DNA of 64,000 nt from Salinispora vitiensis (GTDB taxonomy: Bacteria > Actinomycetota > Actinomycetes > Mycobacteriales > Micromonosporaceae): assembly GCF_000378825.1 (NCBI RefSeq), contig NZ_KB900388.1, positions 4,781,901-4,845,900 of the forward strand. Reading direction: 5' to 3'. Both the position numbers and the translations under genes were made by a program. Below are positions 1 through 64,000 of this stretch, piece after piece (position 1 is the first letter of the stretch; each line of letters opens with the position of its first letter). The notes below the pieces were generated by a model. The model saw nothing but the letters and a program-made list of their open reading frames with translations, was not told the DNA's origin and did not search any database.

Positions 1-139
1 GCAGCCGTTGGCCGAGGCGGAGCAGCCGCAGGCCGGAGGCGTCGAAGGCCGGCGCCGGAAACGCCAGCTCGGTGCCGTCGTCGAGGAGGAGCACGCCGCT
101 GCGGGTCGTCGCGTCATAGGTGGCCACCGTGCCCTGCAT
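1..139 (-). CDS. Cold-shock-like small protein, N-terminal part only
   Basis: The gene reads out of the window on the minus strand from an ATG at 139; 46 residues are visible (start MQGTVATYDATTRSG). The pattern of a short beta strand, an S/T-R-S-G turn and a conserved-looking LLLDDGTELAF segment resembles the start of cold-shock-domain proteins of Actinobacteria, which bind single-stranded nucleic acid. The classical RNP1 motif is not seen in the visible part, so the family call is tentative. It is divergent in position from nothing: the next gene, cofC, lies upstream on the same strand and ends 11 bp before it, so the two could be co-transcribed. Confidence 0.5.
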   Translation of the reverse strand, partial: MQGTVATYDATTRSGVLLLDDGTELAFPAPAFDASGLRLLRLGQRL

Positions 140-149
140 GACCGGCACG

Positions 150-794
150 CTACACCGGCCGGCCAGCCGTGGGGACGGCCGTGCCGCACAACGACGCGGT
201 GTGCGCCCCCAGCCCGAGCCGGGTGGCCGCGGCCAGGTCGGCGGCGGTGTCGACATCCCGGCGCAGGCTCGGCCCGGCGTCGAGCAGGGGAAGCGCACCA
301 CTGGCCGCGTGCGCGGCCGCGGAGCCGCCCCCGAAGCGGGGATCCAGCGGTACGCCGGGCGGCGCGGCCAGCAGCACGGTGCCGGTGCCGGGGGCGTCGG
401 GTACGTACCGGCGGGTCGTGGGGCCGGACCGCGCCGCCGACAGGGCGGCCGCCAGCTCGACCGGGCGTAGCGCGGGCAGGTCCGCGGTGAGGCCCGCGAC
501 CCAGCCGACCCCGGCGACTGCCGCGCCGTACCGGAAGGCGGGGTTGAGCCCGGCGGTGGGGTGGTCGGGCACCACCCGGGCGCCGGCCGCCCCGGCCGCC
601 GCCGTCACCGCCGGATCGTCCGTCACCACCACCACCCCGGCGACCACCGGACAGGCCCGTACCGCCTCGATCGTGTCGACCGCCAACGCCAGCGCCAACG
701 CCTCGTGGGGCTGGCCGGGCAGCGCGCCGCGGAGCCGGCTCTTCGCCGCGTCCAGCCGCTTCACCGGCACCACTACGGTCCACACCTGGGTCAC
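150..794 (-). CDS. cofC: 2-phospho-L-lactate guanylyltransferase (coenzyme F420 biosynthesis)
   Basis: The 214-residue product opens with the nucleotidyltransferase motif PVKRLDAAKSRL, has VVVVTDDPAV near residue 60 and GLTADLPALRP near residue 95, as in CofC/FbiD enzymes. These activate phospholactate or phosphoenolpyruvate with GTP in the cytosol during assembly of the F420 side chain. The GTG at 794 is preferred because a GGATGGCGGG stretch precedes it; an ATG 12 codons upstream is the alternative. It is divergent from plsC. The other F420 genes (cofD/cofE) are not in the window. CofC next to plsC/gpsA is also the arrangement known from mycobacteria. Confidence 0.88.
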   Translation of the reverse strand: MTQVWTVVVPVKRLDAAKSRLRGALPGQPHEALALALAVDTIEAVRACPVVAGVVVVTDDPAVTAAAGAAGARVVPDHPTAGLNPAFRYGAAVAGVGWVAGLTADLPALRPVELAAALSAARSGPTTRRYVPDAPGTGTVLLAAPPGVPLDPRFGGGSAAAHAASGALPLLDAGPSLRRDVDTAADLAAATRLGLGAHTASLCGTAVPTAGRPV

Positions 795-931
795 CCCGCC
801 ATCCTGCCAGCCCGGTGCCGGTACGCTCACTGGCCGGACCCGGGGCGAGCAGGCATGATTTCACCTCGCGGGCGTTGAACCCGGTGGGGTGTACCGGCGG
901 GCCGGACGGTGGCGGTAGAAGGAGGCGTTGG

Positions 932-1657
932 GTGGCGCGGCGCAGGAGCGGGTTCTGGCCACGGTTCGCTGTGGTGCTGATCAAATCCGTGATGACGATC
1001 TGGACGCGGCGGAGTTGGCGCGGCATGGAACACCTCCGTCGTTCCGGCGGGATGATCCTCGTGCCGAACCACATCTCGCACGCTGACCCGCTGGTCGCCG
1101 CGCACTTCATCTACGACTCCGGACGTTGGCCGCGCTTCCTCGGCAAGGCCAGCTTGTTCCGAATTCCGCTGGTCGGCGGGATCCTGCGCCGCTGCTGGCA
1201 GATCCCGGTCGAGCGCGGCACCACGGCCGCGGTGCAGTCGTTGGACCGCCTGGTCGAGGTGGTGAACAGCGGCGGTGCGGTGGTGATCTACCCGGAGGGG
1301 ACCACAACCCGGGAACCCGAGCTGTGGCCGATGAAGGCCAAGACCGGAGCGGCGCGGCTCGCCCTGGCCACTGGCGCCCCGGTCATTCCGGTGGCGATGT
1401 GGGGGCCCGAGCGGATGTTCGATCCCCGGACCTCCCGGCTGAACCCGCGTCCCCGAATTCCGGTGACCGTCGTCGCCGGGCCCCCGGTCGACCTGGACCG
1501 GTGGGCCGGCGTCCCTCCGACGAAGGCGGTGCTTGAGGAGATGACCGAGGTCATCATGCTGCGTCTGCGCGATCTGCTGGCCGAGATCCGGCAGGCCGAC
1601 CCGCCGGCGCTCTGGGAACGCCCCCGCCGCCCCGAACGCCCGGGAGCGGCGACATGA
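932..1657 (+). CDS. plsC: 1-acyl-sn-glycerol-3-phosphate acyltransferase (PlsC family)
   Basis: The 241-residue protein carries the acyltransferase block I motif NHISHAD (HX4D) near residue 50 and the block III motif YPEGTTTR near residue 118, the signature of lysophosphatidic acid acyltransferases acting at the inner membrane face. A hydrophobic N-terminal segment ([17 protein letters not shown]) could be a membrane anchor. The GTG at 932 is chosen because a GAAGGAGG Shine-Dalgarno sequence lies 7-8 bases upstream; an in-frame opening further upstream has no such site. Its stop overlaps the gpsA start (ATGA), so the two genes are translationally coupled and together make phosphatidate precursors. 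Confidence 0.9.
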
Positions 1658-2652
1658 GCGGGCACGTCGCCGTGTTGGGGGCCGGGTCCTGGGGGACAGC
1701 CTTCGCCAAGATCCTCGGTGACGCGGGCCGGGAGGTCACCCTCTGGGCCCGACGACAGTCGGTCGTGGCGGCGCTGCGGGCCGAGCGGAGTAATCCGGAG
1801 TACCTGCCGGGTCTGGTCCTGCCAGAGCGGGTGACGGCCACCGGTGACGCCGGGGAGGCGATCACGGGTGCTGAGCTGGTGGTGCTGGCGGTCCCGTCGC
1901 AGACGCTGCGCGGCAATCTCGCCGAGTGGCTCCCGTACCTGCACGGCGACGCCACCCTGGTCTCCCTGATGAAGGGGATCGAACTCGGCACCACCAAGCG
2001 GATGAGCGAGGTGGTCATGGAGACGGCCCGCGTCCCCGCCGACCGGGTGGTCGTGGTCTCCGGGCCGAACCTGGCGCCCGAGATCGTCGCCGAGCAGCCC
2101 GCCGCCACGGTGGTCGCCTGCCCCGACGTGGACCGGGCCACCCTCGTGCAGCGGTCGATCACCACCCCGTACTTCCGCCCGTACACCAACGACGACGTGA
2201 TCGGCTGCGAGCTGGGGGGCGCGGTCAAGAACGTCATCGCTCTCGCCTACGGGATCGCGACCGCGATGGGCTTCGGCCACAACACCCGGGCGATGCTGGT
2301 CACCCGCGGGCTGGCCGAGACCGCCCGGCTCGGGGTGGCGCTCGGCGCCGACCCGCTCACCTTCGCCGGCCTCGCCGGCATGGGTGATCTGGTGGCGTCC
2401 TGCTCCTCCCCGTCGGCCCGCAACCGCACCTTCGGCGAGCACCTCGGCCGGGGGGCAACCCTGGAGGAGGCCCGGATCGCCACCCGGCAGACCGCCGAGG
2501 GGGTCAAGAGCGCGCTGGCCATCCGGGATCTGGCCCGGGCACACGAGATCGAGATGCCGATCACCGAGCAGGTCGAGCTGGTCTGCCACGAGGGCGGGGA
2601 CCCGCGACGTGCGGTCGCGGCGCTGATGAGCCGTACGACGAAGCCGGAGTGA
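1654..2652 (+). CDS. gpsA: Glycerol-3-phosphate dehydrogenase [NAD(P)+]
   Basis: The 332-residue length is normal for GpsA. The N-terminal Rossmann motif [10 protein letters not shown] (residues 9-18) binds NAD(P)[10 protein letters not shown] near residue 135 is the family's GPS/N motif, and the catalytic lysine is K192 in [13 protein letters not shown]. The enzyme reduces dihydroxyacetone phosphate to sn-glycerol 3-phosphate, the backbone for phospholipid synthesis. It overlaps plsC by four bases and ends 4 bp before the next gene, so plsC-gpsA and the PLP enzyme gene form one likely transcript. Confidence 0.95.
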
Positions 2653-2656
2653 GTCG

Positions 2657-3772
2657 GTGCCGGGCGACAACGACGGAACCCGCTGTGTCCGCGCCGGGCT
2701 GCCGGAGCCGGTGCCCGGGGATCCGTTCCTGCCCGGCCCGGTCTTTGCCGCGCCGTACCACCTCGATCCGGAGGCCGGGCCGGCGGGCGCGCCGAACGGC
2801 TACGGTCGGACGGACAACCCGACCCGGCGGCGGCTGGAGGCGGCGATCGGTGAGCTGGAGGGGGGCGACTGCCGGGTCTTCGCCAGCGGCCAGGCGGCGA
2901 TCACCGGGCTGCTGCTGAGTGTGTTGCGTTCCGGCGACACGGTGCTGCTCCCCGCCGACGGCTACTTCTCGGTGCGGGCTTTCGCCACCGAGACCCTGGC
3001 CGGCCTCGGGGTACGGGTGCTCCTCGCGCCGACCGCCGGGCCGTATCCGGAGCTCACCGGCGTACGTCTGGTGATGGTGGAGTCCCCGGCCAACCCGGGC
3101 CTGGACGTCGTGGACCTGCCCGCGTTGGCGGCGCGGGCGCGGGCGGCGGGGGCGCTGTTGGTGGTGGACAACACCACCGCCACCCCGCTCGGGCTGCGTC
3201 CGTTGGACCTCGGCGCCGACCTGGTGGTGGCCTCGGGCACGAAGGCACTCACCGGCCACTCGGACCTGCTGCTCGGGTATGTCGGCACCCGGTCGGCCGA
3301 GTTGCTCACGGCGGTGACCCGGTGGCGGGACCACACCGGTGCGGTCCCGGGCGCCTTCGACGCCTGGCTGGCGCACCGATCCCTGGCCACCCTCGACCTG
3401 CGGCTGGCCCGGCAGACCGCGAACGCCGCGGCCCTCGCCGGGTTGCTGGCGGAGCAACCGGGAGTGACCGGGCTGCGCTGGCCGGGCCGACCGGAGGACC
3501 CGGCCTACCCGGTGGCCGTGGCGCAGCTGCGCCGGATGCCGGGGGTGCTCTCGTTTGATCTCGGCGACGCCGACCGGGTCGCCCGCTTCGTCGCCGCGGC
3601 TCGGCTGGTGGCGGCGGCCACCTCGTTCGGCGGGCTGCACACCACGGCCGACCGGCGGGCCCAGTGGGGGGACGACACCCCGCCCGGCTTCGTCCGGCTC
3701 TCCTGCGGCGTCGAGGACACCGCCGACCTGGTCGCCGACGTGGCCGCCGCGCTGCGGGCCGTCAACGGCTGA
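2657..3772 (+). CDS. PLP-dependent Cys/Met metabolism enzyme (cystathionine gamma-lyase/synthase-like)
   Basis: A 371-residue fold-type I PLP enzyme. The fingerprint GYGRTDNPTRRRLE (residues about 52-65) matches the Y-x-R-x2-NPT motif of the family, VVDNTTATPLGLRPLDLGAD holds the PLP-ring Asp, and K196 in SGTKALTGHSD is the Schiff-base lysine. It is somewhat shorter than typical 380-400-residue members. Substrate (cystathionine, homoserine ester or methionine) cannot be decided from sequence. The GTG at 2657 follows the gpsA stop closely; position in a phospholipid gene cluster gives no functional clue. Confidence 0.85.
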   Translation: MPGDNDGTRCVRAGLPEPVPGDPFLPGPVFAAPYHLDPEAGPAGAPNGYGRTDNPTRRRLEAAIGELEGGDCRVFASGQAAITGLLLSVLRSGDTVLLPADGYFSVRAFATETLAGLGVRVLLAPTAGPYPELTGVRLVMVESPANPGLDVVDLPALAARARAAGALLVVDNTTATPLGLRPLDLGADLVVASGTKALTGHSDLLLGYVGTRSAELLTAVTRWRDHTGAVPGAFDAWLAHRSLATLDLRLARQTANAAALAGLLAEQPGVTGLRWPGRPEDPAYPVAVAQLRRMPGVLSFDLGDADRVARFVAAARLVAAATSFGGLHTTADRRAQWGDDTPPGFVRLSCGVEDTADLVADVAAALRAVNG

Positions 3773-3850
3773 CCGCCGCCGGTTCCCCATGGCGGGTCAC
3801 CGGCGCGGGAACTAGCCTCACGTCATCGTCTCCGGAGTGGGAGGGCAGAC

Positions 3851-4882
3851 GTGGGCAGCGCGGCAACGCCGGTGGTCGTTGGTTTGGACAACGGCGGCAC
3901 CAGCAACAACGCCACCGTTCTGACGGTGGATGGACGCTTCCTTGTGGACGGGCTGCTGGAGAGCCCGAGCGAGGTCCAGGCCGGTCCGCAGGCGGCGATC
4001 GAGGCCCTCGCGGCCGCCTTTGCCGGTGCATTGTCGTCGGCCGGGGTAGCCCGGGATCTGGTCCAGGCGGTGGGGCTGGACACCCCCGGTCCGGCCAGCG
4101 CCGCCGGGGTGATCTCTTCGCGTGGTTCGACCAACTTCTCCCAGCCACAGTGGCGGGGTTACGACGTACGGGGTGCACTTGAGCGGCGGCTCGGCCTGCC
4201 GGTGGTGTATCTCAACGACGGCAACGCCGCCGCCCTGTACGCGCACCACTCGTACTTTGGTGCGGATGCGGCGCGTCGCTCGTCGGCCTCGGTGGTGGTC
4301 GGTACCGGTCTCGGTGGCGGGTTGGTTGACGGCGGGCGGGTGATCGCCGGTGCGGCCGGCATGGCGGGTGAGTTGGGGCACGTGCAGCTACCGCTGACCG
4401 GCCTGCTCGGCCCCGGTCAGCCGGATCCGGTCTGCGGTTGTGGGTTCGTCGGGGACGCGGAGAGCCTCGCGTCGCTGACCGGGATCGCCCGGAACCTGCT
4501 GCCGTACTGGCTGACCCGATTCCCCGGGCATCCGCTGACCGCGCAGCCGCTGGTGCGGGCCGCGAAGCTGGTCCGTGGGCTTGGCGAGCGGGGCGACCCA
4601 CTGGCCCGGGAGATCTTCACCCAGCAGGCGAAGGCGATCGGCCGGCTGTTCACCCTCGTGGCGAATCTGGCCGATCCGCACGCCTACTTCGTCGGCGGGG
4701 GCGTGGTGGAGGCGGCCCCGGAGTTCCGCGACTGGTTCCTCGCCACTGTCCGCGAGCACACCGTGCTGCGGAAGGAGCAGGCGGCGGTGGCGAACTTCGC
4801 GCTGGTGCCGGAGCGGGACATGGCCGGGGCCCGGGGGGCGGCCCTGGCGGCGCTGCGGGGGTGGTCGGCACCGGGGCGATAA
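3851..4882 (+). CDS. ROK family protein (sugar kinase or kinase-like regulator)
   Basis: The 343-residue protein has the ASKHA phosphate-1 motif GLDNGGTSNNATVL near its start and the ROK signature VVGTGLGGGLVDGGR...GMAGELGHVQL around residues 150-180, so a sugar or aminosugar kinase role in the cytosol is likely. No N-terminal DNA-binding domain is present, which argues against a NagC/XylR-type repressor. The zinc-binding motif, usually CxCGx2GCxE, reads CGCGFVGDAE: the third Cys is Asp. The GTG at 3851 follows GTGGGAGGGCAGAC, an acceptable ribosome site. It ends at a bidirectional hairpin shared with the convergent DUF397 gene. Confidence 0.82.
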   Translation: MGSAATPVVVGLDNGGTSNNATVLTVDGRFLVDGLLESPSEVQAGPQAAIEALAAAFAGALSSAGVARDLVQAVGLDTPGPASAAGVISSRGSTNFSQPQWRGYDVRGALERRLGLPVVYLNDGNAAALYAHHSYFGADAARRSSASVVVGTGLGGGLVDGGRVIAGAAGMAGELGHVQLPLTGLLGPGQPDPVCGCGFVGDAESLASLTGIARNLLPYWLTRFPGHPLTAQPLVRAAKLVRGLGERGDPLAREIFTQQAKAIGRLFTLVANLADPHAYFVGGGVVEAAPEFRDWFLATVREHTVLRKEQAAVANFALVPERDMAGARGAALAALRGWSAPGR

Positions 4883-4907
4883 CGGGTGGCCGGAGCTGGC
4901 TTCCGGT

Positions 4908-4944
4908 GGTCGGGCGACGGTGGGACCAGTACCGCCGCCCGACC
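4908..4944. terminator. Bidirectional hairpin between ROK and DUF397 genes
   Basis: A 9-bp stem (GGTCGGGCG / CGCCCGACC) extended, after one A-C mismatch, by CGGT/ACCG around a 9-nt loop. It lies between two converging genes and ends 2 bp from the DUF397 stop. No U-tract, as is common in high-GC actinobacteria. Confidence 0.65.
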
Positions 4945-4946
4945 GG

Positions 4947-5147
4947 TCACCGGGGTGGTGGCGCGGCGGTGAAGGCCGTCCAGGCCGCGGGGGCGAAGAG
5001 CAGCGCCGGGCCGTTGCGGTCCTTCGAGTCGCGCACGCCCACCACCTGCGGCAGCGTCGCGATCTCGACGCACGCCCCCTCGTCTCCGCTGTGGCTGCTG
5101 GTGCGCCAGTGGGCCCGGGTCAGCTCCGAGCCGATCGTTGGGGTCAT
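4947..5147 (-). CDS. DUF397 domain protein
   Basis: The 66-residue protein shows the DUF397 hallmarks W-R-T-S-S-H-S (residues 15-21), a Cys-Val-Glu-I/V core (GACVEIATL) and the VRDSKDRNGPALLF segment. Proteins of this family occur next to XRE/DUF5753 regulators in Actinobacteria; the best known pairs belong to the WhiJ/BldB group that influences development and antibiotic production, possibly acting as toxin-antitoxin-like partners. Here it starts 4 bp after the stop of such a regulator and is surely co-transcribed with it. Confidence 0.88.
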   Translation of the reverse strand: MTPTIGSELTRAHWRTSSHSGDEGACVEIATLPQVVGVRDSKDRNGPALLFAPAAWTAFTAAPPPR

Positions 5148-5151
5148 CGTC

Positions 5152-5997
5152 CTACCGTCCCTCCATGAGGTGCCGAAGCTGGTCCCGGCTGTCTGCCGGG
5201 CTGAGGGCCACGCTCCGCAGGTGCTCCATGATCTTGGTGCAGGTACGGAGGTCGCCGGGGCGGTCGAGGACCATCTGGCCGGCGACCGTCTCCACCGAGG
5301 CGATGACGGGGTCTTCGGGGTCCGCGAACTCCAGGATGTGCAGGGAGCCGCGGGTGCCGCGGTGGTAGCCGGCGGTCAGTGGGATCACCTGGACGGTGAC
5401 GTTGGGCAGCTCGCTTGCCTTCAGCAGGTGGACCAGCTGCGCCGCCATCACCGTCCGGTCGCCGACCGGTCGGAGTAGGGCGCCTTCGTCGATGATGGCG
5501 TCGAGGATCGGCGGGTGCGGTGCGGTGAGCCGCTGCTGCCGGTCGAGTCGAAGCTGGACCCGCTGCTCGACCTCGTCATCAGTCAGGGTGTGCGGGCCGC
5601 CCCGCATCACGCCACGGATGTAGTCGGCGGTCTGGAGCAGGCCGGGCACCACAGAGGGCTCGAAGTTGGCGATCCCGGTGGCCTCGGCCTCCAGCGCGAT
5701 GAAGTCGATGGTGCGCCGGTCTAGAAGGTACGAGTAGGAGACCCACCAACCGGGCTTACGCGCGTCCTTGGCGAGCTGTGCCGCTGCCGCGATCTCGTCT
5801 GGCGCGACACCGTAGAGGGTCAGGAGCGCGCGGACGACCGCCGGGCTCACCAGCGTCTGTGCGTTCTCGTACCGGGACAGGGTGCTGCGGGTGCTGCTGA
5901 TTTCGTCCGCTGCGGACTCCAGGGTGAGGCCGGCGGCCTCCCGGTGCGTGCGCAGGGCGATGCCCAGCCGGCGGGCGCGGGCGGTTTTCGGGGCCAT
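5152..5997 (-). CDS. XRE-family regulator with DUF5753 domain (WhiJ-like)
   Basis: A 281-residue protein: helix-turn-helix at residues about 8-62 (LGIALRTHREAAGLTLESAA ... STLSRYENAQTLVSP), then a DUF5753 domain with the marker EPSVVPGLLQTADYIRGVM near residue 105 and RQQRLTAPHPP near residue 150. It should bind DNA as a transcription regulator. The ATG at 5997 is preferred over one 6 codons upstream because AAGGA lies 8 bases before it. It is followed by its DUF397 partner and is divergent from a small gene at 6226, across a 228-bp region where it probably acts. Confidence 0.9.
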   Translation of the reverse strand: MAPKTARARRLGIALRTHREAAGLTLESAADEISSTRSTLSRYENAQTLVSPAVVRALLTLYGVAPDEIAAAAQLAKDARKPGWWVSYSYLLDRRTIDFIALEAEATGIANFEPSVVPGLLQTADYIRGVMRGGPHTLTDDEVEQRVQLRLDRQQRLTAPHPPILDAIIDEGALLRPVGDRTVMAAQLVHLLKASELPNVTVQVIPLTAGYHRGTRGSLHILEFADPEDPVIASVETVAGQMVLDRPGDLRTCTKIMEHLRSVALSPADSRDQLRHLMEGR

Positions 5998-6225
5998 GTA
6001 TCGATCCTTGCACATCTTTGGGAGGCGGTAAATGAGAGAACGTGGGTGAGAGTTGCATTCACGGCTGTCGCGGTGTCACTCTGTTGTCAGGTCCTCGCTG
6101 GCGGTTGTCGTGGCGACGGTGGTGGCGAGCGACTCGGAGGGATGAGGCGCGCGGTGGTCGGGTTCCCTCCCCCGGATCCGATTGCCGCGTGCTGCCCCGA
6201 TGGCTCGCCGTCCGGAGGGATCGAC

Positions 6226-6501
6226 ATGCGAACTGCCCGGTTGCCCCGACAGCGCCGTGGCGCCACCGAGCCCGGCCAGGTGGCGCTGACCCGATTCCTG
6301 GTGGTGCTCACCGATGTGCGCTCCCAGGACCGTGGCCGGGACGAGCGGGCCAGCCCGGAGCGGCGCCGGCAGGTGGTGGGCGCGAGTAGTCGCGAGGCGG
6401 CCGAGCGCATCGCGGGAGCGTTCATGGCGCTGGGGATGGTGCGGGCGGGCCGGCAGCGGGTCAAGCTGATCGCGATCGGCCGGCGGCATACTCGCGGATA
6501 G
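6226..6501 (+). CDS. Hypothetical small basic protein
   Basis: 91 residues from an ATG preceded by GGAGGGA six bases upstream, a strong ribosome site. The sequence is rich in Arg and Ala with the central segment TRFLVVLTDVRSQ and a C-terminal AGRQRVKLIAIGRRH. No signal peptide, membrane segment or known motif was seen, and I do not recognise the family. It is divergent from the WhiJ-like regulator, so it may be its target. The coding choice rests on the ribosome site and third-position GC bias. Confidence 0.55.
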   Translation: MRTARLPRQRRGATEPGQVALTRFLVVLTDVRSQDRGRDERASPERRRQVVGASSREAAERIAGAFMALGMVRAGRQRVKLIAIGRRHTRG

Positions 6502-6725
6502 GCGACGGCTCATCGGGCTGCCGGAAACAAGCGGGCCGTCTCCTTCCTACCGAGCTAAACCGATACATCCCCAAAATCCGATTACCCACCGTATTGTGGG
6601 GCGGCTAGTTGCCGAGCCCTCGCGCTCTCAACGGGGTATCGCCCGCCGACGTTCACCACGCACAGTAAGGTCACCAAGGTGAGCGCCCCGGCAGATGCGA
6701 CGAGCCGACGAAGAGGTGAGGGCCA

Positions 6726-7832
6726 GTGACCACCCCAGGCAAGACCCGCGTGGCGGTCGTGTTCGGCGGGCGTAGCCCGGAGCACGGCATTTCCTGTGTC
6801 AGCGCCGGTAGCGTGCTGGCGGCGCTTGACCCCGACGAATACGAGGTCGTGCCGGTGGGGATCAGCCGCGCCGGCCAGTGGGTGTTGACCGGGGGCGATC
6901 CGGACCAGCTCGCGATCAATGCCCGGCAGTTGCCGGAGATCACCGCCGAGTGCGGGGACACCATCATGCTGAACGCCGACCCGAGTAACCGGGGGCTGCT
7001 GGTACTCGACGCCACCGCAGGCCCCCGGGCCCTCGCCAACGTGGACGTGGTGTTTCCGGTCCTGCACGGAGCGTACGGGGAGGACGGCAGTATTCAGGGA
7101 ATGCTGGAGATGGCCGGCATCCCGTACGTCGGGGCGAACGTCTTCGCCTCCGCCGCCGCCATGGACAAGGAGTTCACCAAGAAGCTCTGCGCCGCCGAGG
7201 GGATTCCGGTTGGCCCGTACGCGGTGCTGCGCAGCGGCATGACCCTGACCGAGCAGGACAAGCAGCGCCTCGGCCTGCCGGTCTTCGTCAAGCCCTCCCG
7301 AGCCGGCTCATCCTTCGGGATCACCAAGATCAGCGACTGGGCGGAGTTGGACGACGCGGTCGCCACCGCCCGGAAAATCGATTCCAAGGTCCTCGTCGAG
7401 GGTGCGGTCGTCGGCCGTGAGATCGAATGTGGAGTGTTGGAGGGCGAGGCCGGTGGGACTCCGGAAGCGTCCGTGCTCGCCGAGATCCGGGTGGTCGGGG
7501 AGCACGACTTCTACGACTTCGAGGCGAAGTATATCGACGCTGATCTCGCCTCGGAGTATGACGTCCCCGCCGACCTGCCGGAGCGGGTGACCCGTCAGGT
7601 CCAGGAGTACGCGGTCCGCGCCTTCACCGCGCTCGACTGCGCCGGGCTGGCTCGGGCTGACTTCTTCGTCACCCCCGAGCTGGATGTCTACCTCAACGAG
7701 ATCAACACGATGCCCGGCTTCACTCCGTCGTCGATGTTCCCGCGGATGTGGGCGGCCGCCGGCCTGGAGTACCCGAAGCTGGTCAACCGCCTCATCCGGA
7801 CCGCCCTGCACCGTGGGACCGGGCTGCGCTGA
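6726..7832 (+). CDS. ddl: D-alanine--D-alanine ligase
   Basis: The 368-residue ATP-grasp enzyme has the N-terminal VVFGGRSPEHGISCVSAGSV, the P-loop-like segment VKPSRAGSSFGITK near residue 197 and the C-terminal NEINTMPGFTPSSMFP, where E and N residues bind Mg-ATP. It joins two D-Ala for peptidoglycan precursors. The residue that decides D-Ala versus D-Lac was not assigned. The GTG at 6726 follows GAGGTGAGGGCC. It is a single gene with its own 224-bp upstream region and faces the DUF3515 gene across a GC-rich hairpin. Confidence 0.95.
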   Translation: MTTPGKTRVAVVFGGRSPEHGISCVSAGSVLAALDPDEYEVVPVGISRAGQWVLTGGDPDQLAINARQLPEITAECGDTIMLNADPSNRGLLVLDATAGPRALANVDVVFPVLHGAYGEDGSIQGMLEMAGIPYVGANVFASAAAMDKEFTKKLCAAEGIPVGPYAVLRSGMTLTEQDKQRLGLPVFVKPSRAGSSFGITKISDWAELDDAVATARKIDSKVLVEGAVVGREIECGVLEGEAGGTPEASVLAEIRVVGEHDFYDFEAKYIDADLASEYDVPADLPERVTRQVQEYAVRAFTALDCAGLARADFFVTPELDVYLNEINTMPGFTPSSMFPRMWAAAGLEYPKLVNRLIRTALHRGTGLR

Positions 7833-7840
7833 ACGGCCTC

Positions 7841-7881
7841 GCCGCCGCCGGCGGGCCGGCAGGCCCGGTCGCGGCGGCGGC
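7841..7881. terminator. Bidirectional terminator between ddl and DUF3515 gene
   Basis: Stem GCCGCCGCC (7841-7849) / GGCGGCGGC (7873-7881) with an inner GGGCC-GGCA-GGCCC hairpin in the loop, placed exactly between two converging genes. Confidence 0.65.
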
Positions 7882-7894
7882 CCGGTGACGGGGG

Positions 7895-8575
7895 TTACGC
7901 GGGGCGGCAGCCCGTCGGGGCGTCGTCAACGGAGGGAACCGTAGCGGTGATCGTCTCTGAGACGGGGGAGACCCACTGGAGCGGCTGGTCGTAGTCGTCG
8001 GGCACCCGGACCGTGACTGTCGTCTCCCGGTCGACGGTGCTCAGCACGGTGCCGCCCTCCGCCTCGTTGCCGTACCAGCAGACCCGGTTGACCAGCCAGA
8101 GCTTGTCGGTGTCGGCGAAGGTCGGTGCGGCACCGCCGCAGGCAACGGTGAGGGCGGGGTCACCGTACGCGGCATTCTGCTCGGGGCCGGCGGTGACCGG
8201 ACGCTGCGGCAGCTCCCGGATCGCCGGTGGAAGCTGGGAGAGCAGGGCGCGGCAGACGGTGGCGGGGCGCTCGGCCAGAGCCGGAGCGGCCATCTCCACC
8301 GGGGCGGTGGAGAGCGGCCCGGGGGCCGTCGCCGACGCACTCGGCTCGGATTCCGGCTGATCCGGGGCGAACTGGTTGAACGCCAGGACGCCGGCCAGCA
8401 CGGTGGCCGGGAGCGCGACCGCCGTCGCGATCAGGGCCGCGCCGCGGTTGGAGCGGTCCCGGCCGCCCTCCGGAGGCCCGTCGACGGCCGTCGGGCGGGC
8501 GGCGGTGTCGTCCCCGAGGGTGGGTGCGGCGTCGGGGGCGGTGGTGGTTTCAGAGGATTCGGGCAGCCTGCTCAC
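7895..8575 (-). CDS. DUF3515 membrane-anchored protein
   Basis: A 226-residue protein with a disordered, acidic N-terminus (about 45 residues), one transmembrane segment (AALIATAVALPATVLAGVLAF, residues about 46-66) and an extracytoplasmic domain with conserved-looking Cys residues (TVCRALLSQLPPAIR, VACGG, NRVCWYG). This matches DUF3515, an actinobacterial family of unknown function found near ddl/thiL. It starts GTG immediately after the stop of the Lrp-type gene (TAA-GTG, zero spacing), so they share a transcript. Confidence 0.82.
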   Translation of the reverse strand: MSRLPESSETTTAPDAAPTLGDDTAARPTAVDGPPEGGRDRSNRGAALIATAVALPATVLAGVLAFNQFAPDQPESEPSASATAPGPLSTAPVEMAAPALAERPATVCRALLSQLPPAIRELPQRPVTAGPEQNAAYGDPALTVACGGAAPTFADTDKLWLVNRVCWYGNEAEGGTVLSTVDRETTVTVRVPDDYDQPLQWVSPVSETITATVPSVDDAPTGCRPA

Positions 8576-8809
8576 TTAGAGACGCACCACCGAACAGGTG
8601 AGCGTACGGGTGATTCCCGGCACCATCTGCACCTTGCTGACGATGAGGTCGCCGAGCTCGTCCACGGTCGGCGCTTCGCAGAGCAGCACCACGTCGTAGG
8701 GCCCGGTCACGGCGTCGACGCGGACAACCCCGGTAATCTTCGCGATCTGACCGGCCACGTCACGCGCTTGGCCGACCTCTGTCTGGATGAGTATGTACGC
8801 CTGTACCAC
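8576..8809 (-). CDS. Stand-alone Lrp/AsnC ligand-binding (RAM) domain protein
   Basis: 77 residues, VQAYILIQTEVGQARDVAGQ ... GPYDVVLLCEAPTVDELG, which is the effector (RAM) domain of Lrp/AsnC regulators without the helix-turn-helix. Such single-domain proteins form oligomers and bind amino acids; some partner full-length Lrp proteins. The GTG at 8809 is chosen because GGAGGGAGGT lies 5-6 bases upstream. It heads a two-gene unit with DUF3515 and is divergent from thiL. Confidence 0.88.
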   Translation of the reverse strand: MVQAYILIQTEVGQARDVAGQIAKITGVVRVDAVTGPYDVVLLCEAPTVDELGDLIVSKVQMVPGITRTLTCSVVRL

Positions 8810-8905
8810 GTTCGACCTCCCTCCGTCGCCGCCGGATGAGCGGCCTGAAGGGAGAAAATACCCTACCGACCAGGCCGGATTCCGATCGGCGGAGAAGGAG
8901 AAGCG

Positions 8906-9859
8906 GTGAGCGAACGCGGCAACGGCGTCGTGGGGCTGGGTGAGTTCGGTCTGATCGACCGGGTTACCGCTCGGTTGTCCTACGGACCGACGGTCCTGCT
9001 CGGCCCCGGGGACGATGCGGCGGTGGTGGCCGCCGCCGACGCCCGGGTTGTCGCCTCCACCGATGTGCTGGTGGAGGGGCGGCATTTCCGGCGGGACTGG
9101 TCCGGAGCGCAGGACATCGGCCACCGGGCAGCTGCGGCGAACCTCGCCGACATCGCGGCGATGGGTGCGCGACCGACCGCCCTGCTGGTCGCCCTCTGCA
9201 TGCCACCGGAGCTGTCGCCCGGGTGGGCGGAGGAGCTGGCCGACGGCCTAGCCGCGGAGGCCGCCATCGTGGGGGCCAGCGTGGTGGGCGGGGACATGTC
9301 GGCGAGTCCCACCCTGACCATCGCGGTGACCGCACTCGGTGATCTCGGTGGCCGATCGCCGGTGACCCGGGCCGGGGCCCAGCCCGGTGACGTCCTGGCG
9401 CTCGCCGGCCGGACCGGGTACGCGGCAGCCGGCCTCACCGTCCTGTCCCGAGGCTTCCGGACCCCGCGGCTGCTGGTCGAGGCGTACCGACGACCGGAGG
9501 TGCCGTACCCGGCCGGACCGGCCGCGGCCGCCGCCGGTGCGACCGCGATGATCGATGCTTCGGATGGGCTCCTCGCCGATCTGGGGCATGTGGCCCAGGC
9601 GAGCGGGGTGGCGGTGGACGTGCGGCGGGATGCCTTCGCGGTGCCCCGGCAGATGCGCGACGCGGCCCAGGCGCTCGGCGTCGATCCGTACACCTGGCTG
9701 TTGACCGGCGGGGACGATCACGCCCTCGCGGCCACCTTCCCCCCGACGGCGGTGTTGCCGGCGGGTTGGCAGCCGATCGGCGCGGTGACCGCCGGCTCCG
9801 GGGTGACCGTTGACCAGCGGCAGTGGGAGGGCTCCGCCGGCTGGGACCACTTCCGGTAG
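8906..9859 (+). CDS. thiL: Thiamine-monophosphate kinase
   Basis: The 317-residue protein has the PurM/ThiL metal-ATP motif GPGDDAAVV (near residue 32), STDVLVEGRHF near residue 51, MIDASDGLLADL near residue 215 and GGDDHALAATF near residue 270. It phosphorylates thiamine phosphate to the cofactor thiamine diphosphate. GTG start at 8906 behind GGAGAAGGAG. The GNAT gene follows after 28 bp. No TPP riboswitch is seen upstream. Confidence 0.94.
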   Translation: MSERGNGVVGLGEFGLIDRVTARLSYGPTVLLGPGDDAAVVAAADARVVASTDVLVEGRHFRRDWSGAQDIGHRAAAANLADIAAMGARPTALLVALCMPPELSPGWAEELADGLAAEAAIVGASVVGGDMSASPTLTIAVTALGDLGGRSPVTRAGAQPGDVLALAGRTGYAAAGLTVLSRGFRTPRLLVEAYRRPEVPYPAGPAAAAAGATAMIDASDGLLADLGHVAQASGVAVDVRRDAFAVPRQMRDAAQALGVDPYTWLLTGGDDHALAATFPPTAVLPAGWQPIGAVTAGSGVTVDQRQWEGSAGWDHFR

Positions 9860-9887
9860 GCGCACCCGCCGGTCGTACCCTGCACTG

Positions 9888-10355
9888 GTGCGGAACCTGC
9901 AGATCCACCTCACCCGATTCGACTCGCCGACGGCACAGCGGCTGATCCAGGCGGCCCTCGCCGAGCTGGGCGTGCGATATGGCGGCAGCGGCGACGACAC
10001 CCCGGTGGACGCGGCCGAGTTCGAGCCGCCCGCTGGGACCTTCCTCGTCGCCGAGCTCGACGGCGAGTCCGTGGCCTGTGGCGGCTGGCGCAGCCACGAC
10101 GGGTCGGTCGAGACAGCCGAGCTGAAGCGGATGTACGTGGCACCGCACGTCCGGGGGCGGGGCGTGGCCCGAGCCATCCTGGCGGCGGTGGAACAGTCCG
10201 CGCGCGAGCAGGGCCGGCAGCGGATCGTCCTGGAGTGCGGCGATCGGCAACCCGAGGCGCTCGCGCTGTACCATTCATCCGGCTATGCGCGGATCCCGAA
10301 CTTTGGCTTCTACAAGGATGCCCCGGGCTGCGTCTCGTTCGGCCGGGCCCTCTGA
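9888..10355 (+). CDS. GNAT family N-acetyltransferase
   Basis: 155 residues with the GNAT motif A, ELKRMYVAPHVRGRGVARAI (residues about 80-99, R-x2-G-x-G/A acetyl-CoA loop VRGRGVA), and the C-terminal LYHSSGYARIPNFGFY strand typical of small-molecule acetyltransferases. Substrate unknown. The GTG at 9888 gives the family's normal length; no strong ribosome site is visible, so coupling to thiL is possible. In mycobacteria this slot between thiL and rpmB holds ung (from memory), which is absent here. Confidence 0.82.
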   Translation: MRNLQIHLTRFDSPTAQRLIQAALAELGVRYGGSGDDTPVDAAEFEPPAGTFLVAELDGESVACGGWRSHDGSVETAELKRMYVAPHVRGRGVARAILAAVEQSAREQGRQRIVLECGDRQPEALALYHSSGYARIPNFGFYKDAPGCVSFGRAL

Positions 10356-10426
10356 ATCCGCGCTCCGCTCGGCGGGCGTCCCGCTCCCGGCTCTGTCCAG
10401 CCAGCGCCCGGCCCCACCAACGCAAA

Positions 10427-10454
10427 ACCGGCGGACCCTGACGGGTCCACCGGT
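10427..10454 (-). terminator. Terminator of rpmB (and of the convergent GNAT gene)
   Basis: Stem ACCGG-C-GGACCC / GGGTCC-A-CCGGT with a TGAC loop. On the minus strand it is followed by UUUU (AAAA at 10424-10427), the only terminator in this stretch with a true U-tract, so it mainly serves rpmB. Confidence 0.75.
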
Positions 10455-10476
10455 GCGGTCTGGCTGGGCTACCGCG

Positions 10477-10668
10477 TCAGGCGCGGGTGACCTTGCCGGC
10501 CTTGATGCAGGACGTGCAGGCCTTCAGCTTCTTGGTGGTGCCACCACCGGCCGGGGTGCGCACAGACTGGATGTTCGGGTTCCAGCGGCGGTTGGTCCGC
10601 CGGTGCGAGTGGGACACGTTGTGGCCGAAGCCCGGCCCCTTGCCACAGACGTCGCACACGCTAGCCAC
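10477..10668 (-). CDS. rpmB: 50S ribosomal protein L28, zinc-binding type
   Basis: 63 residues, start [20 protein letters not shown], with a second pair CTSC near residue 51. The two C-x2-C pairs mark the C+ zinc form of L28; actinobacteria often keep a Cys-free paralog under Zur control elsewhere. GTG start. Single gene, convergent with the GNAT gene and divergent from the DAK2 gene. Confidence 0.95.
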
Positions 10669-10925
10669 GGGATACTCCTGGGATTGATCCGTTCATGAGG
10701 TCGTCACCAGGCGCTGCCCGGGCAACCCGGCCAGGTTACCCGATGCCTGCTCGCGGTGCCCAACCCCCCTCTGCCCCGTCCCGGCCCTGCGCATCCCCGC
10801 CCCTTCCGCCTCGCCCCGGCGTGCACCGCCCCGGCCCCGCGCGGACCCGTCCGCGTTGCGTGGACACGCCCGGCCAGCGCCGCCGGGCCAGACGCGGGTC
10901 AGAGCGCGCCAGTAGGCTACTCACC

Positions 10926-12551
10926 GTGCTGGACACCCTCGATGCCGCCGCGGTCCGCCGTTGGTGCGCGGGTGGGCTGGTCGCGTTGAAACGCCACCAG
11001 GGCGAGATCGACCACCTCAATGTCTACCCGGTGCCCGACGGTGACACCGGCACCAACCTGGTCCTCACCCTCACCTCGGCGCAGCAGGCGTTGGCGATGG
11101 AGCGGGACAAGCTGCCTGACGACGGGCCCACCCCGCACGGTCAGGCGCTCCGGCTGATGGCCCGGGGTGCGCTGCTCGGAGCCCGGGGCAACTCGGGAGT
11201 GATCCTGGCGCAGATCCTGCGCGGCTTCGCGGACGCGCTGGCCGCGGTCCCGGTGGTGCGGGGCCGGGCGCTGGCCGCCGCCCTGCGCGCCGCCGCCACC
11301 GCCGCCTACGCCGCCGTCGCCGCTCCGGTCGAGGGGACGCTGCTCAGCGTGGTCGCCGCCGCGGCGCGCGCCGCCGAGCGGGCCGGCCGGGACGAGTTGG
11401 GCGCCGTGGCCCGGGCCGCCGCCGACGAGGCCACCCAAGCCCTCGGCCGAACGCCCCAGCAGCTACCGGCCCTGGCCCGCGCCAGGGTGGTTGACGCCGG
11501 TGGGCGGGGCCTCTGTCTGCTACTCGACGCCCTGGTCGAGGTGGTCACCGGGGAGCGCCCGGCGCGTGCGGAGCTCACCGGCCGCTCGCCCCACCCGCCG
11601 GCCGACGATTCCCGCGAGCGCAGCGGGTCAACGTACGCCTACGAGGTGCAGTACCTGCTCGACGCCGAACCGGCGGCGGTGGCCCGGCTGCGCGAGGAGC
11701 TCGGCGCTCTGGGCGACTCGCTGGCGGTCGTCGGCGACGGCGCGGTCTCCGGCGGCACCTGGAACGTGCACGTGCACGTGGACGATGTCGGCGCGGCGAT
11801 CGAGGCGGGAGTGGTCGCTGGTCGTCCGCACCGGATCGTGGTGACCCGCTTCGCCGACCCGCCCCGGCCGCCCACGTCGCCGGGGCCGGAGCCGGCACCG
11901 GCGACGCGGGCGGCGGTGGTGGTGGCCACCGGGGATGGCATCGTCGAACTCTGCACCGCGGCGGAGGCGACGGTGCTGGAGGGCGTCTCCTCCACCGATG
12001 AGCTGTTGACCGTCGTCCGCGCCACCGGTGCGGCCCACGTCGTGGTGCTGCCCAACGATCCGGAGACCCGGGCGATGGCGAACGACGTGGCCCGAGCGGC
12101 GTCCGAACTCGGTGTCAAGGTCAGCGTGGTCCCGACCCGGTCGCCGGTGCAGGCGCTCGCCGCGCTCGCCGTCCGGGACCCGGGTCGACCCTTCGAGGAC
12201 GACGTGATCGCGATGGCCGAGGCCGCCGGTGCCTGCCGGTACGCGGAGGTCTGCCACGCCAGCCGGGCGGCCCTGACCGTCGCCGGCCCCTGCCGGCCGG
12301 GGGACGTGCTCGCCCTGGTTGACGGTGAGGTACACCTCATCGGGGCGGACCTGCTCGACACCTGCACCGCCGTGGTCGACCGGATGCTCGGCGGCGGTGG
12401 TGAGCTGGTGACCCTGCTGGTCGGGGCGGACGCCCCCGCCGGCCTGACCGAGGCGGTACGCGAGCACGTGGTCCGCTCCTGGCCGTTCGTCGAGGTGCAG
12501 GTGTACCTGGGCGGGCAGCCGCACCACCCGCTTCTGGTGGGGGTCGAATGA
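10926..12551 (+). CDS. DAK2 domain fusion protein (YloV / FakA-like)
   Basis: 541 residues. The N-terminal DhaL domain carries VYPVPDGDTGTNL (residues 33-45), whose Asp residues bind Mg-ADP, and GARGNSGVILAQILRG near residue 92; the C-terminal half resembles the DegV-like/FakA C-terminal region (ATGDGIVEL near residue 335, VVVLPNDPETRAMA near residue 375). FakA proteins phosphorylate fatty acids bound to a FakB protein; whether this one does is inference. The GTG at 10926 matches the family start; the longer frame upstream is Pro/Arg-rich and lacks homology. It overlaps recG by four bases. Confidence 0.9.
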   Translation: MLDTLDAAAVRRWCAGGLVALKRHQGEIDHLNVYPVPDGDTGTNLVLTLTSAQQALAMERDKLPDDGPTPHGQALRLMARGALLGARGNSGVILAQILRGFADALAAVPVVRGRALAAALRAAATAAYAAVAAPVEGTLLSVVAAAARAAERAGRDELGAVARAAADEATQALGRTPQQLPALARARVVDAGGRGLCLLLDALVEVVTGERPARAELTGRSPHPPADDSRERSGSTYAYEVQYLLDAEPAAVARLREELGALGDSLAVVGDGAVSGGTWNVHVHVDDVGAAIEAGVVAGRPHRIVVTRFADPPRPPTSPGPEPAPATRAAVVVATGDGIVELCTAAEATVLEGVSSTDELLTVVRATGAAHVVVLPNDPETRAMANDVARAASELGVKVSVVPTRSPVQALAALAVRDPGRPFEDDVIAMAEAAGACRYAEVCHASRAALTVAGPCRPGDVLALVDGEVHLIGADLLDTCTAVVDRMLGGGGELVTLLVGADAPAGLTEAVREHVVRSWPFVEVQVYLGGQPHHPLLVGVE

Positions 12552-14749
12552 CCTCCGACCAGGCCACCGTCGACACTCCGTTGGGCAAACTGGTCGGGGC
12601 GAAGACGGCCAAGGCGCTCGCCACCCACCTCGACCTGTACACCGCGGGCGACCTGCTCTACCACGTCCCCCGCCGGTACGACGAGCGCGGTGAGCACACC
12701 GACATTCGGTCGCTGGATGTCGGCGAGCAGGTCACCGTCCTGGCCCAGGTGCAGCGCACCGCCGTACGTCCGATGCGCCAGCGCCGCGGGAATCTGCTGG
12801 AGGTGACGGTCGGTGACGGCTCGGGGGGTGCGCTGACCCTGACCTTCTTCGGCAACCAGGTCTGGCGCGAGCGGGACCTGCGCCCCGGCCGGTGGGGGCT
12901 GTTCGCCGGCAAGGTCACCGAGTTTCGGGGCCGCCGGCAGCTCAACGGCCCGGAGTACGTGCTCCTCGGCGACGGTGCTGAGGGCGAGGTGGCGGCCAGC
13001 GAGGAGGTCGAGGAGTTCGCGGGCGCGTTGATCCCGGTCTACCCGGCCGCCGCGGCGGTGCCGACGTGGGTGATCGCCCGGTGCGTGCGGGTCGTACTGG
13101 ACACTGTCGACCCACCGGCGGATCCGGTGCCGGCTACCGTGCGGAGCGCTCGTAACCTGGTCGGCCTCGGCACCGCCCTGCGCGAGGTGCACCGGCCGGC
13201 CAGTAAGGAGGCGCTCTACCGGGCCCGCCGCCGGCTCAAGTGGGACGAGGCCTTCGCGGTGCAGCTCACCCTGGTGCGACGCAAGCGGCAGGCCGCCGAC
13301 CGTCCGGCCCGACCACGACCCGGGGTGGACGGTGGTCTGCGGGACGCCTTCGACGCCCGCCTGCCGTATCAGCTGACGGCCGGCCAGCGGGAGGTCGGCA
13401 ACGAGATCGCCACCGACCTGGCCACCGCCCACCCGATGCACCGGCTGCTCCAAGGCGAGGTCGGTTCCGGCAAGACGGTGGTCGCGCTGCGCGCGATGCT
13501 GCAGGTGGTGGACGCCGGTGGGCAGGCCGCGCTGCTGGCCCCGACCGAGGTGCTCGCCGCCCAGCACCACCGCGGCATCCTCGACCTGCTCGGACCGCTG
13601 GGGCGGGCGGGCGAGCTGGGCGCCGCCGAGCACGCCACCCGGGTGGAGCTGGTCACCGGGTCGCTGGGTGCCGCGGCCCGCCGCCGGGCCCTGGGCGAGG
13701 TGCGCAGCGGCGCCGCCGGCATCGTGCTGGGCACGCACGCCCTGCTGTACGAGGGCGTCGACTTCGCCGACCTCGGGCTGGTGGTGGTGGACGAGCAGCA
13801 CCGCTTCGGCGTCGAGCAGCGGGACGCGCTGCGGGCGAAGGCGGACCAGCCACCACACGTACTGGTCATGACGGCCACCCCGATCCCCCGTACGGTGGCC
13901 ATGACCGTCTACGGAGACCTGGAGGTCTCCACCCTGTCGCAGCTGCCGCGGGGGCGGTCGCCGATCGCGTCGCACGTGGTTCCGGCCGCGGAGAAGCCGG
14001 CTTTCCTGGACCGGGCGTGGCGCCGGCTGCGGGAGGAAGTCGCCGCCGGCCACCAGGCGTACGTGGTCTGCCCGCGCATCGGCGACGGCCCCGCCGCCGA
14101 CGAGGAGGCGGCGCCGGCGGACGACACCGCGCGTCGGCCACCGCTCGCGGTGACCGAGGTGGCGCCGCTGCTCGCCGAGGGGCCGCTGCACGGGCTGCGG
14201 ATCGGGGTGCTGCACGGGCGGCTTCCCGCGGAGGAGAAGGACGCGGTGATGCGTTCCTTCGCCGCTGGTGAGCTCGATGTGCTGGTGGCCACCACCGTGG
14301 TCGAGGTCGGAGTGGACGTGCCGAACGCCACCGTGATGATCGTGCTGGACGCCGACCGGTTCGGGGTGTCCCAGCTGCATCAGCTGCGCGGTCGGGTCGG
14401 CCGTGGCGCCGCGGCGGGGCTCTGTCTGCTGGTGACCGAGGCGCTGGAGGGCAGTCCGGCGCGGGAGCGGTTGGACGCGGTGGGGTCGACAACGGATGGT
14501 TTCAAGCTCGCCGAGCTCGATCTGGAGCAGCGCCGCGAGGGCGATGTGCTCGGCGCCACCCAGTCCGGTCGTCGCTCGCATCTGCGGCTGCTGTCGCTGC
14601 TGCGGGACGCGGACCTGATCCGCGACGCCCGGACCGAGGCGATCAACCTGGTCGAGGAGGATCCGGAGCTGGTGCGCCATCCGGCGTTGGCGGCGTCGGT
14701 GGCGGCCCTAGTGGACGCGGACCGCGCCGAGTACCTGGAAAAGGGGTAG
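12548..14749 (+). CDS. recG: ATP-dependent DNA helicase RecG
   Basis: 733 residues with the N-terminal wedge/OB domain, Walker A GEVGSGKTVVAL near residue 305, the DEQH box VVVDEQHRFGVEQR near residue 415, TATPIPRT near residue 440, and the C-terminal helicase motifs (VVEVGVDVPNATVM, QLHQLRGRVGRG). It remodels stalled forks and Holliday junctions. The start overlaps the DAK2 gene stop (ATGA), the same pairing as in other Gram-positive genomes, where it is conserved. Confidence 0.96.
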   Translation: MTSDQATVDTPLGKLVGAKTAKALATHLDLYTAGDLLYHVPRRYDERGEHTDIRSLDVGEQVTVLAQVQRTAVRPMRQRRGNLLEVTVGDGSGGALTLTFFGNQVWRERDLRPGRWGLFAGKVTEFRGRRQLNGPEYVLLGDGAEGEVAASEEVEEFAGALIPVYPAAAAVPTWVIARCVRVVLDTVDPPADPVPATVRSARNLVGLGTALREVHRPASKEALYRARRRLKWDEAFAVQLTLVRRKRQAADRPARPRPGVDGGLRDAFDARLPYQLTAGQREVGNEIATDLATAHPMHRLLQGEVGSGKTVVALRAMLQVVDAGGQAALLAPTEVLAAQHHRGILDLLGPLGRAGELGAAEHATRVELVTGSLGAAARRRALGEVRSGAAGIVLGTHALLYEGVDFADLGLVVVDEQHRFGVEQRDALRAKADQPPHVLVMTATPIPRTVAMTVYGDLEVSTLSQLPRGRSPIASHVVPAAEKPAFLDRAWRRLREEVAAGHQAYVVCPRIGDGPAADEEAAPADDTARRPPLAVTEVAPLLAEGPLHGLRIGVLHGRLPAEEKDAVMRSFAAGELDVLVATTVVEVGVDVPNATVMIVLDADRFGVSQLHQLRGRVGRGAAAGLCLLVTEALEGSPARERLDAVGSTTDGFKLAELDLEQRREGDVLGATQSGRRSHLRLLSLLRDADLIRDARTEAINLVEEDPELVRHPALAASVAALVDADRAEYLEKG

Positions 14750-14820
14750 CCGCGCCAGCGACGGCGGCGCAGACCAGAGCGGGATTGGTCCGGTAGAGCT
14801 GGTCCGGCGGGATTGGGTCC

Positions 14821-14910
14821 GGCCCGGCAGGCCCGCGCCGGATCGGGTCCGGCCCGGCAGGCCCGCGCCGGATCGGGTCCGGCCCGGCAGGCCCGCGCGG
14901 GATCGGGTCC
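14821..14910. repeat. Three tandem copies of a 30-bp unit
   Basis: Units at 14821, 14851 and 14881; the first two are identical and the third differs by one base (GCGCC to GCGCG). Core GGCCCGGCAGGCCCGCG. A degraded copy precedes at 14787-14820. Located between recG and its terminator. Confidence 0.9.
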
Positions 14911-14922
14911 CGACAACGGCGA

Positions 14923-14954
14923 AGGGCGGGCCGACCAGCTGGTCGGCCCGCCCT
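14923..14954. terminator. Bidirectional terminator, perfect 32-nt palindrome
   Basis: AGGGCGGGCCGACC-AGCT-GGTCGGCCCGCCCT is perfectly self-complementary and lies between recG and the convergent LPxTG gene. No U-tract. Confidence 0.8.
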
Positions 14955-14975
14955 CAGCGGTCAGTAACCCTTAGC

Positions 14976-16136
14976 TCAGGCGGTGAACCGGAGCTTGCGA
15001 CGACGGGCCATGACGAACAGGCCACCACCGACGGCCAGCAGCACGGCGGCGCCGGCAGCGATGCCGCCCGCCGCGGCACCGGTCAGCGGCAGGCTCGGCT
15101 CGCCGCCGCCCTCACCGGGGGTGCAGTCCTCGGGCTTCTCCCAGGCGATCGGCTCGGGGTTCTCGATGCCCTCGCCGCTCGGCGTGACGGTCAGGCCCTC
15201 CTCGGCCGGGAAGGACACGGTGCCGCTCATGCCCGGCTCGACGGTCAGCGTCTGCGGCTCACCCTTGTTCGGGGTGAAGGTCGCGGTGACGGTCTTGCCG
15301 TCCTCGGGGTTGTTGATCTCGAAGATCAGCTCGTCGCAGGTGGACTTGTAGGCGCCGGTCGGCTCGCCCGGCTTGACGCAGTTGTCGGCCGGCTCCGGCG
15401 TACCTTCGAAGAGCGGCTCGTCGACACCCTTGGCGGTCACCTTAATGGTGGTCGCCTGCTCCGCCGGAACCTCCACAGAGGTGCTCTCGCCGGGCTGAAC
15501 GCTTACATTCTCGACGAAGTCGTCGCCGCCCTCGACGGTGAACTTCGCCGGCGCGGTCGCGTCGTCGGCGTTGTTGAGCGTGACGTGGGCGATGCCCTCG
15601 CAGTCAGACTGGATGCTCGCCGAGGGGTTGGGAACCGTCGGGGTCGGCGGCTCGGGGTTCGTCGGAGTCGGCTTCGGCTTCGGCGCCTCGCAGGTGCCGC
15701 AGAACTTGACCTTGGCCGTGCGCACCCGGTCCTCGATCAAACCGTTGTCCCACTCGGCCCGGATGGCCAGTGAGGCCATCGTGACGTCGCTGTCCACCCG
15801 CAGGGAGGCGGTCAGCGCATCCTTGACCAAGTGCGGGTACGTGTCACCGTCGGTGACGGTGAATTCGGGGATGGTGACCTCGGTGGCTTTCCCGCCGACG
15901 TAGGTCTTGGCCACGACCTCGACCAGCTTGTACTTCTTGACGTCCTTGGGGGCGTAGCTCTTGATGGACCAGTCGACAATCCACTCGCCGGTGGCAACGT
16001 CGCACTTGGCCTTACCCGTGACTTCGCTGTGGTGGGCGCTGGCGGGGGCGGCGAAGATCGCCACTCCGGTGAGACCGAGCAGGGTGCCAGCGGCGACGGC
16101 GCTGGCACGCCGGAATAGGGCATGGAGACGGTTCAC
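14976..16136 (-). CDS. LPxTG-type wall-anchored surface protein with duplicated domain
   Basis: 386 residues: a signal peptide (RRASAVAAGTLLGLTGVAIF then APASA, cleavage after about residue 34), an N-terminal domain starting HHSEVTGKAKCDVATGEW, a Pro-rich linker (KPTPTNPEPPTPTVP), two related ~80-residue modules (about 175-260 and 262-340, each with a PGES/PGMS turn followed by V-x-V/F-PAE), then the sorting signal SLPLTG, a hydrophobic helix and an RRRK tail. A sortase should cross-link it to peptidoglycan; no sortase gene is in the window. The GTG start at 16136 follows AGGAGC. Function unknown. Confidence 0.85.
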   Translation of the reverse strand: MNRLHALFRRASAVAAGTLLGLTGVAIFAAPASAHHSEVTGKAKCDVATGEWIVDWSIKSYAPKDVKKYKLVEVVAKTYVGGKATEVTIPEFTVTDGDTYPHLVKDALTASLRVDSDVTMASLAIRAEWDNGLIEDRVRTAKVKFCGTCEAPKPKPTPTNPEPPTPTVPNPSASIQSDCEGIAHVTLNNADDATAPAKFTVEGGDDFVENVSVQPGESTSVEVPAEQATTIKVTAKGVDEPLFEGTPEPADNCVKPGEPTGAYKSTCDELIFEINNPEDGKTVTATFTPNKGEPQTLTVEPGMSGTVSFPAEEGLTVTPSGEGIENPEPIAWEKPEDCTPGEGGGEPSLPLTGAAAGGIAAGAAVLLAVGGGLFVMARRRKLRFTA

Positions 16137-16470
16137 GTCTGCTCCTGAATGAGGGATCGGACGACGTGCCGGGCGGACGGGAGATGCGGCGACGTTGGCG
16201 TGGACCGCGGGCTCACGGCGCTCGCCTGGGCACAGGCTGCGCTCGCCAGAGCGGGCGCACGAATGGTGACTGTACTGGCTTTTGATCTATCTCGGGAGTC
16301 GGGATGAGAGGGCTCACATGATGTTGTTGATTCGTGATCATTGATCGGCGGAGGGTTGTCGGATGATGACTATCCGATGTGTGCGGACGAGTAACCTCAG
16401 CCCGATTCGGCCCGGACGCGCTCGGCTGGGCGCAGGTGACGTAGCGTCGCAGCATGACCAGGAGTAGGCG
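16137..16470. other. Intergenic region between LPxTG gene and rsmD (334 bp)
   Basis: Divergent promoter region. A hairpin or operator-like inverted repeat TCGGAT-N7-ATCCGA lies at 16359-16377. A TACAGT hexamer on the minus strand (about 16267-16272) could be a -10 element for the LPxTG gene, but no good -35 was found. The stretch 16265-16400 is clearly less GC-rich than the surroundings, as expected for regulatory DNA. No gene seen. Confidence 0.4.
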
Positions 16471-17034
16471 TTGACGCGCATCGTGGCGGGTGCGCTCGGT
16501 GGACGCCGCATCGCCACCCCGCCCGGCGCCGGCACGCGGCCCACCTCTGACCGGGTCCGGGAGGCGCTGTTCAGCGCCGTTGCGGCGGCAGCCGAACTGG
16601 AGGGGGCCCGGTTCGCCGACCTCTACGCCGGGTCCGGGGCGGTGGGGCTGGAGGCGCTCTCCCGGGGCGCCGCGCACGTGCTGTTGGTCGAGTCGAACCC
16701 GCGGGCCGCCCGGACGATCCGGGCGAACCTGGCCGCCCTGCAGGCCGGTCCAGCTGCCCGCCTGGCAACCGGGAAGGTCGCCACCGTGCTCGCCGCCGGC
16801 CCCGAAGGCGACCCGTACGACGTGGTCTTCGCCGACCCGCCCTACCCGGTGTCGGACGAGGAGGTCTCGGCCATGCTCGCCGCGCTCGCCGGCAACGGGT
16901 GGTTGGCGCCCGAGGCCCTCGTCGTGGTGGAGCGGTCGAGTCGCAGCGGCCCGGTCGGCTGGGTGCCAGGTGTCACCGGTGAGCGCAGCCGCCGGTACGG
17001 CGAAACCATTCTTTGGTACGGTCGCCGATCATGA
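16471..17034 (+). CDS. rsmD: 16S rRNA (guanine966-N2)-methyltransferase
   Basis: 187 residues with the RsmD opening [17 protein letters not shown], the SAM motif [17 protein letters not shown] near residue 52 and the catalytic DPPY (residues about 122-125) of N2-guanine methyltransferases. The start is TTG at 16471 behind CCAGGAGTAGG; an ATG just upstream runs into a stop after six codons. It overlaps coaD by four bases (ATGA), the common rsmD-coaD pairing. Confidence 0.93.
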
Positions 17035-17519
17035 GGCGTGCGGTCTGTCCCGGCTCGTTCGACCCGGTCACCAACGGTCACCTCGACATCATCGGCCGAG
17101 CCAGTCGGCTCTTCGATGAAGTGATCGTCGGAGTGCTGATCAACCAGTCGAAGACCGGTCTGTTCACCGTTGACGAGCGCATCGACATGCTCCGCGAGGT
17201 GATCTCGTCGTACGACAACGTCCGGGTGGAGTCGTTCCGCGGCCTGTTGGTCGACTTCTGTCACGCCCAGCGGGCCAGTGTTTTGATCAAAGGGCTCCGG
17301 GCGGTCAGTGACTTCGACTACGAGTTGCAGATGGCCCAGATGAACATCGGCCTGGCCGGCGTCGAGACCCTCTTCATGCCGACCAACCCGCTCTACTCGT
17401 TCCTCTCCTCGAGCCTGGTCAAGGATGTGGCGAAGTGGGGTGGTGACATCTCCGCCCACGTGCCGGAGGTGGTCCGCGAAGCCCTGCTGGCCCGCCTCGA
17501 CCCGCCGTCGCGTCCCTGA
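17031..17519 (+). CDS. coaD: Pantetheine-phosphate adenylyltransferase
   Basis: 162 residues beginning [20 protein letters not shown]; the TNGH is the nucleotidyltransferase HxGH-type motif that binds ATP. ADP-binding [12 protein letters not shown] lies near residue 125. It makes dephospho-CoA in coenzyme A synthesis. Start fixed by overlap with the rsmD stop. Confidence 0.95.
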
Positions 17520-17526
17520 CCCCAGT

Positions 17527-17579
17527 CGGTGTCTCGGTTTCGTCGCCGGTGTCTCGGTTCAGGGGTCGGTGTCTCGGTT
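17527..17579. repeat. Three copies of a 13-bp repeat at 20-bp period
   Basis: CGGTGTCTCGGTT occurs exactly at 17527-17539, 17547-17559 and 17567-17579, with unrelated 7-bp spacers. It starts 7 bp after the coaD stop. The perfect 20-bp spacing is nearly two helical turns. Confidence 0.9.
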
Positions 17580-17730
17580 CCGGTCCGCCGCCGTCACCCG
17601 TCCCGGCGACGCGCCGGGAGGGGGCATGATGCGCCGGTGGACAGCACGGCGCATCATGTGTGGGGGCGCCGAATCCGGGTTCAACCCGCATCATTGAGAT
17701 CGGCCGACGAACAACAGGAGTGAGGTACCG

Positions 17731-18228
17731 GTGGACCCGCTCGATCGAATCGACGAACTGATCACCATGGTGGAGCAGGCCCGCTCCGTGCCCATGTCCC
17801 GCAACAACTGCATGTTCGACCGGGGTGAGATGATCGCTGTCCTCGACGAACTGCGTGTCGAGTTGCCCGCGGACCTGCGTCGGGCCGCCGCGTTGCTCGA
17901 TGAGCGAGACAAGATCATGGAGGCCGGGAAGCGGGAGGCCGACCGGATCATCGCCGAGGGGGAGACGGAGCACGCCCGGCTCGTGTCGGTGAACGAGATC
18001 ACCGTCTCGGCCGAGCACGAGGGGGCGCGGATCGTCGCCGAGGCGCGGGCCGAGGCGCAGCGGCTCCGGGACGAGGTGGACGACTACGTCGACACCGCGC
18101 TCGCCAACTTCGAGCAGTTCCTCACCCGAGCCCTCGCCTCGATCGAGCGGGGTCGGGACAAGATGCACGCGCTCCGGGAGATCGGTACGTTCAGCGGAGA
18201 AGAGGCCGAGCGGCCGTTGAACTTCTAG
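17731..18228 (+). CDS. Coiled-coil protein, DivIVA/AtpF-like (Rv2927c family)
   Basis: 165 residues, almost all helix-forming. It opens MDPLDRIDELITMVEQARSV, includes SRNNCMFDRGEMI near residue 24 and then a long Ala/Glu/Arg coiled coil (about 50-130, AEARAEAQRLRDEVDDYVDT). It matches the conserved actinobacterial protein next to the DUF177-rpmF genes (Rv2927c in M. tuberculosis), often labelled cell-division-initiation-like. A role at the septum or membrane is inference. GTG start at 17731 behind AACAGGAGTGAGG. Confidence 0.85.
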   Translation: MDPLDRIDELITMVEQARSVPMSRNNCMFDRGEMIAVLDELRVELPADLRRAAALLDERDKIMEAGKREADRIIAEGETEHARLVSVNEITVSAEHEGARIVAEARAEAQRLRDEVDDYVDTALANFEQFLTRALASIERGRDKMHALREIGTFSGEEAERPLNF

Positions 18229-18373
18229 GGCCGGCGGTCAGGACCGCGGGTCGAGCCGTGCCGAACAGGCGCGGTGTGCCGCTGCCGTGGGGTGGAAACG
18301 CCCCCGGTTCGACCCTGCGGCGACCACCCAGGTAATCTCGGGTGTCGGCCCTCCTACCGGCCGGAGTCTAACT

Positions 18374-18937
18374 ATGCCCAAGCACACGCCTGCACCACTC
18401 GACCCCAGGTCGCCGCTGGTCCTCGACACGAGGGACCTGCCGCGTCGACCTGGCGCGTTGCGTACGGTCCGGCGGGTAGCGGCGGCACCGGCGGACCTCG
18501 GCGTGGAGTTGATCGGCGTGCCGGCGGGTGCTGATCTCGACCTCGACCTGAGGCTGGAGTCGGTGTCCGAGGGGGTGCTCGTCTCCGGGACCATCAGGGT
18601 TCCCATCAAGGGCGAGTGCAGCCGCTGCCTGCGCGAGATCGACGACGTCGTGGCCGTCCCGGTCCAGGAGCTGTACGCGTACGAGAACAGCACCACGGAC
18701 ATGACGGCCGGCGAGGACGAGGTGGGCCGGATGCAGGGCGATCTGATCGACCTGGAGCCGGTGCTGCGGGACGCGGTGGTGTTGACGCTGCCGACCAACC
18801 CGCTCTGCCGGGAGGACTGCCCAGGCCTCTGCCCCGACTGCGGGGTGGGCTGGGCCGAGCTGCCGGCCGATCACAGCCACCAGCAGGTCGACCCGCGTTG
18901 GGCGGCCCTGTCGCAACTGACCCGTAAAGAGGAGTAA
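18374..18937 (+). CDS. YceD/DUF177 family metal-binding protein
   Basis: 187 residues. GECSRCLREI near residue 79 and the C-terminal CREDCPGLCPDCGVGW near residue 147 give the Cys pairs of DUF177. The family sits immediately upstream of rpmF across bacteria and is linked to 23S rRNA or L32 biogenesis. ATG start at 18374. The gene ends 5 bp before rpmF. Confidence 0.9.
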   Translation: MPKHTPAPLDPRSPLVLDTRDLPRRPGALRTVRRVAAAPADLGVELIGVPAGADLDLDLRLESVSEGVLVSGTIRVPIKGECSRCLREIDDVVAVPVQELYAYENSTTDMTAGEDEVGRMQGDLIDLEPVLRDAVVLTLPTNPLCREDCPGLCPDCGVGWAELPADHSHQQVDPRWAALSQLTRKEE

Positions 18938-18942
18938 GAACC

Positions 18943-19116
18943 GTGGCCGTCCCCAAGCGCAAGATGTCGCGCAGCAACACCCGGTCCCGTCGGGCGCAGT
19001 GGAAGACCGCGGCGGTTGCGACCGTGGCCTGCCCGCAGTGCAAGTCCGCCAAGCTGCCGCACGCCGCCTGCTCCGTCTGCGGCACCTACAACGGCCGCCA
19101 GGTCCTTGAGGTCTGA
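18943..19116 (+). CDS. rpmF: 50S ribosomal protein L32, zinc-binding type
   Basis: 57 residues starting (GTG) AVPKRKMSRSNTRSRRAQW, with CPQC near residue 30 and CSVC near residue 43: the C+ zinc-ribbon form. A GTAAAGAGGAGTAAG ribosome site overlaps the end of the DUF177 gene. It is followed after 12 bp by plsX, a classic translation-lipid operon linkage. Confidence 0.96.
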   Translation: MAVPKRKMSRSNTRSRRAQWKTAAVATVACPQCKSAKLPHAACSVCGTYNGRQVLEV

Positions 19117-19128
19117 CCTGGACGACGA

Positions 19129-20211
19129 GTGACGCCCCCGACCTCTGGTCGGGCGGCGCGTGTGCCCCGGCGCTCGCCCGATGCCCCGGCTCCCACCGCC
19201 ACCGGCCGGCCTGTTCCGGTCGAGGTCCCGGTGGAGCCGGGCATCGTGCGGATCGCCGTCGACCTCCTCGGCGGGGACGACGCTCCCGCCGTCGTGGTTG
19301 ACGGCGTTCTGCGGGCCGTCCGCGCCGACCCCGATCTACACGTCCTGCTCGTCGGCCCGCCCGAGGCCGTCGGCGAGCTGACTGCCACCCTCGATCCGGC
19401 GCAACGTGTCCGGATCGAGGCTTACCCCGCTGAGCGGGGAGACACCACCACGTCCCGAGCCAACTCCACTGTTGGCGCCGCGGTGGACGCCGTCCGGGAC
19501 GGCGCCGCCGACGCGCTCGTCTCCGCTGGTTCGACCGGTGCCACCGTCACGGCTGCCGCCCTCGGGCTTGGCCGCTGGCCCCACGTCCGGCAGCCCGCTC
19601 TGGCCGCCACCCTGCCCGGGGTGAACGGCCCGGTGGTCCTCCTAGACGTCGGCGGCTCGTTGGAACCCCGCCCGGCTACCCTCGCCCGGCACGCGGCGCT
19701 CGGTGCCGCCTACGCCGTGGTCACGCACGCGCTCGAGTCGCCGCGGGTCGGGCTGCTCTCGATCGGCACCGAGCCCGGCAAGGGCGACCGCGCGCGACGC
19801 TTGGCCGATCCCGCCCTCGCCACCGTGCCGCTGCCGTGCGCCGCTCGCTACGTCGGCCTGGTCGAGGGGTACGACGTCGCGTCCGGCGCGCGCGCCGATG
19901 TGGTGGTCACTGATGGATTCACCGGTAACGTGCTGCTCAAGGCGATCGAGGGCGCGTACGCGTTGACCGGTGGCCCAGCGGCTGGCGGCCGGGCTCCCCG
20001 GGCCGCTGCCCTGCTCGGCGTCGCCGGCACGGTGGTGGTGTGCCATGGTGCTGCCCACGGAGGGGACATCGCCTCGGGTATCGCGCTGGCCGCCCACCTG
20101 GCCCGGCGCGAGGCCACCGACCAGGTCCGTGGGCTTCTCACCGATCTCGGCACGGAAGCTCCCACGGACCGCAACGACCGCATCACCGACACCGAGGTAC
20201 GCACATCATGA
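19129..20211 (+). CDS. plsX: Phosphate acyltransferase
   Basis: 360 residues. The PlsX core begins at [20 protein letters not shown] near residue 40 and includes [18 protein letters not shown] near residue 128, LLDVGGSL near residue 170 and [17 protein letters not shown] near residue 260. It converts acyl-ACP to acyl-phosphate for phospholipid synthesis at the membrane. The first 38 residues are Pro/Ala/Thr-rich; a GTG about 34 codons in would give the usual length, so the true start is uncertain. Overlaps rnc by four bases. Confidence 0.92.
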
Positions 20212-20966
20212 GCATCGACAAGCGTCGGCGACCGGCCGTCGGACACCTGGAGGCGGCGTTCGGCGTGGCGCTGGACCCGGAGTTGCTGGAGCGGGCGTTG
20301 ACGCACCGCTCGTACGCGTACGAGAACGGCGGTCTGCCCACCAACGAGCGGCTGGAGTTTCTCGGCGACTCGGTGCTCGGCGTGGTGATCACGACCGCGT
20401 TGTTCCACAACCACCCGGACCTGCCCGAGGGGCAGCTGGCAAAGCTGCGCGCCAGCGTGGTCAACATGCGGGCCCTCGCCGAGGTGGCCCGCGGCCTGGG
20501 ACCCACCGGCCTCGGCCCGTACCTGCTGCTCGGCAAGGGGGAGGAGAGCACCGGCGGGCGGGACAAGGCGAGCATCCTCGCCGACACGCTGGAGGCGCTG
20601 CTCGGCGCGATCTATCTGGAGAGCGGCCTGGAAACCGTGGCGGGCGTCATCCACCGGCTCTTCGACCCGCTGATGGCCGAGTCGGCCGGGCGGGGCGCGG
20701 CGTTGGACTGGAAGACCAGCCTGCAGGAGCTGACCGCCGCGCAGGGGTTGGGCGTCCCGGAGTACCGAATCGAGGGCACCGGACCGGACCACCTGAAGAC
20801 CTTCACCGCCTGGGTGGTGGTGGCGGGCCGGCGGTACGGCGGCGCGGAGGGGCGGAGCAAGAAGGAAGCCGAGCAGCGGGCCGCCGAAGCGGCCTGGCGG
20901 ACGCTGACCGAGGAGGCGGAGCAGGAACCGGCCAGCGCCGGCAGCGGGGCGGCCGGCAGTGCCTGA
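20208..20966 (+). CDS. rnc: Ribonuclease III
   Basis: 252 residues: RNase III signature [13 protein letters not shown] (near residue 47, with catalytic E and D), a second acidic site [13 protein letters not shown] near residue 127, and a dsRNA-binding domain from about 165 ([20 protein letters not shown] ... [15 protein letters not shown]). Processes rRNA precursors and structured RNAs. ATG at 20208 overlaps the plsX stop; its end overlaps mutM. Confidence 0.96.
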
Positions 20967-21813
20967 GCTGCCGGAGGTCGAAACCGTCCGGCAGGGGCTG
21001 GCGCAGTGGGTGATCGGCCGGCGGATCGCCGAGGTGCGGGTGCTGCACCCGCGTGCGGTACGCCGACACCCGGCGGGCGCCGCCCACTTCGCCGACGTGC
21101 TCGTCGGGACGACGGTCCGGGACGTGCGGCGGCGCGGAAAGTACCTGTGGCTACCGCTGGACAGTGGCGATGCGGTGGTCGGGCACCTCGGTATGTCGGG
21201 GCAGCTGCTCCTGCAGCCCTCCGGGGCGCCGGACGAAACCCACCTGCGGGTCCGGTTCCGGTTCGCGGATGACGGACCCGAGTTGCGCTTCGTCGACCAG
21301 CGAACGTTCGGCGGGTTGTCGGTCAGCGCCGGGGGCGCGGAACTACCCACGGAGATCGCACACATCGCCCGGGACCCGTTGGACCCGGAGTTCTCCGACG
21401 CCACCTTCGTCGCGGCGTTACGCCGCCGCCGTTCCGAGATCAAGCGGGCGCTGCTGGACCAGACGCTGCTCTCCGGCGTGGGCAACATCTACGCCGACGA
21501 GGCGCTCTGGCGGGCTCAGCTGCACGGCGCCCGGCCGGCCGACGGTTTGACGGGTCCGGCCGCCCTGCGCCTGCTCGGGCACGTCCGGGACGTGCTTGGC
21601 GAGGCGATCAAGGAGGGCGGAACGAGCTTCGACGCCCTGTACGTCAACGTCAACGGCGAGAGTGGTTACTTCGACCGGGCGCTGAACGTTTACGGGCGGG
21701 CGGACCAGCCGTGCCGGCGGTGCGGTGCGCCGGTGCGCCGCGAGGCGTTCATGAACCGGTCGTCGTTCAGCTGCCCGCGCTGCCAGCCGCGGCCGCGTGG
21801 GTCGGCAGCGTGA
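20959..21813 (+). CDS. mutM: Formamidopyrimidine-DNA glycosylase
   Basis: 284 residues starting (GTG) [13 protein letters not shown]: the N-terminal Pro-1 nucleophile and Glu-2 are present after Met removal. The helix-two-turn-helix ([19 protein letters not shown], near residue 170) and the C-terminal zinc finger (CRRC ... CPRC) with the Arg-containing beta hairpin are intact. Removes 8-oxoguanine. Overlaps rnc by 8 bases, last gene of the DUF177-rpmF-plsX-rnc-mutM run. Confidence 0.95.
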
Positions 21814-21866
21814 ACGCCGCGCCATCGCGGCTACTTCCCCGGCGGCCGTGCGGCTGAACCGAAAGC

Positions 21867-21906
21867 GCCCGGTTGAGGTACGCCGAGCGGCGTACCTCAA
21901 CCGGGC
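21867..21906. terminator. Bidirectional terminator between mutM and CAP-domain gene
   Basis: Perfect 18-bp arms (GCCCGGTTGAGGTACGCC / GGCGTACCTCAACCGGGC) around a GAGC tetraloop, between converging genes. Confidence 0.85.
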
Positions 21907-21936
21907 ACTCAGGTGGGGTCGGACGACGACCCGTGG

Positions 21937-23376
21937 TCAACGGGGCGCGGCGAAGACCTGCGTCCAGTACGGCCCGTTACTGTCCGCGATGCCAACACCG
22001 ATCTCGGTGAAGGAGCAGTTCAGAATGTTCTTCCGGTGGCCGTCGCTGTTCATCCAGGCCTGCATCACCGCAGCCGGCGACTGCTGGTTCCAGGCGACAT
22101 TCTCTCCGTAGGTGCTCCACTGGTAGCCGGCATCGTTGATTCGTTCGCCGGGGTCACTGCCGTTGCTGCCGTCGTGTGACATTTTCTTGTTGTCGGCTTG
22201 GTCCTGGCTGTGTCGCTGGGCGGCGGTCATCAGCTTGTCGTCGATGCTCAACGCCGCGCAGCCGGCCTTCGCGCGCTCAACATTGGCCAGGCGAACCACC
22301 TCGGCGGCGTCTTCGCTGACGTCGCCGTTGGCGGGCGTGGTGGCGGTGCTGCTGTTGGGGGGCGCGGTGGTGCGGGTCGGGGCGGGCTGGGAGGTGGCGG
22401 TGGAGCGCGACGCCGTCGGGCTCGGCTTGCGGCTGGGGGAGACCGACGGCGACGGCGTGGGCGACGTCGTGGTCGGTGTGGCGCTTGGGCTGGCGGAGTT
22501 CGGTGATGCGTAGGGGAACCCACTGTCCTTGGTCGGGCTGGTCGCCACGATGTCGTCGACGGCCGAGGTGGGGCTGGCCGTACCGCCACCGGAGAGGGCG
22601 ACGGCGCCGACCCCGAGGCTCACCACCAGTGTGGCTGCCGCCGCGGCTCCGCCGATGAGTAGCGGTCGCCGGTTCCGCCGGCCGGGCCGATCCTCGCCGG
22701 CCGGCAGGTCACCGGTTGGTGCGGTGGCCTCCGCGACGGGCGGCATGCTGCTCGTCGGTTCGTCGGCGTACCAGCCGGTGGGCTTCGGGGCCGGCCACTG
22801 GCCGGTGGGTTCGGGCCCTCCGGCGGGGGTGGCCGCGCCGTGCCAGCTACCGGTGGGTTCGTCCTGCCGGCCCGCGAACCGCTGGTCGCGCCAGTCGCCC
22901 GGCTGGTCGGGCTGCCAGCTCTGGGTGGGCCCTTCGTGCTGCCAACTCGGGGTGGCTTCCCAGCCCTGCCTCGGCTGCTCGTGGTGTGGGTCACCGACGC
23001 GTCCGTAGTGCGGGTGCTCTGCGGCTCCCCAGCCCCGGTTGGGTTCGGAGTCGGGCCCCCAGCGCGCGGTCGGCTGCTGCTGGTCCCACTCGTTGGCGGG
23101 CTGGTCCCACTGGCCGGGGGAGTGGTCCCATTGGCCGGCGGGCTGGTCCCACTGGCCAGTGGGCTGCTCCCACTGACCGGCGGGCCGGTTCCACCGTTCG
23201 GTGGGCTGCTCCCAGCCGCCGGAGGAGTTGTCCGGCTCGTCACCGAACAGGTAGGCGGAGCGCGGCTCCGGGCGATCCGTCGGCCACGTTGGTTCGTCTG
23301 CCGGCGGTTCTGGTTGCCGACGACTACCGTCCGGGTTCCTCGGGTCGTTCCAGCCGTACACGACGGTCGCCTCCAC
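21937..23376 (-). CDS. Membrane-anchored CAP (SCP/PR1) domain protein with Trp/Gln heptad tail
   Basis: 479 residues. The cytoplasmic N-terminal part (1-230) is disordered and contains seven heptads of the type GQWDQPA / GQWEQPT at about 54-103, then further WxHE/WQPDQP-like segments. One transmembrane helix lies near 235-260 (PLLIGGAAAAATLVVSLGVG), then a Ser/Thr/Pro linker (about 270-345) and an extracellular CAP domain (about 353-479) with the motifs MSHDGSNGSDPGERI, YGENVAW and GHRKNILN. Such YkwD-like proteins are exported and of uncertain activity. GTG start at 23376. Faces mutM across a strong terminator. Confidence 0.87.
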   Translation of the reverse strand: MEATVVYGWNDPRNPDGSRRQPEPPADEPTWPTDRPEPRSAYLFGDEPDNSSGGWEQPTERWNRPAGQWEQPTGQWDQPAGQWDHSPGQWDQPANEWDQQQPTARWGPDSEPNRGWGAAEHPHYGRVGDPHHEQPRQGWEATPSWQHEGPTQSWQPDQPGDWRDQRFAGRQDEPTGSWHGAATPAGGPEPTGQWPAPKPTGWYADEPTSSMPPVAEATAPTGDLPAGEDRPGRRNRRPLLIGGAAAAATLVVSLGVGAVALSGGGTASPTSAVDDIVATSPTKDSGFPYASPNSASPSATPTTTSPTPSPSVSPSRKPSPTASRSTATSQPAPTRTTAPPNSSTATTPANGDVSEDAAEVVRLANVERAKAGCAALSIDDKLMTAAQRHSQDQADNKKMSHDGSNGSDPGERINDAGYQWSTYGENVAWNQQSPAAVMQAWMNSDGHRKNILNCSFTEIGVGIADSNGPYWTQVFAAPR

Positions 23377-23732
23377 GGGTTGAGGTGCGGGCCGGGGCGA
23401 CGCTACGTCGCGGCCGCTGCCTGCGGCAACGTGGCTAAGAAAGAGTTAAGGGGAACCAGACTCGCGGGGTGGGGAGTTGGCGGAAGTAGTGCGTACAGTT
23501 GGGTGGTCCGGACAGTGCATGTCCGCGCCGAGAGGCAGCCCCCGTTAGGTGGACAGGTCGACGTGGAGATGGTCACGGCCTGTAGCAACTTGACGAAGGA
23601 GGGGGTGTCAGCTCAATATGTAGGTGTCGCCAGTCGCGCCCGGTCATGCCCAGAATTTGCTGGATTGACAGTCGCGTACTAACTGGGCGCGCGTTGGCCG
23701 GCTCTTCCGGCAGCGCATTACAAGGAGTCAAC
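23377..23732. other. Divergent intergenic region, CAP gene / coiled-coil gene (356 bp)
   Basis: Holds the promoter candidate at 23590-23619 for the plus-strand gene and, at the CAP side, an A/G-rich stretch (AAGAAAGAGTTAAGGGGAA, about 23438-23456). A second TTGACA at 23665-23670 has no matching -10. No convincing gene. Confidence 0.4.
23590..23619 (+). promoter_or_regulatory. Candidate sigma-70-type promoter for the 23733 gene
   Basis: TTGACG (23590-23595), 18-bp spacer, CAATAT (23614-23619). Both hexamers are near the consensus of vegetative promoters, and the start codon follows about 114 bp downstream, implying a leader of roughly 105 nt. Confidence 0.45.
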
Positions 23733-23927
23733 ATGGCGAAGGCCCTGTACGGCCACGTAGGTGCGGCGCCCGATCGGCGCCTGCTCGACGAGGTCACCCG
23801 ACTGCGTGCCACGGTTCAGGCACTTGAGTTCGAGATCACGCGGTTGCGTGCCGAAAACGATCGGCTCGCGGCGGCGGCGGCCGAGGCGGATGACCTACTC
23901 CGTCTCGCTGAGCCCGCGCTGACCTGA
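23733..23927 (+). CDS. Small coiled-coil protein
   Basis: 64 residues: MAKALYGHVGAAPDRRLLDE followed by a leucine-zipper-like coiled coil (VTRLRATVQALEFEITRLRA, then ENDRLAAAAAEADDLLRL). CAAGGAGTCAAC before the ATG is a strong ribosome site. Similar small proteins sit upstream of smc in related actinobacteria. Dimerisation or partner binding is likely; the function is not known. It is monocistronic with a hairpin 58 bp after the stop. Confidence 0.8.
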   Translation: MAKALYGHVGAAPDRRLLDEVTRLRATVQALEFEITRLRAENDRLAAAAAEADDLLRLAEPALT

Positions 23928-24300
23928 TCCCCAGGTCCGCACTGGTCCGCAGTCCGTAGAAAACCGAATCGCACCAGGCAAGAAGCGCGCCGACACGACC
24001 GTGCCGGCGCGCGGTTCTGTGTTCCCCGTCACCCGGCGCCCACCCTCAGGGTGTATCCGCTACCTGTGCCTCCCGTCACCTGTGTGAACCGTCACCTGAC
24101 TCGGTGTAGGGCATCGATCAAGGACCCGAGTCACCGCGCCTCGCTCGGCTCGGGCGGGAAACCTGAATCGGAGCTGCCCGGTGGCGGCGTCGCAGGCGGG
24201 TCGCGTGCGCGGTGGCTGTCGACTGCGGGATAGTCTGCGGGTTCACCAGGTCCGCGCGGCCGGGCGACGGTACGGCGGCCACCGGACGAGGATCGAGAAG
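23928..24300. other. Intergenic region upstream of smc (373 bp)
   Basis: Begins with the terminator at 23985-24012. Two direct copies of CCGTCACCTG lie at 24073-24082 and 24089-24098. A GATAGT hexamer near 24231 might be a -10 element for smc, without a clear -35. No gene seen. Confidence 0.4.
23985..24012 (+). terminator. Terminator after small coiled-coil gene
   Basis: Stem GCGCGCCG / CGGCGCGC continued after one mismatch by CAC/GTG around a GACC loop; followed by GGTTCTGTGTT, moderately T-rich. Confidence 0.7.
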
Positions 24301-27300
24301 GTGTATCTCAAGAGCCTGACGGTCAAGGGCTTCAAGTCCTTCGCCTCAGCGACGACGCTGAAGCTGGAGCCGGGCATCACCTGCGTGGTGGGTCCGAACG
24401 GCTCCGGCAAGTCCAACGTTGTCGACGCCATCGCCTGGGTCCTCGGCGAGCAGGGCGCGAAGGCACTGCGGGGCGGCAAGATGGAAGATGTCATCTTCGC
24501 CGGCACCGCCGGTCGGGCACCGCTGGGCCGGGCCGAGGTGACCCTCACCATCGACAACACCGACGGCGCGCTGCCCATCGAGTACACCGAGGTTTCGATC
24601 ACCCGCCGGATGTTCCGCTCCGGCGAGAGCGAGTACGAGATCAACGGCGACTCCTGCCGGTTGCTCGACATCCAGGAGCTGCTCAGCGACTCCGGCATCG
24701 GCCGGGAGATGCACATCATCGTCGGGCAGGGTCGGCTCGACGGCATGCTGCATGCCAAGCCGGAAGACCGGCGCGCCTTCATCGAGGAGGCGGCCGGCGT
24801 CCTCAAACACCGCAAGCGCAAGGAGAAGGCGCTGCGGAAGCTCGACGCGATGCAGACCAACCTCAACCGGCTCACCGACCTCACCGCCGAACTGCGCCGC
24901 CAGCTCAAGCCACTCGGCCGGCAGGCCGAGGTGGCCCGCCGGGCCGCGGTTATCCAGGCGAACCTGCGGGACTCCCGGCTCCGACTGCTCGCCGACGACC
25001 TCGCCACCCTACGCAGCACCCTGGCGAAGGAGATCGCGGATGAGACCGCGCTGCGCGAGCGGCGCGAGCGAACAGAGGCCGAGCATGCCGAGGTGCAGGC
25101 CCGCCTCGGCGAGCTGGAGGCGGCGCTCGCCGAGGACGCCCCGCTGCTCGCCGCCGCCCAGGACACCTGGTACCGGCTCTCGGCCCTGCAGGAGCGGTTC
25201 CGGTCGATGGAGCAGCTGGCCCGGGAGCGGCGGCGTCACCTGAGCGCCACGCCGGACGATGAGCGGCCGGGGCGGGACCCGGACCAGCTCGAGGCGGAGG
25301 CGGAGCACGTCCGCGAGCAGGAGGAGGAGCTCCGCGCGGCGCTCACCGACGACCAGGTCCGGCTGGCCGAGGCGGTGGAGCACCGCCAGGAGCTGGAGCG
25401 GCAGCTCGCCGCCGCCGAGCGGGCGCTGGTGACGGCGGCGAAGGCCATCGCCGACCGGCGGGAGGGGCTGGCCCGGCTGGCGGGGCAGGTCAACTCCGCC
25501 CGTGCCCGTACGGCCACCGCCGGCGAGGAGATCGAGCGTCTCAGCACCGCGCACGCCGACGCCCTGGCCCGGGCCCAGCGGGCCCAGGCCGAGCTGGACG
25601 CCGTGGCGGAGCAGTCCACCGAGGCCGATCGGGACAACGCCGGCTTGGACGCCCGCCACGCGGAGGCGGTCGCCGCCCAGGAGCAGGCACAGGCGGGGGT
25701 TCGGTCGTGCAGCGACGCCGAGCGATCCGCGGAGAAGGAAGCCGCCACCTGGAAGGCCCGCGAGGAGGCGCTCGCCCTGGGCCTGCGCCGAAAGGATGGC
25801 GCGGGTGCCCTGCTGGCTCGCGCGGGTGAGGTGCCGGGGCTGCTCGGCGGCCTCGCCGGGCTGCTCACCGTCGCGCCCGGGCACGAGGCCGCGCTCGCGG
25901 CTGCGTTGGACGGGCTCGCCGACGCCGTCGTGGTCAGCGGCGTGGACGAGGCGGCCGAAGCGATCCGGCTACTGAAAATCTCCGATGCTGGTCGCGCTGG
26001 TCTGCTGGTGGGCAGCCCGGCCGGCCCCGGCATGACCGGCCCGGCCGACGCGCTGCGCCCCAAGCTGCCGGACCGGGCCCAGTGGGCGCCGGACCTGGTG
26101 GAGTGCGACCCGCAGATCCGTCCGGCCGTACACCGGGCACTGCGGGACGTCGTCCTCGTCCCCGACCTCGCCACCGCCGCCGAGGTCATCGGCGACAACT
26201 CCGAGCTGCGGGCGGTGACCCCCGAGGGGGACGTGCTCGGGGCGTACGCCGCCGCCGGCGGGTCGGCCAAGGCGCCGAGCTTCATCGAGGTACAGGCCGC
26301 CGTGGAGGAGGCGCGGACCCATCGCGCCGCCGCCGAGGAGACCGCCGCGCAGCTGCGCGAGCAGCTGGTGCAGGCCCGGGCCGAGGTGACGGTGGCGAAA
26401 GAGGCGGTGCAGCAGGCCGCCGCCGCGAAGCGGGAGGCTGAGGGGCACCGCAACGCCGCCGCTCGCCGCCTCGCCGAGCTGGGGGCCGCGGCCCGCTCGG
26501 CGCAGGCCGAGACCGAACGGCTCGGTGCGGCCCGTTCCCGCGCCGTCGAGGCCCGCGAGCGGGACCTCACCAGCCTGACCGAGCTAGCCGAGCGGCTGCG
26601 GCTGGCCGAGGAGGCGCCGGTGGACGCCGAACCCTCCACCGAGGAGCGCGACGAGCTCGCCGCGGCCCTCCCCCGATCTCGGCAGAACGAGATGGAGGTA
26701 CGGCTGGCGGTGCGTACCGCCGAGGAGCGGGTCTCCTCGATCGCCGGCCGGGCCGACTCGCTACGCCGGCAGGCCACGGCGGAGCGGGCCGCCCGGGAGC
26801 GGGCGGCGGCACGGCGGGCGGTACGTACCCGGGGCGCCGCGGTCGCCGGGGCGGTGGCCGCCGCAGCGCACACGGCGCTGGCCCGGCTCGAGGTCTCCAT
26901 CGACCAGGCGGCGCAGCAGCGGGACGCCGTCGCCAGCCAGCGCGCGGCCCGGGAGGCCGAGCTCGCCGAGGTGCGCGGCGCCGCCAAGCGCCTCGGGGCG
27001 GAGCTGGAGCGGCTGACCGGCCAGGTGCATCGCGACGAGGTCGCCCGCGCCGAGCAACGGCTGCGGATCGAGCAGCTGGAGGCGAAGGCGGCCGAGGACT
27101 TCGGCCTGGACCTGGCGACCCTGATCGCCGAGTACGGTCCGGACCAGCCGGTTCCGCCGACCGACGCCGAGGTCGCCGCCGCCGAACGGGACGGCCAGCC
27201 CGTGCCCGAGCCGGTCGGGTACGAGCGGGCGGTGCAGGAGAAGCGGGCCGCCAAGGCGGAGCGGGAGCTGACCCTGCTCGGCAAGGTCAATCCCCTCGCG

Positions 27301-27897
27301 CTGGAGGAGTTCGCGGCGCTGGAGGAGCGCTACAAGTTCCTGACCGAGCAGCTGGAGGACCTGAAGGCGACCCGGCGGGACCTGTTGACCGTGGTCAAGG
27401 ATGTGGACGACCGGATCCTGTCGGTCTTCGCCGACGCCTTCGCCGACACCGCCCGGGAGTTTGAGCAGGTCTTCGGCGTGCTCTTCCCCGGTGGCGCGGG
27501 GCGGCTGGTCCTCACCGAACCGGACGACCTGCTCACCACCGGCGTCGAGGTGGAGGCCCGCCCACCGAGCAAGAAGATCAAACGGTTGTCGCTGCTCTCC
27601 GGCGGGGAGCGGTCGCTGACCGCGGTGGCGATGCTGGTGGCGATCTTCCGGGCCCGGCCCAGCCCCTTCTACATCATGGACGAGGTGGAGGCGGCGCTCG
27701 ATGACGTGAACCTGGGTCGCCTGCTCACGCTGCTCACGCAGCTGCGGGAGAAGAGCCAGCTGATCGTCATCACGCACCAGAAACGGACGATGGAGGTCGC
27801 GGACGCGCTCTACGGCGTGACCATGCGAAACGGCGTTACCCAGGTAATCAGCCAGCGGCTCGACCGAGCCGGGGGCGGGCAGGAGGATAGCGAGTGA
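24301..27897 (+). CDS. smc: Chromosome segregation protein SMC
   Basis: 1198 residues: N-terminal ATPase half with MYLKSLTVKGFKSFA and Walker A GPNGSGKSN (31-39), coiled coil, a hinge domain (about 510-665, GLLGGLAGLLTVAPGHEAAL), returning coiled coil and the C-terminal half with signature LLSGGERSLTA near 1098 and Walker B FYIMDEVEAALDD near 1122. It compacts and segregates the nucleoid with ScpA/ScpB. The GTG at 24301 matches the invariant SMC N-terminus; the longer frame upstream is not homologous. Overlaps the HAD gene by four bases. Confidence 0.97.
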   Translation: MYLKSLTVKGFKSFASATTLKLEPGITCVVGPNGSGKSNVVDAIAWVLGEQGAKALRGGKMEDVIFAGTAGRAPLGRAEVTLTIDNTDGALPIEYTEVSITRRMFRSGESEYEINGDSCRLLDIQELLSDSGIGREMHIIVGQGRLDGMLHAKPEDRRAFIEEAAGVLKHRKRKEKALRKLDAMQTNLNRLTDLTAELRRQLKPLGRQAEVARRAAVIQANLRDSRLRLLADDLATLRSTLAKEIADETALRERRERTEAEHAEVQARLGELEAALAEDAPLLAAAQDTWYRLSALQERFRSMEQLARERRRHLSATPDDERPGRDPDQLEAEAEHVREQEEELRAALTDDQVRLAEAVEHRQELERQLAAAERALVTAAKAIADRREGLARLAGQVNSARARTATAGEEIERLSTAHADALARAQRAQAELDAVAEQSTEADRDNAGLDARHAEAVAAQEQAQAGVRSCSDAERSAEKEAATWKAREEALALGLRRKDGAGALLARAGEVPGLLGGLAGLLTVAPGHEAALAAALDGLADAVVVSGVDEAAEAIRLLKISDAGRAGLLVGSPAGPGMTGPADALRPKLPDRAQWAPDLVECDPQIRPAVHRALRDVVLVPDLATAAEVIGDNSELRAVTPEGDVLGAYAAAGGSAKAPSFIEVQAAVEEARTHRAAAEETAAQLREQLVQARAEVTVAKEAVQQAAAAKREAEGHRNAAARRLAELGAAARSAQAETERLGAARSRAVEARERDLTSLTELAERLRLAEEAPVDAEPSTEERDELAAALPRSRQNEMEVRLAVRTAEERVSSIAGRADSLRRQATAERAARERAAARRAVRTRGAAVAGAVAAAAHTALARLEVSIDQAAQQRDAVASQRAAREAELAEVRGAAKRLGAELERLTGQVHRDEVARAEQRLRIEQLEAKAAEDFGLDLATLIAEYGPDQPVPPTDAEVAAAERDGQPVPEPVGYERAVQEKRAAKAERELTLLGKVNPLALEEFAALEERYKFLTEQLEDLKATRRDLLTVVKDVDDRILSVFADAFADTAREFEQVFGVLFPGGAGRLVLTEPDDLLTTGVEVEARPPSKKIKRLSLLSGGERSLTAVAMLVAIFRARPSPFYIMDEVEAALDDVNLGRLLTLLTQLREKSQLIVITHQKRTMEVADALYGVTMRNGVTQVISQRLDRAGGGQEDSE

Positions 27898-28517
27898 GTC
27901 GGGAACGAGCGACGGCGTTGTTGGTGGACTTCGACGGGGTGCTGCGCCGCTGGGACCCGGCGGTCGCCGTCGGCGTCGAGCGGGCGTACGGGCTCACCGA
28001 AGGTGTCCTCGACGAGATCGCGATGTCCTGGGGGTTGCTCCAGCCGGTACTGACCGGCCGGGTGAGCCACGCCGAGTGGATGGCCAGCGTGGTCGCGGCG
28101 CTGACCCCGTCGGTGGGGGAGCAGCAGGCGCAGGCGGCCGTGGACGAGTGGCAGCGCTACCGGGGCGAGGTCGACCCGCAGGTGCTGGCGTTTGTCCGGG
28201 AGGTCCGGGCGTCCGGGGTCCCGGTCGGGCTCGCCACGAACGCCACCGACGTACTCGATGCCGACCTCGCCGCCCTCGGGCTCGAGGGTGAGCTGGATGT
28301 CGTGATCAACTCGTCGGTCGTCGGCACGCACAAGCCGGCGAAGGAGTACTTCGAGGCGGCCTGCGAGGCGCTGCGCACCTCGCCGTCGCGGGTGCTGCTC
28401 GTTGACGACAACGACCGGGTGGTCGCGGGGGCGCGGGTGGCCGGCCTGTCGGCGCACCGCTGGAGCGGCCCCGGCGACCTGCGCTACCTGCGCGCCGCCC
28501 TGGCCCCGGCCGGCTGA
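27894..28517 (+). CDS. HAD family hydrolase
   Basis: 207 residues with motif I LLVDFDGVLRRWD (nucleophile D in DFDG), motif II LATNA near residue 117, motif III lysine in GTHKPAKEYF near residue 143 and motif IV LLVDDND near residue 167. The helical cap is of the small alpha type found in phosphoglycolate phosphatase-like enzymes. Substrate unknown. The GTG start lies inside the smc stop region, so its translation is coupled to smc. Confidence 0.88.
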   Translation: MSRERATALLVDFDGVLRRWDPAVAVGVERAYGLTEGVLDEIAMSWGLLQPVLTGRVSHAEWMASVVAALTPSVGEQQAQAAVDEWQRYRGEVDPQVLAFVREVRASGVPVGLATNATDVLDADLAALGLEGELDVVINSSVVGTHKPAKEYFEAACEALRTSPSRVLLVDDNDRVVAGARVAGLSAHRWSGPGDLRYLRAALAPAG

Positions 28518-28520
28518 CGT

Positions 28521-29048
28521 TCAGTCTCCGGTGACGCCGTCGAGGCGTTCCCGGATCAGGTCGGCGTGGCCATTGTGCCGGGCGTACTCCTCGATCATGT
28601 GGAGGTAGACCCAGCGCAGGCTGAGCTGGTCGCTGCTGCCGTCCCGTCGGCGCAGCGTGAACTCCTCGTCGAGGTCGCGTCCGGCGGCGGCGGCGTCGGC
28701 GGCCGCGATCTCGGCCCGGAAGGCCGCGAAACCGGCCTCCGGGTCGGCGGTCTCCACCCGGAACTCCGCGTCCGGATCAGTGCTGAAGTCGAACGGGTCG
28801 GGCAGGTCCTGTCCGGCGAAACGCTTTCGGAACCACGCCCGCTCGACGTAGGTCATGTGCCGAACCAGGCCGAGGAGGGAGAGCGGGGACGGTCCGACGC
28901 TCGCGGTGCGTAGCTGGTCGGCGGTCAGGCCCGCGCACTTGTGTAGCAACGTGTCTCGGTGGTAATCGAGCCAGCCGGTGAGCAGGGCACGTTCCGTACC
29001 GAGGAAGGGCTCGTGCCGGCGGTCGATCTGCGGTGCTGTCCAGGTCAT
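28521..29048 (-). CDS. DinB family protein (DUF664)
   Basis: 175 residues. The DinB-like four-helix bundle is seen with the metal-ligand histidines in LGLVRHMTYVERAWF near residue 64 and YLHMIEEYARHNGHADLIRE near the C-terminus. In actinobacteria this group includes thiol-dependent (mycothiol/bacillithiol) S-transferases; the exact activity is unknown. ATG at 29048 behind GAGGATACGGGC. Convergent with the HAD gene with only 3 bp between stops. Confidence 0.88.
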   Translation of the reverse strand: MTWTAPQIDRRHEPFLGTERALLTGWLDYHRDTLLHKCAGLTADQLRTASVGPSPLSLLGLVRHMTYVERAWFRKRFAGQDLPDPFDFSTDPDAEFRVETADPEAGFAAFRAEIAAADAAAAGRDLDEEFTLRRRDGSSDQLSLRWVYLHMIEEYARHNGHADLIRERLDGVTGD

Positions 29049-29121
29049 GCCCGTATCCTCGCGTCCGGTCCGGGTCCGGGGCGAGCGCATTTCCCGCCGA
29101 GCTGGGACCGCGGCTTCCGCG

Positions 29122-30954
29122 TCAGCCGCTGGTGAGCTGGTGGCGCATCACCTCCTGCAGCGCACCCGCGCTAGTGGTGCCCGCGATCGTCACCTCGGCC
29201 GTCCGCCCGTCGTGTCGCAGGGTGCCGATGGCGTTGCCGAAGTACGGGCCGGCCAGCTTCGTCCAGCACAGCGCCGGCCGGCCGGTTCCGGCGGTGCGGT
29301 ACAGCGCTCGGGCGGCCATGGCCAGGGCAGGTGACCAGCCCAGCCGCAGCGGTAGCCGCATCGCGTCCGGCACCTGGTTGTGCAGCGGGGAGCAGGTGAG
29401 CTGGTGCACCGGGGTGACCATCGCGGGATCGGCGAACCGGGCCCGGGCCAGGTACGAGTGGTGCACGTCGCCGCTGAGGACACTGATCGACGCCGGCGCG
29501 GTGCCTGGGGCACGCTCGGCCGGCTGCCCCGGCTCACCGGGCGGCCCGGGCGGCCCGGGCTGCCCCGGCTCACTCGGCCCATCCGGCTCATTCGGCTCAC
29601 TCGGCCCACTCGGCCCACCTGGCTCACTCGGCTCACTCGGCTCACGGCGAGGCCGGGTCGCCCCGTCCGGTGTGCCGCCACCGATGCGGGCGAAGAGGGC
29701 GCCGAGCGCGTCGAAGGAGCGCCGGAACGCCGCCCAGTGCTCGAGGTCGACGGCGCGGCGCAGCTTCTCCGCCGCGTCGGCCACCCAGTGCCGGTGCGAG
29801 TCGGCGAGCACCTCGTTCCACGCTTCCACGTGGTGGATGGCGGGCGGCAGCAGCCAGGGCAGGGACGAGCCCACGACCAGATGGTCGTAGCTACCGTGGG
29901 CCTGGTCGACCAGCCAGGACCACTCGCCCGGCGGTAGCATCGCCCGCCGGCCCGGCTCCAGCACCCGGCCGCACCGGTTGTCGAGCATGACCAAGCGGGT
30001 CCGGCCGACATCGAGCGCGAAGCTCCACCGGTACCGCACCGCCCGCCACTGGTCGGGGTCGGGCGCGAGGCCGGATTCCCGGTCGACCTGGTGACCGAAT
30101 TCGCGGAGCGTGTCGGTGGCGTCCTCGGCCGCGGTCACCTTCGCGTAGAGCGGGTCGGCCGCGAGCTCCGCCGGGGCGAGGTTGCCGAGGTGCTGGTAGA
30201 CCCAGTAGGAGGCCAGCCCACTGCTGATGCGCTCGCCCCACCACGGCTGGGCCCGGGCGTGGGCGCGCCAGGCGGCGGAGGTGTTCCAGTCATCCACGAT
30301 CTCGTGATCGTCGAAGATCATGACGCTCGGCACGGTGGAGAGCAGCCAGCGGGTCTCCGGGGCGCGCCACGACTCCAGGTAGAGCTTGGTGTACTCGTCG
30401 AAGCTGACCACCTGGTCCACCGGCGCGCCCACCGGCCGCCGGCGGCGCCGCCGGAGCAGCCGTCGTACGGTCGGTGAGGTCTCGTCGGCGTACACCTGGT
30501 CGCCGAGGAGCACCAGCAGGTCGGGCAGGTCCGCCGGGTCGGGGGTGGCTGCCAGCCCGCGGGCGTACGCGTCGAGCGCGTCCGGGGGCAGTTCGCGGTC
30601 GGTGGCGTGCTGGGTGGCTTCCCGGCACGAGCCGAACACCAGGCGTACCGGCTGGTCTTGGTCGTCGGCGGCCCGGGTACGGATGACGCTGGGCCGGTAC
30701 GGGCCGGGCAGTGGCCAGACGGGCTCCCCGTCGAGCAGTACCTCGTAGCTGCTGACGGTGTCGGGGGTCAGCCCGGAGACCACGACCAGGGCGTAGTGGT
30801 GCTGGTAGGCGGAGAAGGTGGGTGCGGTGCCGGTGGCGTCGTCGGCGGTACGGACGGTGACGGTCGCCGGGGCGCTGGTCTCCACCCAGATGGTGGCCTG
30901 CGTGCCGACCACCCGGCGGAGCAGCGGGCCGACGAGCAGGTCTGCGGCGGGCAT
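29122..30954 (-). CDS. PhoD-like metallophosphatase with collagen-like insert
   Basis: 610 residues. PhoD family motifs are present: VFGSCREA near residue 105, LLVLLGDQVYADE near 148, MIFDDHEIVDDWN near 215, VVGSSLPWLLPP near 360 and SVLSGDVHHSYLA near 490. An insert of about 45 residues (roughly 435-480) consists of SEP/GPS/GEP repeats with GPPGPPGEPGQP. No signal peptide or twin-arginine motif is visible from the ATG at 30954, which has GGGAGGACCACC before it; the family's founding member is Tat-exported, so this one is probably cytosolic. Divergent from ftsY. Confidence 0.88.
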   Translation of the reverse strand: MPAADLLVGPLLRRVVGTQATIWVETSAPATVTVRTADDATGTAPTFSAYQHHYALVVVSGLTPDTVSSYEVLLDGEPVWPLPGPYRPSVIRTRAADDQDQPVRLVFGSCREATQHATDRELPPDALDAYARGLAATPDPADLPDLLVLLGDQVYADETSPTVRRLLRRRRRRPVGAPVDQVVSFDEYTKLYLESWRAPETRWLLSTVPSVMIFDDHEIVDDWNTSAAWRAHARAQPWWGERISSGLASYWVYQHLGNLAPAELAADPLYAKVTAAEDATDTLREFGHQVDRESGLAPDPDQWRAVRYRWSFALDVGRTRLVMLDNRCGRVLEPGRRAMLPPGEWSWLVDQAHGSYDHLVVGSSLPWLLPPAIHHVEAWNEVLADSHRHWVADAAEKLRRAVDLEHWAAFRRSFDALGALFARIGGGTPDGATRPRREPSEPSEPGGPSGPSEPNEPDGPSEPGQPGPPGPPGEPGQPAERAPGTAPASISVLSGDVHHSYLARARFADPAMVTPVHQLTCSPLHNQVPDAMRLPLRLGWSPALAMAARALYRTAGTGRPALCWTKLAGPYFGNAIGTLRHDGRTAEVTIAGTTSAGALQEVMRHQLTSG

Positions 30955-31097
30955 GGTGGTCCTCCCGATCAGCGTGTCGTCCCTGCTGTCCGGCCGGCGG
31001 GCGCAGCAGTGGGTGCGGACGAGCCTATTGCCCACCGGTTTCCGGTGGGGGTGCGGTGGTGCAGACGCGGTCGCTCGCGTCTGACAGGATTTCGGGC

Positions 31098-32300
31098 ATG
31101 ACGGATTACCTCCTCATCGCACTTGCCCTGCTCGGCGTGCTGATTCTCGGCACCGTCGGGCTGGTGGCACCGAAGCTGCGTCGCCGTCGGGAGCCCCCGT
31201 TGCCGACGACGGAGGTCGAGACCCGCGCCGAGGAGGACCTTGCCGGACCGCCGGTCGAGGCGGCCGAGGCGGCCGAGGCGGAGCCGCCCGCCGGGATCCT
31301 GGTCGAGCCGCCGCCGGCTCCCCCGGTGCAGGTGCCGGAGGTCCCGGTTGAGGTCCCGGAGCCGACCGCCGGCCGGTTGGTTCGGCTTCGCTCCCGGCTG
31401 TCCCGCTCGCAGAGCGTGTTCGGCAAGGGGCTGTTGGGCCTGCTCAGCCGGGATCGCCTCGACGAGGAGACCTGGGAGGAGATCGAGGACAGCCTGATCA
31501 CCGCGGACGTCGGCATCGACTCCACCCGGGAGATCGTGGACCGGCTCCGCGAGCGGACCCGGGTGCTCGGCACCCGCACCGTCGCCGAGCTGCGTGCGCT
31601 GCTCGCCGCCGAGCTGGTCAACGCCCTCGACCCGGAGCTGGACCGGGCCCTGCACACGGCGCCGAAGGACGGCGTGCCGGCGGTGCTGTTGGTGGTGGGG
31701 GTCAACGGGGCCGGGAAGACCACCACCTGTGGCAAGGTCGCTCGGGTGCTGGTGGCGGATGGCCGGAGTGTGATCCTCGGCGCGGCCGACACGTTCCGCG
31801 CCGCCGCCGCGGACCAGCTGGAGACCTGGGCCGGCCGGGTCGGGGCGGAGACCGTCCGGGGCCCGGAGGGGGCAGATCCGGCCAGCGTCGCCTTTGACGC
31901 GGTCAAACGCGGGATCGAGACCGGGGTGGACACGGTGTTGGTCGACACCGCCGGCCGGCTGCAGAACAAGGTCGGCCTGATGGACGAGCTGGGCAAGGTC
32001 AAGCGGGTGGTGGAGAAGCATGGCCCGATCGACGAGACGCTGCTGATCCTCGACGCCACCACCGGCCAGAACGGTCTGGAGCAGGCGCGGGTCTTCACCG
32101 AGGCGGTGGACGTGACCGGCGTCGCGCTCACCAAGCTCGACGGCACCGCCAAGGGCGGCATCGTGATCTCCGTGCAGCGCAAGCTGGGCATCCCGGTGAA
32201 GCTGGTCGGTCTCGGCGAGGGGAAGGACGATCTGGCTCCCTTCGACCCCGCGCAGTTCGTGGACGCGTTGCTGGGCGCCGAGGCCGGGTCGGACGCGTAA
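31098..32300 (+). CDS. ftsY: Signal recognition particle receptor FtsY
   Basis: 400 residues: one N-terminal membrane segment (YLLIALALLGVLILGTVGLV), an acidic Glu/Pro-rich A domain (about 33-95), then the NG GTPase domain with G1 GVNGAGKTTTCGK near residue 203, ADTFRAAAADQLETW, DTAGRL near residue 283 and TKLDGTAKGG near residue 345. Docks SRP-ribosome complexes at the translocon; its partner ffh is 7 kb downstream. The membrane anchor is typical of actinobacterial FtsY. Confidence 0.96.
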   Translation: MTDYLLIALALLGVLILGTVGLVAPKLRRRREPPLPTTEVETRAEEDLAGPPVEAAEAAEAEPPAGILVEPPPAPPVQVPEVPVEVPEPTAGRLVRLRSRLSRSQSVFGKGLLGLLSRDRLDEETWEEIEDSLITADVGIDSTREIVDRLRERTRVLGTRTVAELRALLAAELVNALDPELDRALHTAPKDGVPAVLLVVGVNGAGKTTTCGKVARVLVADGRSVILGAADTFRAAAADQLETWAGRVGAETVRGPEGADPASVAFDAVKRGIETGVDTVLVDTAGRLQNKVGLMDELGKVKRVVEKHGPIDETLLILDATTGQNGLEQARVFTEAVDVTGVALTKLDGTAKGGIVISVQRKLGIPVKLVGLGEGKDDLAPFDPAQFVDALLGAEAGSDA

Positions 32301-32310
32301 CGCCACGGTG

Positions 32311-33177
32311 ATGACCAACGATCGCGCCCACCCCGGTTGGCGCGACCCGCGTCGCCCGACCTCCCGCCTCGGGCGGCCCTATGTGACGGCCCGGGAGATC
32401 CCGCTGCACGGCGGCAATGTGAGCACGGTGGTCCGGGTCGGGGACACGGTCCGGCGCAACGCCGGCCCGTGGACCCCGTCGGTGCACGCCCTGCTGCGGC
32501 ACCTGGAATTCGTGGGCTTCACCGGCGCGCCCCGGGCCCTGGGGATGGATGAGCGTAACCGTGAGGTGCTGTCGTACCTGGAGGGGGAGTGCGGGGAGTA
32601 CCCGCTGGCCCCGCACTGGGTCACCGACGAGGCGCTGGTGACGGTCGCCACGATGCTGCGGATGTTTCACGACGCGCAGTACGGCTTCGTCCCGCCGGAA
32701 GGGGCGGTGTGGCGTTCCTTCGGGCCGTCGCCGGAGAGCGAGGTGATCTGCCACCACGACGCCGCACCGCACAATGTGATCTGGCGCTCGGACGGCACCC
32801 TCGGAATGATCGACTTCGATCTTGCCTCGCCGGGCTCCCGCATCTACGACGTCGCCTACGCGGCGTGGACCTGGGTGCCGGTCTTCGCCGACCGGGACTC
32901 GATCACCCTCGGCTGGCAGCGTCCGGACCGGCCGCGGCGGCTGCGGCTCTTCGCCGACGCGTACGGGCTCATTCCGCGCGACCGGCATCGGCTGGTCCGT
33001 ACCATCCGCAAGCGGATCGTCGACCATGTGGCGGGCATCCGGCGGATGGCCGCTGCCGGTGACCCGGCCTTCGTGCGGATCGTCAACCGTGGGCACCTCC
33101 GTCGCCCACTGCGGGACCTGCGCCTGCTCGACTACGAGCAGCACCTCCTTGAGGACGCGCTTCGGGCTCCGGGGTAG
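32311..33177 (+). CDS. Aminoglycoside phosphotransferase-fold protein (APH)
   Basis: 288 residues. The kinase catalytic loop CHHDAAPHNVIW (HD-x4-N) near residue 150 and the metal-binding IDFDLASPG near residue 169 identify the APH/choline kinase fold. Family members phosphorylate small molecules such as aminoglycosides, choline or homoserine; substrate is not decidable. The ATG at 32311 (or the GTG just before it) follows ftsY after about 10 bp, so it is probably co-transcribed. Its 5' part is unusually basic (GWRDPRRPTSRLGRP). Confidence 0.83.
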   Translation: MTNDRAHPGWRDPRRPTSRLGRPYVTAREIPLHGGNVSTVVRVGDTVRRNAGPWTPSVHALLRHLEFVGFTGAPRALGMDERNREVLSYLEGECGEYPLAPHWVTDEALVTVATMLRMFHDAQYGFVPPEGAVWRSFGPSPESEVICHHDAAPHNVIWRSDGTLGMIDFDLASPGSRIYDVAYAAWTWVPVFADRDSITLGWQRPDRPRRLRLFADAYGLIPRDRHRLVRTIRKRIVDHVAGIRRMAAAGDPAFVRIVNRGHLRRPLRDLRLLDYEQHLLEDALRAPG

Positions 33178-33269
33178 GTGTGCCGGGAGAGTGGCTGCTA
33201 GTTCATATGGGGAGTTTTTTCGGGTTCATGTTTATCTGGGCGTGATGTCGGTTTTGCTCGGTGGTGGCT

Positions 33270-33330
33270 GCTACTGCCTGCCTGGTAGCCGAGGAACGCC
33301 AACCGGGCTACCCGGGCGGTGCGTTCCTCG
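33270..33330 (+). promoter_or_regulatory. Structured leader with alternative hairpins upstream of beta-helix gene
   Basis: Arm A GGTAGCC (33284-33290) can pair downstream with GGCTACC (33306-33312) or, through GTAGC, upstream with GCTAC (33270-33274). Arm B CGAGGAACGC (33290-33299), inside the A hairpin loop, pairs perfectly with GCGTTCCTCG (33321-33330). A/A' and B/B' interleave, so they either exclude each other or form a pseudoknot. This is the layout of attenuators and riboswitches; it matches no riboswitch class I recognise. Confidence 0.45.
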
Positions 33331-33361
33331 TCCATGACGGGGGAAGGGACACCGAAACGAC

Positions 33362-34663
33362 ATGAACCATCAGCACCGCACCCATGCACCTGCTCGCCCC
33401 GGACGGGGTCGGGCGAGATCACGGTGGTGGGCCTTCGGCCTCGCCGGTGTGACCGGCCTGGCCCTCACCGCCACCATTGGCATCGCCGCCTCCGCTGCTG
33501 GCGCGGACGGGCGCCCCGGTGCCACCAAGGGAGACCACCCGACGGGCATCCCCGTCCCCTGCGACGCGGACAAGCTGATCGCCGCGATCACCCTCGCCAA
33601 CGCCCGCGGCGGTGCTGTCCTCGACCTCGCCAAGGATTGCACCTATCTGCTCACCGCCGAACTCGACGATGCCGGCCTCCCCACCATCACCACCCCAATC
33701 ACCCTCAACGGCGGAAAACACACCATCATCAAACGCGCCGCCGCGGTGGACCCGTTCCGAATTCTCGCCGTGGACGTCGGTGGTGACCTCACCCTCAAAC
33801 ACCTCACCGTCACCGGCGGGCAGACCGCCGGAGGTGACGGTGGTGGCCTCCTGGTGAACGCTGGCGGCCGCGCCACCCTGAAGCACGTCGAGGTCGTGAA
33901 CAACGTGTCCGACCAGAACGGTGGCGGTGTGGCCAACAGTGGAACGGTTGTTGTCGAACACTCCGGCATCAGCCGCAACATCGCCGCCGTGAATGGTGGT
34001 GGTGTCTACACCACCGGTCAACTCACGGTCAGGTCCTCCCGGGTGGACAAGAACACGGCCAGCAACGGGGCTGGTATTGGAAGTGCCCCTGGCGGTGCGA
34101 TCCGCATTGAACACAGCTCCATCACGGGAAACCAGGCCGAAACCAGTATCGGAGGCATCCAACTGGAGGGGATCGGCTACATCGCCGATTCGAAGATTGC
34201 GGACAACACCGCCGGCGAGACGGGAGGCGTCGCGGTATTCGGTCAGACCACGATGCGACGCGTCGGCATCATCAACAACACTGCGACCGGGTTCACCGCG
34301 GGCGGGCTCTTCGTCGCGCCGGGGCTTCCGGTGCCGCCCGTGGCGGTCCTCGAGGACAGCCGGATCGAGGGCAACACCGCTGCCACCGACGGTGGGGGAA
34401 TCCTCAACGCCGGGCAGGTGGTACTGCGGCGGACGTCGGTCGCCGGCAACCAGGCGGGTGAGGAGGGTGGTGGAATCTTCAACTCCGCCACCGGTACGGC
34501 CACCCTGTTCACCTCCAAGGTAATCAAGAACATCGCTGTCACCGACGGCGGCGGTATCTTCAACGAGATGGGTGGAACGGTGAACCTGAACACCGCCACC
34601 GGCACCATCGTGGTGAAGAACCGGCCGAACAACTGCGTCAACGTACCCGGCTGCTCCGGGTAG
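33362..34663 (+). CDS. Secreted right-handed beta-helix repeat protein
   Basis: 433 residues. A basic N-terminus with RSRWWAFGLAGVTGLALTAT and a following ASAAGA (cleavage near residue 47) is a signal peptide. From about residue 135 the protein is a run of parallel beta-helix coils with GGG-[IVL] turns and N-T/N-x-A ladders (GGGVANSGTVVVEHSGI, DGGGILNAGQVVLRRTSV, GGGIFNSATG), like chlamydial Pmp-type or polysaccharide-lyase-fold proteins. Two Cys pairs flank the fold (CDADK, CTYLL; NNCVNVPGCSG at the end). No catalytic signature seen. Third-position GC is lower than in neighbours, hinting at acquired or fast-evolving DNA. Confidence 0.82.
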   Translation: MNHQHRTHAPARPGRGRARSRWWAFGLAGVTGLALTATIGIAASAAGADGRPGATKGDHPTGIPVPCDADKLIAAITLANARGGAVLDLAKDCTYLLTAELDDAGLPTITTPITLNGGKHTIIKRAAAVDPFRILAVDVGGDLTLKHLTVTGGQTAGGDGGGLLVNAGGRATLKHVEVVNNVSDQNGGGVANSGTVVVEHSGISRNIAAVNGGGVYTTGQLTVRSSRVDKNTASNGAGIGSAPGGAIRIEHSSITGNQAETSIGGIQLEGIGYIADSKIADNTAGETGGVAVFGQTTMRRVGIINNTATGFTAGGLFVAPGLPVPPVAVLEDSRIEGNTAATDGGGILNAGQVVLRRTSVAGNQAGEEGGGIFNSATGTATLFTSKVIKNIAVTDGGGIFNEMGGTVNLNTATGTIVVKNRPNNCVNVPGCSG

Positions 34664-34690
34664 CGGACCGGAGGCGTCGGATCTATCAGG

Positions 34691-34728
34691 GGCCCCGTTC
34701 CCGCCGGTTTTCCGGCGGGAACGGGGCC
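34691..34728 (+). terminator. Terminator of the beta-helix gene
   Basis: Perfect 17-bp stem GGCCCCGTTCCCGCCGG / CCGGCGGGAACGGGGCC with a TTTT loop, 28 bp after the stop codon. Confidence 0.85.
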
Positions 34729-34840
34729 GCTGTTGTGCTGGGTCGACAGGGCAGGTGCCCAGCGTGAGCCCGGCCCTGGGGTGCACCGGGCCGGCGATCG
34801 GCTGGTCACGGCATCCCCCGTTCGGCTGGTCGAGGCCTGC

Positions 34841-34900
34841 TTCACACATACGAAACAAGTCGTCATCGATTGGAAATCGACGGGTGACGTTGCAGGAAAC
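34841..34900 (+). promoter_or_regulatory. GlnR-like binding boxes upstream of amt-glnK-glnD
   Basis: TTCAC-N6-GAAAC (34841-34856) and GTCAT-N6-GAAAT (34862-34877) repeat at 21-bp spacing and fit the actinobacterial GlnR consensus gTnAC-n6-GaAAC in tandem. A third looser copy GTGAC-N7-GAAAC spans 34884-34900. In Streptomyces, GlnR activates the amtB-glnK-glnD operon under nitrogen limitation, and this is the same operon. Confidence 0.72.
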
Positions 34901-34989
34901 AGGGGGCGAGCAGGCTTCCGACTAACCGGTGGACGGGCAGTGCTGCCGCGGAAGCCGTCAGGGAGGGAACTTCACTTTAGGAGGCCAGC

Positions 34990-36363
34990 GTGCCCGAAGC
35001 ACCGACCATCGACACCGGCAACACCGCGTGGTTGTTGGTGTCGAGCGCGATCGTGTTGCTCATGACGCCCGGACTGGCGCTGTTCTACGGCGGCCTGAAC
35101 CGGGCCAAGGGTGTCCTCAATATGATTATGATGAGCTTTTCCGCGATCGGGCTCGTCAGCATTCTCTGGTTGTTCTACGGTTTCTCCGCCGCGTTTGGCG
35201 CGGACCGCGGTGGGGTCATCGGCGACCTCGGCCAGTACCTCGGCACCAAGACCTTCATGGCAGAGACCGACCTGTGGGGTGAGACCGGCATCCCGCTCTA
35301 CGTCTTCATGGCGTTCCAGATGATGTTCGCGGTCATCACGGTCGCCCTGATCAGTGGTGCGATCTCCGACCGGGCCAAGTTCTCCGGCTGGCTGTTGTTC
35401 GTCGTCGGCTGGGCGAGCCTGGTCTACTTCCCGGTCGCCCACTGGGTGTGGGGCGGCGGATTCATCGGTGCGGAGCTCGGTGCGCTCGACTTCGCCGGTG
35501 GCACCGCGGTGCACATCAACGCCGGGGCGGCCGCGCTGGCCCTGGTGCTGGTGCTGGGCCGGCGGCTCGGCTGGCCCCGGGAGACAATGAAGCCGCACAA
35601 CGTCCCCATGGTCGCGCTCGGCGCTGGCCTGCTCTGGTTCGGCTGGTTCGGCTTCAACGCCGGCTCCGAGCTGACCGCGGACCTGACCACGGGTCTGGCC
35701 TTCGTCAACACCCAGGTGGCGACCGCCGCCGCCGTACTCGGCTGGTTGCTGGTGGAGCGGGCGCGGGACGGCCGGCCCACCCTGGTCGGCGCCTCCTCCG
35801 GCGCCATCGCCGGGCTGGTTGCGATCACCCCGGCCTGTGCGTTCATCACGCCGTGGGCCGCGGTGCTGCTCGGCCTAGTCGCCGGTGCGGTCTGTGCGTT
35901 GGCGGTGAGCCTGAAGTACCGGCTGGGCTTCGACGACTCGCTCGACGTCGTCGGCGTGCACTTCGTCGGTGGCTGGATCGGCTGTCTGTGGATCGGTCTC
36001 TTCGGCACGTCGTCGGTCAGCTCGTTGGTCAGCGACGAGGGCCTCTTCTACGGGGGTGGGGTGGCCCAGCTGGGTGTCCAGGCGCTCAGCGCGTTGATCG
36101 TCACCGGCTACTCCTTCGCGGTGGCGCTCGTCCTCGCCCTCGTCCTAGAGAAGACGATCGGCTTCCGGGTCAGCAAGGAGGCCGAGGTCGAGGGGATCGA
36201 CATCGCCGAGCACGCCGAGAGCGGCTACGACCTCTCTCCCGCCGCCGGTTCGGCCGGCGGCAGCGCGTTCGCAGCGGCGGGCCTGGCCGGTGGGAAGCCG
36301 GCCGGGGGGACTGGTGCCGCGGAGCAGGTCGCGTCGGCGCCGGCTGCGGGCGGTCGAGGGTGA
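34990..36363 (+). CDS. amt: Ammonium transporter Amt
   Basis: 457 residues, about 11 membrane helices starting NTAWLLVSSAIVLLMTPGLA. Family motifs are present: GLALFYGG, HWVWGGGFIG, GGTAVHINAGAAAL (pore His) and GVHFVGGWIG (second pore His). The C-terminal tail (from about 405) is long and Ala/Gly-rich. GTG start at 34990 behind TTTAGGAGGCCAGC. First gene of the amt-glnK-glnD operon; GlnK would close the channel when nitrogen is plentiful. Confidence 0.96.
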   Translation: MPEAPTIDTGNTAWLLVSSAIVLLMTPGLALFYGGLNRAKGVLNMIMMSFSAIGLVSILWLFYGFSAAFGADRGGVIGDLGQYLGTKTFMAETDLWGETGIPLYVFMAFQMMFAVITVALISGAISDRAKFSGWLLFVVGWASLVYFPVAHWVWGGGFIGAELGALDFAGGTAVHINAGAAALALVLVLGRRLGWPRETMKPHNVPMVALGAGLLWFGWFGFNAGSELTADLTTGLAFVNTQVATAAAVLGWLLVERARDGRPTLVGASSGAIAGLVAITPACAFITPWAAVLLGLVAGAVCALAVSLKYRLGFDDSLDVVGVHFVGGWIGCLWIGLFGTSSVSSLVSDEGLFYGGGVAQLGVQALSALIVTGYSFAVALVLALVLEKTIGFRVSKEAEVEGIDIAEHAESGYDLSPAAGSAGGSAFAAAGLAGGKPAGGTGAAEQVASAPAAGGRG

Positions 36364-36762
<399 letters not shown>

Positions 36763-36789
36763 GCGCCCAACCGGCGGGAGGAGGTACCG

Positions 36790-39084
36790 ATGACCTCGTT
36801 GAGCAAGAGGCGTACGGCCGGACCGGGCCTCCTGATCAACGAGGTCACCGGTGCTCCCGGCGGGACCGACGCCGCCGCGCGGGCGGCCCGGGCTGCGTCC
36901 ATCGACAACTGGCTCGCCGGGCTGCTGCCCCGGCCCGACGGGGTCGCGCTGGTCGCGGTGGGCGGGCTCGGCCGTCGTCAGTGCGCCCCGTACGGGGACC
37001 TCGACCTGCTGCTGCTGCACGCCGACGTACCCGAGGTGGACGAGCTGGCCGCCGGCATCTGGTATCCGGTCTGGGACGCCGGGCTGCGCCTCGACCACTC
37101 GGTACGAACCGTCCCCGAGGCCCTCGCGGTCGCCCAGGATGATGTCCGGGTGGCGCTCGGCCTGCTCGACGCCCGCCTCGTCGCGGGTGACGAGGCGCTG
37201 GCCGACCGGCTGGTTCGTTCGGCCGCCGACCACTGGCGACGGAGCGCGGTGCGCCGACTACCGGGGCTGCGCGAGCTGACCGAGGCCCGGTGGGCGGCCC
37301 ACGGGGAGCTGGCCTTCCTGCTCGAGGGGGACCTCAAGGAGGCCGCCGGTGGGCTTCGCGACGCGGGGCTCCTCCGGGCGATCGCCCGTGCCGGCGTCAC
37401 CACCGCGCTCCGGCCCGCGGTCCGCGCCGCCCACCTGCGGCTACTGGACACCCGCGACGCGCTGCACCTGCGGGCCGGGCGGCGGGTGGACCGGCTGGTC
37501 GCCCCGGAACGCGACGGGGTCGCCGCCCTGCTCGGGCTGCGCGCGCCGCGGACCGACCCGGCGGCGGAGCCGGTGGACGAGGGGGACCTGCTGCTGCGCC
37601 GGGTCGCCAACGACGCCCGGACCGTCAGTCACGCCTTGGACGACGCCTTCCGGGCGGCCGGCCGGCTCCGCGTCCGGCGCCGGGGCGCCGACGGGCGACC
37701 GCTCCGTCGGCCGGTGGCCCGGGACGTGGTCGAGCACGACGGTGAACTGGTGCTCGCCCGCGCGGTGATCGGGGTACGCCCGGAGCCGAGCCTGTCCCTG
37801 CGGGTCGCCGCCGCGGCGGCGACCACCGGTCTGCCGATCGCGGCGGCCACCTGCGAGTGGTTGGCCGCGTATTGCCCGCCGCTGCCGACGCCCTGGCCGG
37901 CCGCGGCGCGTACCGCCCTGGTCACGCTCCTGGGCGCGGGGCCGGGGCTGGTGTCGGCGTGGGAGACGTGCGACCGGTACGGGCTGGTGGACGGCTGGCT
38001 GCCGGAGTGGACCCGGATCCGGAGCCTGCCACAGCACCACCCGGTGCACCGGTTCACCCTCGACCGGCACCTGGTGCAGACCGCGTACGAGGCCAGCCGG
38101 CGTACCCGGGAGGTGGACCGGCCCGACCTGCTGCTGCTCGGCGCCCTCCTGCACGACGTGGGCAAGGGGCTACCCGGTGACCACAGTCAGGTCGGCGCGC
38201 CGATCGCGGAGGCGGTCGCCGCCCGGGTCGGCCTGCCCGCGGCCGAGGTGGCGCTGATCGGGCGGCTGGTCCGGCTGCACCTGCTCCTGCCCGAGGTGGC
38301 GACCCGGCGCGACCTCGCCGATCCGGTGACCGTCGCCGGCGTGGCGGCGAAGGTCGTCGACACCGGCACTCTGGAGCTGCTGCACGCCCTGGTCCGGGCC
38401 GACGCGGCGGCCACCGGCCCGGCGGCCTGGTCGCGCTGGAAGGAACGGCTCGTCGCCGATCTGGTGGCTCGGGTCCGTACCGCCCTGGACACCGGCCGGC
38501 TACCCGAACCGCCGGTACCGGATCCGGCGTTGGTCGCCGGCCCGCTGCCGGTGGTCCGGCTGACGGGGGACGAGGTGGCGGTGGCGGCGGCCCACCGGCG
38601 TGGCCTGCTCACAACGGTGGCCGGTTGCCTGGCCCGGCACCGGCTCGATGTGATCTCCGCGGACGCCTCGACGGTGTCCGGGCGGGCGTTGGTCGAGTTC
38701 CGGGTCCAACCCCGGTACGGCCTCGCGCCGGATCCGGTAGCGCTCGGCGCCGACCTGCGCCGGGCCGTAGCCGGCGACGGGCCGGTGATCCCGCGGCTGC
38801 GGGAGCGGGCCGTCGCGGCCGATGGTGCGGAGCCGGCGCCCCAGGTGCGGTGGTACCGGGAGGCGGCCACCGACGCGGTGGTGTTGGAGCTGCGGGCGGC
38901 CGACGCCGCCGGTCTGCTCCACCGGGTCAGTGCGGCGCTGGACGAGGTGGGAGTGCAGCTACGGGCGGCGCGGATCTCCACCCTCGGTGCTGCGGCTGTA
39001 GACGCGTTTTACCTGGTCGGCGCCGGGCTGGACGTCGAGGACCAGGCTCGGATTTCGGCCGCTGTCCTGGCTGCGGCGCGATGA
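36790..39084 (+). CDS. glnD: [Protein-PII] nucleotidylyltransferase GlnD
   Basis: 764 residues: nucleotidyltransferase domain with GGLGRRQCAPYGDLDLLLLH near residue 57, a helical linker, an HD domain with LLLGALLHDVGKGLPGDHSQ near residue 447 (removal of the nucleotide), and two C-terminal ACT domains (about 590-665 and 690-764) for glutamine sensing. It modifies GlnK at Y51 when nitrogen is low; in Streptomyces the homolog is an adenylyltransferase. ATG behind GGGAGGAGG. Last gene of the operon. Confidence 0.95.
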   Translation: MTSLSKRRTAGPGLLINEVTGAPGGTDAAARAARAASIDNWLAGLLPRPDGVALVAVGGLGRRQCAPYGDLDLLLLHADVPEVDELAAGIWYPVWDAGLRLDHSVRTVPEALAVAQDDVRVALGLLDARLVAGDEALADRLVRSAADHWRRSAVRRLPGLRELTEARWAAHGELAFLLEGDLKEAAGGLRDAGLLRAIARAGVTTALRPAVRAAHLRLLDTRDALHLRAGRRVDRLVAPERDGVAALLGLRAPRTDPAAEPVDEGDLLLRRVANDARTVSHALDDAFRAAGRLRVRRRGADGRPLRRPVARDVVEHDGELVLARAVIGVRPEPSLSLRVAAAAATTGLPIAAATCEWLAAYCPPLPTPWPAAARTALVTLLGAGPGLVSAWETCDRYGLVDGWLPEWTRIRSLPQHHPVHRFTLDRHLVQTAYEASRRTREVDRPDLLLLGALLHDVGKGLPGDHSQVGAPIAEAVAARVGLPAAEVALIGRLVRLHLLLPEVATRRDLADPVTVAGVAAKVVDTGTLELLHALVRADAAATGPAAWSRWKERLVADLVARVRTALDTGRLPEPPVPDPALVAGPLPVVRLTGDEVAVAAAHRRGLLTTVAGCLARHRLDVISADASTVSGRALVEFRVQPRYGLAPDPVALGADLRRAVAGDGPVIPRLRERAVAADGAEPAPQVRWYREAATDAVVLELRAADAAGLLHRVSAALDEVGVQLRAARISTLGAAAVDAFYLVGAGLDVEDQARISAAVLAAAR

Positions 39085-39240
39085 GGGGGCGAATGCCGTC
39101 GGCCGGACGGCGGGTACGCGGGCGGCGTCGGGTGTGCCGGCCGGAAGCGGGTGGATCCCGGGCCGGATACCCTAGCGGTGGCTGGACAGTTCGTCTGGCC
39201 GTGCTCGTGCTCATCAGACTCTGACAAACGGGATGTTCGC

Positions 39241-40785
39241 GTGTTTGACACCTTGAGTGACCGCCTGTCCGGGATCTTCACCAAGCTCCGCGGTAAGGGA
39301 CGGCTCACCGACGCCGACATCGACGCCACCGCCCGCGAGATTCGCCTCGCGTTGCTGGAGGCGGATGTGGCGCTGCCGGTGGTCAAGGGCTTCATCGCGC
39401 GGGTCAAGGAGCGGGCGCGGGGCGCCGAGGTCTCCCAGGCGCTGAACCCGGCCCAGCAGATCGTCAAGATCGTCAACGAGGAGTTGGTCAACGTCCTCGG
39501 TGGCGAGGCGCGGCGGCTTCAGTTCGCCAAGCAGCCGCCGACCGTGATCATGCTGGCCGGTCTACAGGGCTCCGGCAAGACCACGCTCGCCGGCAAGCTG
39601 GCCAGCTGGCTGCGCGGCCAGGGCCACCAGCCGCTGCTGGTCGCCGCCGACCTGCAGCGCCCCAACGCCGTCGGGCAGCTCCAGGTGCTCGGTGGTCGCG
39701 CCGGCGTCGAGGTCTACTCCCCGGAGCCCGGCAACGGCGTCGGCGACCCGGTGCAGGTGGCTCGCGCCTCGATCGAGCACGCCCGTCGGGCTGCCCGGGA
39801 CATCGTCATCGTGGACACGGCCGGCCGCCTCGGTATCGACGCCGAGATGATGCAGCAGGCCGCCGACATCCGGGACGCGGTCAACCCGGACGAGGTCATC
39901 TTCGTCATCGACGCGATGGTCGGCCAGGACGCGGTGCGCACCGCGGAGGCGTTCCGGGACGGCGTCGGCATCACCGGGGTGGTCCTCTCCAAGCTCGACG
40001 GTGACGCCCGTGGTGGTGCCGCACTGTCGGTCCGGGAGGTCACCGGCCAGCCGATTCTCTTCGCCTCCACCGGTGAGAAGCTGGAGGACTTCGATGTCTT
40101 CCACCCGGACCGGATGGCCAGCCGGATTCTCGGCATGGGGGACGTTCTCACTCTGATCGAGCAGGCCGAACAGGCCTTCGACATCGACCAGAAAGAGAAG
40201 ATGACCGCCAAGCTGATGGGCGGTGAGAAGTTCACCCTGGAGGACTTCCTCGACCAGCTCATCGCGGTTCGGCGGATGGGTCCGATCGCCAACGTGCTGG
40301 CCATGATGCCCGGCATGGGGCAGATGAAGGATCAGCTCGCCGATGTGGACGACAAGCACTTCGACCGGGTCACCGCCATCATCCGGTCGATGACCCCGGC
40401 CGAGCGTACCAATCCGAAGATCATTAACGGTTCGCGCCGGGCCCGCATCGCCAACGGCTCCGGGGTCACCGTGATGGACGTCAACCAGCTACTCAACCGC
40501 TTCACCGACGCCCAGAAAATGATGAAGCAGATGGGCGGCATGATGGGCCTGCCCGGTGGCGGCCGAAAGGCGACCAAGTCGCCGAAGAACAAGCGCAAGG
40601 GCGGGAAGGGCGGCGGTCGGTCGCGGGCCGGCGCGGGTGCGCGGGGCGGCTTCCCCGCTGGCATGCCGCAGCTGCCGCCCGGCCTGGGGCCCGACGACTT
40701 GGCCGGCCAGGGGCTCCCACCGGGATTCAAGCTCCCGAAGATCGACTTCAACAAGCTCGGCAAGGGGGATCAGCGCCCCCGATGA
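39241..40785 (+). CDS. ffh: Signal recognition particle protein Ffh (SRP54)
   Basis: 514 residues: N domain (VFDTLSDRLSGIFTKLRG), G domain with GLQGSGKTTLAGKLA near residue 107, DTAGRLGIDAEMM near residue 197 and TGEKLEDFDVFHPDRM near residue 280, then the Met-rich M domain (from about 325, LAMMPGMGQMK, MMKQMGGMMG) and a long Gly/Arg/Pro tail. It binds signal sequences and 4.5S RNA and docks on FtsY. The GTG at 39241 matches the usual start. 156 bp separate it from glnD. Confidence 0.96.
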   Translation: MFDTLSDRLSGIFTKLRGKGRLTDADIDATAREIRLALLEADVALPVVKGFIARVKERARGAEVSQALNPAQQIVKIVNEELVNVLGGEARRLQFAKQPPTVIMLAGLQGSGKTTLAGKLASWLRGQGHQPLLVAADLQRPNAVGQLQVLGGRAGVEVYSPEPGNGVGDPVQVARASIEHARRAARDIVIVDTAGRLGIDAEMMQQAADIRDAVNPDEVIFVIDAMVGQDAVRTAEAFRDGVGITGVVLSKLDGDARGGAALSVREVTGQPILFASTGEKLEDFDVFHPDRMASRILGMGDVLTLIEQAEQAFDIDQKEKMTAKLMGGEKFTLEDFLDQLIAVRRMGPIANVLAMMPGMGQMKDQLADVDDKHFDRVTAIIRSMTPAERTNPKIINGSRRARIANGSGVTVMDVNQLLNRFTDAQKMMKQMGGMMGLPGGGRKATKSPKNKRKGGKGGGRSRAGAGARGGFPAGMPQLPPGLGPDDLAGQGLPPGFKLPKIDFNKLGKGDQRPR

Positions 40786-40810
40786 CCCGGGTCGAAGCGG
40801 GCCGGGTCGG

Positions 40811-40906
40811 TGCTGATCGCGGCTGATCGGGCGTCGGCCGCGGCTGATCGGGCGTCGTCGTCCGTGGCTGATCCGGTCTCGGCCGTGGTTGTTCCGGCGT
40901 CGGCCG
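40811..40906. repeat. Degenerate 21-24 bp repeats between ffh and amidohydrolase
   Basis: GGCTGATC recurs at 40821, 40842 and 40866 and as GGTTGTTC at 40887, each followed by a G/C-rich TC-G-GCC segment; the unit is about 21-24 bp and drifts along the array. Confidence 0.7.
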
Positions 40907-40966
40907 TGTCCCGTCGGTGGTGGGCTGCCCGCACGCCCCGGCGGGCGATCCGGTAGGACTGAGCGT

Positions 40967-42046
40967 ATGGCTTTGCACGTGCGCGGTGTGCTCCTGCCCG
41001 AAGACGAGGTCCGGGATATCTGGCTGGTCGGTGACCGGGTGACCTTCGAGCCGGTGGCCGGCGCGGAGACCATCGCCGACGGTGGCTTCCTGCTCCCCGG
41101 CCTGACCGACGCGCACTGCCACCTCGGCATCGCCCGGGGCGGGGCGCCGATCACCTCGCTCGACCAAGCCCGCGAGCTGGCCCAGGTCAACCGCGACGCC
41201 GGGGTGCTCGCCATCCGGGATGCCGGCTCCCCGTACCCGTACCCGGAGCTCGACGACGCCCCGGACCTGCCGCGGCTGGCTCGGGCCGGACGGCACGTCG
41301 CCCCACCGAAGCGCTACCTGCGCGGCGTCGGGGTGGAGGTCGGCGCGGCAGAGGTGGCCGCGACCGTCACCGCGCAGGCCGACGCCGGCAACGGCTGGGT
41401 CAAGCTGGTCGGCGACTGGATCGATCGTGGCGTCGGCGACCTCGCCCCGGCCTGGGACGCGGAGACCATGACCGCCGCGGTTCGGGCCGCGCACGCCGCC
41501 GGGGTCCGCGCCGCGGTGCACACCTTCTCCGAGTCCGCCGTGGAGACCATGGTGCGGGCCGGGGTCGACTCGGTGGAACACGGCACCGGCCTGAGCCTGG
41601 ACCTGATCGACGTGATGGCCCGGCAGGGCACCGCGCTCGTACCCACCATGATCAACATACGTACCTTCGGCGGCATCGCGGACCAGGCGCGGGCGAAGTT
41701 CCCCAGCTACGCCGACCATATGCTCGCCCTGCGAGACCGCTTCCCCGAGGTGGTCCGCGCCGCCTACCAGGCCGGCGTGCCGATCTACGTCGGCACGGAT
41801 GCCGGCGGTGGCATCGCGCACGGTCTGGCCGCCGAGGAGATGCTGCTGCTGCACGAGAAGGCCGGGATGCCCGCCGAGGCCGTCCTCGCCGCCGCCTCCT
41901 GGCGGGCCCGCGAGTGGCTCGGCTTCCCCGGCCTGGTCGAGGGGGGCCTGGCCGATCTGGTCGTCTACCCGCAGGACCCGCGGCGCGACCTCCGCGTCGT
42001 CCGGTCGCCCGCCCGGGTCGTCCTCCGCGGCCGGGTCCTGCACTGA
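40967..42046 (+). CDS. Metal-dependent amidohydrolase (Rv2915c-like)
   Basis: 359 residues. FLLPGLTDAHCHLG holds the HxH metal ligands near residue 45; further ligands are likely the HTFSESAVE histidine near residue 184, EHGTG near residue 206 and GTDAGGG near residue 280. The fold is imidazolonepropionase/prolidase-like. Substrate unknown. It lies next to ffh as its counterpart does in M. tuberculosis (from memory). ATG at 40967. Its last 11 codons form the first copy of a tandem repeat that continues past the stop. Confidence 0.85.
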   Translation: MALHVRGVLLPEDEVRDIWLVGDRVTFEPVAGAETIADGGFLLPGLTDAHCHLGIARGGAPITSLDQARELAQVNRDAGVLAIRDAGSPYPYPELDDAPDLPRLARAGRHVAPPKRYLRGVGVEVGAAEVAATVTAQADAGNGWVKLVGDWIDRGVGDLAPAWDAETMTAAVRAAHAAGVRAAVHTFSESAVETMVRAGVDSVEHGTGLSLDLIDVMARQGTALVPTMINIRTFGGIADQARAKFPSYADHMLALRDRFPEVVRAAYQAGVPIYVGTDAGGGIAHGLAAEEMLLLHEKAGMPAEAVLAAASWRAREWLGFPGLVEGGLADLVVYPQDPRRDLRVVRSPARVVLRGRVLH

Positions 42047-42170
42047 CCCGCCCGGGTCGTCCTTCGCGGCCCCGGTCCCGCACTGACCCACCCGGGTCGT
42101 CCTCCGCGGCCCCGGTCCGGCGCTGATCCACCCGGGTCGTCCTCCGCGGCCGGGTCTGGCGCTGATCCAC
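42012..42170. repeat. Four tandem ~40-bp repeats starting inside the amidohydrolase 3' end
   Basis: CCCGGGTCGTCCTCCGCGGC or close variants begin at 42012, 42051, 42091 and 42131 (spacing 39, 40, 40). Copy 1 encodes the protein's C-terminus RVVLRGRVLH and the stop; later copies are non-coding. Confidence 0.85.
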
Positions 42171-42249
42171 CCCGGCTCGGCCAGTTGGCCGGGGTGGAGC
42201 GACCGCCCGCTGGCGGCGACCGCCCCGTCGGCACATAGGATGTGCGGTC

Positions 42250-43656
42250 ATGGCGCGCGTGCTCACTCCCCGTGCGGAGGACTTTCCCCGCTGGTACCAG
42301 GACCTGATCGCCAAGGCGAAGCTGGCCGACAACGGCCCGGTCCGCGGGACCATGGTGATCCGACCAGCCGGCTACGCCATCTGGGAGCGGATGCAGGCCG
42401 AGATGGACAACCGGATCAAGGCTGCCGGCGCGGAGAACGCGTACTTCCCGCTCTTCATCCCCGAGGGCCACCTCAAACGGGAAGCCGAGCACGTCGAGGG
42501 CTTCTCGCCGGAGCTGGCGGTGGTCACCCACGGTGGCGGCAAGCAGCTCGCCGAGCCGGTCGTGGTCCGCCCGACCAGCGAGACCGTCATCGGCGAGTTC
42601 ATGGCCAAGTGGGTCGACTCGTACCGGGACCTGCCGTTGCTGCTTAACCAGTGGGCGAACGTGGTCCGCTGGGAGCTACGCCCCCGCATCTTCCTGCGGA
42701 CCAGCGAGTTCCTCTGGCAGGAGGGGCACACCGCGCACACGACCCGCGAGGACGCCCGCGCCTACGCGCGGCGGATTCTGCACGAGGCGTACGAGGACCT
42801 GCTGGTCAACGTTCTCGCCATCCCGGTGCAGGTCGGTCTCAAGACCGCCCGGGAGCGGTTCGCCGGTGCGACCGCCACCTACACCCTCGAGGGCATGATG
42901 GGTGACGGCAAGGCGCTCCAGCTGGGCACCAGCCACGAGCTGGGGCAAAACTTCGGCCGCGCCTTCGACATCAGCTACACCTCGGCCGAGGGGGGACGGG
43001 AACACGCCTGGACCACCTCGTGGGGCACCTCCACCCGGATGCTGGGTGGTCTGATCATGTGTCACGGTGACGACAACGGCCTGCGGGTGCCGCCGAAGCT
43101 CGCGCCGGTCCAGGCGTACGTCATGGTCGTCAAGGATGGCGAGGGGGTCGGCGAGGCCGCGACGCGGCTGCACGACGCGCTGCGGGATGCCGGCGTCCGG
43201 GTCGCCCTCGACGACCGGACCGACACTCCCTTCGGGCGTCGTGCGGTCGACGCGGAGTTGCGCGGCTACCCGATCCGCGTCGAGATCGGCCCCCGCGACT
43301 TGGCCGCGGGGAACGCGGTCGTGGTTCGGCGGACGGATGGCTCGAAGTCCCCGGTTCCGGTGGCGGACGTGGTCGGTGTGGTACGCGCGGCGCTCGACGC
43401 CGACCAGCAGGCGCTGCACGACCAGGCGCTCGCCAGCCGGCAGGCGCGGACCCACGAGGTGGGGACGCTCACCGAGGCGATCGAGGCGGCGGCGACGGGC
43501 TGGGCCCGGGTGCCGTGGTCGGTGGTCGGCACCAAGGGCGAGGCAGAGGCGAACGCCCAGGGTGTCACCGTGCGGTGCCTGATCCGGGCCGACGGCTCGG
43601 TGCCGGACAGCGAGGACGAGCCGGACCTGGTCGCCATCCTGTCCCGGGCCTACTGA
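42250..43656 (+). CDS. proS: Prolyl-tRNA synthetase, archaeal/eukaryotic-type (short form)
   Basis: 468 residues without the editing insertion of the usual bacterial enzyme. Class II motif 1 lies in YFPLFIPEGHLKREAEHVEG, motif 2 in ELRPRIFLRTSEFLWQEGHT near residue 140, and motif 3 around GGLIMCHGDDNGLRVPPKL near residue 262. The anticodon-binding domain follows (APVQAYVMVV). Charges tRNA-Pro. The ATG at 42250 fits the archaeal-type N-terminus; no T-box leader is evident in the repeat-filled region upstream. Confidence 0.95.
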   Translation: MARVLTPRAEDFPRWYQDLIAKAKLADNGPVRGTMVIRPAGYAIWERMQAEMDNRIKAAGAENAYFPLFIPEGHLKREAEHVEGFSPELAVVTHGGGKQLAEPVVVRPTSETVIGEFMAKWVDSYRDLPLLLNQWANVVRWELRPRIFLRTSEFLWQEGHTAHTTREDARAYARRILHEAYEDLLVNVLAIPVQVGLKTARERFAGATATYTLEGMMGDGKALQLGTSHELGQNFGRAFDISYTSAEGGREHAWTTSWGTSTRMLGGLIMCHGDDNGLRVPPKLAPVQAYVMVVKDGEGVGEAATRLHDALRDAGVRVALDDRTDTPFGRRAVDAELRGYPIRVEIGPRDLAAGNAVVVRRTDGSKSPVPVADVVGVVRAALDADQQALHDQALASRQARTHEVGTLTEAIEAAATGWARVPWSVVGTKGEAEANAQGVTVRCLIRADGSVPDSEDEPDLVAILSRAY

Positions 43657-43892
43657 GCTGCGTCCACGCGGTCGGTACCGTCACGGACCCGGGCGGTCGG
43701 TACGTCACCGGCCCGGTACCGCATCGACCCGGTCCGGCCGGAGCTGGCTCGGGCGCACAGATGGGGCAGCTCGACAGCAGGCGGAACGAACCGGCGACCC
43801 CACCGACACGGGGAGCCATCGCGCCGCCATCGGAGTCCTCGCCCCGCCATCGGCGCTCCGACCGGTCATCGGCGGGCGGTAGGGTCGGCCAG

Positions 43893-44540
43893 GTGAGGTT
43901 CGAGCCTGGGCGGTTGGTGGTGCACCGCAACGTACGGCGGGGGCGGATCGGTTGGGTTCGTCCGGCGCGTGTGGTCAGCGATGACGACCGGGGGTTGCTG
44001 CTCTGGATCCCCCGGGGCTCCGAGGTGGCAAGCGAGACCACCGACGCCGGGGTCGGGATGCGGGCGATTCCGTTCGCCGAGTGGATCGTCTCCGCGTACC
44101 GGCTGACACCCGCGCGGTGGCAGGGGCCACCCCTGCTGAAGTTCCTGCCCGCCGGGGCCGCGCACTCGGTCTGGTTCTTCCAGGACGAGCAAGGGCAATT
44201 CGCCCATTGGTACGTCAACCTCGAGGAGCACGGTGTTCGCTGGGACGACGGTGGGCTCGCTGGCGTTGACGTGGTGGACCAGGATCTTGACGTGTTGATC
44301 CACGCGGACCGCCGCTGGACGTGGAAGGACGAGGACGAGTTCGCCGAGCGGCTCGACTTCCCGGCGCACTACTGGGTACCCGACCCGGACGCGGTCTGGG
44401 CCGAGGGGAAACGGGTGATCGCCCGGGCCGAGGCGGGTGAGTTCCCGTTCGATGGCACCTGGTGTGACTTCGTGCCGCCGGCCGAGTGGGCGGCCCCGCT
44501 GGACCTGCCGCCCGGGTGGGACCGGCCGCCGGCGCGCTGA
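43893..44540 (+). CDS. DUF402 domain protein
   Basis: 215 residues. The DUF402 core is visible in SVWFFQDEQGQFAHWYVNLE (near residue 95) and VDVVDQDLDVLIHADRRWTW (near residue 128), with the acidic cluster WKDEDEF; members include FomD-like nucleotide hydrolases that use divalent metal. Activity here is unknown. The GTG at 43893 is favoured by position and homology (VRFEPGRLVVHRNV); the frame is open further upstream. Last gene before the ribosomal-protein cluster. Confidence 0.82.
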   Translation: MRFEPGRLVVHRNVRRGRIGWVRPARVVSDDDRGLLLWIPRGSEVASETTDAGVGMRAIPFAEWIVSAYRLTPARWQGPPLLKFLPAGAAHSVWFFQDEQGQFAHWYVNLEEHGVRWDDGGLAGVDVVDQDLDVLIHADRRWTWKDEDEFAERLDFPAHYWVPDPDAVWAEGKRVIARAEAGEFPFDGTWCDFVPPAEWAAPLDLPPGWDRPPAR

Positions 44541-44861
44541 CGGCGCCCACCCGGTTGCCGGAACCGACAGCGCCCACCCGGCTGCCCGAAACCGACTTCC
44601 CGGAGCGCGGCCGGCCCATCCGACCGAACCAGTGTGCCCTTCGTCATAGGCGAATGGTGAGTCGGGCGGTCCGATGTGAGGCTTCTCGGTCCGATCTGGC
44701 AGAATGGCTGGCTGGTATCCGACGTGGGTCCGGCGCCCTCTACCCGGGCACCACGTCAGTCCACCCGAGCAGTCTCCGGCCCAACCCCACTGTGCCGGAG
44801 AGCGCGCTCACCCGTGCACCGCCCGTCCATGGGTGGTGGAAACAACAGGAGCGAAAACACT
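44541..44861. other. Intergenic region upstream of rpsP (321 bp)
   Basis: Starts with two imperfect 27-bp direct repeats (44543-44569, 44570-44596; core GCGCCCACCCGG). A possible rpsP promoter has CAGAAT (44699-44704) as -10 element, with only a weak -35 (around TGTGAG, 44674). About 150 nt of leader would follow. GGAGCG at 44848 is the rpsP ribosome site. No gene seen. Confidence 0.4.
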
Positions 44862-45326
44862 GTGGCCGTAAAGATCCGGCTCCTGCGGATGGGCAAGATC
44901 CGCAACCCGCAGTACCGCATCGTCATCGCCGACTCGCGCACCAAGCGTGACGGCCGGGCGATCGAGTTCGTCGGGATCTACCAGCCGAAGCACGACCCTT
45001 CGGTGATCGAGGTCAAGTCGGACCGGGTGCAGTACTGGCTCTCCGTGGGCGCGCAGCCGAGCGAGGCGGTGCAGCGCCTGCTGGAGAAGACCGGCGACTG
45101 GCAGAAGTTCAAGGGCCTGCCGGCCCCCGAGCCGCTGAAGGTCGCCCCCGAGCGGGTCGACCGCAAGGCGGCCTACGAGGCTGAGGCGAAGGCCGCCGCT
45201 GGTCTGGCGGAGGCTCCGACCAAGCCGGCGAAGAAGGCTGCCAAGGCCGAGGCGGCGCCGAAGACCGACGAGGCGGCGCCGAAGACCGAGGAGCAGGCCG
45301 GTGCGGGCTCCGGCGAGCAGGGCTGA
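44862..45326 (+). CDS. rpsP: 30S ribosomal protein S16 with extended tail
   Basis: 154 residues; the first 85 are canonical S16 ([20 protein letters not shown]). The remaining ~65 residues form an Ala/Lys/Glu-rich disordered tail with a [11 protein letters not shown] repeat, typical of high-GC actinobacteria but long. The GTG at 44862 is set by homology. Head of the rpsP-khpA-rimM-trmD operon. Confidence 0.96.
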
Positions 45327-45327
45327 C

Positions 45328-45561
45328 ATGGCACTGCGTCCGGCGCTGGAGCATCTGGTCAAGGGCATCGTCGACAACCCCGACGATGTCCGCGTCCGGC
45401 TGGTCGACTCCCGGCGGGGCAAGCGGCTCGAAGTCCGCGTGCACCCGGAGGACCTCGGCACGGTGATCGGGCGGTCCGGGCGGACCGCCAAGGCGCTGCG
45501 CCAGGTCATCGGTTCCATCGGTGGACGCGGCGTACGCGTCGACATCGTCGACTCGTACTGA
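45328..45561 (+). CDS. khpA: KH-domain RNA-binding protein KhpA
   Basis: 77 residues with the KH GxxG loop VIGRSGRTAKALR near residue 48. A conserved RNA-binding partner of KhpB implicated in cell-size control and ribosome assembly in Gram-positives. It starts 1 bp after the rpsP stop and its TGA shares the A with the rimM ATG (TGATG). Confidence 0.95.
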   Translation: MALRPALEHLVKGIVDNPDDVRVRLVDSRRGKRLEVRVHPEDLGTVIGRSGRTAKALRQVIGSIGGRGVRVDIVDSY

Positions 45562-46118
45562 TGCTCGTCGTCGGCAGGATCGGCAAACCGCACGGGATCC
45601 GCGGTGAGGTGACCGTGGAGGTGCGGACCGACGAACCTGAGACGCGGTTCGCCCCGGGCTCGGTGCTGCGCACCGAGCCCGGGGCGAACCTGCCCAGGGC
45701 GAACGTGCCCGACCACCCCGGCGCGTACCGGGTGCCGGGTGAACTGACCGTCGAGGCAGCGCGGTGGCATCAAGGGCGGGTGCTGCTGGTGGCGTTCGAG
45801 GGGGTGCTCGACCGCAATGTCGCCGAGGCGCTCCGCGGCACCCTGGTCGGGGTGGACCTCGCTGACGTGGCCCCGCCGACGGATCCTGAGGAGTTCCACG
45901 ATCATCAGCTGGTCGGCTTGGCCGTGGTCACCCCGGCTGGGGAACGGCTGGGTGAGGTCGCCCGGATCGACCACGCCCCCGCCGCGGACCTGTTGGTGCT
46001 GCGCCGCCCCGGCCGCCGGGACGTGTTGATTCCGTTTGTCCGGGCGATCGTTCCCGACGTCGATCTCGCCGGCGGTCGCGTGGTCGTGGATCCGCCCAGC
46101 GGTCTGCTTGACCTCTGA
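45561..46118 (+). CDS. rimM: Ribosome maturation factor RimM
   Basis: 185 residues. N-terminal RimM domain VVGRIGKPHGIRGEVTVEV and C-terminal PRC-barrel (EEFHDHQLVGLAVV, VLIPFVRAIVPDVDL). Binds S19 and aids 30S maturation. Start by one-base overlap with khpA; the product is colinear with trmD as in most bacteria. Confidence 0.95.
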   Translation: MLVVGRIGKPHGIRGEVTVEVRTDEPETRFAPGSVLRTEPGANLPRANVPDHPGAYRVPGELTVEAARWHQGRVLLVAFEGVLDRNVAEALRGTLVGVDLADVAPPTDPEEFHDHQLVGLAVVTPAGERLGEVARIDHAPAADLLVLRRPGRRDVLIPFVRAIVPDVDLAGGRVVVDPPSGLLDL

Positions 46119-46181
46119 CCCGGAAACCTGGTCGACCGGTGGCCCGGGTTGCCGCACCGCACAGCTGTTGGAGCCCCCGCA

Positions 46182-46955
46182 ATGCGCGTTGACGTCGTGT
46201 CGATCTTCCCGGAGTACTTCGGTCCGCTGGACCTGTCGCTGATCGGCAGGGCCCGGGCCAGTGGCACCCTCCAGCTCGCCGTGCACGACCTCCGTACCTG
46301 GACCCACGACGTGCACCGGACGGTCGACGACACCCCGTACGGTGGGGGGCCGGGGATGGTGATGCGGCCGGAGCCGTGGGGGGAGGCGCTGGACGCGCTC
46401 GCCCCGCCGGGAGGTGACCCGCCTCGGCTGTTGGTGCCCACGCCGGCCGGTGTTCCGTTCACCCAGGCGTTGGCCCACGAACTGGCCGCCGAGCCGCACC
46501 TCCTCTTCGCCTGTGGTCGGTACGAGGGGATCGACCAGCGGGTGCTCGAGCACGCCGCGAGCCGGATGCCGGTCACCGAGGTCTCCCTCGGCGACTACGT
46601 GCTCTTCGGCGGCGAGGTGGCGGTGCTGGTGATCCTGGAGGCGGTGACCCGGCTGCTACCCGGAGTGCTCGGCAACGTTGGCTCGCTGGAGGACGAGTCG
46701 CACGCCCACGGGCTGCTGGAGGCGCCGATGTACACCAAGCCGGCCGCCTGGCGGGGCCAGGAAGTGCCGGCGGTGCTTCGCTCGGGGGACCACGGGAAGA
46801 TTGCGCGTTGGCGCCGGGATGAGGCCCTGGCGCGGACGGTCGCCCGGCGGCCCGACATGATCGCCGCGCTGGCTCCGGAGGACCTGGACCGGCAGGACCG
46901 GGCGATGTTGGAGCGGGCCGGGTTTCCGGCCGTCCCCGGGGGTGTGGCAAAATAA
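46182..46955 (+). CDS. trmD: tRNA (guanine37-N1)-methyltransferase
   Basis: 257 residues starting [20 protein letters not shown]. The trefoil-knot SAM site is seen in [15 protein letters not shown] (near residue 108) and [13 protein letters not shown] (near residue 133), with [13 protein letters not shown] near residue 47. Methylates G37 of tRNAs to prevent frameshifting. The ATG at 46182 is chosen by homology. Confidence 0.96.
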
Positions 46956-47098
46956 GGGGTTGCCGCAGTCGACCGCGCCGCGGGTGGCTGCGAGGACCCT
47001 CGACCGGGGCCGGCGGTTGCCGGCGGCCACCCGGGGGTCAGAATCACCCATTCGCGCATCGACTGACGATGCGCCGTGAGCCTCGCGAGGACGCAGCG

Positions 47099-47455
47099 AT
47101 GAACATCCTGGACGCGCTTGACGCCCAGTCGAAGCGGACCGACGTTCCCGATTTCCGCGCCGGTGACACCGTCAAGGTGCACGCACGGGTCGTCGAGGGA
47201 AACCGGTCCCGGGTCCAGATCTTCCAGGGCGTCGTCATCCGTCGTCAGGGTGACGGTCTGCGGGAGACCTTCCTGGTTCGCAAGATCAGCTTTGGGGTGG
47301 GGGTCGAGCGCACCTACCCGATCAACAGCCCGGCCATCGACCGCATTGAGGTCGTGACCCGCGGTGACGTCCGGAGGGCCAAGCTCTACTACCTCCGCGA
47401 GCTGCGTGGCAAGAAGGCGAAGATCAAGGAGAAGCGGGAGAAGCAGCCGAGCTGA
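47099..47455 (+). CDS. rplS: 50S ribosomal protein L19
   Basis: 118 residues, [20 protein letters not shown] ... [24 protein letters not shown], a complete L19. The 143-bp leader contains a small hairpin GCCGGC-GGTT-GCCGGC around 47010-47025 and a G/C-rich pyrimidine/purine stretch that might control expression; no known L19 leader was recognised. Confidence 0.96.
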
Positions 47456-47541
47456 ATCGTGCTGCACCACCCGTCCTGAGCTGCACGTATGGTGTACGAA
47501 CCGGAGGGCACCACCCGGGACGTACCAGCGCAGCCGGATGC

Positions 47542-47610
47542 CCCCGCCCAGCGGCGGGGCAGGTGTCCACTGCCGCCCGGAGGCCTCGACCAGGCCCCCG
47601 GGCGGCAGTG
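47542..47610 (+). terminator. Double hairpin between rplS and lepB
   Basis: A first stem CCCCGCC/GGCGGGG (47542-47559) is followed by a 13-bp perfect stem CACTGCCGCCCGG (47568-47580) / CCGGGCGGCAGTG (47598-47610) with an inner GGCCT-cgacc-AGGCC hairpin. Likely ends the rplS transcript or attenuates read-through into lepB. Confidence 0.75.
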
Positions 47611-47633
47611 TCGTTGCGGCGGACCGGGGAGGC

Positions 47634-48506
47634 GTGGTGCAGAGGCGCGATGAGGACGGCGCGGTCGATCCACGCCGTGGTCGGGCCCGGCGACGCCGCC
47701 GCCCGTTGCCGCTCTGGCAGGAGCTGCCGCTGCTGCTGACGGTCACCTTCTGCCTCGCGGTGCTGATCCGGACCTTCCTGCTTCAGGTGTTCTTCATCCC
47801 ATCCGGCTCGATGACCGAGACGCTGCTCGTCGGGGACCGGGTGCTGGTCAACAAGATCGTCTACGACGTACGGGACCCGGTGCGGGGCGAGGTGGTGGTC
47901 TTCCACGGCCCCGAGCGGTGGGCCGACCAACTCGACGAGGAACCCGACCCGGGATTCCTGCGCCGGCTCACCACCACCTTCGCTGACCTGGTGGGGGCCG
48001 GCGGCCCCGGCGAGCAGGACTTCATCAAGCGGGTGATCGGGCTGCCGGGCGACCGGGTGAGCTGCTGCGACGAGCAGGGGCGAGTGCTCGTCAACGGCAT
48101 CGCCATCAACGAGCCGTACGTGTGGCGCGACTCGCCGCTGGACCTCCCACCGAACCCGGGGGAGTGCCGTGCGCGTCGCTTCGACGAGGTGATCGTCCCA
48201 CCCGGGCAGCTCTTCGTGCTGGGTGACAACCGGCTGGTCTCCCAGGACGCCCGGTGTCAGGGTCCGGTGCCGATTGACAATGTGGTCGGACGGGCGGTCG
48301 GCGTGGTGTGGCCGTCGTCGCGGTGGGCTGCACTCTCCACTCCGGAGGTCTTCGAGAACGTTCCGGTGCCGGCGGGTTCCCCGACCAGTGCGCCGCCGCC
48401 GGTTAGGCCGAGCCCTGACGGTGGCGCGTTGCTGCTCCTTCCGCTCCCGGCCGCGTGGCTCAGTTCTCGCGCGTTCCGTCCGGTGCCGCCCAGCTCGGCA
48501 ACGTAG
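47634..48506 (+). CDS. lepB: Signal peptidase I (paralog 1)
   Basis: 290 residues. One N-terminal membrane helix (ELPLLLTVTFCLAVLIRTFL) follows a very basic RRGRARRRRR stretch. Catalytic Ser59 in FIPSGSMTETL, catalytic Lys132 in DFIKRVIGLPGD, and box E VLGDNRLVSQDAR. Cleaves signal peptides outside the membrane. A Ser/Pro-rich C-terminal region of ~50 residues is unusual. GTG at 47634 behind GGGGAGG. The second paralog follows after 10 bp. Confidence 0.93.
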   Translation: MVQRRDEDGAVDPRRGRARRRRRPLPLWQELPLLLTVTFCLAVLIRTFLLQVFFIPSGSMTETLLVGDRVLVNKIVYDVRDPVRGEVVVFHGPERWADQLDEEPDPGFLRRLTTTFADLVGAGGPGEQDFIKRVIGLPGDRVSCCDEQGRVLVNGIAINEPYVWRDSPLDLPPNPGECRARRFDEVIVPPGQLFVLGDNRLVSQDARCQGPVPIDNVVGRAVGVVWPSSRWAALSTPEVFENVPVPAGSPTSAPPPVRPSPDGGALLLLPLPAAWLSSRAFRPVPPSSAT

Positions 48507-48516
48507 GCTCCATTCC

Positions 48517-49152
48517 GTGATTGACGAGCAGACCGACAAGTCCCGCAACTCCTTCTGGAAGGAGCTGCCGATTCTCCTGGGCGTGGCGATTCTGGTCGCG
48601 GTGCTGGTACGTGCCTTTGTGCTGCAGACCTTCTTCATCCCGTCGCCGTCGATGGAGAACACCCTCCAGATCGATGATCGGGTGCTGGTCAACAAGCTGG
48701 TGTACGACTTCCGTTCGCCGAAACGCGGCGAGGTGGTCGTCTTCAAGGCGCCGACCTCGTGGAGCTCAGACGAGGAGGACTTCATCAAGCGGGTCATCGG
48801 CACCGGCGGCGACCACGTGGTCTGCTGCGACGAACAGGGGCGGATCACGATCAACGGGGTCGCCCTGGACGAGCCGTACCTCTACTCCGTCGGCGGCGAG
48901 CGGGACCAGCCCGCCGACCAGGACTTTGATATCACCGTCCCGCGGGGGCGGCTGTGGGTGATGGGCGATCACCGGTCGGCCTCGGGAGACTCGTTGCAGC
49001 ACTGGCAGCAGTCGGGGGAGAACGTCCACCAGGCGACCGTCCCGGAGGATCGTCTCGTCGGCCGTGCCTTCACGATCTTCTGGCCGCTGGACCGGGCCCG
49101 CTGGCTGAGTGTGCCCGAGCAGTACGGCCCCATTCCCCGGCCCGGAACGTGA
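48517..49152 (+). CDS. lepB: Signal peptidase I (paralog 2)
   Basis: 211 residues. Membrane helix ELPILLGVAILVAVLVRAFV, catalytic Ser45 in FIPSPSMENTL and Lys91 in DFIKRVIGTGGD. Box E reads MGDHRSASGDS: Asn of the GDN motif is His and the DSR end is altered. The catalytic dyad is intact, so activity is expected, perhaps with different substrate choice. About half identical to paralog 1 by eye, indicating tandem duplication. GTG start. Confidence 0.9.
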   Translation: MIDEQTDKSRNSFWKELPILLGVAILVAVLVRAFVLQTFFIPSPSMENTLQIDDRVLVNKLVYDFRSPKRGEVVVFKAPTSWSSDEEDFIKRVIGTGGDHVVCCDEQGRITINGVALDEPYLYSVGGERDQPADQDFDITVPRGRLWVMGDHRSASGDSLQHWQQSGENVHQATVPEDRLVGRAFTIFWPLDRARWLSVPEQYGPIPRPGT

Positions 49153-49155
49153 GCC

Positions 49156-49191
49156 GGTGGGCCAGGTGGGCCAGGTAGGCCCGGTAGGCGA
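49156..49191. repeat. 9-bp tandem repeat after the second lepB
   Basis: GGTGGGCCA twice, then GGTAGGCCC and GGTAGGCGA: four 9-bp units starting 3 bp after the stop codon. Confidence 0.75.
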
Positions 49192-49219
49192 TGGCGAAGG
49201 CGTCTGGCAGGCTGGGAAG

Positions 49220-49333
49220 GTGACCGTCGCCCACGCCCTCCGTCGCCGCACCCGGGTGCTGCTCGTCGCCGTGCCCGGCCGTCGGCTGCTCGTCGAGCCC
49301 TGGATGAGCGCGGACAGGGGTGGGCCGTGCTGA
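49220..49333 (+). CDS. Possible small basic peptide upstream of rnhB
   Basis: 37 residues from a GTG behind GGCTGGGAAG (VTVAHALRRRTRVLLVAVPG ... RLLVEPWMSADRGG). Its stop overlaps the rnhB start by 7 bases, the typical spacing of translationally coupled genes. No family recognised; it could equally be chance. Third-position GC is high, consistent with coding. Confidence 0.3.
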   Translation: MTVAHALRRRTRVLLVAVPGRRLLVEPWMSADRGGPC

Positions 49334-50139
49334 CGCCGCCGCGTACCGTGGTCCGCCGCGACGGCGGGCTCTACGCGCTGGAGCGTGCCCTGCAACGACG
49401 CGGATTTCAGCAGGTGGCCGGCGCCGACGAGGCCGGTCGGGGCGCCTGCGCCGGCCCTCTGGTGGCCGCCGCCGCCATCCTGCCACCGGGGCGGCGCGGG
49501 GAGATCGACGGACTCGCCGACTCCAAGCTGCTCACCCCGGCCAGCCGGGAACGGGTGTACGCGGAGGTCGTCGCTCGGGCGTCGGCGTACGCGGTGGTGG
49601 TGATCCCGGCGGCGGAGGTGGACCTGCGCGGACTGCACGTGTGCAACCTGGCGGCGATGCGTCGTGCGCTGGCGTCGCTGGTCACCCGGCCGGAGTACGT
49701 GCTGACCGACGGCTTCGGGGTGGACGGGCTGGACGTGCCCGGGTTGGCGGTCTGGAAGGGTGACCGGGTGGCGGCCTGCGTCGCGGCAGCCAGCGTGCTG
49801 GCCAAGGTCACCCGAGATCGGATCATGGTGGAGCTGGACCTGGAGTTCCCCGGGTACGGGTTCGCGGAGCACAAGGGTTACATCACCGCCGAGCACTCGG
49901 CTGCGCTGCGGGAACGCGGGCCATGCCCGGAACACCGGTTTTCGTACGTCAATGTCGCGACCGTCTCCGGCCGGCACGGGGCCCCGCCTCGGGCTCGTCG
50001 ACCGCTGGTCGCCGCGGCCGACGAGGCGATGGAACGCGCTGGGGTGGTAGAGGGTACCGTCGGCGTGGCGTTGGGCGACCGGCCCTGGGCTGCGGCGTCG
50101 GTGGGGAATGATGTGGCCATGGAAGGCGGGATGGGATGA
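49327..50139 (+). CDS. rnhB: Ribonuclease HII
   Basis: 270 residues. The DEDD catalytic site starts with VAGADEAGRGACAGPLVAA (D34, E35), LADSKLL near residue 60 and the later acidic residues in VLTDGF (near residue 122) and the DRIMVELD segment. Removes RNA primers and single ribonucleotides from DNA. The C-terminal ~60 residues are low-complexity. GTG start at 49327; overlaps the DUF2469 gene by four bases. Confidence 0.95.
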   Translation: MLTPPRTVVRRDGGLYALERALQRRGFQQVAGADEAGRGACAGPLVAAAAILPPGRRGEIDGLADSKLLTPASRERVYAEVVARASAYAVVVIPAAEVDLRGLHVCNLAAMRRALASLVTRPEYVLTDGFGVDGLDVPGLAVWKGDRVAACVAAASVLAKVTRDRIMVELDLEFPGYGFAEHKGYITAEHSAALRERGPCPEHRFSYVNVATVSGRHGAPPRARRPLVAAADEAMERAGVVEGTVGVALGDRPWAAASVGNDVAMEGGMG

Positions 50140-50459
50140 GCGCGGAAGATCTCGAAAAGTACGAGACGGAGATGGAGCTGCAGCTCTACCGGGAGTACCG
50201 CGACATCGTCCGCCAGTTCTCCTACGTCGTGGAGACCGAGCGTCGGTTCTATCTGGCGAACCAGGTCGACCTGCACGTGCGTAACTCGGACGGTGAGGTC
50301 TACTTCGAGGTCGAGATGCATGACGCCTGGGTGTGGGACATGTATCGTCCTGCCCGGTTCGTCAAGAACGTCCGGGTAATGACGTTTAAAGACGTCAATG
50401 TGGAAGAGCTGGAGAAGCCGGATATCTCGCTGCCGGCCGACTCAGGGTTCGGCAACTGA
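50136..50459 (+). CDS. DUF2469 protein
   Basis: 107 residues: MSAEDLEKYETEMELQLYRE, YVVETERRFYLANQVDLHVR, EVEMHDAWVWDMYRPARFVK. An extremely conserved actinobacterial family next to rnhB; function unknown, acidic and cytosolic. Start by ATGA overlap with rnhB. Confidence 0.95.
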   Translation: MSAEDLEKYETEMELQLYREYRDIVRQFSYVVETERRFYLANQVDLHVRNSDGEVYFEVEMHDAWVWDMYRPARFVKNVRVMTFKDVNVEELEKPDISLPADSGFGN

Positions 50460-50600
50460 CCTCCGGACCTCGCTGATCCTCCCGTTTCCCCAGCGGGCCC
50501 AGCTCCTGCGGCCCTGACCGCACCCCTGACGTCCCGACCGCACGTCACCCTGATCCCCTGGCCGGCCTTGGTATAGCAGATCGAAGCGCTTCCCGCGCTC

Positions 50601-50627
50601 TTGCCCACAGTGTTGTGGCTATCCACA
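50601..50627. promoter_or_regulatory. DnaA-box-like sites upstream of the M23 gene
   Basis: TTGCCCACA (50601-50609) and CTATCCACA (50619-50627) each match the actinobacterial DnaA box (T/C)(T/C)(G/A/C)TCCACA at 8 of 9 positions or better, 18 bp apart. The latter overlaps the left member of the inverted repeat discussed under findings. Confidence 0.35.
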
Positions 50628-50628
50628 G

Positions 50629-51330
50629 GTGCGCTGGGTGAGGGTGGCCGTCGACCGGCTGTCCGGGCAGGCTGCGGCCATGGAGCCGTCCCCGATCCTC
50701 GCCATCCTGCTCAGCGCCGAGCTGGTCACCATGCCCGCCGTGCCCGCACCGCCGTCGGTGGGGTCCAGGTCGCCGTTGGTGGGGCCCGCGTCGCCGGTGG
50801 TGGAGTCCATGTCGCCGTTGGTGGGGCCCGCGTCGCCGGTGGTGAGGTCCGCGCTTGGGGTTGGTTCCACGCCGGTTGCGGCGGGCTCCTCGTCGCCCAC
50901 GGCGGTCCCGGCTTTCCAGTGGCCGTTGCCCGGGGAGCCGCCGGTCGTGCGACGGTTCGATCCGCCGCCGCAGCCCTGGCTGCCCGGCCACCGCGGGGTT
51001 GACCTGGCAGCCGCCCCGGGCACGCCAGTGTTGGCGGCGGGCGATGGTGTGGTCACCTTCGCCGGTGCCGTGGCTGGCCGCCCGGTGCTCACCGTGACGC
51101 ACGCCGCCGGCCTACGGACCACCTATGAGCCGGTGCACTCCGATGTCGAGGTGGGCACACCGGTCCTGGCCGGAGTGGCGATCGGCCGGCTGCAGGCCGG
51201 CCACCCGGGCTGTGCTGCTGCGGCGTGCCTGCACTGGGGTCTGCGTCGCGGCGACACCTACCTGGACCCGTTGGCGCTGCTCGGTCGGGGGCCGATGCGG
51301 CTGCTGCCACTCGAGGGCGCGCCTCGGTAG
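50629..51330 (+). CDS. M23 family peptidase-like protein
   Basis: 233 residues. A hydrophobic N-terminal segment (PILAILLSAELVTM) may be a signal or anchor. The linker (about 40-85) contains two copies of a 14-residue repeat with core SPLVGPASPVV, encoded by a 42-bp DNA repeat (50769-50852). The C-terminal LytM domain has GHRGVDLAAAPGTPVLAAGD (H121/D125) and TTYEPVHSDV, but the HxH motif reads CLHWGLRR, with Cys in place of the first His. GTG start; the ATG 17 codons later is possible. It lies upstream of a secreted nucleoside hydrolase-like gene. Confidence 0.78.
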   Translation: MRWVRVAVDRLSGQAAAMEPSPILAILLSAELVTMPAVPAPPSVGSRSPLVGPASPVVESMSPLVGPASPVVRSALGVGSTPVAAGSSSPTAVPAFQWPLPGEPPVVRRFDPPPQPWLPGHRGVDLAAAPGTPVLAAGDGVVTFAGAVAGRPVLTVTHAAGLRTTYEPVHSDVEVGTPVLAGVAIGRLQAGHPGCAAAACLHWGLRRGDTYLDPLALLGRGPMRLLPLEGAPR

Positions 51331-51650
51331 TGGGTGTCCCAGCCCTCCGAAGCAGGCCAACATGCATCGATGCCGTGCTGGTCGGTCACGGCGGACGGGA
51401 ACCTCGGCGGTGCCCCCCGAACGCTTGCCTGATCCGGGCAAACCCGAGAGAAACCCACGATATCGCCAAAAGCTCGGATACTGTGACCTCTGACGGCGCT
51501 CGTGGGTAAACCTCGCACAGCTGCCTATCCGGCCCGTTCTCGTGCGGTGTGCACTAACGGTATCGCTTGGTGCCGGCGAACCTTCGAATCCTTCGCGCCG
51601 GATGGAGCAAGGTCCGAGCGCGAAATCTCTACACCCAGGAAGTGATGCTG
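51331..51650. other. Leader region of the nucleoside hydrolase gene (320 bp)
   Basis: ACCCACGA (51453-51460) pairs perfectly with TCGTGGGT (51500-51507), with an inner CGCC/GGCG stem (51464-51467 / 51495-51498); a GATACT hexamer (51477-51482) inside could be a -10 element. The region has lower GC than the neighbourhood. Ribosome site AGGAAG at 51637. No gene seen. Confidence 0.45.
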
Positions 51651-53183
51651 ATGTGGAAAATGGTACGTCCGACGAAAAGGCGCGCGTCCACGATCGCTGC
51701 CGGGGCGCTTGCCTGTACCGTGGCTGCCGGTGTGGTCGGCAGTATGCCACACGCGCTCGCGGATCCCACGTCGCCGTTAGCGCCGGAGAGCTCCCCGACA
51801 GTGCACGATGACGGTTTGGGTGCCCCCGATCGCAGCGGTTTTGTCCCGTCGGTTCCCCCTTCCGTGGAGCCTCAGCATCGGGGTGATCGGCAACGTGAGC
51901 CAGTAATTTTCTCTACCGATATGTCGATGGGGCTGACCACGGGTTCCCGTAACGGTATGTCCACCTCGGCCCCGGATATTGACGACTCGTACGCGCTCGC
52001 CCTTGCGTTGGCTCACGGGGTTGATGTGCGAGGCGTCGTGGTGACCATGGGAAATTCGATGGCTGGATCGACGGTGGTAACGGCGCAGGCGACGGTTGAC
52101 GCCCTCGGTGCGGATATACCCGTGGTCCAGGGGGCGGAGGTTTGGTTGCCGGTCGAGGCCCAGCAGACGACCGGTGGCGCGGATCTGACCAGTACCTGCG
52201 TCAACGACGGCGTCCGGTTCATGGCTGACCAGCTGCGGGAGACCGGCGGGCTGACGATCCTGGCGATCGGTCCGTTGACTGACGTGGCATGTCTGACGAT
52301 GAACTTTCCGGAAGAGGCCGCCCTCATCTCCCGGATCGTCGCCCTTGTCGGCAGTAAGCCGACGACAGTGTTCGAGATTTTCGGCACCCCGTTGGTTGAC
52401 TTCAACTACATCATGGACCCGCGTGCCGAGCAGATCCTCCTGGACGAAACGAACATTCCTTTCACGGCCATCACCTTCGACCTCTCCTCGCTGGCGCCGA
52501 TCCCGATCCCGGAGTTGGAGCGGCTGGCCACCAGTACGGACCCGCTTGCGCGTTTCTACGGCGAGTCGTCGATGCCGCGCCTGGAGTTGCTGAAGGAGAT
52601 AGAATTCGGCCCCGCGTACCCGATTTTTGACGCCGCCGCCGTATGGCATCTGATTCGGCCGCAAGACCAGGTATGTCAGCAGGCAGGCTATCGACTGAAG
52701 ACCGGATCGCCAGCGACAGCGGAGGCCGGGGAAACAGATATCTACGACTGGTTCTCGCCTGAGATCACCGAAACCCGGCAGGTCACCTCGTGCACGGGTT
52801 TCACGAGTAGGGAGGCGGCGGGCCGCTACCAGCATGCGATTCTTCAGGCCGTTGGCGGAGATGGGTGGACCGACCGGGATGTCCTTCTGAACGAGGAGGG
52901 GCCCCGGCGGACCGAGGACCGGGCAGCGTCGACTACCGGGCCGCTGTGGACCGACGAATGGGCTGCGCCGAACGGCACCGGGCCGCTGTCGACCGAGGAC
53001 TGGGCAGCGTCGACTACCGGGCCGCTGTGGACCGACGAGTGGGCTGCGCCGAACGGCACTGGGCCACTGTGGACCGAGGACTGGGAGCTCCCGACCGAGG
53101 AGGGGCTCCTGCGGACTGAGGAGTGGGCGCTTCCCACCGAGGAGAGCGCCACTTTGAATGAGGGGGGTGTTGTCCCGGAGTAA
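51651..53183 (+). CDS. Secreted nucleoside-hydrolase-like protein with Trp-rich repeat tail
   Basis: 510 residues. A signal peptide (RRASTIAAGALACTVAAGVV ... HALA, cleavage near 36) precedes an inosine/uridine-preferring nucleoside hydrolase domain (about 84-385): FSTD with D90, PDIDDSYALALA with D109/D111/D112, ILAIGPLTDVACL near residue 203, and VDFNYIMDPRAEQILLDE near residue 250. The calcium-binding Asp cluster, contiguous in the family (DTDPGIDDA), is split by an 18-residue insert. The tail (about 415-505) has repeats such as TGPLWTDEWAAPNG. The ATG at 51651 is preferred because AGGAAG is 8 bases upstream. Lower GC than neighbours; likely exported for nucleoside salvage or signalling. 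Confidence 0.82.
   Translation: MWKMVRPTKRRASTIAAGALACTVAAGVVGSMPHALADPTSPLAPESSPTVHDDGLGAPDRSGFVPSVPPSVEPQHRGDRQREPVIFSTDMSMGLTTGSRNGMSTSAPDIDDSYALALALAHGVDVRGVVVTMGNSMAGSTVVTAQATVDALGADIPVVQGAEVWLPVEAQQTTGGADLTSTCVNDGVRFMADQLRETGGLTILAIGPLTDVACLTMNFPEEAALISRIVALVGSKPTTVFEIFGTPLVDFNYIMDPRAEQILLDETNIPFTAITFDLSSLAPIPIPELERLATSTDPLARFYGESSMPRLELLKEIEFGPAYPIFDAAAVWHLIRPQDQVCQQAGYRLKTGSPATAEAGETDIYDWFSPEITETRQVTSCTGFTSREAAGRYQHAILQAVGGDGWTDRDVLLNEEGPRRTEDRAASTTGPLWTDEWAAPNGTGPLSTEDWAASTTGPLWTDEWAAPNGTGPLWTEDWELPTEEGLLRTEEWALPTEESATLNEGGVVPE
52909..53160 (+). repeat. 81-bp tandem repeat encoding Trp-rich tail
   Basis: Two near-identical 81-bp units begin at 52923 and 53004 (27 residues each), built from two half-repeats of the type TGPLWTDEWAAPNG and TGPLSTEDWAAST; degenerate half-repeats continue to about 53160 (WTEDWELPTEE, RTEEWALPTEE). 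Confidence 0.9.
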
Positions 53184-53199
53184 CGGGAACCTGCCAAGC

Positions 53200-53238
53200 A
53201 CGGGCTACGTCCCCACGCCGAGTGGGTGCGTAGCCCGT
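53200..53238. terminator. Bidirectional terminator between nucleoside hydrolase and xerC
   Basis: ACGGGCTACG / CGTAGCCCGT (10 bp) with inner CCCAC-gccga-GTGGG, between two converging genes. Confidence 0.8.
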
Positions 53239-53343
53239 TCGCCTCCGTGGCTATCGCTGTGACCCGCGGGGATGGTCGTGACCGGTGCCCGCTCTGGCGC
53301 ACCCGCAGGATCTGCAGGCGAACAGCGCGGCGGGACCGCCGGC

Positions 53344-54369
53344 TCACGCCCGAGGGTGGGCCTGCCGGTATGCGGCCCGCAGCCGCTCGACCGAGACGTG
53401 GGTGTAGATCTGGGTACTGGCCAGCGAGGAGTGCCCGAGCAGTTCCTGCACCGCCCGCAGGTCAGCGCCCCCCTCCAACAGGTGGGTGGCCGCCGCGTGC
53501 CGTAGCCCGTGCGGGCTGGTCCGGGGTAGGCCCGCCGCGGTCGCGTATCGCCCGACGATCTTCCGCGCGGTGGTCGGGTTGAGCCGGCCGCCCCGCGCCC
53601 CGAGCAGCAGCGCAGTCCCTGATCGGGCGCCGACCAGCCGGGGACGGCCGTCGCGTAGCCACGCGTCGCACGCCCGTTGCGCCGGGACTCCGTACGGCAC
53701 GCTGCGTTCCCGGCCCCCTTTGCCGAGCACCCGGAGCACCCGCCGGCCCGGGTCCACGTCGGCGACGTCCAGCCCGCACGCCTCACTGACCCGGACCCCG
53801 GTCGCGTACAGCAGCTCCAGCAGCAGTTGGTCTCGCAGCCGGACCGGGTCGGCGGCACCCGACTGGACGTCATCGGTCGGCTGGTCTTGGGGCGCCGCGT
53901 GCGCCGCCTCCAACAGGGCAGCGGCCTGATCAACCGGGAGTACGGCGGGTAGCTCCCGGTGGGCGCGGGGACTGGCCAGGCCGGCGGCGACGTCGGTCGG
54001 TAGCCGGCCGTCGCGGTGCGCCCAGGTGCTGAAGGTGCGGGCCGCGGCGGACCTTCGGGCCAGTGTGGACCGAGCGGCTCCCGTCGTGCGGTGTCGGGCC
54101 AGCCAGCTGCGGATCTGTGTCAGCGTGAGGCCAGCGGGGGCCTGGGCTCCCGCCCGTACGGCGTGGTCGAGCAGGCTGATGACATCGGCGACGTACGCCC
54201 GGACGGTGTGGGCGGAGCGGTTCTGGACCTGGGCCAGCTGGGTCGCGAAGTCGTCCGCCGCCTCGCGTAGCGGCGCAGGGAGCGCCGCATGCCGGGCCCG
54301 GGTCGCTTCGCCTCGCTTCACTGCCTGACCTCGCTTCACTGCCGGGCCTCGTGTCAGCTGGTCACCCAT
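53344..54369 (-). CDS. xerC: Tyrosine recombinase XerC
   Basis: 341 residues from the ATG at 54369. N-terminal SAM-like core-binding domain (about 30-130), then the catalytic domain with R193 (TGVRVSE), K217 (LGKGGRER), H287/R290 (HGLRHAAATHLL), H313 (LGHSSL) and nucleophile Y322 (IYTHV): all present. Resolves chromosome dimers at dif. The start codon sits in the 3' arm of a 20-bp hairpin, so the true start may be downstream; the first ~30 residues hold a duplicated VKRGQA/VKRGEA segment (18-bp repeat at 54311 and 54329) and are not conserved. Confidence 0.93.
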   Translation of the reverse strand: MGDQLTRGPAVKRGQAVKRGEATRARHAALPAPLREAADDFATQLAQVQNRSAHTVRAYVADVISLLDHAVRAGAQAPAGLTLTQIRSWLARHRTTGAARSTLARRSAAARTFSTWAHRDGRLPTDVAAGLASPRAHRELPAVLPVDQAAALLEAAHAAPQDQPTDDVQSGAADPVRLRDQLLLELLYATGVRVSEACGLDVADVDPGRRVLRVLGKGGRERSVPYGVPAQRACDAWLRDGRPRLVGARSGTALLLGARGGRLNPTTARKIVGRYATAAGLPRTSPHGLRHAAATHLLEGGADLRAVQELLGHSSLASTQIYTHVSVERLRAAYRQAHPRA

Positions 54370-54398
54370 CGGTCCGGCGGACCGATGGTGACCAGCTG
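54355..54398 (-). terminator. Near-perfect inverted repeat over the xerC start
   Basis: Arms CAGCTGGTCACCCATCGGTCC (21 nt, written in two parts: CAGCTGGTCACC-C and ATCGGTCC) and the 20-nt complement at 54379-54398 pair with one bulged base around a GGC loop. It lies between the dprA stop (54460) and xerC on the minus strand. It may terminate dprA transcripts or block xerC translation. Confidence 0.6.
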
Positions 54399-54459
54399 GT
54401 CGGCGTTGCACCCGACCAGCCTACGGGCGCCTTGCCTGCTCCTGCGGTCCCGACGGCTC

Positions 54460-55764
54460 CTACGGTCCCGACGGCTCCTGCGGCGTCGATGGCTTCTGCG
54501 GCGTCAGCGGGGGCGAGAGCGCGTACCCGTCGCCGCGTCGGCTGACCAGGCCCAGCTCCTCAAGGAGGGCCAGCTTGCGCAGCGCTGTCCGTGCCATCAC
54601 CCCGGACCGGGCTGCGATGTCGTCAACTCCGCGTACGCCTCGCCGGGGCAGCGCCTCCAACACCATCGTGGACTCGTCGTCTAGTTGGTCCCGTACCCGC
54701 GCCGGACCACGTACCTGTGGTGCCAGGTCCCCACCGATGCGACCCACCTCCTCGAGCACCTGCGCGGGGGAGGTGACCAGCCGGGCTTCTGGGTACTGCC
54801 GGAGCAGCTCATGCGCTCCGACAGACATGGTGGAGGTGACCGGGCCGGGCACCACCATCGCCGGCCGGGCGATCGCCAGGGCCCGGTGCATCGTCTGGGT
54901 CGCTCCGCTGCGGGCGGCGGCCTCGACCAGCACACTGCCCCGGGTCGCCGCGGCGATCACCCGGTTGCGGATCAGGAATCGGGGCCGCAGCGGATCCGCC
55001 CCCGGTACCCACTCGCTGATCAGCAGCCCGGTGTCGGCGATCCGCTCGAAGAGGGCGGCATTGCCCATCGGGTAAGGCCGGTCCAGGCCGCAGGCGAGCA
55101 CGGAGACGGTCAGCCCACCGGCGGTCAGCGCTCCCCGGTGCGCGGCGGCGTCGATGCCGAACGCCCCGCCCGAGACGATCGTCCAACCCCGCTCCGCCAG
55201 TCCGTACGCCAGCTCGGTGCCCACGTGGATGCCGTAGCCGGTCGCGGCCCGGGCGCCCACCAGCGCGACCGACCGGTCCAGCGTCTCGGCCAGGGAGTGC
55301 CCACCCCGCACCCAGAAGCAGAGCGGTGGGGCGGTCTCCCGGTCGACCCGGCGGGTCGAACTCGCCAGGACGAGGCGGTGTAGGTCGTCGACGGGCAGTG
55401 GCCACTCGTCGTCGGCTGGTGTTACCAGCCGGGCACCGAGGCGGTCGGCACGCTCCATCGCCTCCGTGGCTACTGCCAGCGGATCTCCGGCCGACAGCCG
55501 GGCTGTCACGGTTTGCCGCAGTGCCTCCTCGGGGGCGCCGCCCTCCCGCAGCAGGGCCAGCGCGCCAACCGCGCCATGCTGCTCGACCAAACTGGAGACG
55601 GACCGGTTACCCGGTTCGGCAATCCAGGTCAACGCCACCCGCGCGAGGCGGTCGGCATCGAGTGCTGTCACTGCTGGCGGGCCACTGGTGGGGTGCCTCA
55701 TCCCGGCCTGCTCCGGGCTTCCCGCTGGCCCGAACCCCCCGCCGGCCTCTCCCCGGGTGGTCAC
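54460..55764 (-). CDS. dprA: DNA-processing protein DprA
   Basis: 434 residues. A helical N-terminus, the Rossmann DprA core (SVALVGARAATGYGIHVGTE near residue 165, GGAFGIDAAAHRGAL near residue 198, SEWVPGADPLRPRFLIRNR near residue 253) and a C-terminal winged-helix domain (about 350-415). Loads RecA on incoming single-stranded DNA. The GTG at 55764 overlaps the yifB stop (GTGA). The last 18 residues repeat PQKPS/PQEPS through an 18-bp DNA repeat. Confidence 0.93.
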   Translation of the reverse strand: MTTRGEAGGGFGPAGSPEQAGMRHPTSGPPAVTALDADRLARVALTWIAEPGNRSVSSLVEQHGAVGALALLREGGAPEEALRQTVTARLSAGDPLAVATEAMERADRLGARLVTPADDEWPLPVDDLHRLVLASSTRRVDRETAPPLCFWVRGGHSLAETLDRSVALVGARAATGYGIHVGTELAYGLAERGWTIVSGGAFGIDAAAHRGALTAGGLTVSVLACGLDRPYPMGNAALFERIADTGLLISEWVPGADPLRPRFLIRNRVIAAATRGSVLVEAAARSGATQTMHRALAIARPAMVVPGPVTSTMSVGAHELLRQYPEARLVTSPAQVLEEVGRIGGDLAPQVRGPARVRDQLDDESTMVLEALPRRGVRGVDDIAARSGVMARTALRKLALLEELGLVSRRGDGYALSPPLTPQKPSTPQEPSGP

Positions 55765-57281
55765 AGTGCCTCCCCGGTGCGCAGGCCGATCGCCTCTCGG
55801 ACGTCCTCGGCGTCGGGGCGCTGCCGACCGTCCAGGTCGGCGATCGTCCACGCCAACCGGAGGACCCGGTCGAAGCCCCGGGCCGAGAGCGATCCTCGGT
55901 CGAGCCGGGCACGTAGCTCCCGGATGACCGGGCCGGGCAGGCACCAGGGTGGCCGCCGCAGCACCGGGCCGGGGAGTTCGGCGTTACTCCGCTGGCCGAG
56001 GCGGGACCAGCGCTCGCGGGCCGCCGCGCGGGCCGTCGCGACCCGGGCGGCCACCACGCTGGAGGGCTCGCCGCCGGAGCTAACCTGCACCAGCTCGGCG
56101 GCGCGTACCGGTCGCACGGTCACCTGGATGTCGACCCGGTCCAGGAGCGGGCCGGAGAGGCGGCCGAGATAGCGGCGTCGGGCGAGCGGGGTGCAGTCGC
56201 AGGAGACGTCGCCGGCTGGTTTGGCGCAGGGGCAGGGATTGGCGGCTAGGACAAGCTGCACCTGGGCCGGGTATTCGGCGGTGCCGTGGGAGCGGGCCAA
56301 CCGGACCCGGCCGTGCTCGAGCGGCTGCCGGAGGGCGTCCAGAGCGCGCCGTTGGAACTCGGGAGCTTCATCTAGCAGCAGTACGCCCCGGTGGGCCAGA
56401 GACACCGCGCCGGGGCGGGCGAGGCCGGAGCCACCACCGACCAGCGCCGAGACGGTGGCGGTGTGGTGCGGCGCCTGGAACGGTGGTCGTCGGATCAACT
56501 GCCCACCGGAGGGCAGCAGGCCGGCGATCGAGTGCAGCGAGGTCACCTCCATCGCGGCGTCGTCGGGCAGCTCGGGTAGGACCGATGGCAGCCGTTCGGC
56601 GAGCATGGTCTTGCCAGCGCCGGGTGGGCCGAGTAAGGCGAGGTGGTGTCCGCCGGCGGCGGCAATCTCCAGGGCCCGCCGGCCCAGGCTCTGGCCGGCG
56701 ATGTCGGCTAGGTCGAGGGTGGGGGTGGGGTCTGCCGGGGTGGCCGGGGGCGGCTGCGGCAGCGGGGTGCCGTCGGTGAGGAAAGCGGCCAACTGGCGGA
56801 GGCTGCGGACAGCGTGGACCTGGATGCTGGGGATCATGCCCGCCTCGGTGGCATTTTCGAGGGGAACGACCACCCGGTGGTGCCCGGCGCGGGCCGCCGC
56901 CGCGACCATGGGTAGGGCACCGCGGACGGGGCGGACGGTGCCGTCCAGGCCCAACTCGCCGAGAAGCACCACCCGATCCAGGGGGGCCAGGGGCAGCTCC
57001 CCGGCGCTGCCCAGCACCGCTACCGCGATCGCGAGGTCGAGGCTGGAGCCGTGTTTAGGCAGGGTGGCGGGGAGCAGGTTGATGGTGATCCGGCGGTTGG
57101 GCCAGGCCCGACCGGAGTTGACCACTGCGGCGCGGACGCGGTCCCGCGCCTCGTGTAGGGCGGTGTCCGGTAGGCCGGTGATCGCCACGGTGGGCAGGCC
57201 GGGGGCGAGGTCGGCTTCGACCTGCAGCACATGCCCGGTAACGCCGACCAGGCCGACGCAGCGGACCCGGGCGTAGCTCAT
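55761..57281 (-). CDS. YifB family Mg chelatase-like AAA ATPase (ComM-like)
   Basis: 506 residues. N-terminal Lon-like S5 domain 2 fold (about 20-165, GLPDTALHEARDRVRAAVVN), AAA module with Walker A LLGPPGAGKTMLAERLP near residue 215 and Walker B GVLLLDEAPEF near residue 297, and a C-terminal chelatase domain. Homologs (ComM) are branch-migration helicases in natural transformation, which fits its place beside dprA. ATG start. Confidence 0.93.
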   Translation of the reverse strand: MSYARVRCVGLVGVTGHVLQVEADLAPGLPTVAITGLPDTALHEARDRVRAAVVNSGRAWPNRRITINLLPATLPKHGSSLDLAIAVAVLGSAGELPLAPLDRVVLLGELGLDGTVRPVRGALPMVAAAARAGHHRVVVPLENATEAGMIPSIQVHAVRSLRQLAAFLTDGTPLPQPPPATPADPTPTLDLADIAGQSLGRRALEIAAAGGHHLALLGPPGAGKTMLAERLPSVLPELPDDAAMEVTSLHSIAGLLPSGGQLIRRPPFQAPHHTATVSALVGGGSGLARPGAVSLAHRGVLLLDEAPEFQRRALDALRQPLEHGRVRLARSHGTAEYPAQVQLVLAANPCPCAKPAGDVSCDCTPLARRRYLGRLSGPLLDRVDIQVTVRPVRAAELVQVSSGGEPSSVVAARVATARAAARERWSRLGQRSNAELPGPVLRRPPWCLPGPVIRELRARLDRGSLSARGFDRVLRLAWTIADLDGRQRPDAEDVREAIGLRTGEAL

Positions 57282-57296
57282 CGGTGTGCTCCCATG

Positions 57297-57653
57297 TCAA
57301 AACGCACCCTTCAGGTGCTCGATGCGAGGCGGACCACCGGTGAGGCGGATGGCGAGCACGTCGAAGCGGACCTCGTCGGCCCGGGTGCCGGTCTCGGCGA
57401 GCCAACGGGCGGTGAGGAGACGCAACCGGCGGGCCTTGGTGCGGGTTATGGCTGCGGTGGGGGTGCCGAAGGTGTCGGTGCTCCGGGTCTTGACCTCGCA
57501 GACGGCGAGGACCGGGCCGTCCCAGGCGATGATGTCGATCTCGCCGTGCTGGCAGCGCCAGTTGCGGGCCACCGGCCGTAGCCCCGCAGTGATCAGGTGT
57601 CGGAGTGCGCAGCGTTCCCCGTAGGCACCCACCGACTGGTTGTGTCTGCTCAT
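57297..57653 (-). CDS. UPF0102 protein YraN (endonuclease-like)
   Basis: 118 residues: SVGAYGERCALRHL, RNWRCQHGEIDIIAWDG and VCEVKTR, the PD-(D/E)xK-like E-x-D-x(n)-ExK pattern of YraN. Role in DNA metabolism is inferred. ATG at 57653, or a GTG three codons upstream (VPGMSRH); a 17-bp palindrome CCCGGCAC-G-GTGCCGGG ends one base before the ATG. 15 bp before yifB. Confidence 0.9.
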   Translation of the reverse strand: MSRHNQSVGAYGERCALRHLITAGLRPVARNWRCQHGEIDIIAWDGPVLAVCEVKTRSTDTFGTPTAAITRTKARRLRLLTARWLAETGTRADEVRFDVLAIRLTGGPPRIEHLKGAF

Positions 57654-57654
57654 T

Positions 57655-57671
57655 CCCGGCACGGTGCCGGG
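57655..57671. promoter_or_regulatory. Palindrome abutting the yraN start
   Basis: CCCGGCACGGTGCCGGG, 8-bp arms around one central G, occupies the place of the ribosome-binding site of the yraN-yifB-dprA unit. It could be an operator or a leader hairpin. Confidence 0.4.
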
Positions 57672-57705
57672 GCTGGCTCCGGGGCGTGGTTCGGCGGTGC
57701 GGACC

Positions 57706-57733
57706 TGTGGACGACGAGCCCACCTGTGGACGA
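57706..57733. promoter_or_regulatory. Two DnaA-box-like sites in the yraN/membrane-gene divergent region
   Basis: TGTGGACGA at 57706-57714 and 57725-57733, i.e. TCGTCCACA on the minus strand, 19 bp apart in direct orientation. One mismatch to the preferred actinobacterial box TTGTCCACA. Each is preceded by ACC. Confidence 0.35.
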
Positions 57734-57951
57734 GCGGACGATCAAGCTCTCGCCGTGCTAAGGACATCGCCTTCGGCGGACATCACCTTCGGCGTCGCGA
57801 TCGTGGCCTCCCACCGGCGTCAGGTGAACTGGCGCACCTCGTTGAGCACGGAGAGTGACGTTCGGATAACCGAGGTTGGTGGGTTGGTGCAGGCCGAGGC
57901 CGGACTGCTCGGCGAATGGCGTCCGCGCAGTCGGTCGCATACGGTGCCGAC

Positions 57952-58866
57952 GTGGACGGACGACGGAGTTTCACCGAAGATCAGGAGTCGCGCTGGTACC
58001 CCGGTGACCGGGAGCGGGGTTACGGGGAGCCGACATGGCGGGGGGAGAGCCGCTACGGCGAGGAGGATCTCCGGGGCCCCGAGCAGGGGGGTGGGGGACA
58101 CCGGTACGACGGTTTTGGCGACGGGCGGGGCGGGACCGTTAAACCGGAGGACTCCGGTGCATTCCGGATCAGCGAGGACGATTCCGGGCGTTTCAGCGCC
58201 ACGGGTGCGTACGGCGATGCTCGATCCGAGACCGAGGGCTACCGGGCGAGCCGCTCCCGGTGGGCCGAGACTGACTCGGAGAGCACCGGTGACTCCACTG
58301 GTGACCGGCCGGGGCGGCGCTCACGGGAGGCGCGTGACCAACTCTCGGCCTCCGGTGCGGACGTGTTCGGCGCGGCCGGCCCGGTCGCGGAGCCGGGGCG
58401 GTCGGGCGCGCTGGGCGGGTACCCGATCGTGGAGTCGAACCGTCCCACCGAGGAGGCGGTGAACCCGCTGGAGCTGCCGACCGGACCGATGCCGCCGGTC
58501 GGGCCACGTGATGATCTGCCGCCGGTCGGGCCACGTGAGGATCTGTCGTCGGCGCCCCCGGCGAGCGACGGTGTGTATCGGACGCGCCGCCCAGCGCTGG
58601 CGGTGATCTTCGCCGTCCTGGTGCTGGCCTTCGAGGTGCCGGCGCTGTGGGTGCTGCTGGACGGGTTGACCGGGGGGTTGGCGGCGGCGAACGTGCTGGC
58701 CGGGATGTTCCTCGTCGGGGGAGTGCCAATCTTCGCCGTTGGCCTGTACGGGCTGCGTGCCGGTGGGTTGTCGTTGCCGGATGGTCGCGGTTGGCTGCGT
58801 CCGCCCACGGCCTACCTCACCGCCGGCCTGGTGCTCTTCGTGGCGGCGGCGCTCGCGGTCGGCTGA
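57952..58866 (+). CDS. Membrane protein with long disordered N-terminus
   Basis: 304 residues. The first ~215 are polar and disordered (Arg, Glu, Gly, Ser-rich) with a duplicated [18 protein letters not shown] block near 195-212. Three membrane helices follow: [40 protein letters not shown] and [20 protein letters not shown]. Similar proteins flank rpsB in relatives; function unknown. GTG at 57952 or ATG at 57916 are both possible; neither has a strong ribosome site. Confidence 0.75.
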
Positions 58867-59221
58867 TCCGCCCGGTTTGGCGGTCAGCCAACCCCGGCCT
58901 GGCGGTCAGCCAACCCTGGTCTGGCGGTCAGCCAACCCTGGTCTGGCGGCCGGCCAACTCCGGTCCGGCGGCTGTTGGGGCCCACGACAATCCCGGTGTT
59001 GCGGCTCTTGCTCCCGAACGCGGGGTTAGTGGGAGGTGGCGTACACTGGTCGACTGGCGACCGCCTTGCGCGGTCGACCTCGCGCGCCCTCCCCGCGGCT
59101 TGCTGTGGGGCGGCGGCTCCCTGGTCCCGACCGCTGGGTCGGGCCCACCACGGCCGACGACCGGGCGCCAGGCCGCCCAGCCGCCGGCCGGGCGGAACAA
59201 CCAGGGACGCAAGGAGTAACC
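58867..59221. other. Intergenic region upstream of rpsB (355 bp)
   Basis: Opens with the 22-bp tandem repeat array (58874-58961). TACACT at 59042-59047 may be the -10 element of the rpsB promoter; no clear -35 was seen. A ~170-nt leader would follow, with GTCGAC-type inverted segments near 59047-59083. Ribosome site AAGGAG at 59211. No gene seen. Confidence 0.45.
58874..58972. repeat. 22-bp tandem repeat, four copies plus a partial fifth
   Basis: Units begin at 58874, 58896, 58918, 58940 and (partial) 58962; core TGGCGGTCAGCCAACCC. Copy 4 is more diverged. Confidence 0.9.
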
Positions 59222-60109
59222 ATGGCCGTCGTGACCATGCGCCAGCTGCTCGAGAGTGGTGTCCACTTCGGGCACCAGACCCGGCGCTGGAACCCGAAGA
59301 TGAAGCGCTTCATCTTCACCGAGCGCAACGGTATCTACATCATCGACCTGCGCCAGACTCTCGACTACATCGAGAAGGCGTACGAGTTCGTGCGCGGGAC
59401 GGTCGCCGAGGGGGGCAGCATCCTCTTCGTCGGGACCAAGAAGCAGGCGCAGGAGGCGATCGCCGAGCAGGCGACCCGGGTCGGTCAGCCGTACGTCAAC
59501 CACCGCTGGCTCGGCGGCATGCTGACCAACTTCCAGACGGTGTACAAGCGGCTCCAGCGGATGAAGGAGCTGGAGGCCCTCGGTGACCTGAGTGGCACCG
59601 CAGCCGGCTACACCAAGAAGGAGACGCTGCAGCTCAACCGGGAGAAGGGGAAGCTGTCGCGTACCCTCGGGGGTCTGCGGGACATGCAGAAGCTCCCGGC
59701 CGCGATCTGGGTGGTCGACACGAAGAAGGAGCACATCGCCGTTGACGAGGCCCGCAAGCTGGGCATTCCGGTCATTGCGGTGCTCGACACCAACTGTGAC
59801 CCGGACGAGGTCGACTACCCCATTCCGGGTAACGACGACGCGATCCGCTCGGCGGAGCTGCTGACCAAGGTTGTGGCCGCCGCCGTCGCCGACGGCCTGA
59901 TCGCCCGTTCGGGCCGCCGTCGGGGCACCGACGAGAAGCCGGAGGCGGGGGTCGCCGCCGACGAGCCGCTGGCCGAGTGGGAGCGCGAGCTGCTCGAGGA
60001 GCCGAAGAAGAGCGACGAGCAGCCGGCGAAGGCTGAAGAGCAGCCGGCGAAGAGCGACGAGCAGCCGGCGAAGGCTGAAGAGCAGCCGGCGGCAGCCGCC
60101 GCGGAGTGA
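59222..60109 (+). CDS. rpsB: 30S ribosomal protein S2 with repeat tail
   Basis: 295 residues. Canonical S2 up to about 235 ([51 protein letters not shown]). The tail contains two 14-residue repeats of the type [14 protein letters not shown] from a 42-bp DNA repeat (60008-60091). The ATG at 59222 has GGAG upstream. Pairs with tsf. Confidence 0.96.
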
Positions 60110-60196
60110 CCGCCCGCCCCGGCCGTATGGCCGGGGCTCCGGGGTACATCGCCATCCAGACCACCCACCCGCAGTCTCACCACTGAAGAGAGAGTC

Positions 60197-61024
60197 ATGT
60201 CCAACTTCACCGCCGCGGATGTCAAGAAGCTCCGCGACCTCACCGGCGCCGGCATGATGGACAGCAAGAAGGCGTTGACCGAGGCCGAGGGCGACTTCGA
60301 CAAGGCTGTCGAGGTTCTGCGCGTCAAGGGCGCCAAGGACGTCGGCAAGCGGGCTGGCCGGACCGCCGCCAACGGCTTGGTCGCACACTCCGGCAAGGCC
60401 CTGCTGGAGCTGAACTGCGAGACGGACTTCGTCGCCAAGACCGACAGCTTCGTCGCGCTGGCCCAGCAGCTGGTCGAGCACGGCGAGCGCACCGGTGTCA
60501 GTAACGCCGAGGAGCTGCTGGCCAGTGCGATCGACGGCAAGGGCGTCGCCGAGCTGGTCCAGGAGCAGTCCGCCAAGATCGGCGAGAAGCTGGTGCTGAA
60601 CCGGTTCGCGAAGCTGGACGGCACCGTCGCGGTCTACCTGCACCGTAAGGCGCAGGATCTGCCGCCGGCCGTCGGTGTGCTGGTGCAGTACACCGGCAAG
60701 ACCGACGAGGCCGGGGACGCCGACGCGCGCGGTGTGGCGATGCAGATCGCCGCGATGCGCCCGCAGTACCTGAGCCGGGACGAGGTGCCGGCGGAGGTCG
60801 TCGAGTCCGAGCGGCGCATCGCCGAGCAGACCGCCCGGGAGGAGAACAAGCCCGAGGCGGCGCTGCCGAAGATCGTTGAGGGCCGGGTGAACTCCTTCTT
60901 CAAGGACTTCGTCCTGCTGGAGCAGGCGTCGGTCACCGACAACAAGAAGCCGGTGCGGCAGGTGCTGGCCGAGGCCGGCGTTGAGGTCACCCGCTTCGTT
61001 CGGTTCGAGGTCGGCCAGGCCTGA
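60197..61024 (+). CDS. tsf: Elongation factor Ts
   Basis: 275 residues: UBA-like N-terminus ([24 protein letters not shown] written in two parts) and core with [15 protein letters not shown] near residue 74, the [10 protein letters not shown] motif that disrupts the EF-Tu nucleotide site. Recycles EF-Tu-GDP. 87 bp after rpsB behind AAGAGAGAG. Confidence 0.96.
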
Positions 61025-61065
61025 GCCGATCCTGAGCGCTTGCCGGCGCTCGGGACGGGAACGTG

Positions 61066-61113
61066 GACGAGGAGGTCGCCGGTGTACGTGTCAAGCACCG
61101 CGGCCTCCTCGTC
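61066..61113 (+). terminator. Terminator between tsf and pyrH
   Basis: GACGAGGAGG (61066-61075) / CCTCCTCGTC (61104-61113) with an inner CGGTG/CACCG stem. No U-tract. Confidence 0.75.
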
Positions 61114-61177
61114 ACATAGGGTCGGTGGCGGCAAATTTGCGGCGTGTGCGGCGTACGCATGGTGAAGGGCGGGGAGG

Positions 61178-61945
61178 ATGACACAGGTTGTGAGTGACCG
61201 GAGTCTGCTGGCGGAGGATCCGACGGCGCCGCCTCCTGGCCGGGCGCGGCGAGTGGTGCTGAAGCTCTCCGGCGAGGTGTTCGGCGGGGGCGCGATCGGT
61301 GTCGATCCCGATGTGGTTCAGGCCATCGCCCAGCAGATCGCGACCGTGGTTCGGCGCGGTGTGCAGGTCTCGGTGGTGGTCGGTGGAGGCAACTTCTTCC
61401 GGGGCGCCGAGCTGCAGAAGCGGGGGATGGACCGGGCCCGGGCCGACTATATGGGCATGCTCGGTACGGTAATGAACTGTCTCGCCCTCCAGGACTTCCT
61501 GGAGAAGGAGGGCATCGAGACCCGGGTGCAGAGCGCCATCACGATGGCCCAGGTCGCCGAGTCCTACATTCCGCTGCGCGCCATCCGGCACCTTGAGAAG
61601 GGGCGAGTGGTGATCTTCGGGGCCGGTGCTGGCATGCCCTACTTCTCCACCGACACCGTCGCCGCGCAGCGTGCACTGGAGATCCGGGCAGATGTGGTGC
61701 TGATGAGCAAGAACGGCGTGGACGGCGTCTACACGGCGGATCCGCGCATCGACTCGACCGCCAGTAAGTTCGACTCGATCACCTTCTCCGAGGTGCTTCG
61801 TCGAAATCTGCGGGTCGCGGACGCCGCCGCGTTCAGCCTCTGCATGGAGAACGGCCTGCCGATGTTGGTCTTCGGCGCCCAGGGCGACGACACCATCACT
61901 CGGGCCGTGGGTGGCGACAAGATCGGTACCCTGATCACCACCTGA
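61178..61945 (+). CDS. pyrH: Uridylate kinase (UMP kinase)
   Basis: 255 residues. Amino-acid-kinase fold with [18 protein letters not shown] near residue 27, [14 protein letters not shown] near residue 65 and [17 protein letters not shown] near residue 172. Converts UMP to UDP; allosterically GTP/UTP-controlled. The N-terminal ~22 residues are non-conserved. ATG start; frr follows after 68 bp. Confidence 0.95.
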
Positions 61946-62013
61946 GCGGTTCGACCTCGACGGTCCTCCGACACGACCAGCCACGACGAGCATAGAAGGA
62001 GGCGAGGAGAACG

Positions 62014-62571
62014 GTGATCGACGACACCCTCCTCGAGGCCGAGGAGAAGATGGAGCGTGCCATCGAGCACGCCAAGGAGGAGTTCGGGGCCATCCGTACG
62101 GGCCGCGCCAACGCCGCCATGTTCTCCAAGATCATAATCGACTACTACGGCAGCCCGACCCCGTTGCCGCAGATGGCGTCGATCGGGGTACCGGAGCCCC
62201 GTATGGTCATCATCAAGCCGTACGACACCTCGCAGACCAACGCCATGGAAAAGGCGATCCGCGACTCCGACCTTGGGGTAAACCCCAACAATGAGGGTAA
62301 CCAGCTGCGCATTCTGCTCCCGCAGATGACCGAGGAGCGCCGCCGCGAGATGATCAAGGTGGCTCGGCACAAGGGGGAGGAGGCCAAGGTGGCGGTCCGT
62401 AACATCCGCCGCAAGGCCAAGGAGGAGCTGGATCGGCTGGTCAAGGCTGGCGAGGTCGGCGAGGACGACGGGCGCCGTGCCGAGAAGGAGCTGGACGATC
62501 TGACTCAGCGCTTCGTCGGTACCGTGGACGAGCTGATCAAGCATAAGGAAGCCGAGCTGCTCGAGGTCTGA
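62014..62571 (+). CDS. frr: Ribosome recycling factor
   Basis: 185 residues. Three-helix bundle core ([60 protein letters not shown]). With EF-G it splits post-termination ribosomes. GTG start behind AGGAGGCGAGGAG; followed by a strong terminator. Confidence 0.96.
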
Positions 62572-62596
62572 CCTCGCTGTCCGACTGCTGACGCGC

Positions 62597-62637
62597 GCGG
62601 CACCGGCGAACACGCCCTTCGGGGCCGCCGGTGCCGC
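62597..62637 (+). terminator. Terminator of frr
   Basis: GCGGCACCGGCG (62597-62608) / CGCCGGTGCCGC (62626-62637), perfect 12 bp, inner GCCC-TTC-GGGG in the loop, followed by CTTTCTGT. Confidence 0.85.
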
Positions 62638-62659
62638 CTTTCTGTCGCGGCTTGTCGCC

Positions 62660-62722
62660 GTACCGGCGCACAAAGGCCGCACGCGAAGGCTGTACCGGCG
62701 CACAAAGGCCGCACGCAAGGCT
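62660..62722. repeat. Direct repeat pair, ~32 bp
   Basis: Two adjacent copies with core ACCGGCGCACAAAGGCCGCA at 62660-62691 and 62692-62722; the second lacks one base. Confidence 0.85.
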
Positions 62723-62982
62723 TGTCTGGTGGGCGTCCGCCGGCGCTGCCCCGCCAGCGCGTACCGGCCGTCCTGACGGTGCTGGGTCGGGCCGGCGGAG
62801 GCGGTTTCGGATGCCGGGGTAGCGGGTGCAGTAGGCTCGGCTCGATTCTCGGGCACCCGGCGGTGAATGGCGGGAATCGACTGGCCGACCCGTCGGTCAA
62901 CCAGAGGGAACATCATTCGGGTAGGGGACATGGTTGTGGTTGTGTGTCTGGTAGTCGGTTTCGTCTTTCCTCCAGGTGCGTG

Positions 62983-64000
62983 ATGTCCCCCGTTGACCCT
63001 CACCGCAGCCCTGAACCGCACGGTTGGGAACGGCCCGCCGAATCGCGTGGCGTTCCGCAGGCGGATTCCGGTGCGGTACCCCGCGACGTCGGTGCAACGG
63101 TTCGGCATCGAGAAACCCCTGGTTACGACCATCGCGATCCCAGCCGGAATGGCCGGTCGCCAGCGGAGTCGACGGGTGGGCCTAGCCGAATTCCGAGTAA
63201 CGGCCACCAAGCCCCCGCCGAAGACCGGGACTACCCGACCGCGCGACAGAACCCGGTCCCGGACGCCCCGGCCGGGTCCGAGCACCCGACCGCCCAACTC
63301 CAGCCGGTCCGGGACGACGATCCGGCCACGCAGCCGCGGGGGCGGGGGCGGCGTCGGGCGGGACGGCGTCGTGCCACCGGCGCCGCTGCCCGACCGCGGT
63401 CGTCCGGCAAGGCCGGCCGTAACCTGCCGGCGGCCATCGGCGTAGGGGTTGGCCTTGGCGCCCTCGTCCTGGTGCCTCTCTTTCTCTACCCGTTCGCCTT
63501 CGTGGTGGTCGTCGCGGGGGCGCTGGCGGTCGGCTGTTGGGAGATGACCCGGGCGTTCGGTCGTGCGGGCCTCCACCCGCCGCTGATCCCGCTGGCCGGG
63601 GGCAGTGTGCTGGTGGTGGGGCTGGCCTGGTTCGTCGGGCCCGATGCGTTGACCCTCGGCGTGGCCGTCACGGTGCTCGGTGCCCTGGTGTGGCGACTGG
63701 GCGACGGGCTGGCCGGATTCCGCCGGGACGCCCTCGCGGCCACCCTGATCGCTGTCTACGTACCGTTTCTCGGTGGGTTCGCCGCGTTACTGGCGGCGCC
63801 GGAGGACGGGGCGCTGCGGGTGTTGGTGACATTGGCCGCGGTGGTGCTCTCCGACACCGGTGGGTACGCGGCCGGAGCCAACTTCGGCCGGCATCCGATG
63901 GCTCCGACAATCAGTCCGAAGAAGTCCTGGGAAGGGCTGGCGGGTTCGCTTGGCGCGGCGGCCCTCGGCGGTGCCCTGCTGATCTGGCTGCTCTTCGATG
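62983..64000 (+). CDS. cdsA: Phosphatidate cytidylyltransferase, partial (3' cut by window)
   Basis: The frame is open from ATG 62983 (GTG one codon earlier) to the window end: 339 residues. The first ~145 residues are a charged, disordered extension (start MSPVDPHRSPEPHGWERP). Membrane segments follow (NLPAAIGVGVGLGALVLVPL, FAFVVVVAGALAVGCWEMTR and others). The end shows AVVLSDTGGYAAGANFG and TISPKKSWEGLAGS, the CDS signature (S-x8-D-x3-D region begins here). Makes CDP-diacylglycerol from phosphatidate and CTP. Its place after pyrH-frr is the classical order. Confidence 0.93.
   Translation, partial: MSPVDPHRSPEPHGWERPAESRGVPQADSGAVPRDVGATVRHRETPGYDHRDPSRNGRSPAESTGGPSRIPSNGHQAPAEDRDYPTARQNPVPDAPAGSEHPTAQLQPVRDDDPATQPRGRGRRRAGRRRATGAAARPRSSGKAGRNLPAAIGVGVGLGALVLVPLFLYPFAFVVVVAGALAVGCWEMTRAFGRAGLHPPLIPLAGGSVLVVGLAWFVGPDALTLGVAVTVLGALVWRLGDGLAGFRRDALAATLIAVYVPFLGGFAALLAAPEDGALRVLVTLAAVVLSDTGGYAAGANFGRHPMAPTISPKKSWEGLAGSLGAAALGGALLIWLLFD

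Follow-up and report, generated by a model that had tools for sequence, protein, structure and literature searches.

The window analysed here is a 64,000-nucleotide stretch of the genome of Salinispora vitiensis, whose genus has drawn attention through its natural products. On its forward strand, positions 51651..53183 encode a 510-residue protein that matches the nucleoside hydrolase family PF01156 (IU_nuc_hydro) over residues 109-349 with 101.4 bits (gathering cut-off 34.2), the only match to this family in the whole genome. The ATG at 51651 is common to all eight aligned sequences (the S. vitiensis gene and seven orthologs) and is preceded by AGGAAG in seven of them and by AGGAG in S. cortesiana; an alternative in-frame ATG at 51645 is lost in the outgroup genome G647. 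A block reading [GA]G[AG]TA[CG]TGTGA, at 51476-51486 of the window and roughly 165-175 bases 5' of the start, is present in the same eight sequences and may be a promoter -10 region. The signal peptide that had been predicted for the protein looks by eye like one of the Sec type: KRR, then a mostly hydrophobic segment and A-L-A at residues 35-37, with the cleavage region A-L-A-[DE] kept in all seven Salinispora proteins. The gene and its parts are as follows.

51651..53183, + strand: gene for a predicted exported nucleoside hydrolase, 510 aa (open reading frame, PF01156, start shared by 8/8 aligned sequences)
51651..51761, + strand: putative Sec-type signal peptide, residues 1-37, AxA cleavage after A37 (by eye)
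51762..51890, + strand: variable linker, residues 38-80 (from dN/dS)
51891..52859, + strand: nucleoside-hydrolase domain, residues 81-403 (PF01156, 102.8 bits; fold model Z 23.3; dN/dS)
51918..51920, + strand: D90, corresponding to canonical Asp10, a calcium ligand (invariant; placed on the second D of D-x-D by a profile built without Salinispora)
51921..51974, + strand: insert loop between D90 and D109, of the MGLTTG..RNG type, net +17 residues (profile alignment)
51975..51986, + strand: D109-I-D111-D112, with D111/D112 at canonical Asp14/Asp15 and D109 at the Gly12 position (profile alignment)
52053..52055, + strand: N135 of the GN ribose-binding motif (invariant)
52197..52199, + strand: clade-specific cysteine C183 (invariant in 8 clade-alignment rows)
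52290-52292, + strand: C214, another of the four clade-specific cysteines
52626..52631, + strand: F326-D327, with D327 as the fourth calcium Asp and F326 at the RihA His240 position (by alignment, opposite the H-D pair of solved enzymes)
52674-52676, + strand: C342, third of the four cysteines
52791-52793, + strand: C381, last of the four cysteines
52860..53180, + strand: acidic repeat tail, residues 404-510, net charge -19 (absent from G647, L207, L208, L209, L210 and L212)
52910..53085, + strand: 81-bp tandem array within the tail, 2.2 copies at 94% (score 317)

The hydrolase gene stands alone, with an M23-peptidase-like gene on one side and xerC-dprA-comM on the other strand, names that we presume from the look of the proteins. 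Downstream, xerC and then dprA follow in the seven Salinispora loci and in G647, while the distance from the M23 gene to the hydrolase varies from 0.3-0.5 kb here (about 0.3) and in S. pacifica to 14.8 kb in S. oceanensis, in keeping with the rearranged spot that had been proposed. The S. oceanensis gap (G683, L077 1405-14446) holds FG-GAP, Laminin_G_3 and RHS-repeat genes that are absent from this window, together with a teneurin-shell match below its cut-off, and looks like a polymorphic-toxin-type locus. By eye, related-looking ORFs occupy the gap in S. cortesiana and S. mooreana (L080, L081), a regulator-like ORF that in S. fenicalii, and a transposase-like ORF lies between the hydrolase gene and xerC in G647 (L082, reverse-complemented, 8566-10284). 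No RNA families were found at 50000-54500.

The claim that the gene is less GC-rich than its neighbours is true of rnhB, M23, xerC and comM (GC 0.729-0.752, GC3 0.83-0.88, against 0.644 for the gene, 0.620 for its core and a GC3 of 0.762), with dprA at a GC3 of 0.806, but not of DUF2469, which is lower overall (0.580), and rplS has a total GC of 0.649. Since the G647 gene is also GC-low (0.627, against 0.691 for its locus), we regard the composition as a trait of the gene lineage and see in it no sign of a recent arrival in the genome.

A nucleoside-hydrolase domain with a split aspartate motif

Excerpts of PMC10526354 and PMC3608555 present a contiguous DXDXXXDD as the hallmark of nucleoside hydrolases, the former adding a DXDXXXXXDD variant in some fungi. 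The S. vitiensis protein has neither: it reads S-T-D90, then 20 residues, then D111-D112, but the equivalent residues are present. A profile of nine enzymes, none from Salinispora, aligns to the protein across the insert with 131 bits and puts D90, D111, D112 and D327 on canonical metal/ribose positions. The original prediction had read D90 together with D109, D111 and D112 as an interrupted calcium/catalytic cluster, with 18 residues between D90 and D109 (a net insertion of 17 relative to the canonical D-P-G-x-D-D spacing); the positions are exact, and the profile alignment and the predicted fold both favour that assignment. Also present are G134-N135, P208-x-T210 and D250-F-N252, the last corresponding to the ExN ribose motif with E replaced by D. 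DXD, in contrast, starts with Ser where Asp would be canonical, the loop of the His82 type is absent, and so is the His that precedes the last Asp. No change is seen at the four metal-site Asp or the GN/FN residues in eight alignment rows that include relatives 39-46% identical. The insert does not vary in length among the seven Salinispora proteins, and only three of its positions carry substitutions. Selection differs along the chain: dN/dS is 0.24-0.45 for residues 1-80 (10 ortholog pairs) and 0.05-0.11 for the core in 10 ortholog pairs (0.07-0.11 for this gene against the other seven orthologs), so that the core is under strong purifying selection.

The claimed nucleoside-hydrolase fold is borne out by structure prediction. 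A model of residues 81-403 from a nine-row alignment, which took in three distant partial viral-contig rows, reached a pLDDT of 64.7 and a pTM of 0.75, falling below pLDDT 50 at model residues 13-28 (the insert), 86-96, 155-173, 271-295, others, and parts of the C-terminal region; a mature-protein model from six near-identical rows had a pLDDT of 27. The closest fold match of the core model was 4kpn (Z 23.3, 262 residues, rmsd 4.1), and the best Foldseek matches, like the 50 PDB entries listed in a second comparison, were without exception hydrolases of nucleosides or ribosides, or XopQ, an effector homologous to them, among them the group II enzyme 4i75 (Z 20.6) and XopQ with ADP-ribose, 4p5f (Z 19.1).

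According to the accessible text of PMC10526354, group I enzymes have His ahead of the last Asp, group II enzymes Trp and group III enzymes Cys, and group II relies on aromatic stacking where group I uses His; that of PMC2898832 deals with the role of RihA His240. At this position the Salinispora proteins have Phe, as does L212, and L207-L210, that is, four of the five other complete clade members, have Trp; the protein thus carries neither the group I His nor the group III Cys, its four cysteines lying elsewhere. By profile it belongs to PF01156 and fits none of groups I-III cleanly. It shares with RihA, RihB, RihC and IU-NH (group I) the fold, the metal Asp residues, the GN, FN and PLT motifs and the last Asp, but differs from them in its split motif, the Ser, the absent His82 loop, Phe/Trp for His240, four clade-specific cysteines and an export signal. 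In its mode of action it may come nearest to group II. The trypanosome (IAG) hydrolases of that group likewise have an aromatic before the last Asp and share the fold, although they score lower and over partial length with a mixed profile, are not listed by the clade profile at 1e-5 and space their motifs differently.

Relatives of the hydrolase in other actinomycetes

Orthologs 75-89% identical occur in S. pacifica, S. fenicalii, S. mooreana, S. oceanensis and S. cortesiana. A DNA search of the genus group (160 genomes) matched the hydrolase part in eight genomes among the matches listed, seven taken as Salinispora plus the outgroup G647, where identity is 73% for the xerC protein and 62% for M23. 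In the family search (250 genomes), catalytic-domain matches above 39% identity came only from G000 and G181, and the phylum search (396 genomes, E <=1e-12) gave no further genome above 39%. Among 296 genomes of the class, a profile search identified a protein in G808 (L190/L207) that is 45% identical over 334 columns, insert included, and belongs to another actinobacterial order than Salinispora. Within the order of G808, six of 166 genomes match at E <=1e-20: G808 (45% identical), G998 (46%), G1056 (45%), G1062 (45%), the more distant G780 (36%), and G1061, whose partial relative, cut by a contig end, is 52% identical. Plasmids gave matches in 44 of 72,556 records (the best 20 of the 44 all <=31% identical) and phages in three of 50,697 (all three <=31%), while DNA-pattern scans of viral contigs and a related-locus scan gave three distinct nucleoside hydrolases, all partial; phyla beyond Actinomycetota were covered as plasmids, phages, viral contigs and one contig scan with close-relative patterns. 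Elsewhere in the class, six nucleoside-hydrolase matches lie within 11 kb on one contig of G959 (C2 81673-92295, partly covered by L202).

Wherever the sequence reaches, these relatives have in common C183, C214, C342, C381, D-F-N, [WF]-D-A and an export-type signal, and all eight rows of the clade alignment match PF01156. By eye, the signals are lipobox-like in L207, L209, L210 and L211, Sec-type in L208 and Salinispora and ambiguous in L212, and the insert adds a net 17 residues in L207-L211, against 13 in L212. Insert lengths were also extracted by regular expression from 81 ORFs, 77 of which gave a motif match, and only rows checked by eye were used, the lengths of 10-16 and 20-28, the 17 of L194 and the 7 of L202|+|329 being artefacts in which an upstream Asp was caught. 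Inspection of ORFs by eye around L207-L210 and L212 revealed no common neighbour that we recognised.

A tree of 78 domains built with IQ-TREE, comprising 13 clade members, the Salinispora proteins among them, and 65 other nucleoside hydrolases chosen by similarity rather than at random, separates the 13 from the rest by a branch 1.7 changes per site long with support 100/100, L212 being a long end branch whose placement is less sure. Left out were the duplicate loci L001, L037, L177 and L190, as well as L084 and L147, and domains shorter than 200 residues (hence L211). The clade does not mix with actinobacterial hydrolases carrying DTDxAMGAPGSDIDD, which resemble it in having an insert at the same place (7 residues) and M-G and D-I-D-D motifs, but form a separate group of 12 rows, also at 100/100. 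Motifs of this kind were seen in L179-L184, L010, L011, L013, L019 and L025; in L010, L011, L013 and L019 the motif lies too near a Met to leave room for a signal peptide.

Proposed activity and its alternatives

We propose, with a probability of about 0.6 and on the strength of sequence and model, that the gene product is exported and acts as a calcium-dependent ribonucleoside hydrolase, and that it belongs to a distinct PF01156 clade. In such an enzyme D90, D112 and D327 would hold the Ca2+, D111 would activate the water, and N135, N252 and D327 would grip the ribose. The roles given to single Asp residues follow PMC10526354 and PMC2898832 and the general background of the family. Release of the base would proceed by aromatic stacking, through the Trp/Phe before the last Asp and possibly W165 (a guess as the second aromatic), instead of the group I histidines; the four cysteines would form disulfides outside the cell, and the Gly/Asn-rich insert, placed at the entrance of the site, would act there as a lid or a substrate loop. 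By analogy, stacking suggests purine nucleosides or related ribosides as substrate, although a purine preference is only a guess because the group II Trp is not conserved in all purine-specific enzymes, as the excerpted text of PMC10526354 has it.

Extracellular nucleoside turnover has a parallel, in function only, in Arabidopsis NSH3, an apoplastic plant protein for which the consulted part of PMC4688390 describes turnover of inosine to hypoxanthine. An excerpt of PMC3350403 deals with uridine that is imported and then cut by the hydrolase uriH, and a paper on the proteins that Asaia releases (PMC12502724) mentions a nucleoside hydrolase. The open-access literature covered on secreted, extracellular or lipoprotein nucleoside hydrolases and their subfamilies, as far as its excerpts go, does not describe the clade, and we found nothing in open-access work linking Salinispora with a nucleoside hydrolase.

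Several observations count against a conventional hydrolase: the spacing of the Asp motif departs from DXDXXXDD, the model has low confidence at the insert as at some other places, D rather than E stands ahead of the conserved FN, and, by analogy, an effector with an altered motif is reported without activity on standard nucleosides. This effector, HopQ1, and its homolog XopQ are type III effectors that resemble the present protein in a nucleoside-hydrolase-like fold, an altered Asp motif and a D-x-D-D core. They lend some credit to an unlikely but serious alternative, in which the ribose/calcium site is kept for another ribosyl substrate (ADP-ribose or an NAD-type compound, or a modified or antibiotic nucleoside) and the insert reads the non-ribose part, as proposed for HopQ1. 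The loss of both group I histidines, the clade-specific loop beside an active-site Asp and the presence of the XopQ-ADP-ribose complex among the fold matches would suit such a substrate, as would the report in the available text of PMC3608555 that HopQ1, with its motif DXXXDXDD, was inactive on standard nucleosides. However, XopQ is nearest neither by sequence, where it scores lowest of 35 PDB sequences in the mixed-profile listing, nor by fold; the effectors also differ in delivery route and extra domains, and their spacing is not that seen here, where D90 lies 21 residues ahead of D111.

That the protein is instead a secreted, non-catalytic riboside-binding protein with a retained fold is improbable: its motif does differ in spacing from the one reported for characterised enzymes and has Ser for the first Asp, but invariance of the metal-site Asp and GN/FN residues out to the 39-46% relatives, and the purifying selection on the core, argue against it. 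We keep nucleoside turnover outside the cell, the activity originally suggested, as the best guess from the sequence; the aromatic tether that was coupled to it is another matter.

The acidic repeat tail

The tail had been described as an array of W-T-[DE]-[DE]-W repeats. Tandem repeats are real, with an 81-bp unit and sub-periods of 42 bp and 21 bp in the DNA, but the full motif occurs in only three of the six matching units, the others reading STEDW, RTEEW and RTEDR. All seven Salinispora genomes keep an open-frame tail of 62-121 residues and net charge -11 to -27. Its Trp content is nine in S. vitiensis, S. pacifica and S. oceanensis and two or three in S. fenicalii, S. mooreana, S. cortesiana and the probable S. 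tropica genome G181, where the units are commonly TDEG; across these tails Trp often gives way to Gly and copy number varies, while acidity is kept. In eight within-Salinispora pairs dN/dS is 0.30-0.65 for the tail, values made rough by the alignment of repeats, against 0.05-0.10 for the core.

Outside Salinispora, the tail is missing from all six relatives whose C-terminus is seen: the G647 protein ends 23 residues past the domain, and L207-L210 and L212 end within about seven. The tail has no Pfam match, and its own genome holds no convincing second copy, only four weak matches (E 0.038 to 0.48). Two tail-only matches from the family search were set aside, one in G164 (38%, E 5.8e-4) being built of a Pro/Thr/His/Arg repeat that lacks the acidic T[DE][DE] unit and one in G093 (44%, E 7.6e-4) being patchy and chance-like.

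Because these six relatives outside Salinispora lack the tail and Trp is lost while acidity is kept, we read it as an acidic spacer gained in Salinispora; judged by its sequence it is probably disordered and not a Trp wall anchor, and appears fast-changing. A wall- or glycan-binding aromatic repeat that anchors the enzyme is very improbable, for although the repeats are in frame, open in every Salinispora genome and rich in Trp in three species, Trp falls to two or three in four others, the relatives lack the tail altogether, and neither Pfam nor the rest of the genome (best E 0.038) offers a convincing match; the proposed tether is not supported. As a rapidly turning-over addition confined to Salinispora, the tail would be dispensable for catalysis. 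Nor do insert and tail form a single package, as had been supposed: the insert recurs in the non-Salinispora relatives and the tail does not, and the two evolve independently, with different histories.

The lasting interest thus lies in the exported split-motif clade and not in the tail, whose lesson is one of caution, since the repeat that catches the eye in a protein may be what is conserved least. It is quite possible, though we would stop short of betting on it, that these exported four-cysteine actinomycete enzymes, with a 13-17-residue MGLxxG-type loop splitting the Asp motif and an aromatic in place of the catalytic His, make up a separate clade and a new functional group that acts on a substrate of its own outside the cell, to which Salinispora then added an independent acidic tail. 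A clade that keeps the residues yet splits DXDXXXDD makes the hallmark rule testable, and annotation based on the motif would miss it. If our reading holds, extracellular turnover of nucleosides, or of other ribosides, would be a common trait of Salinispora.
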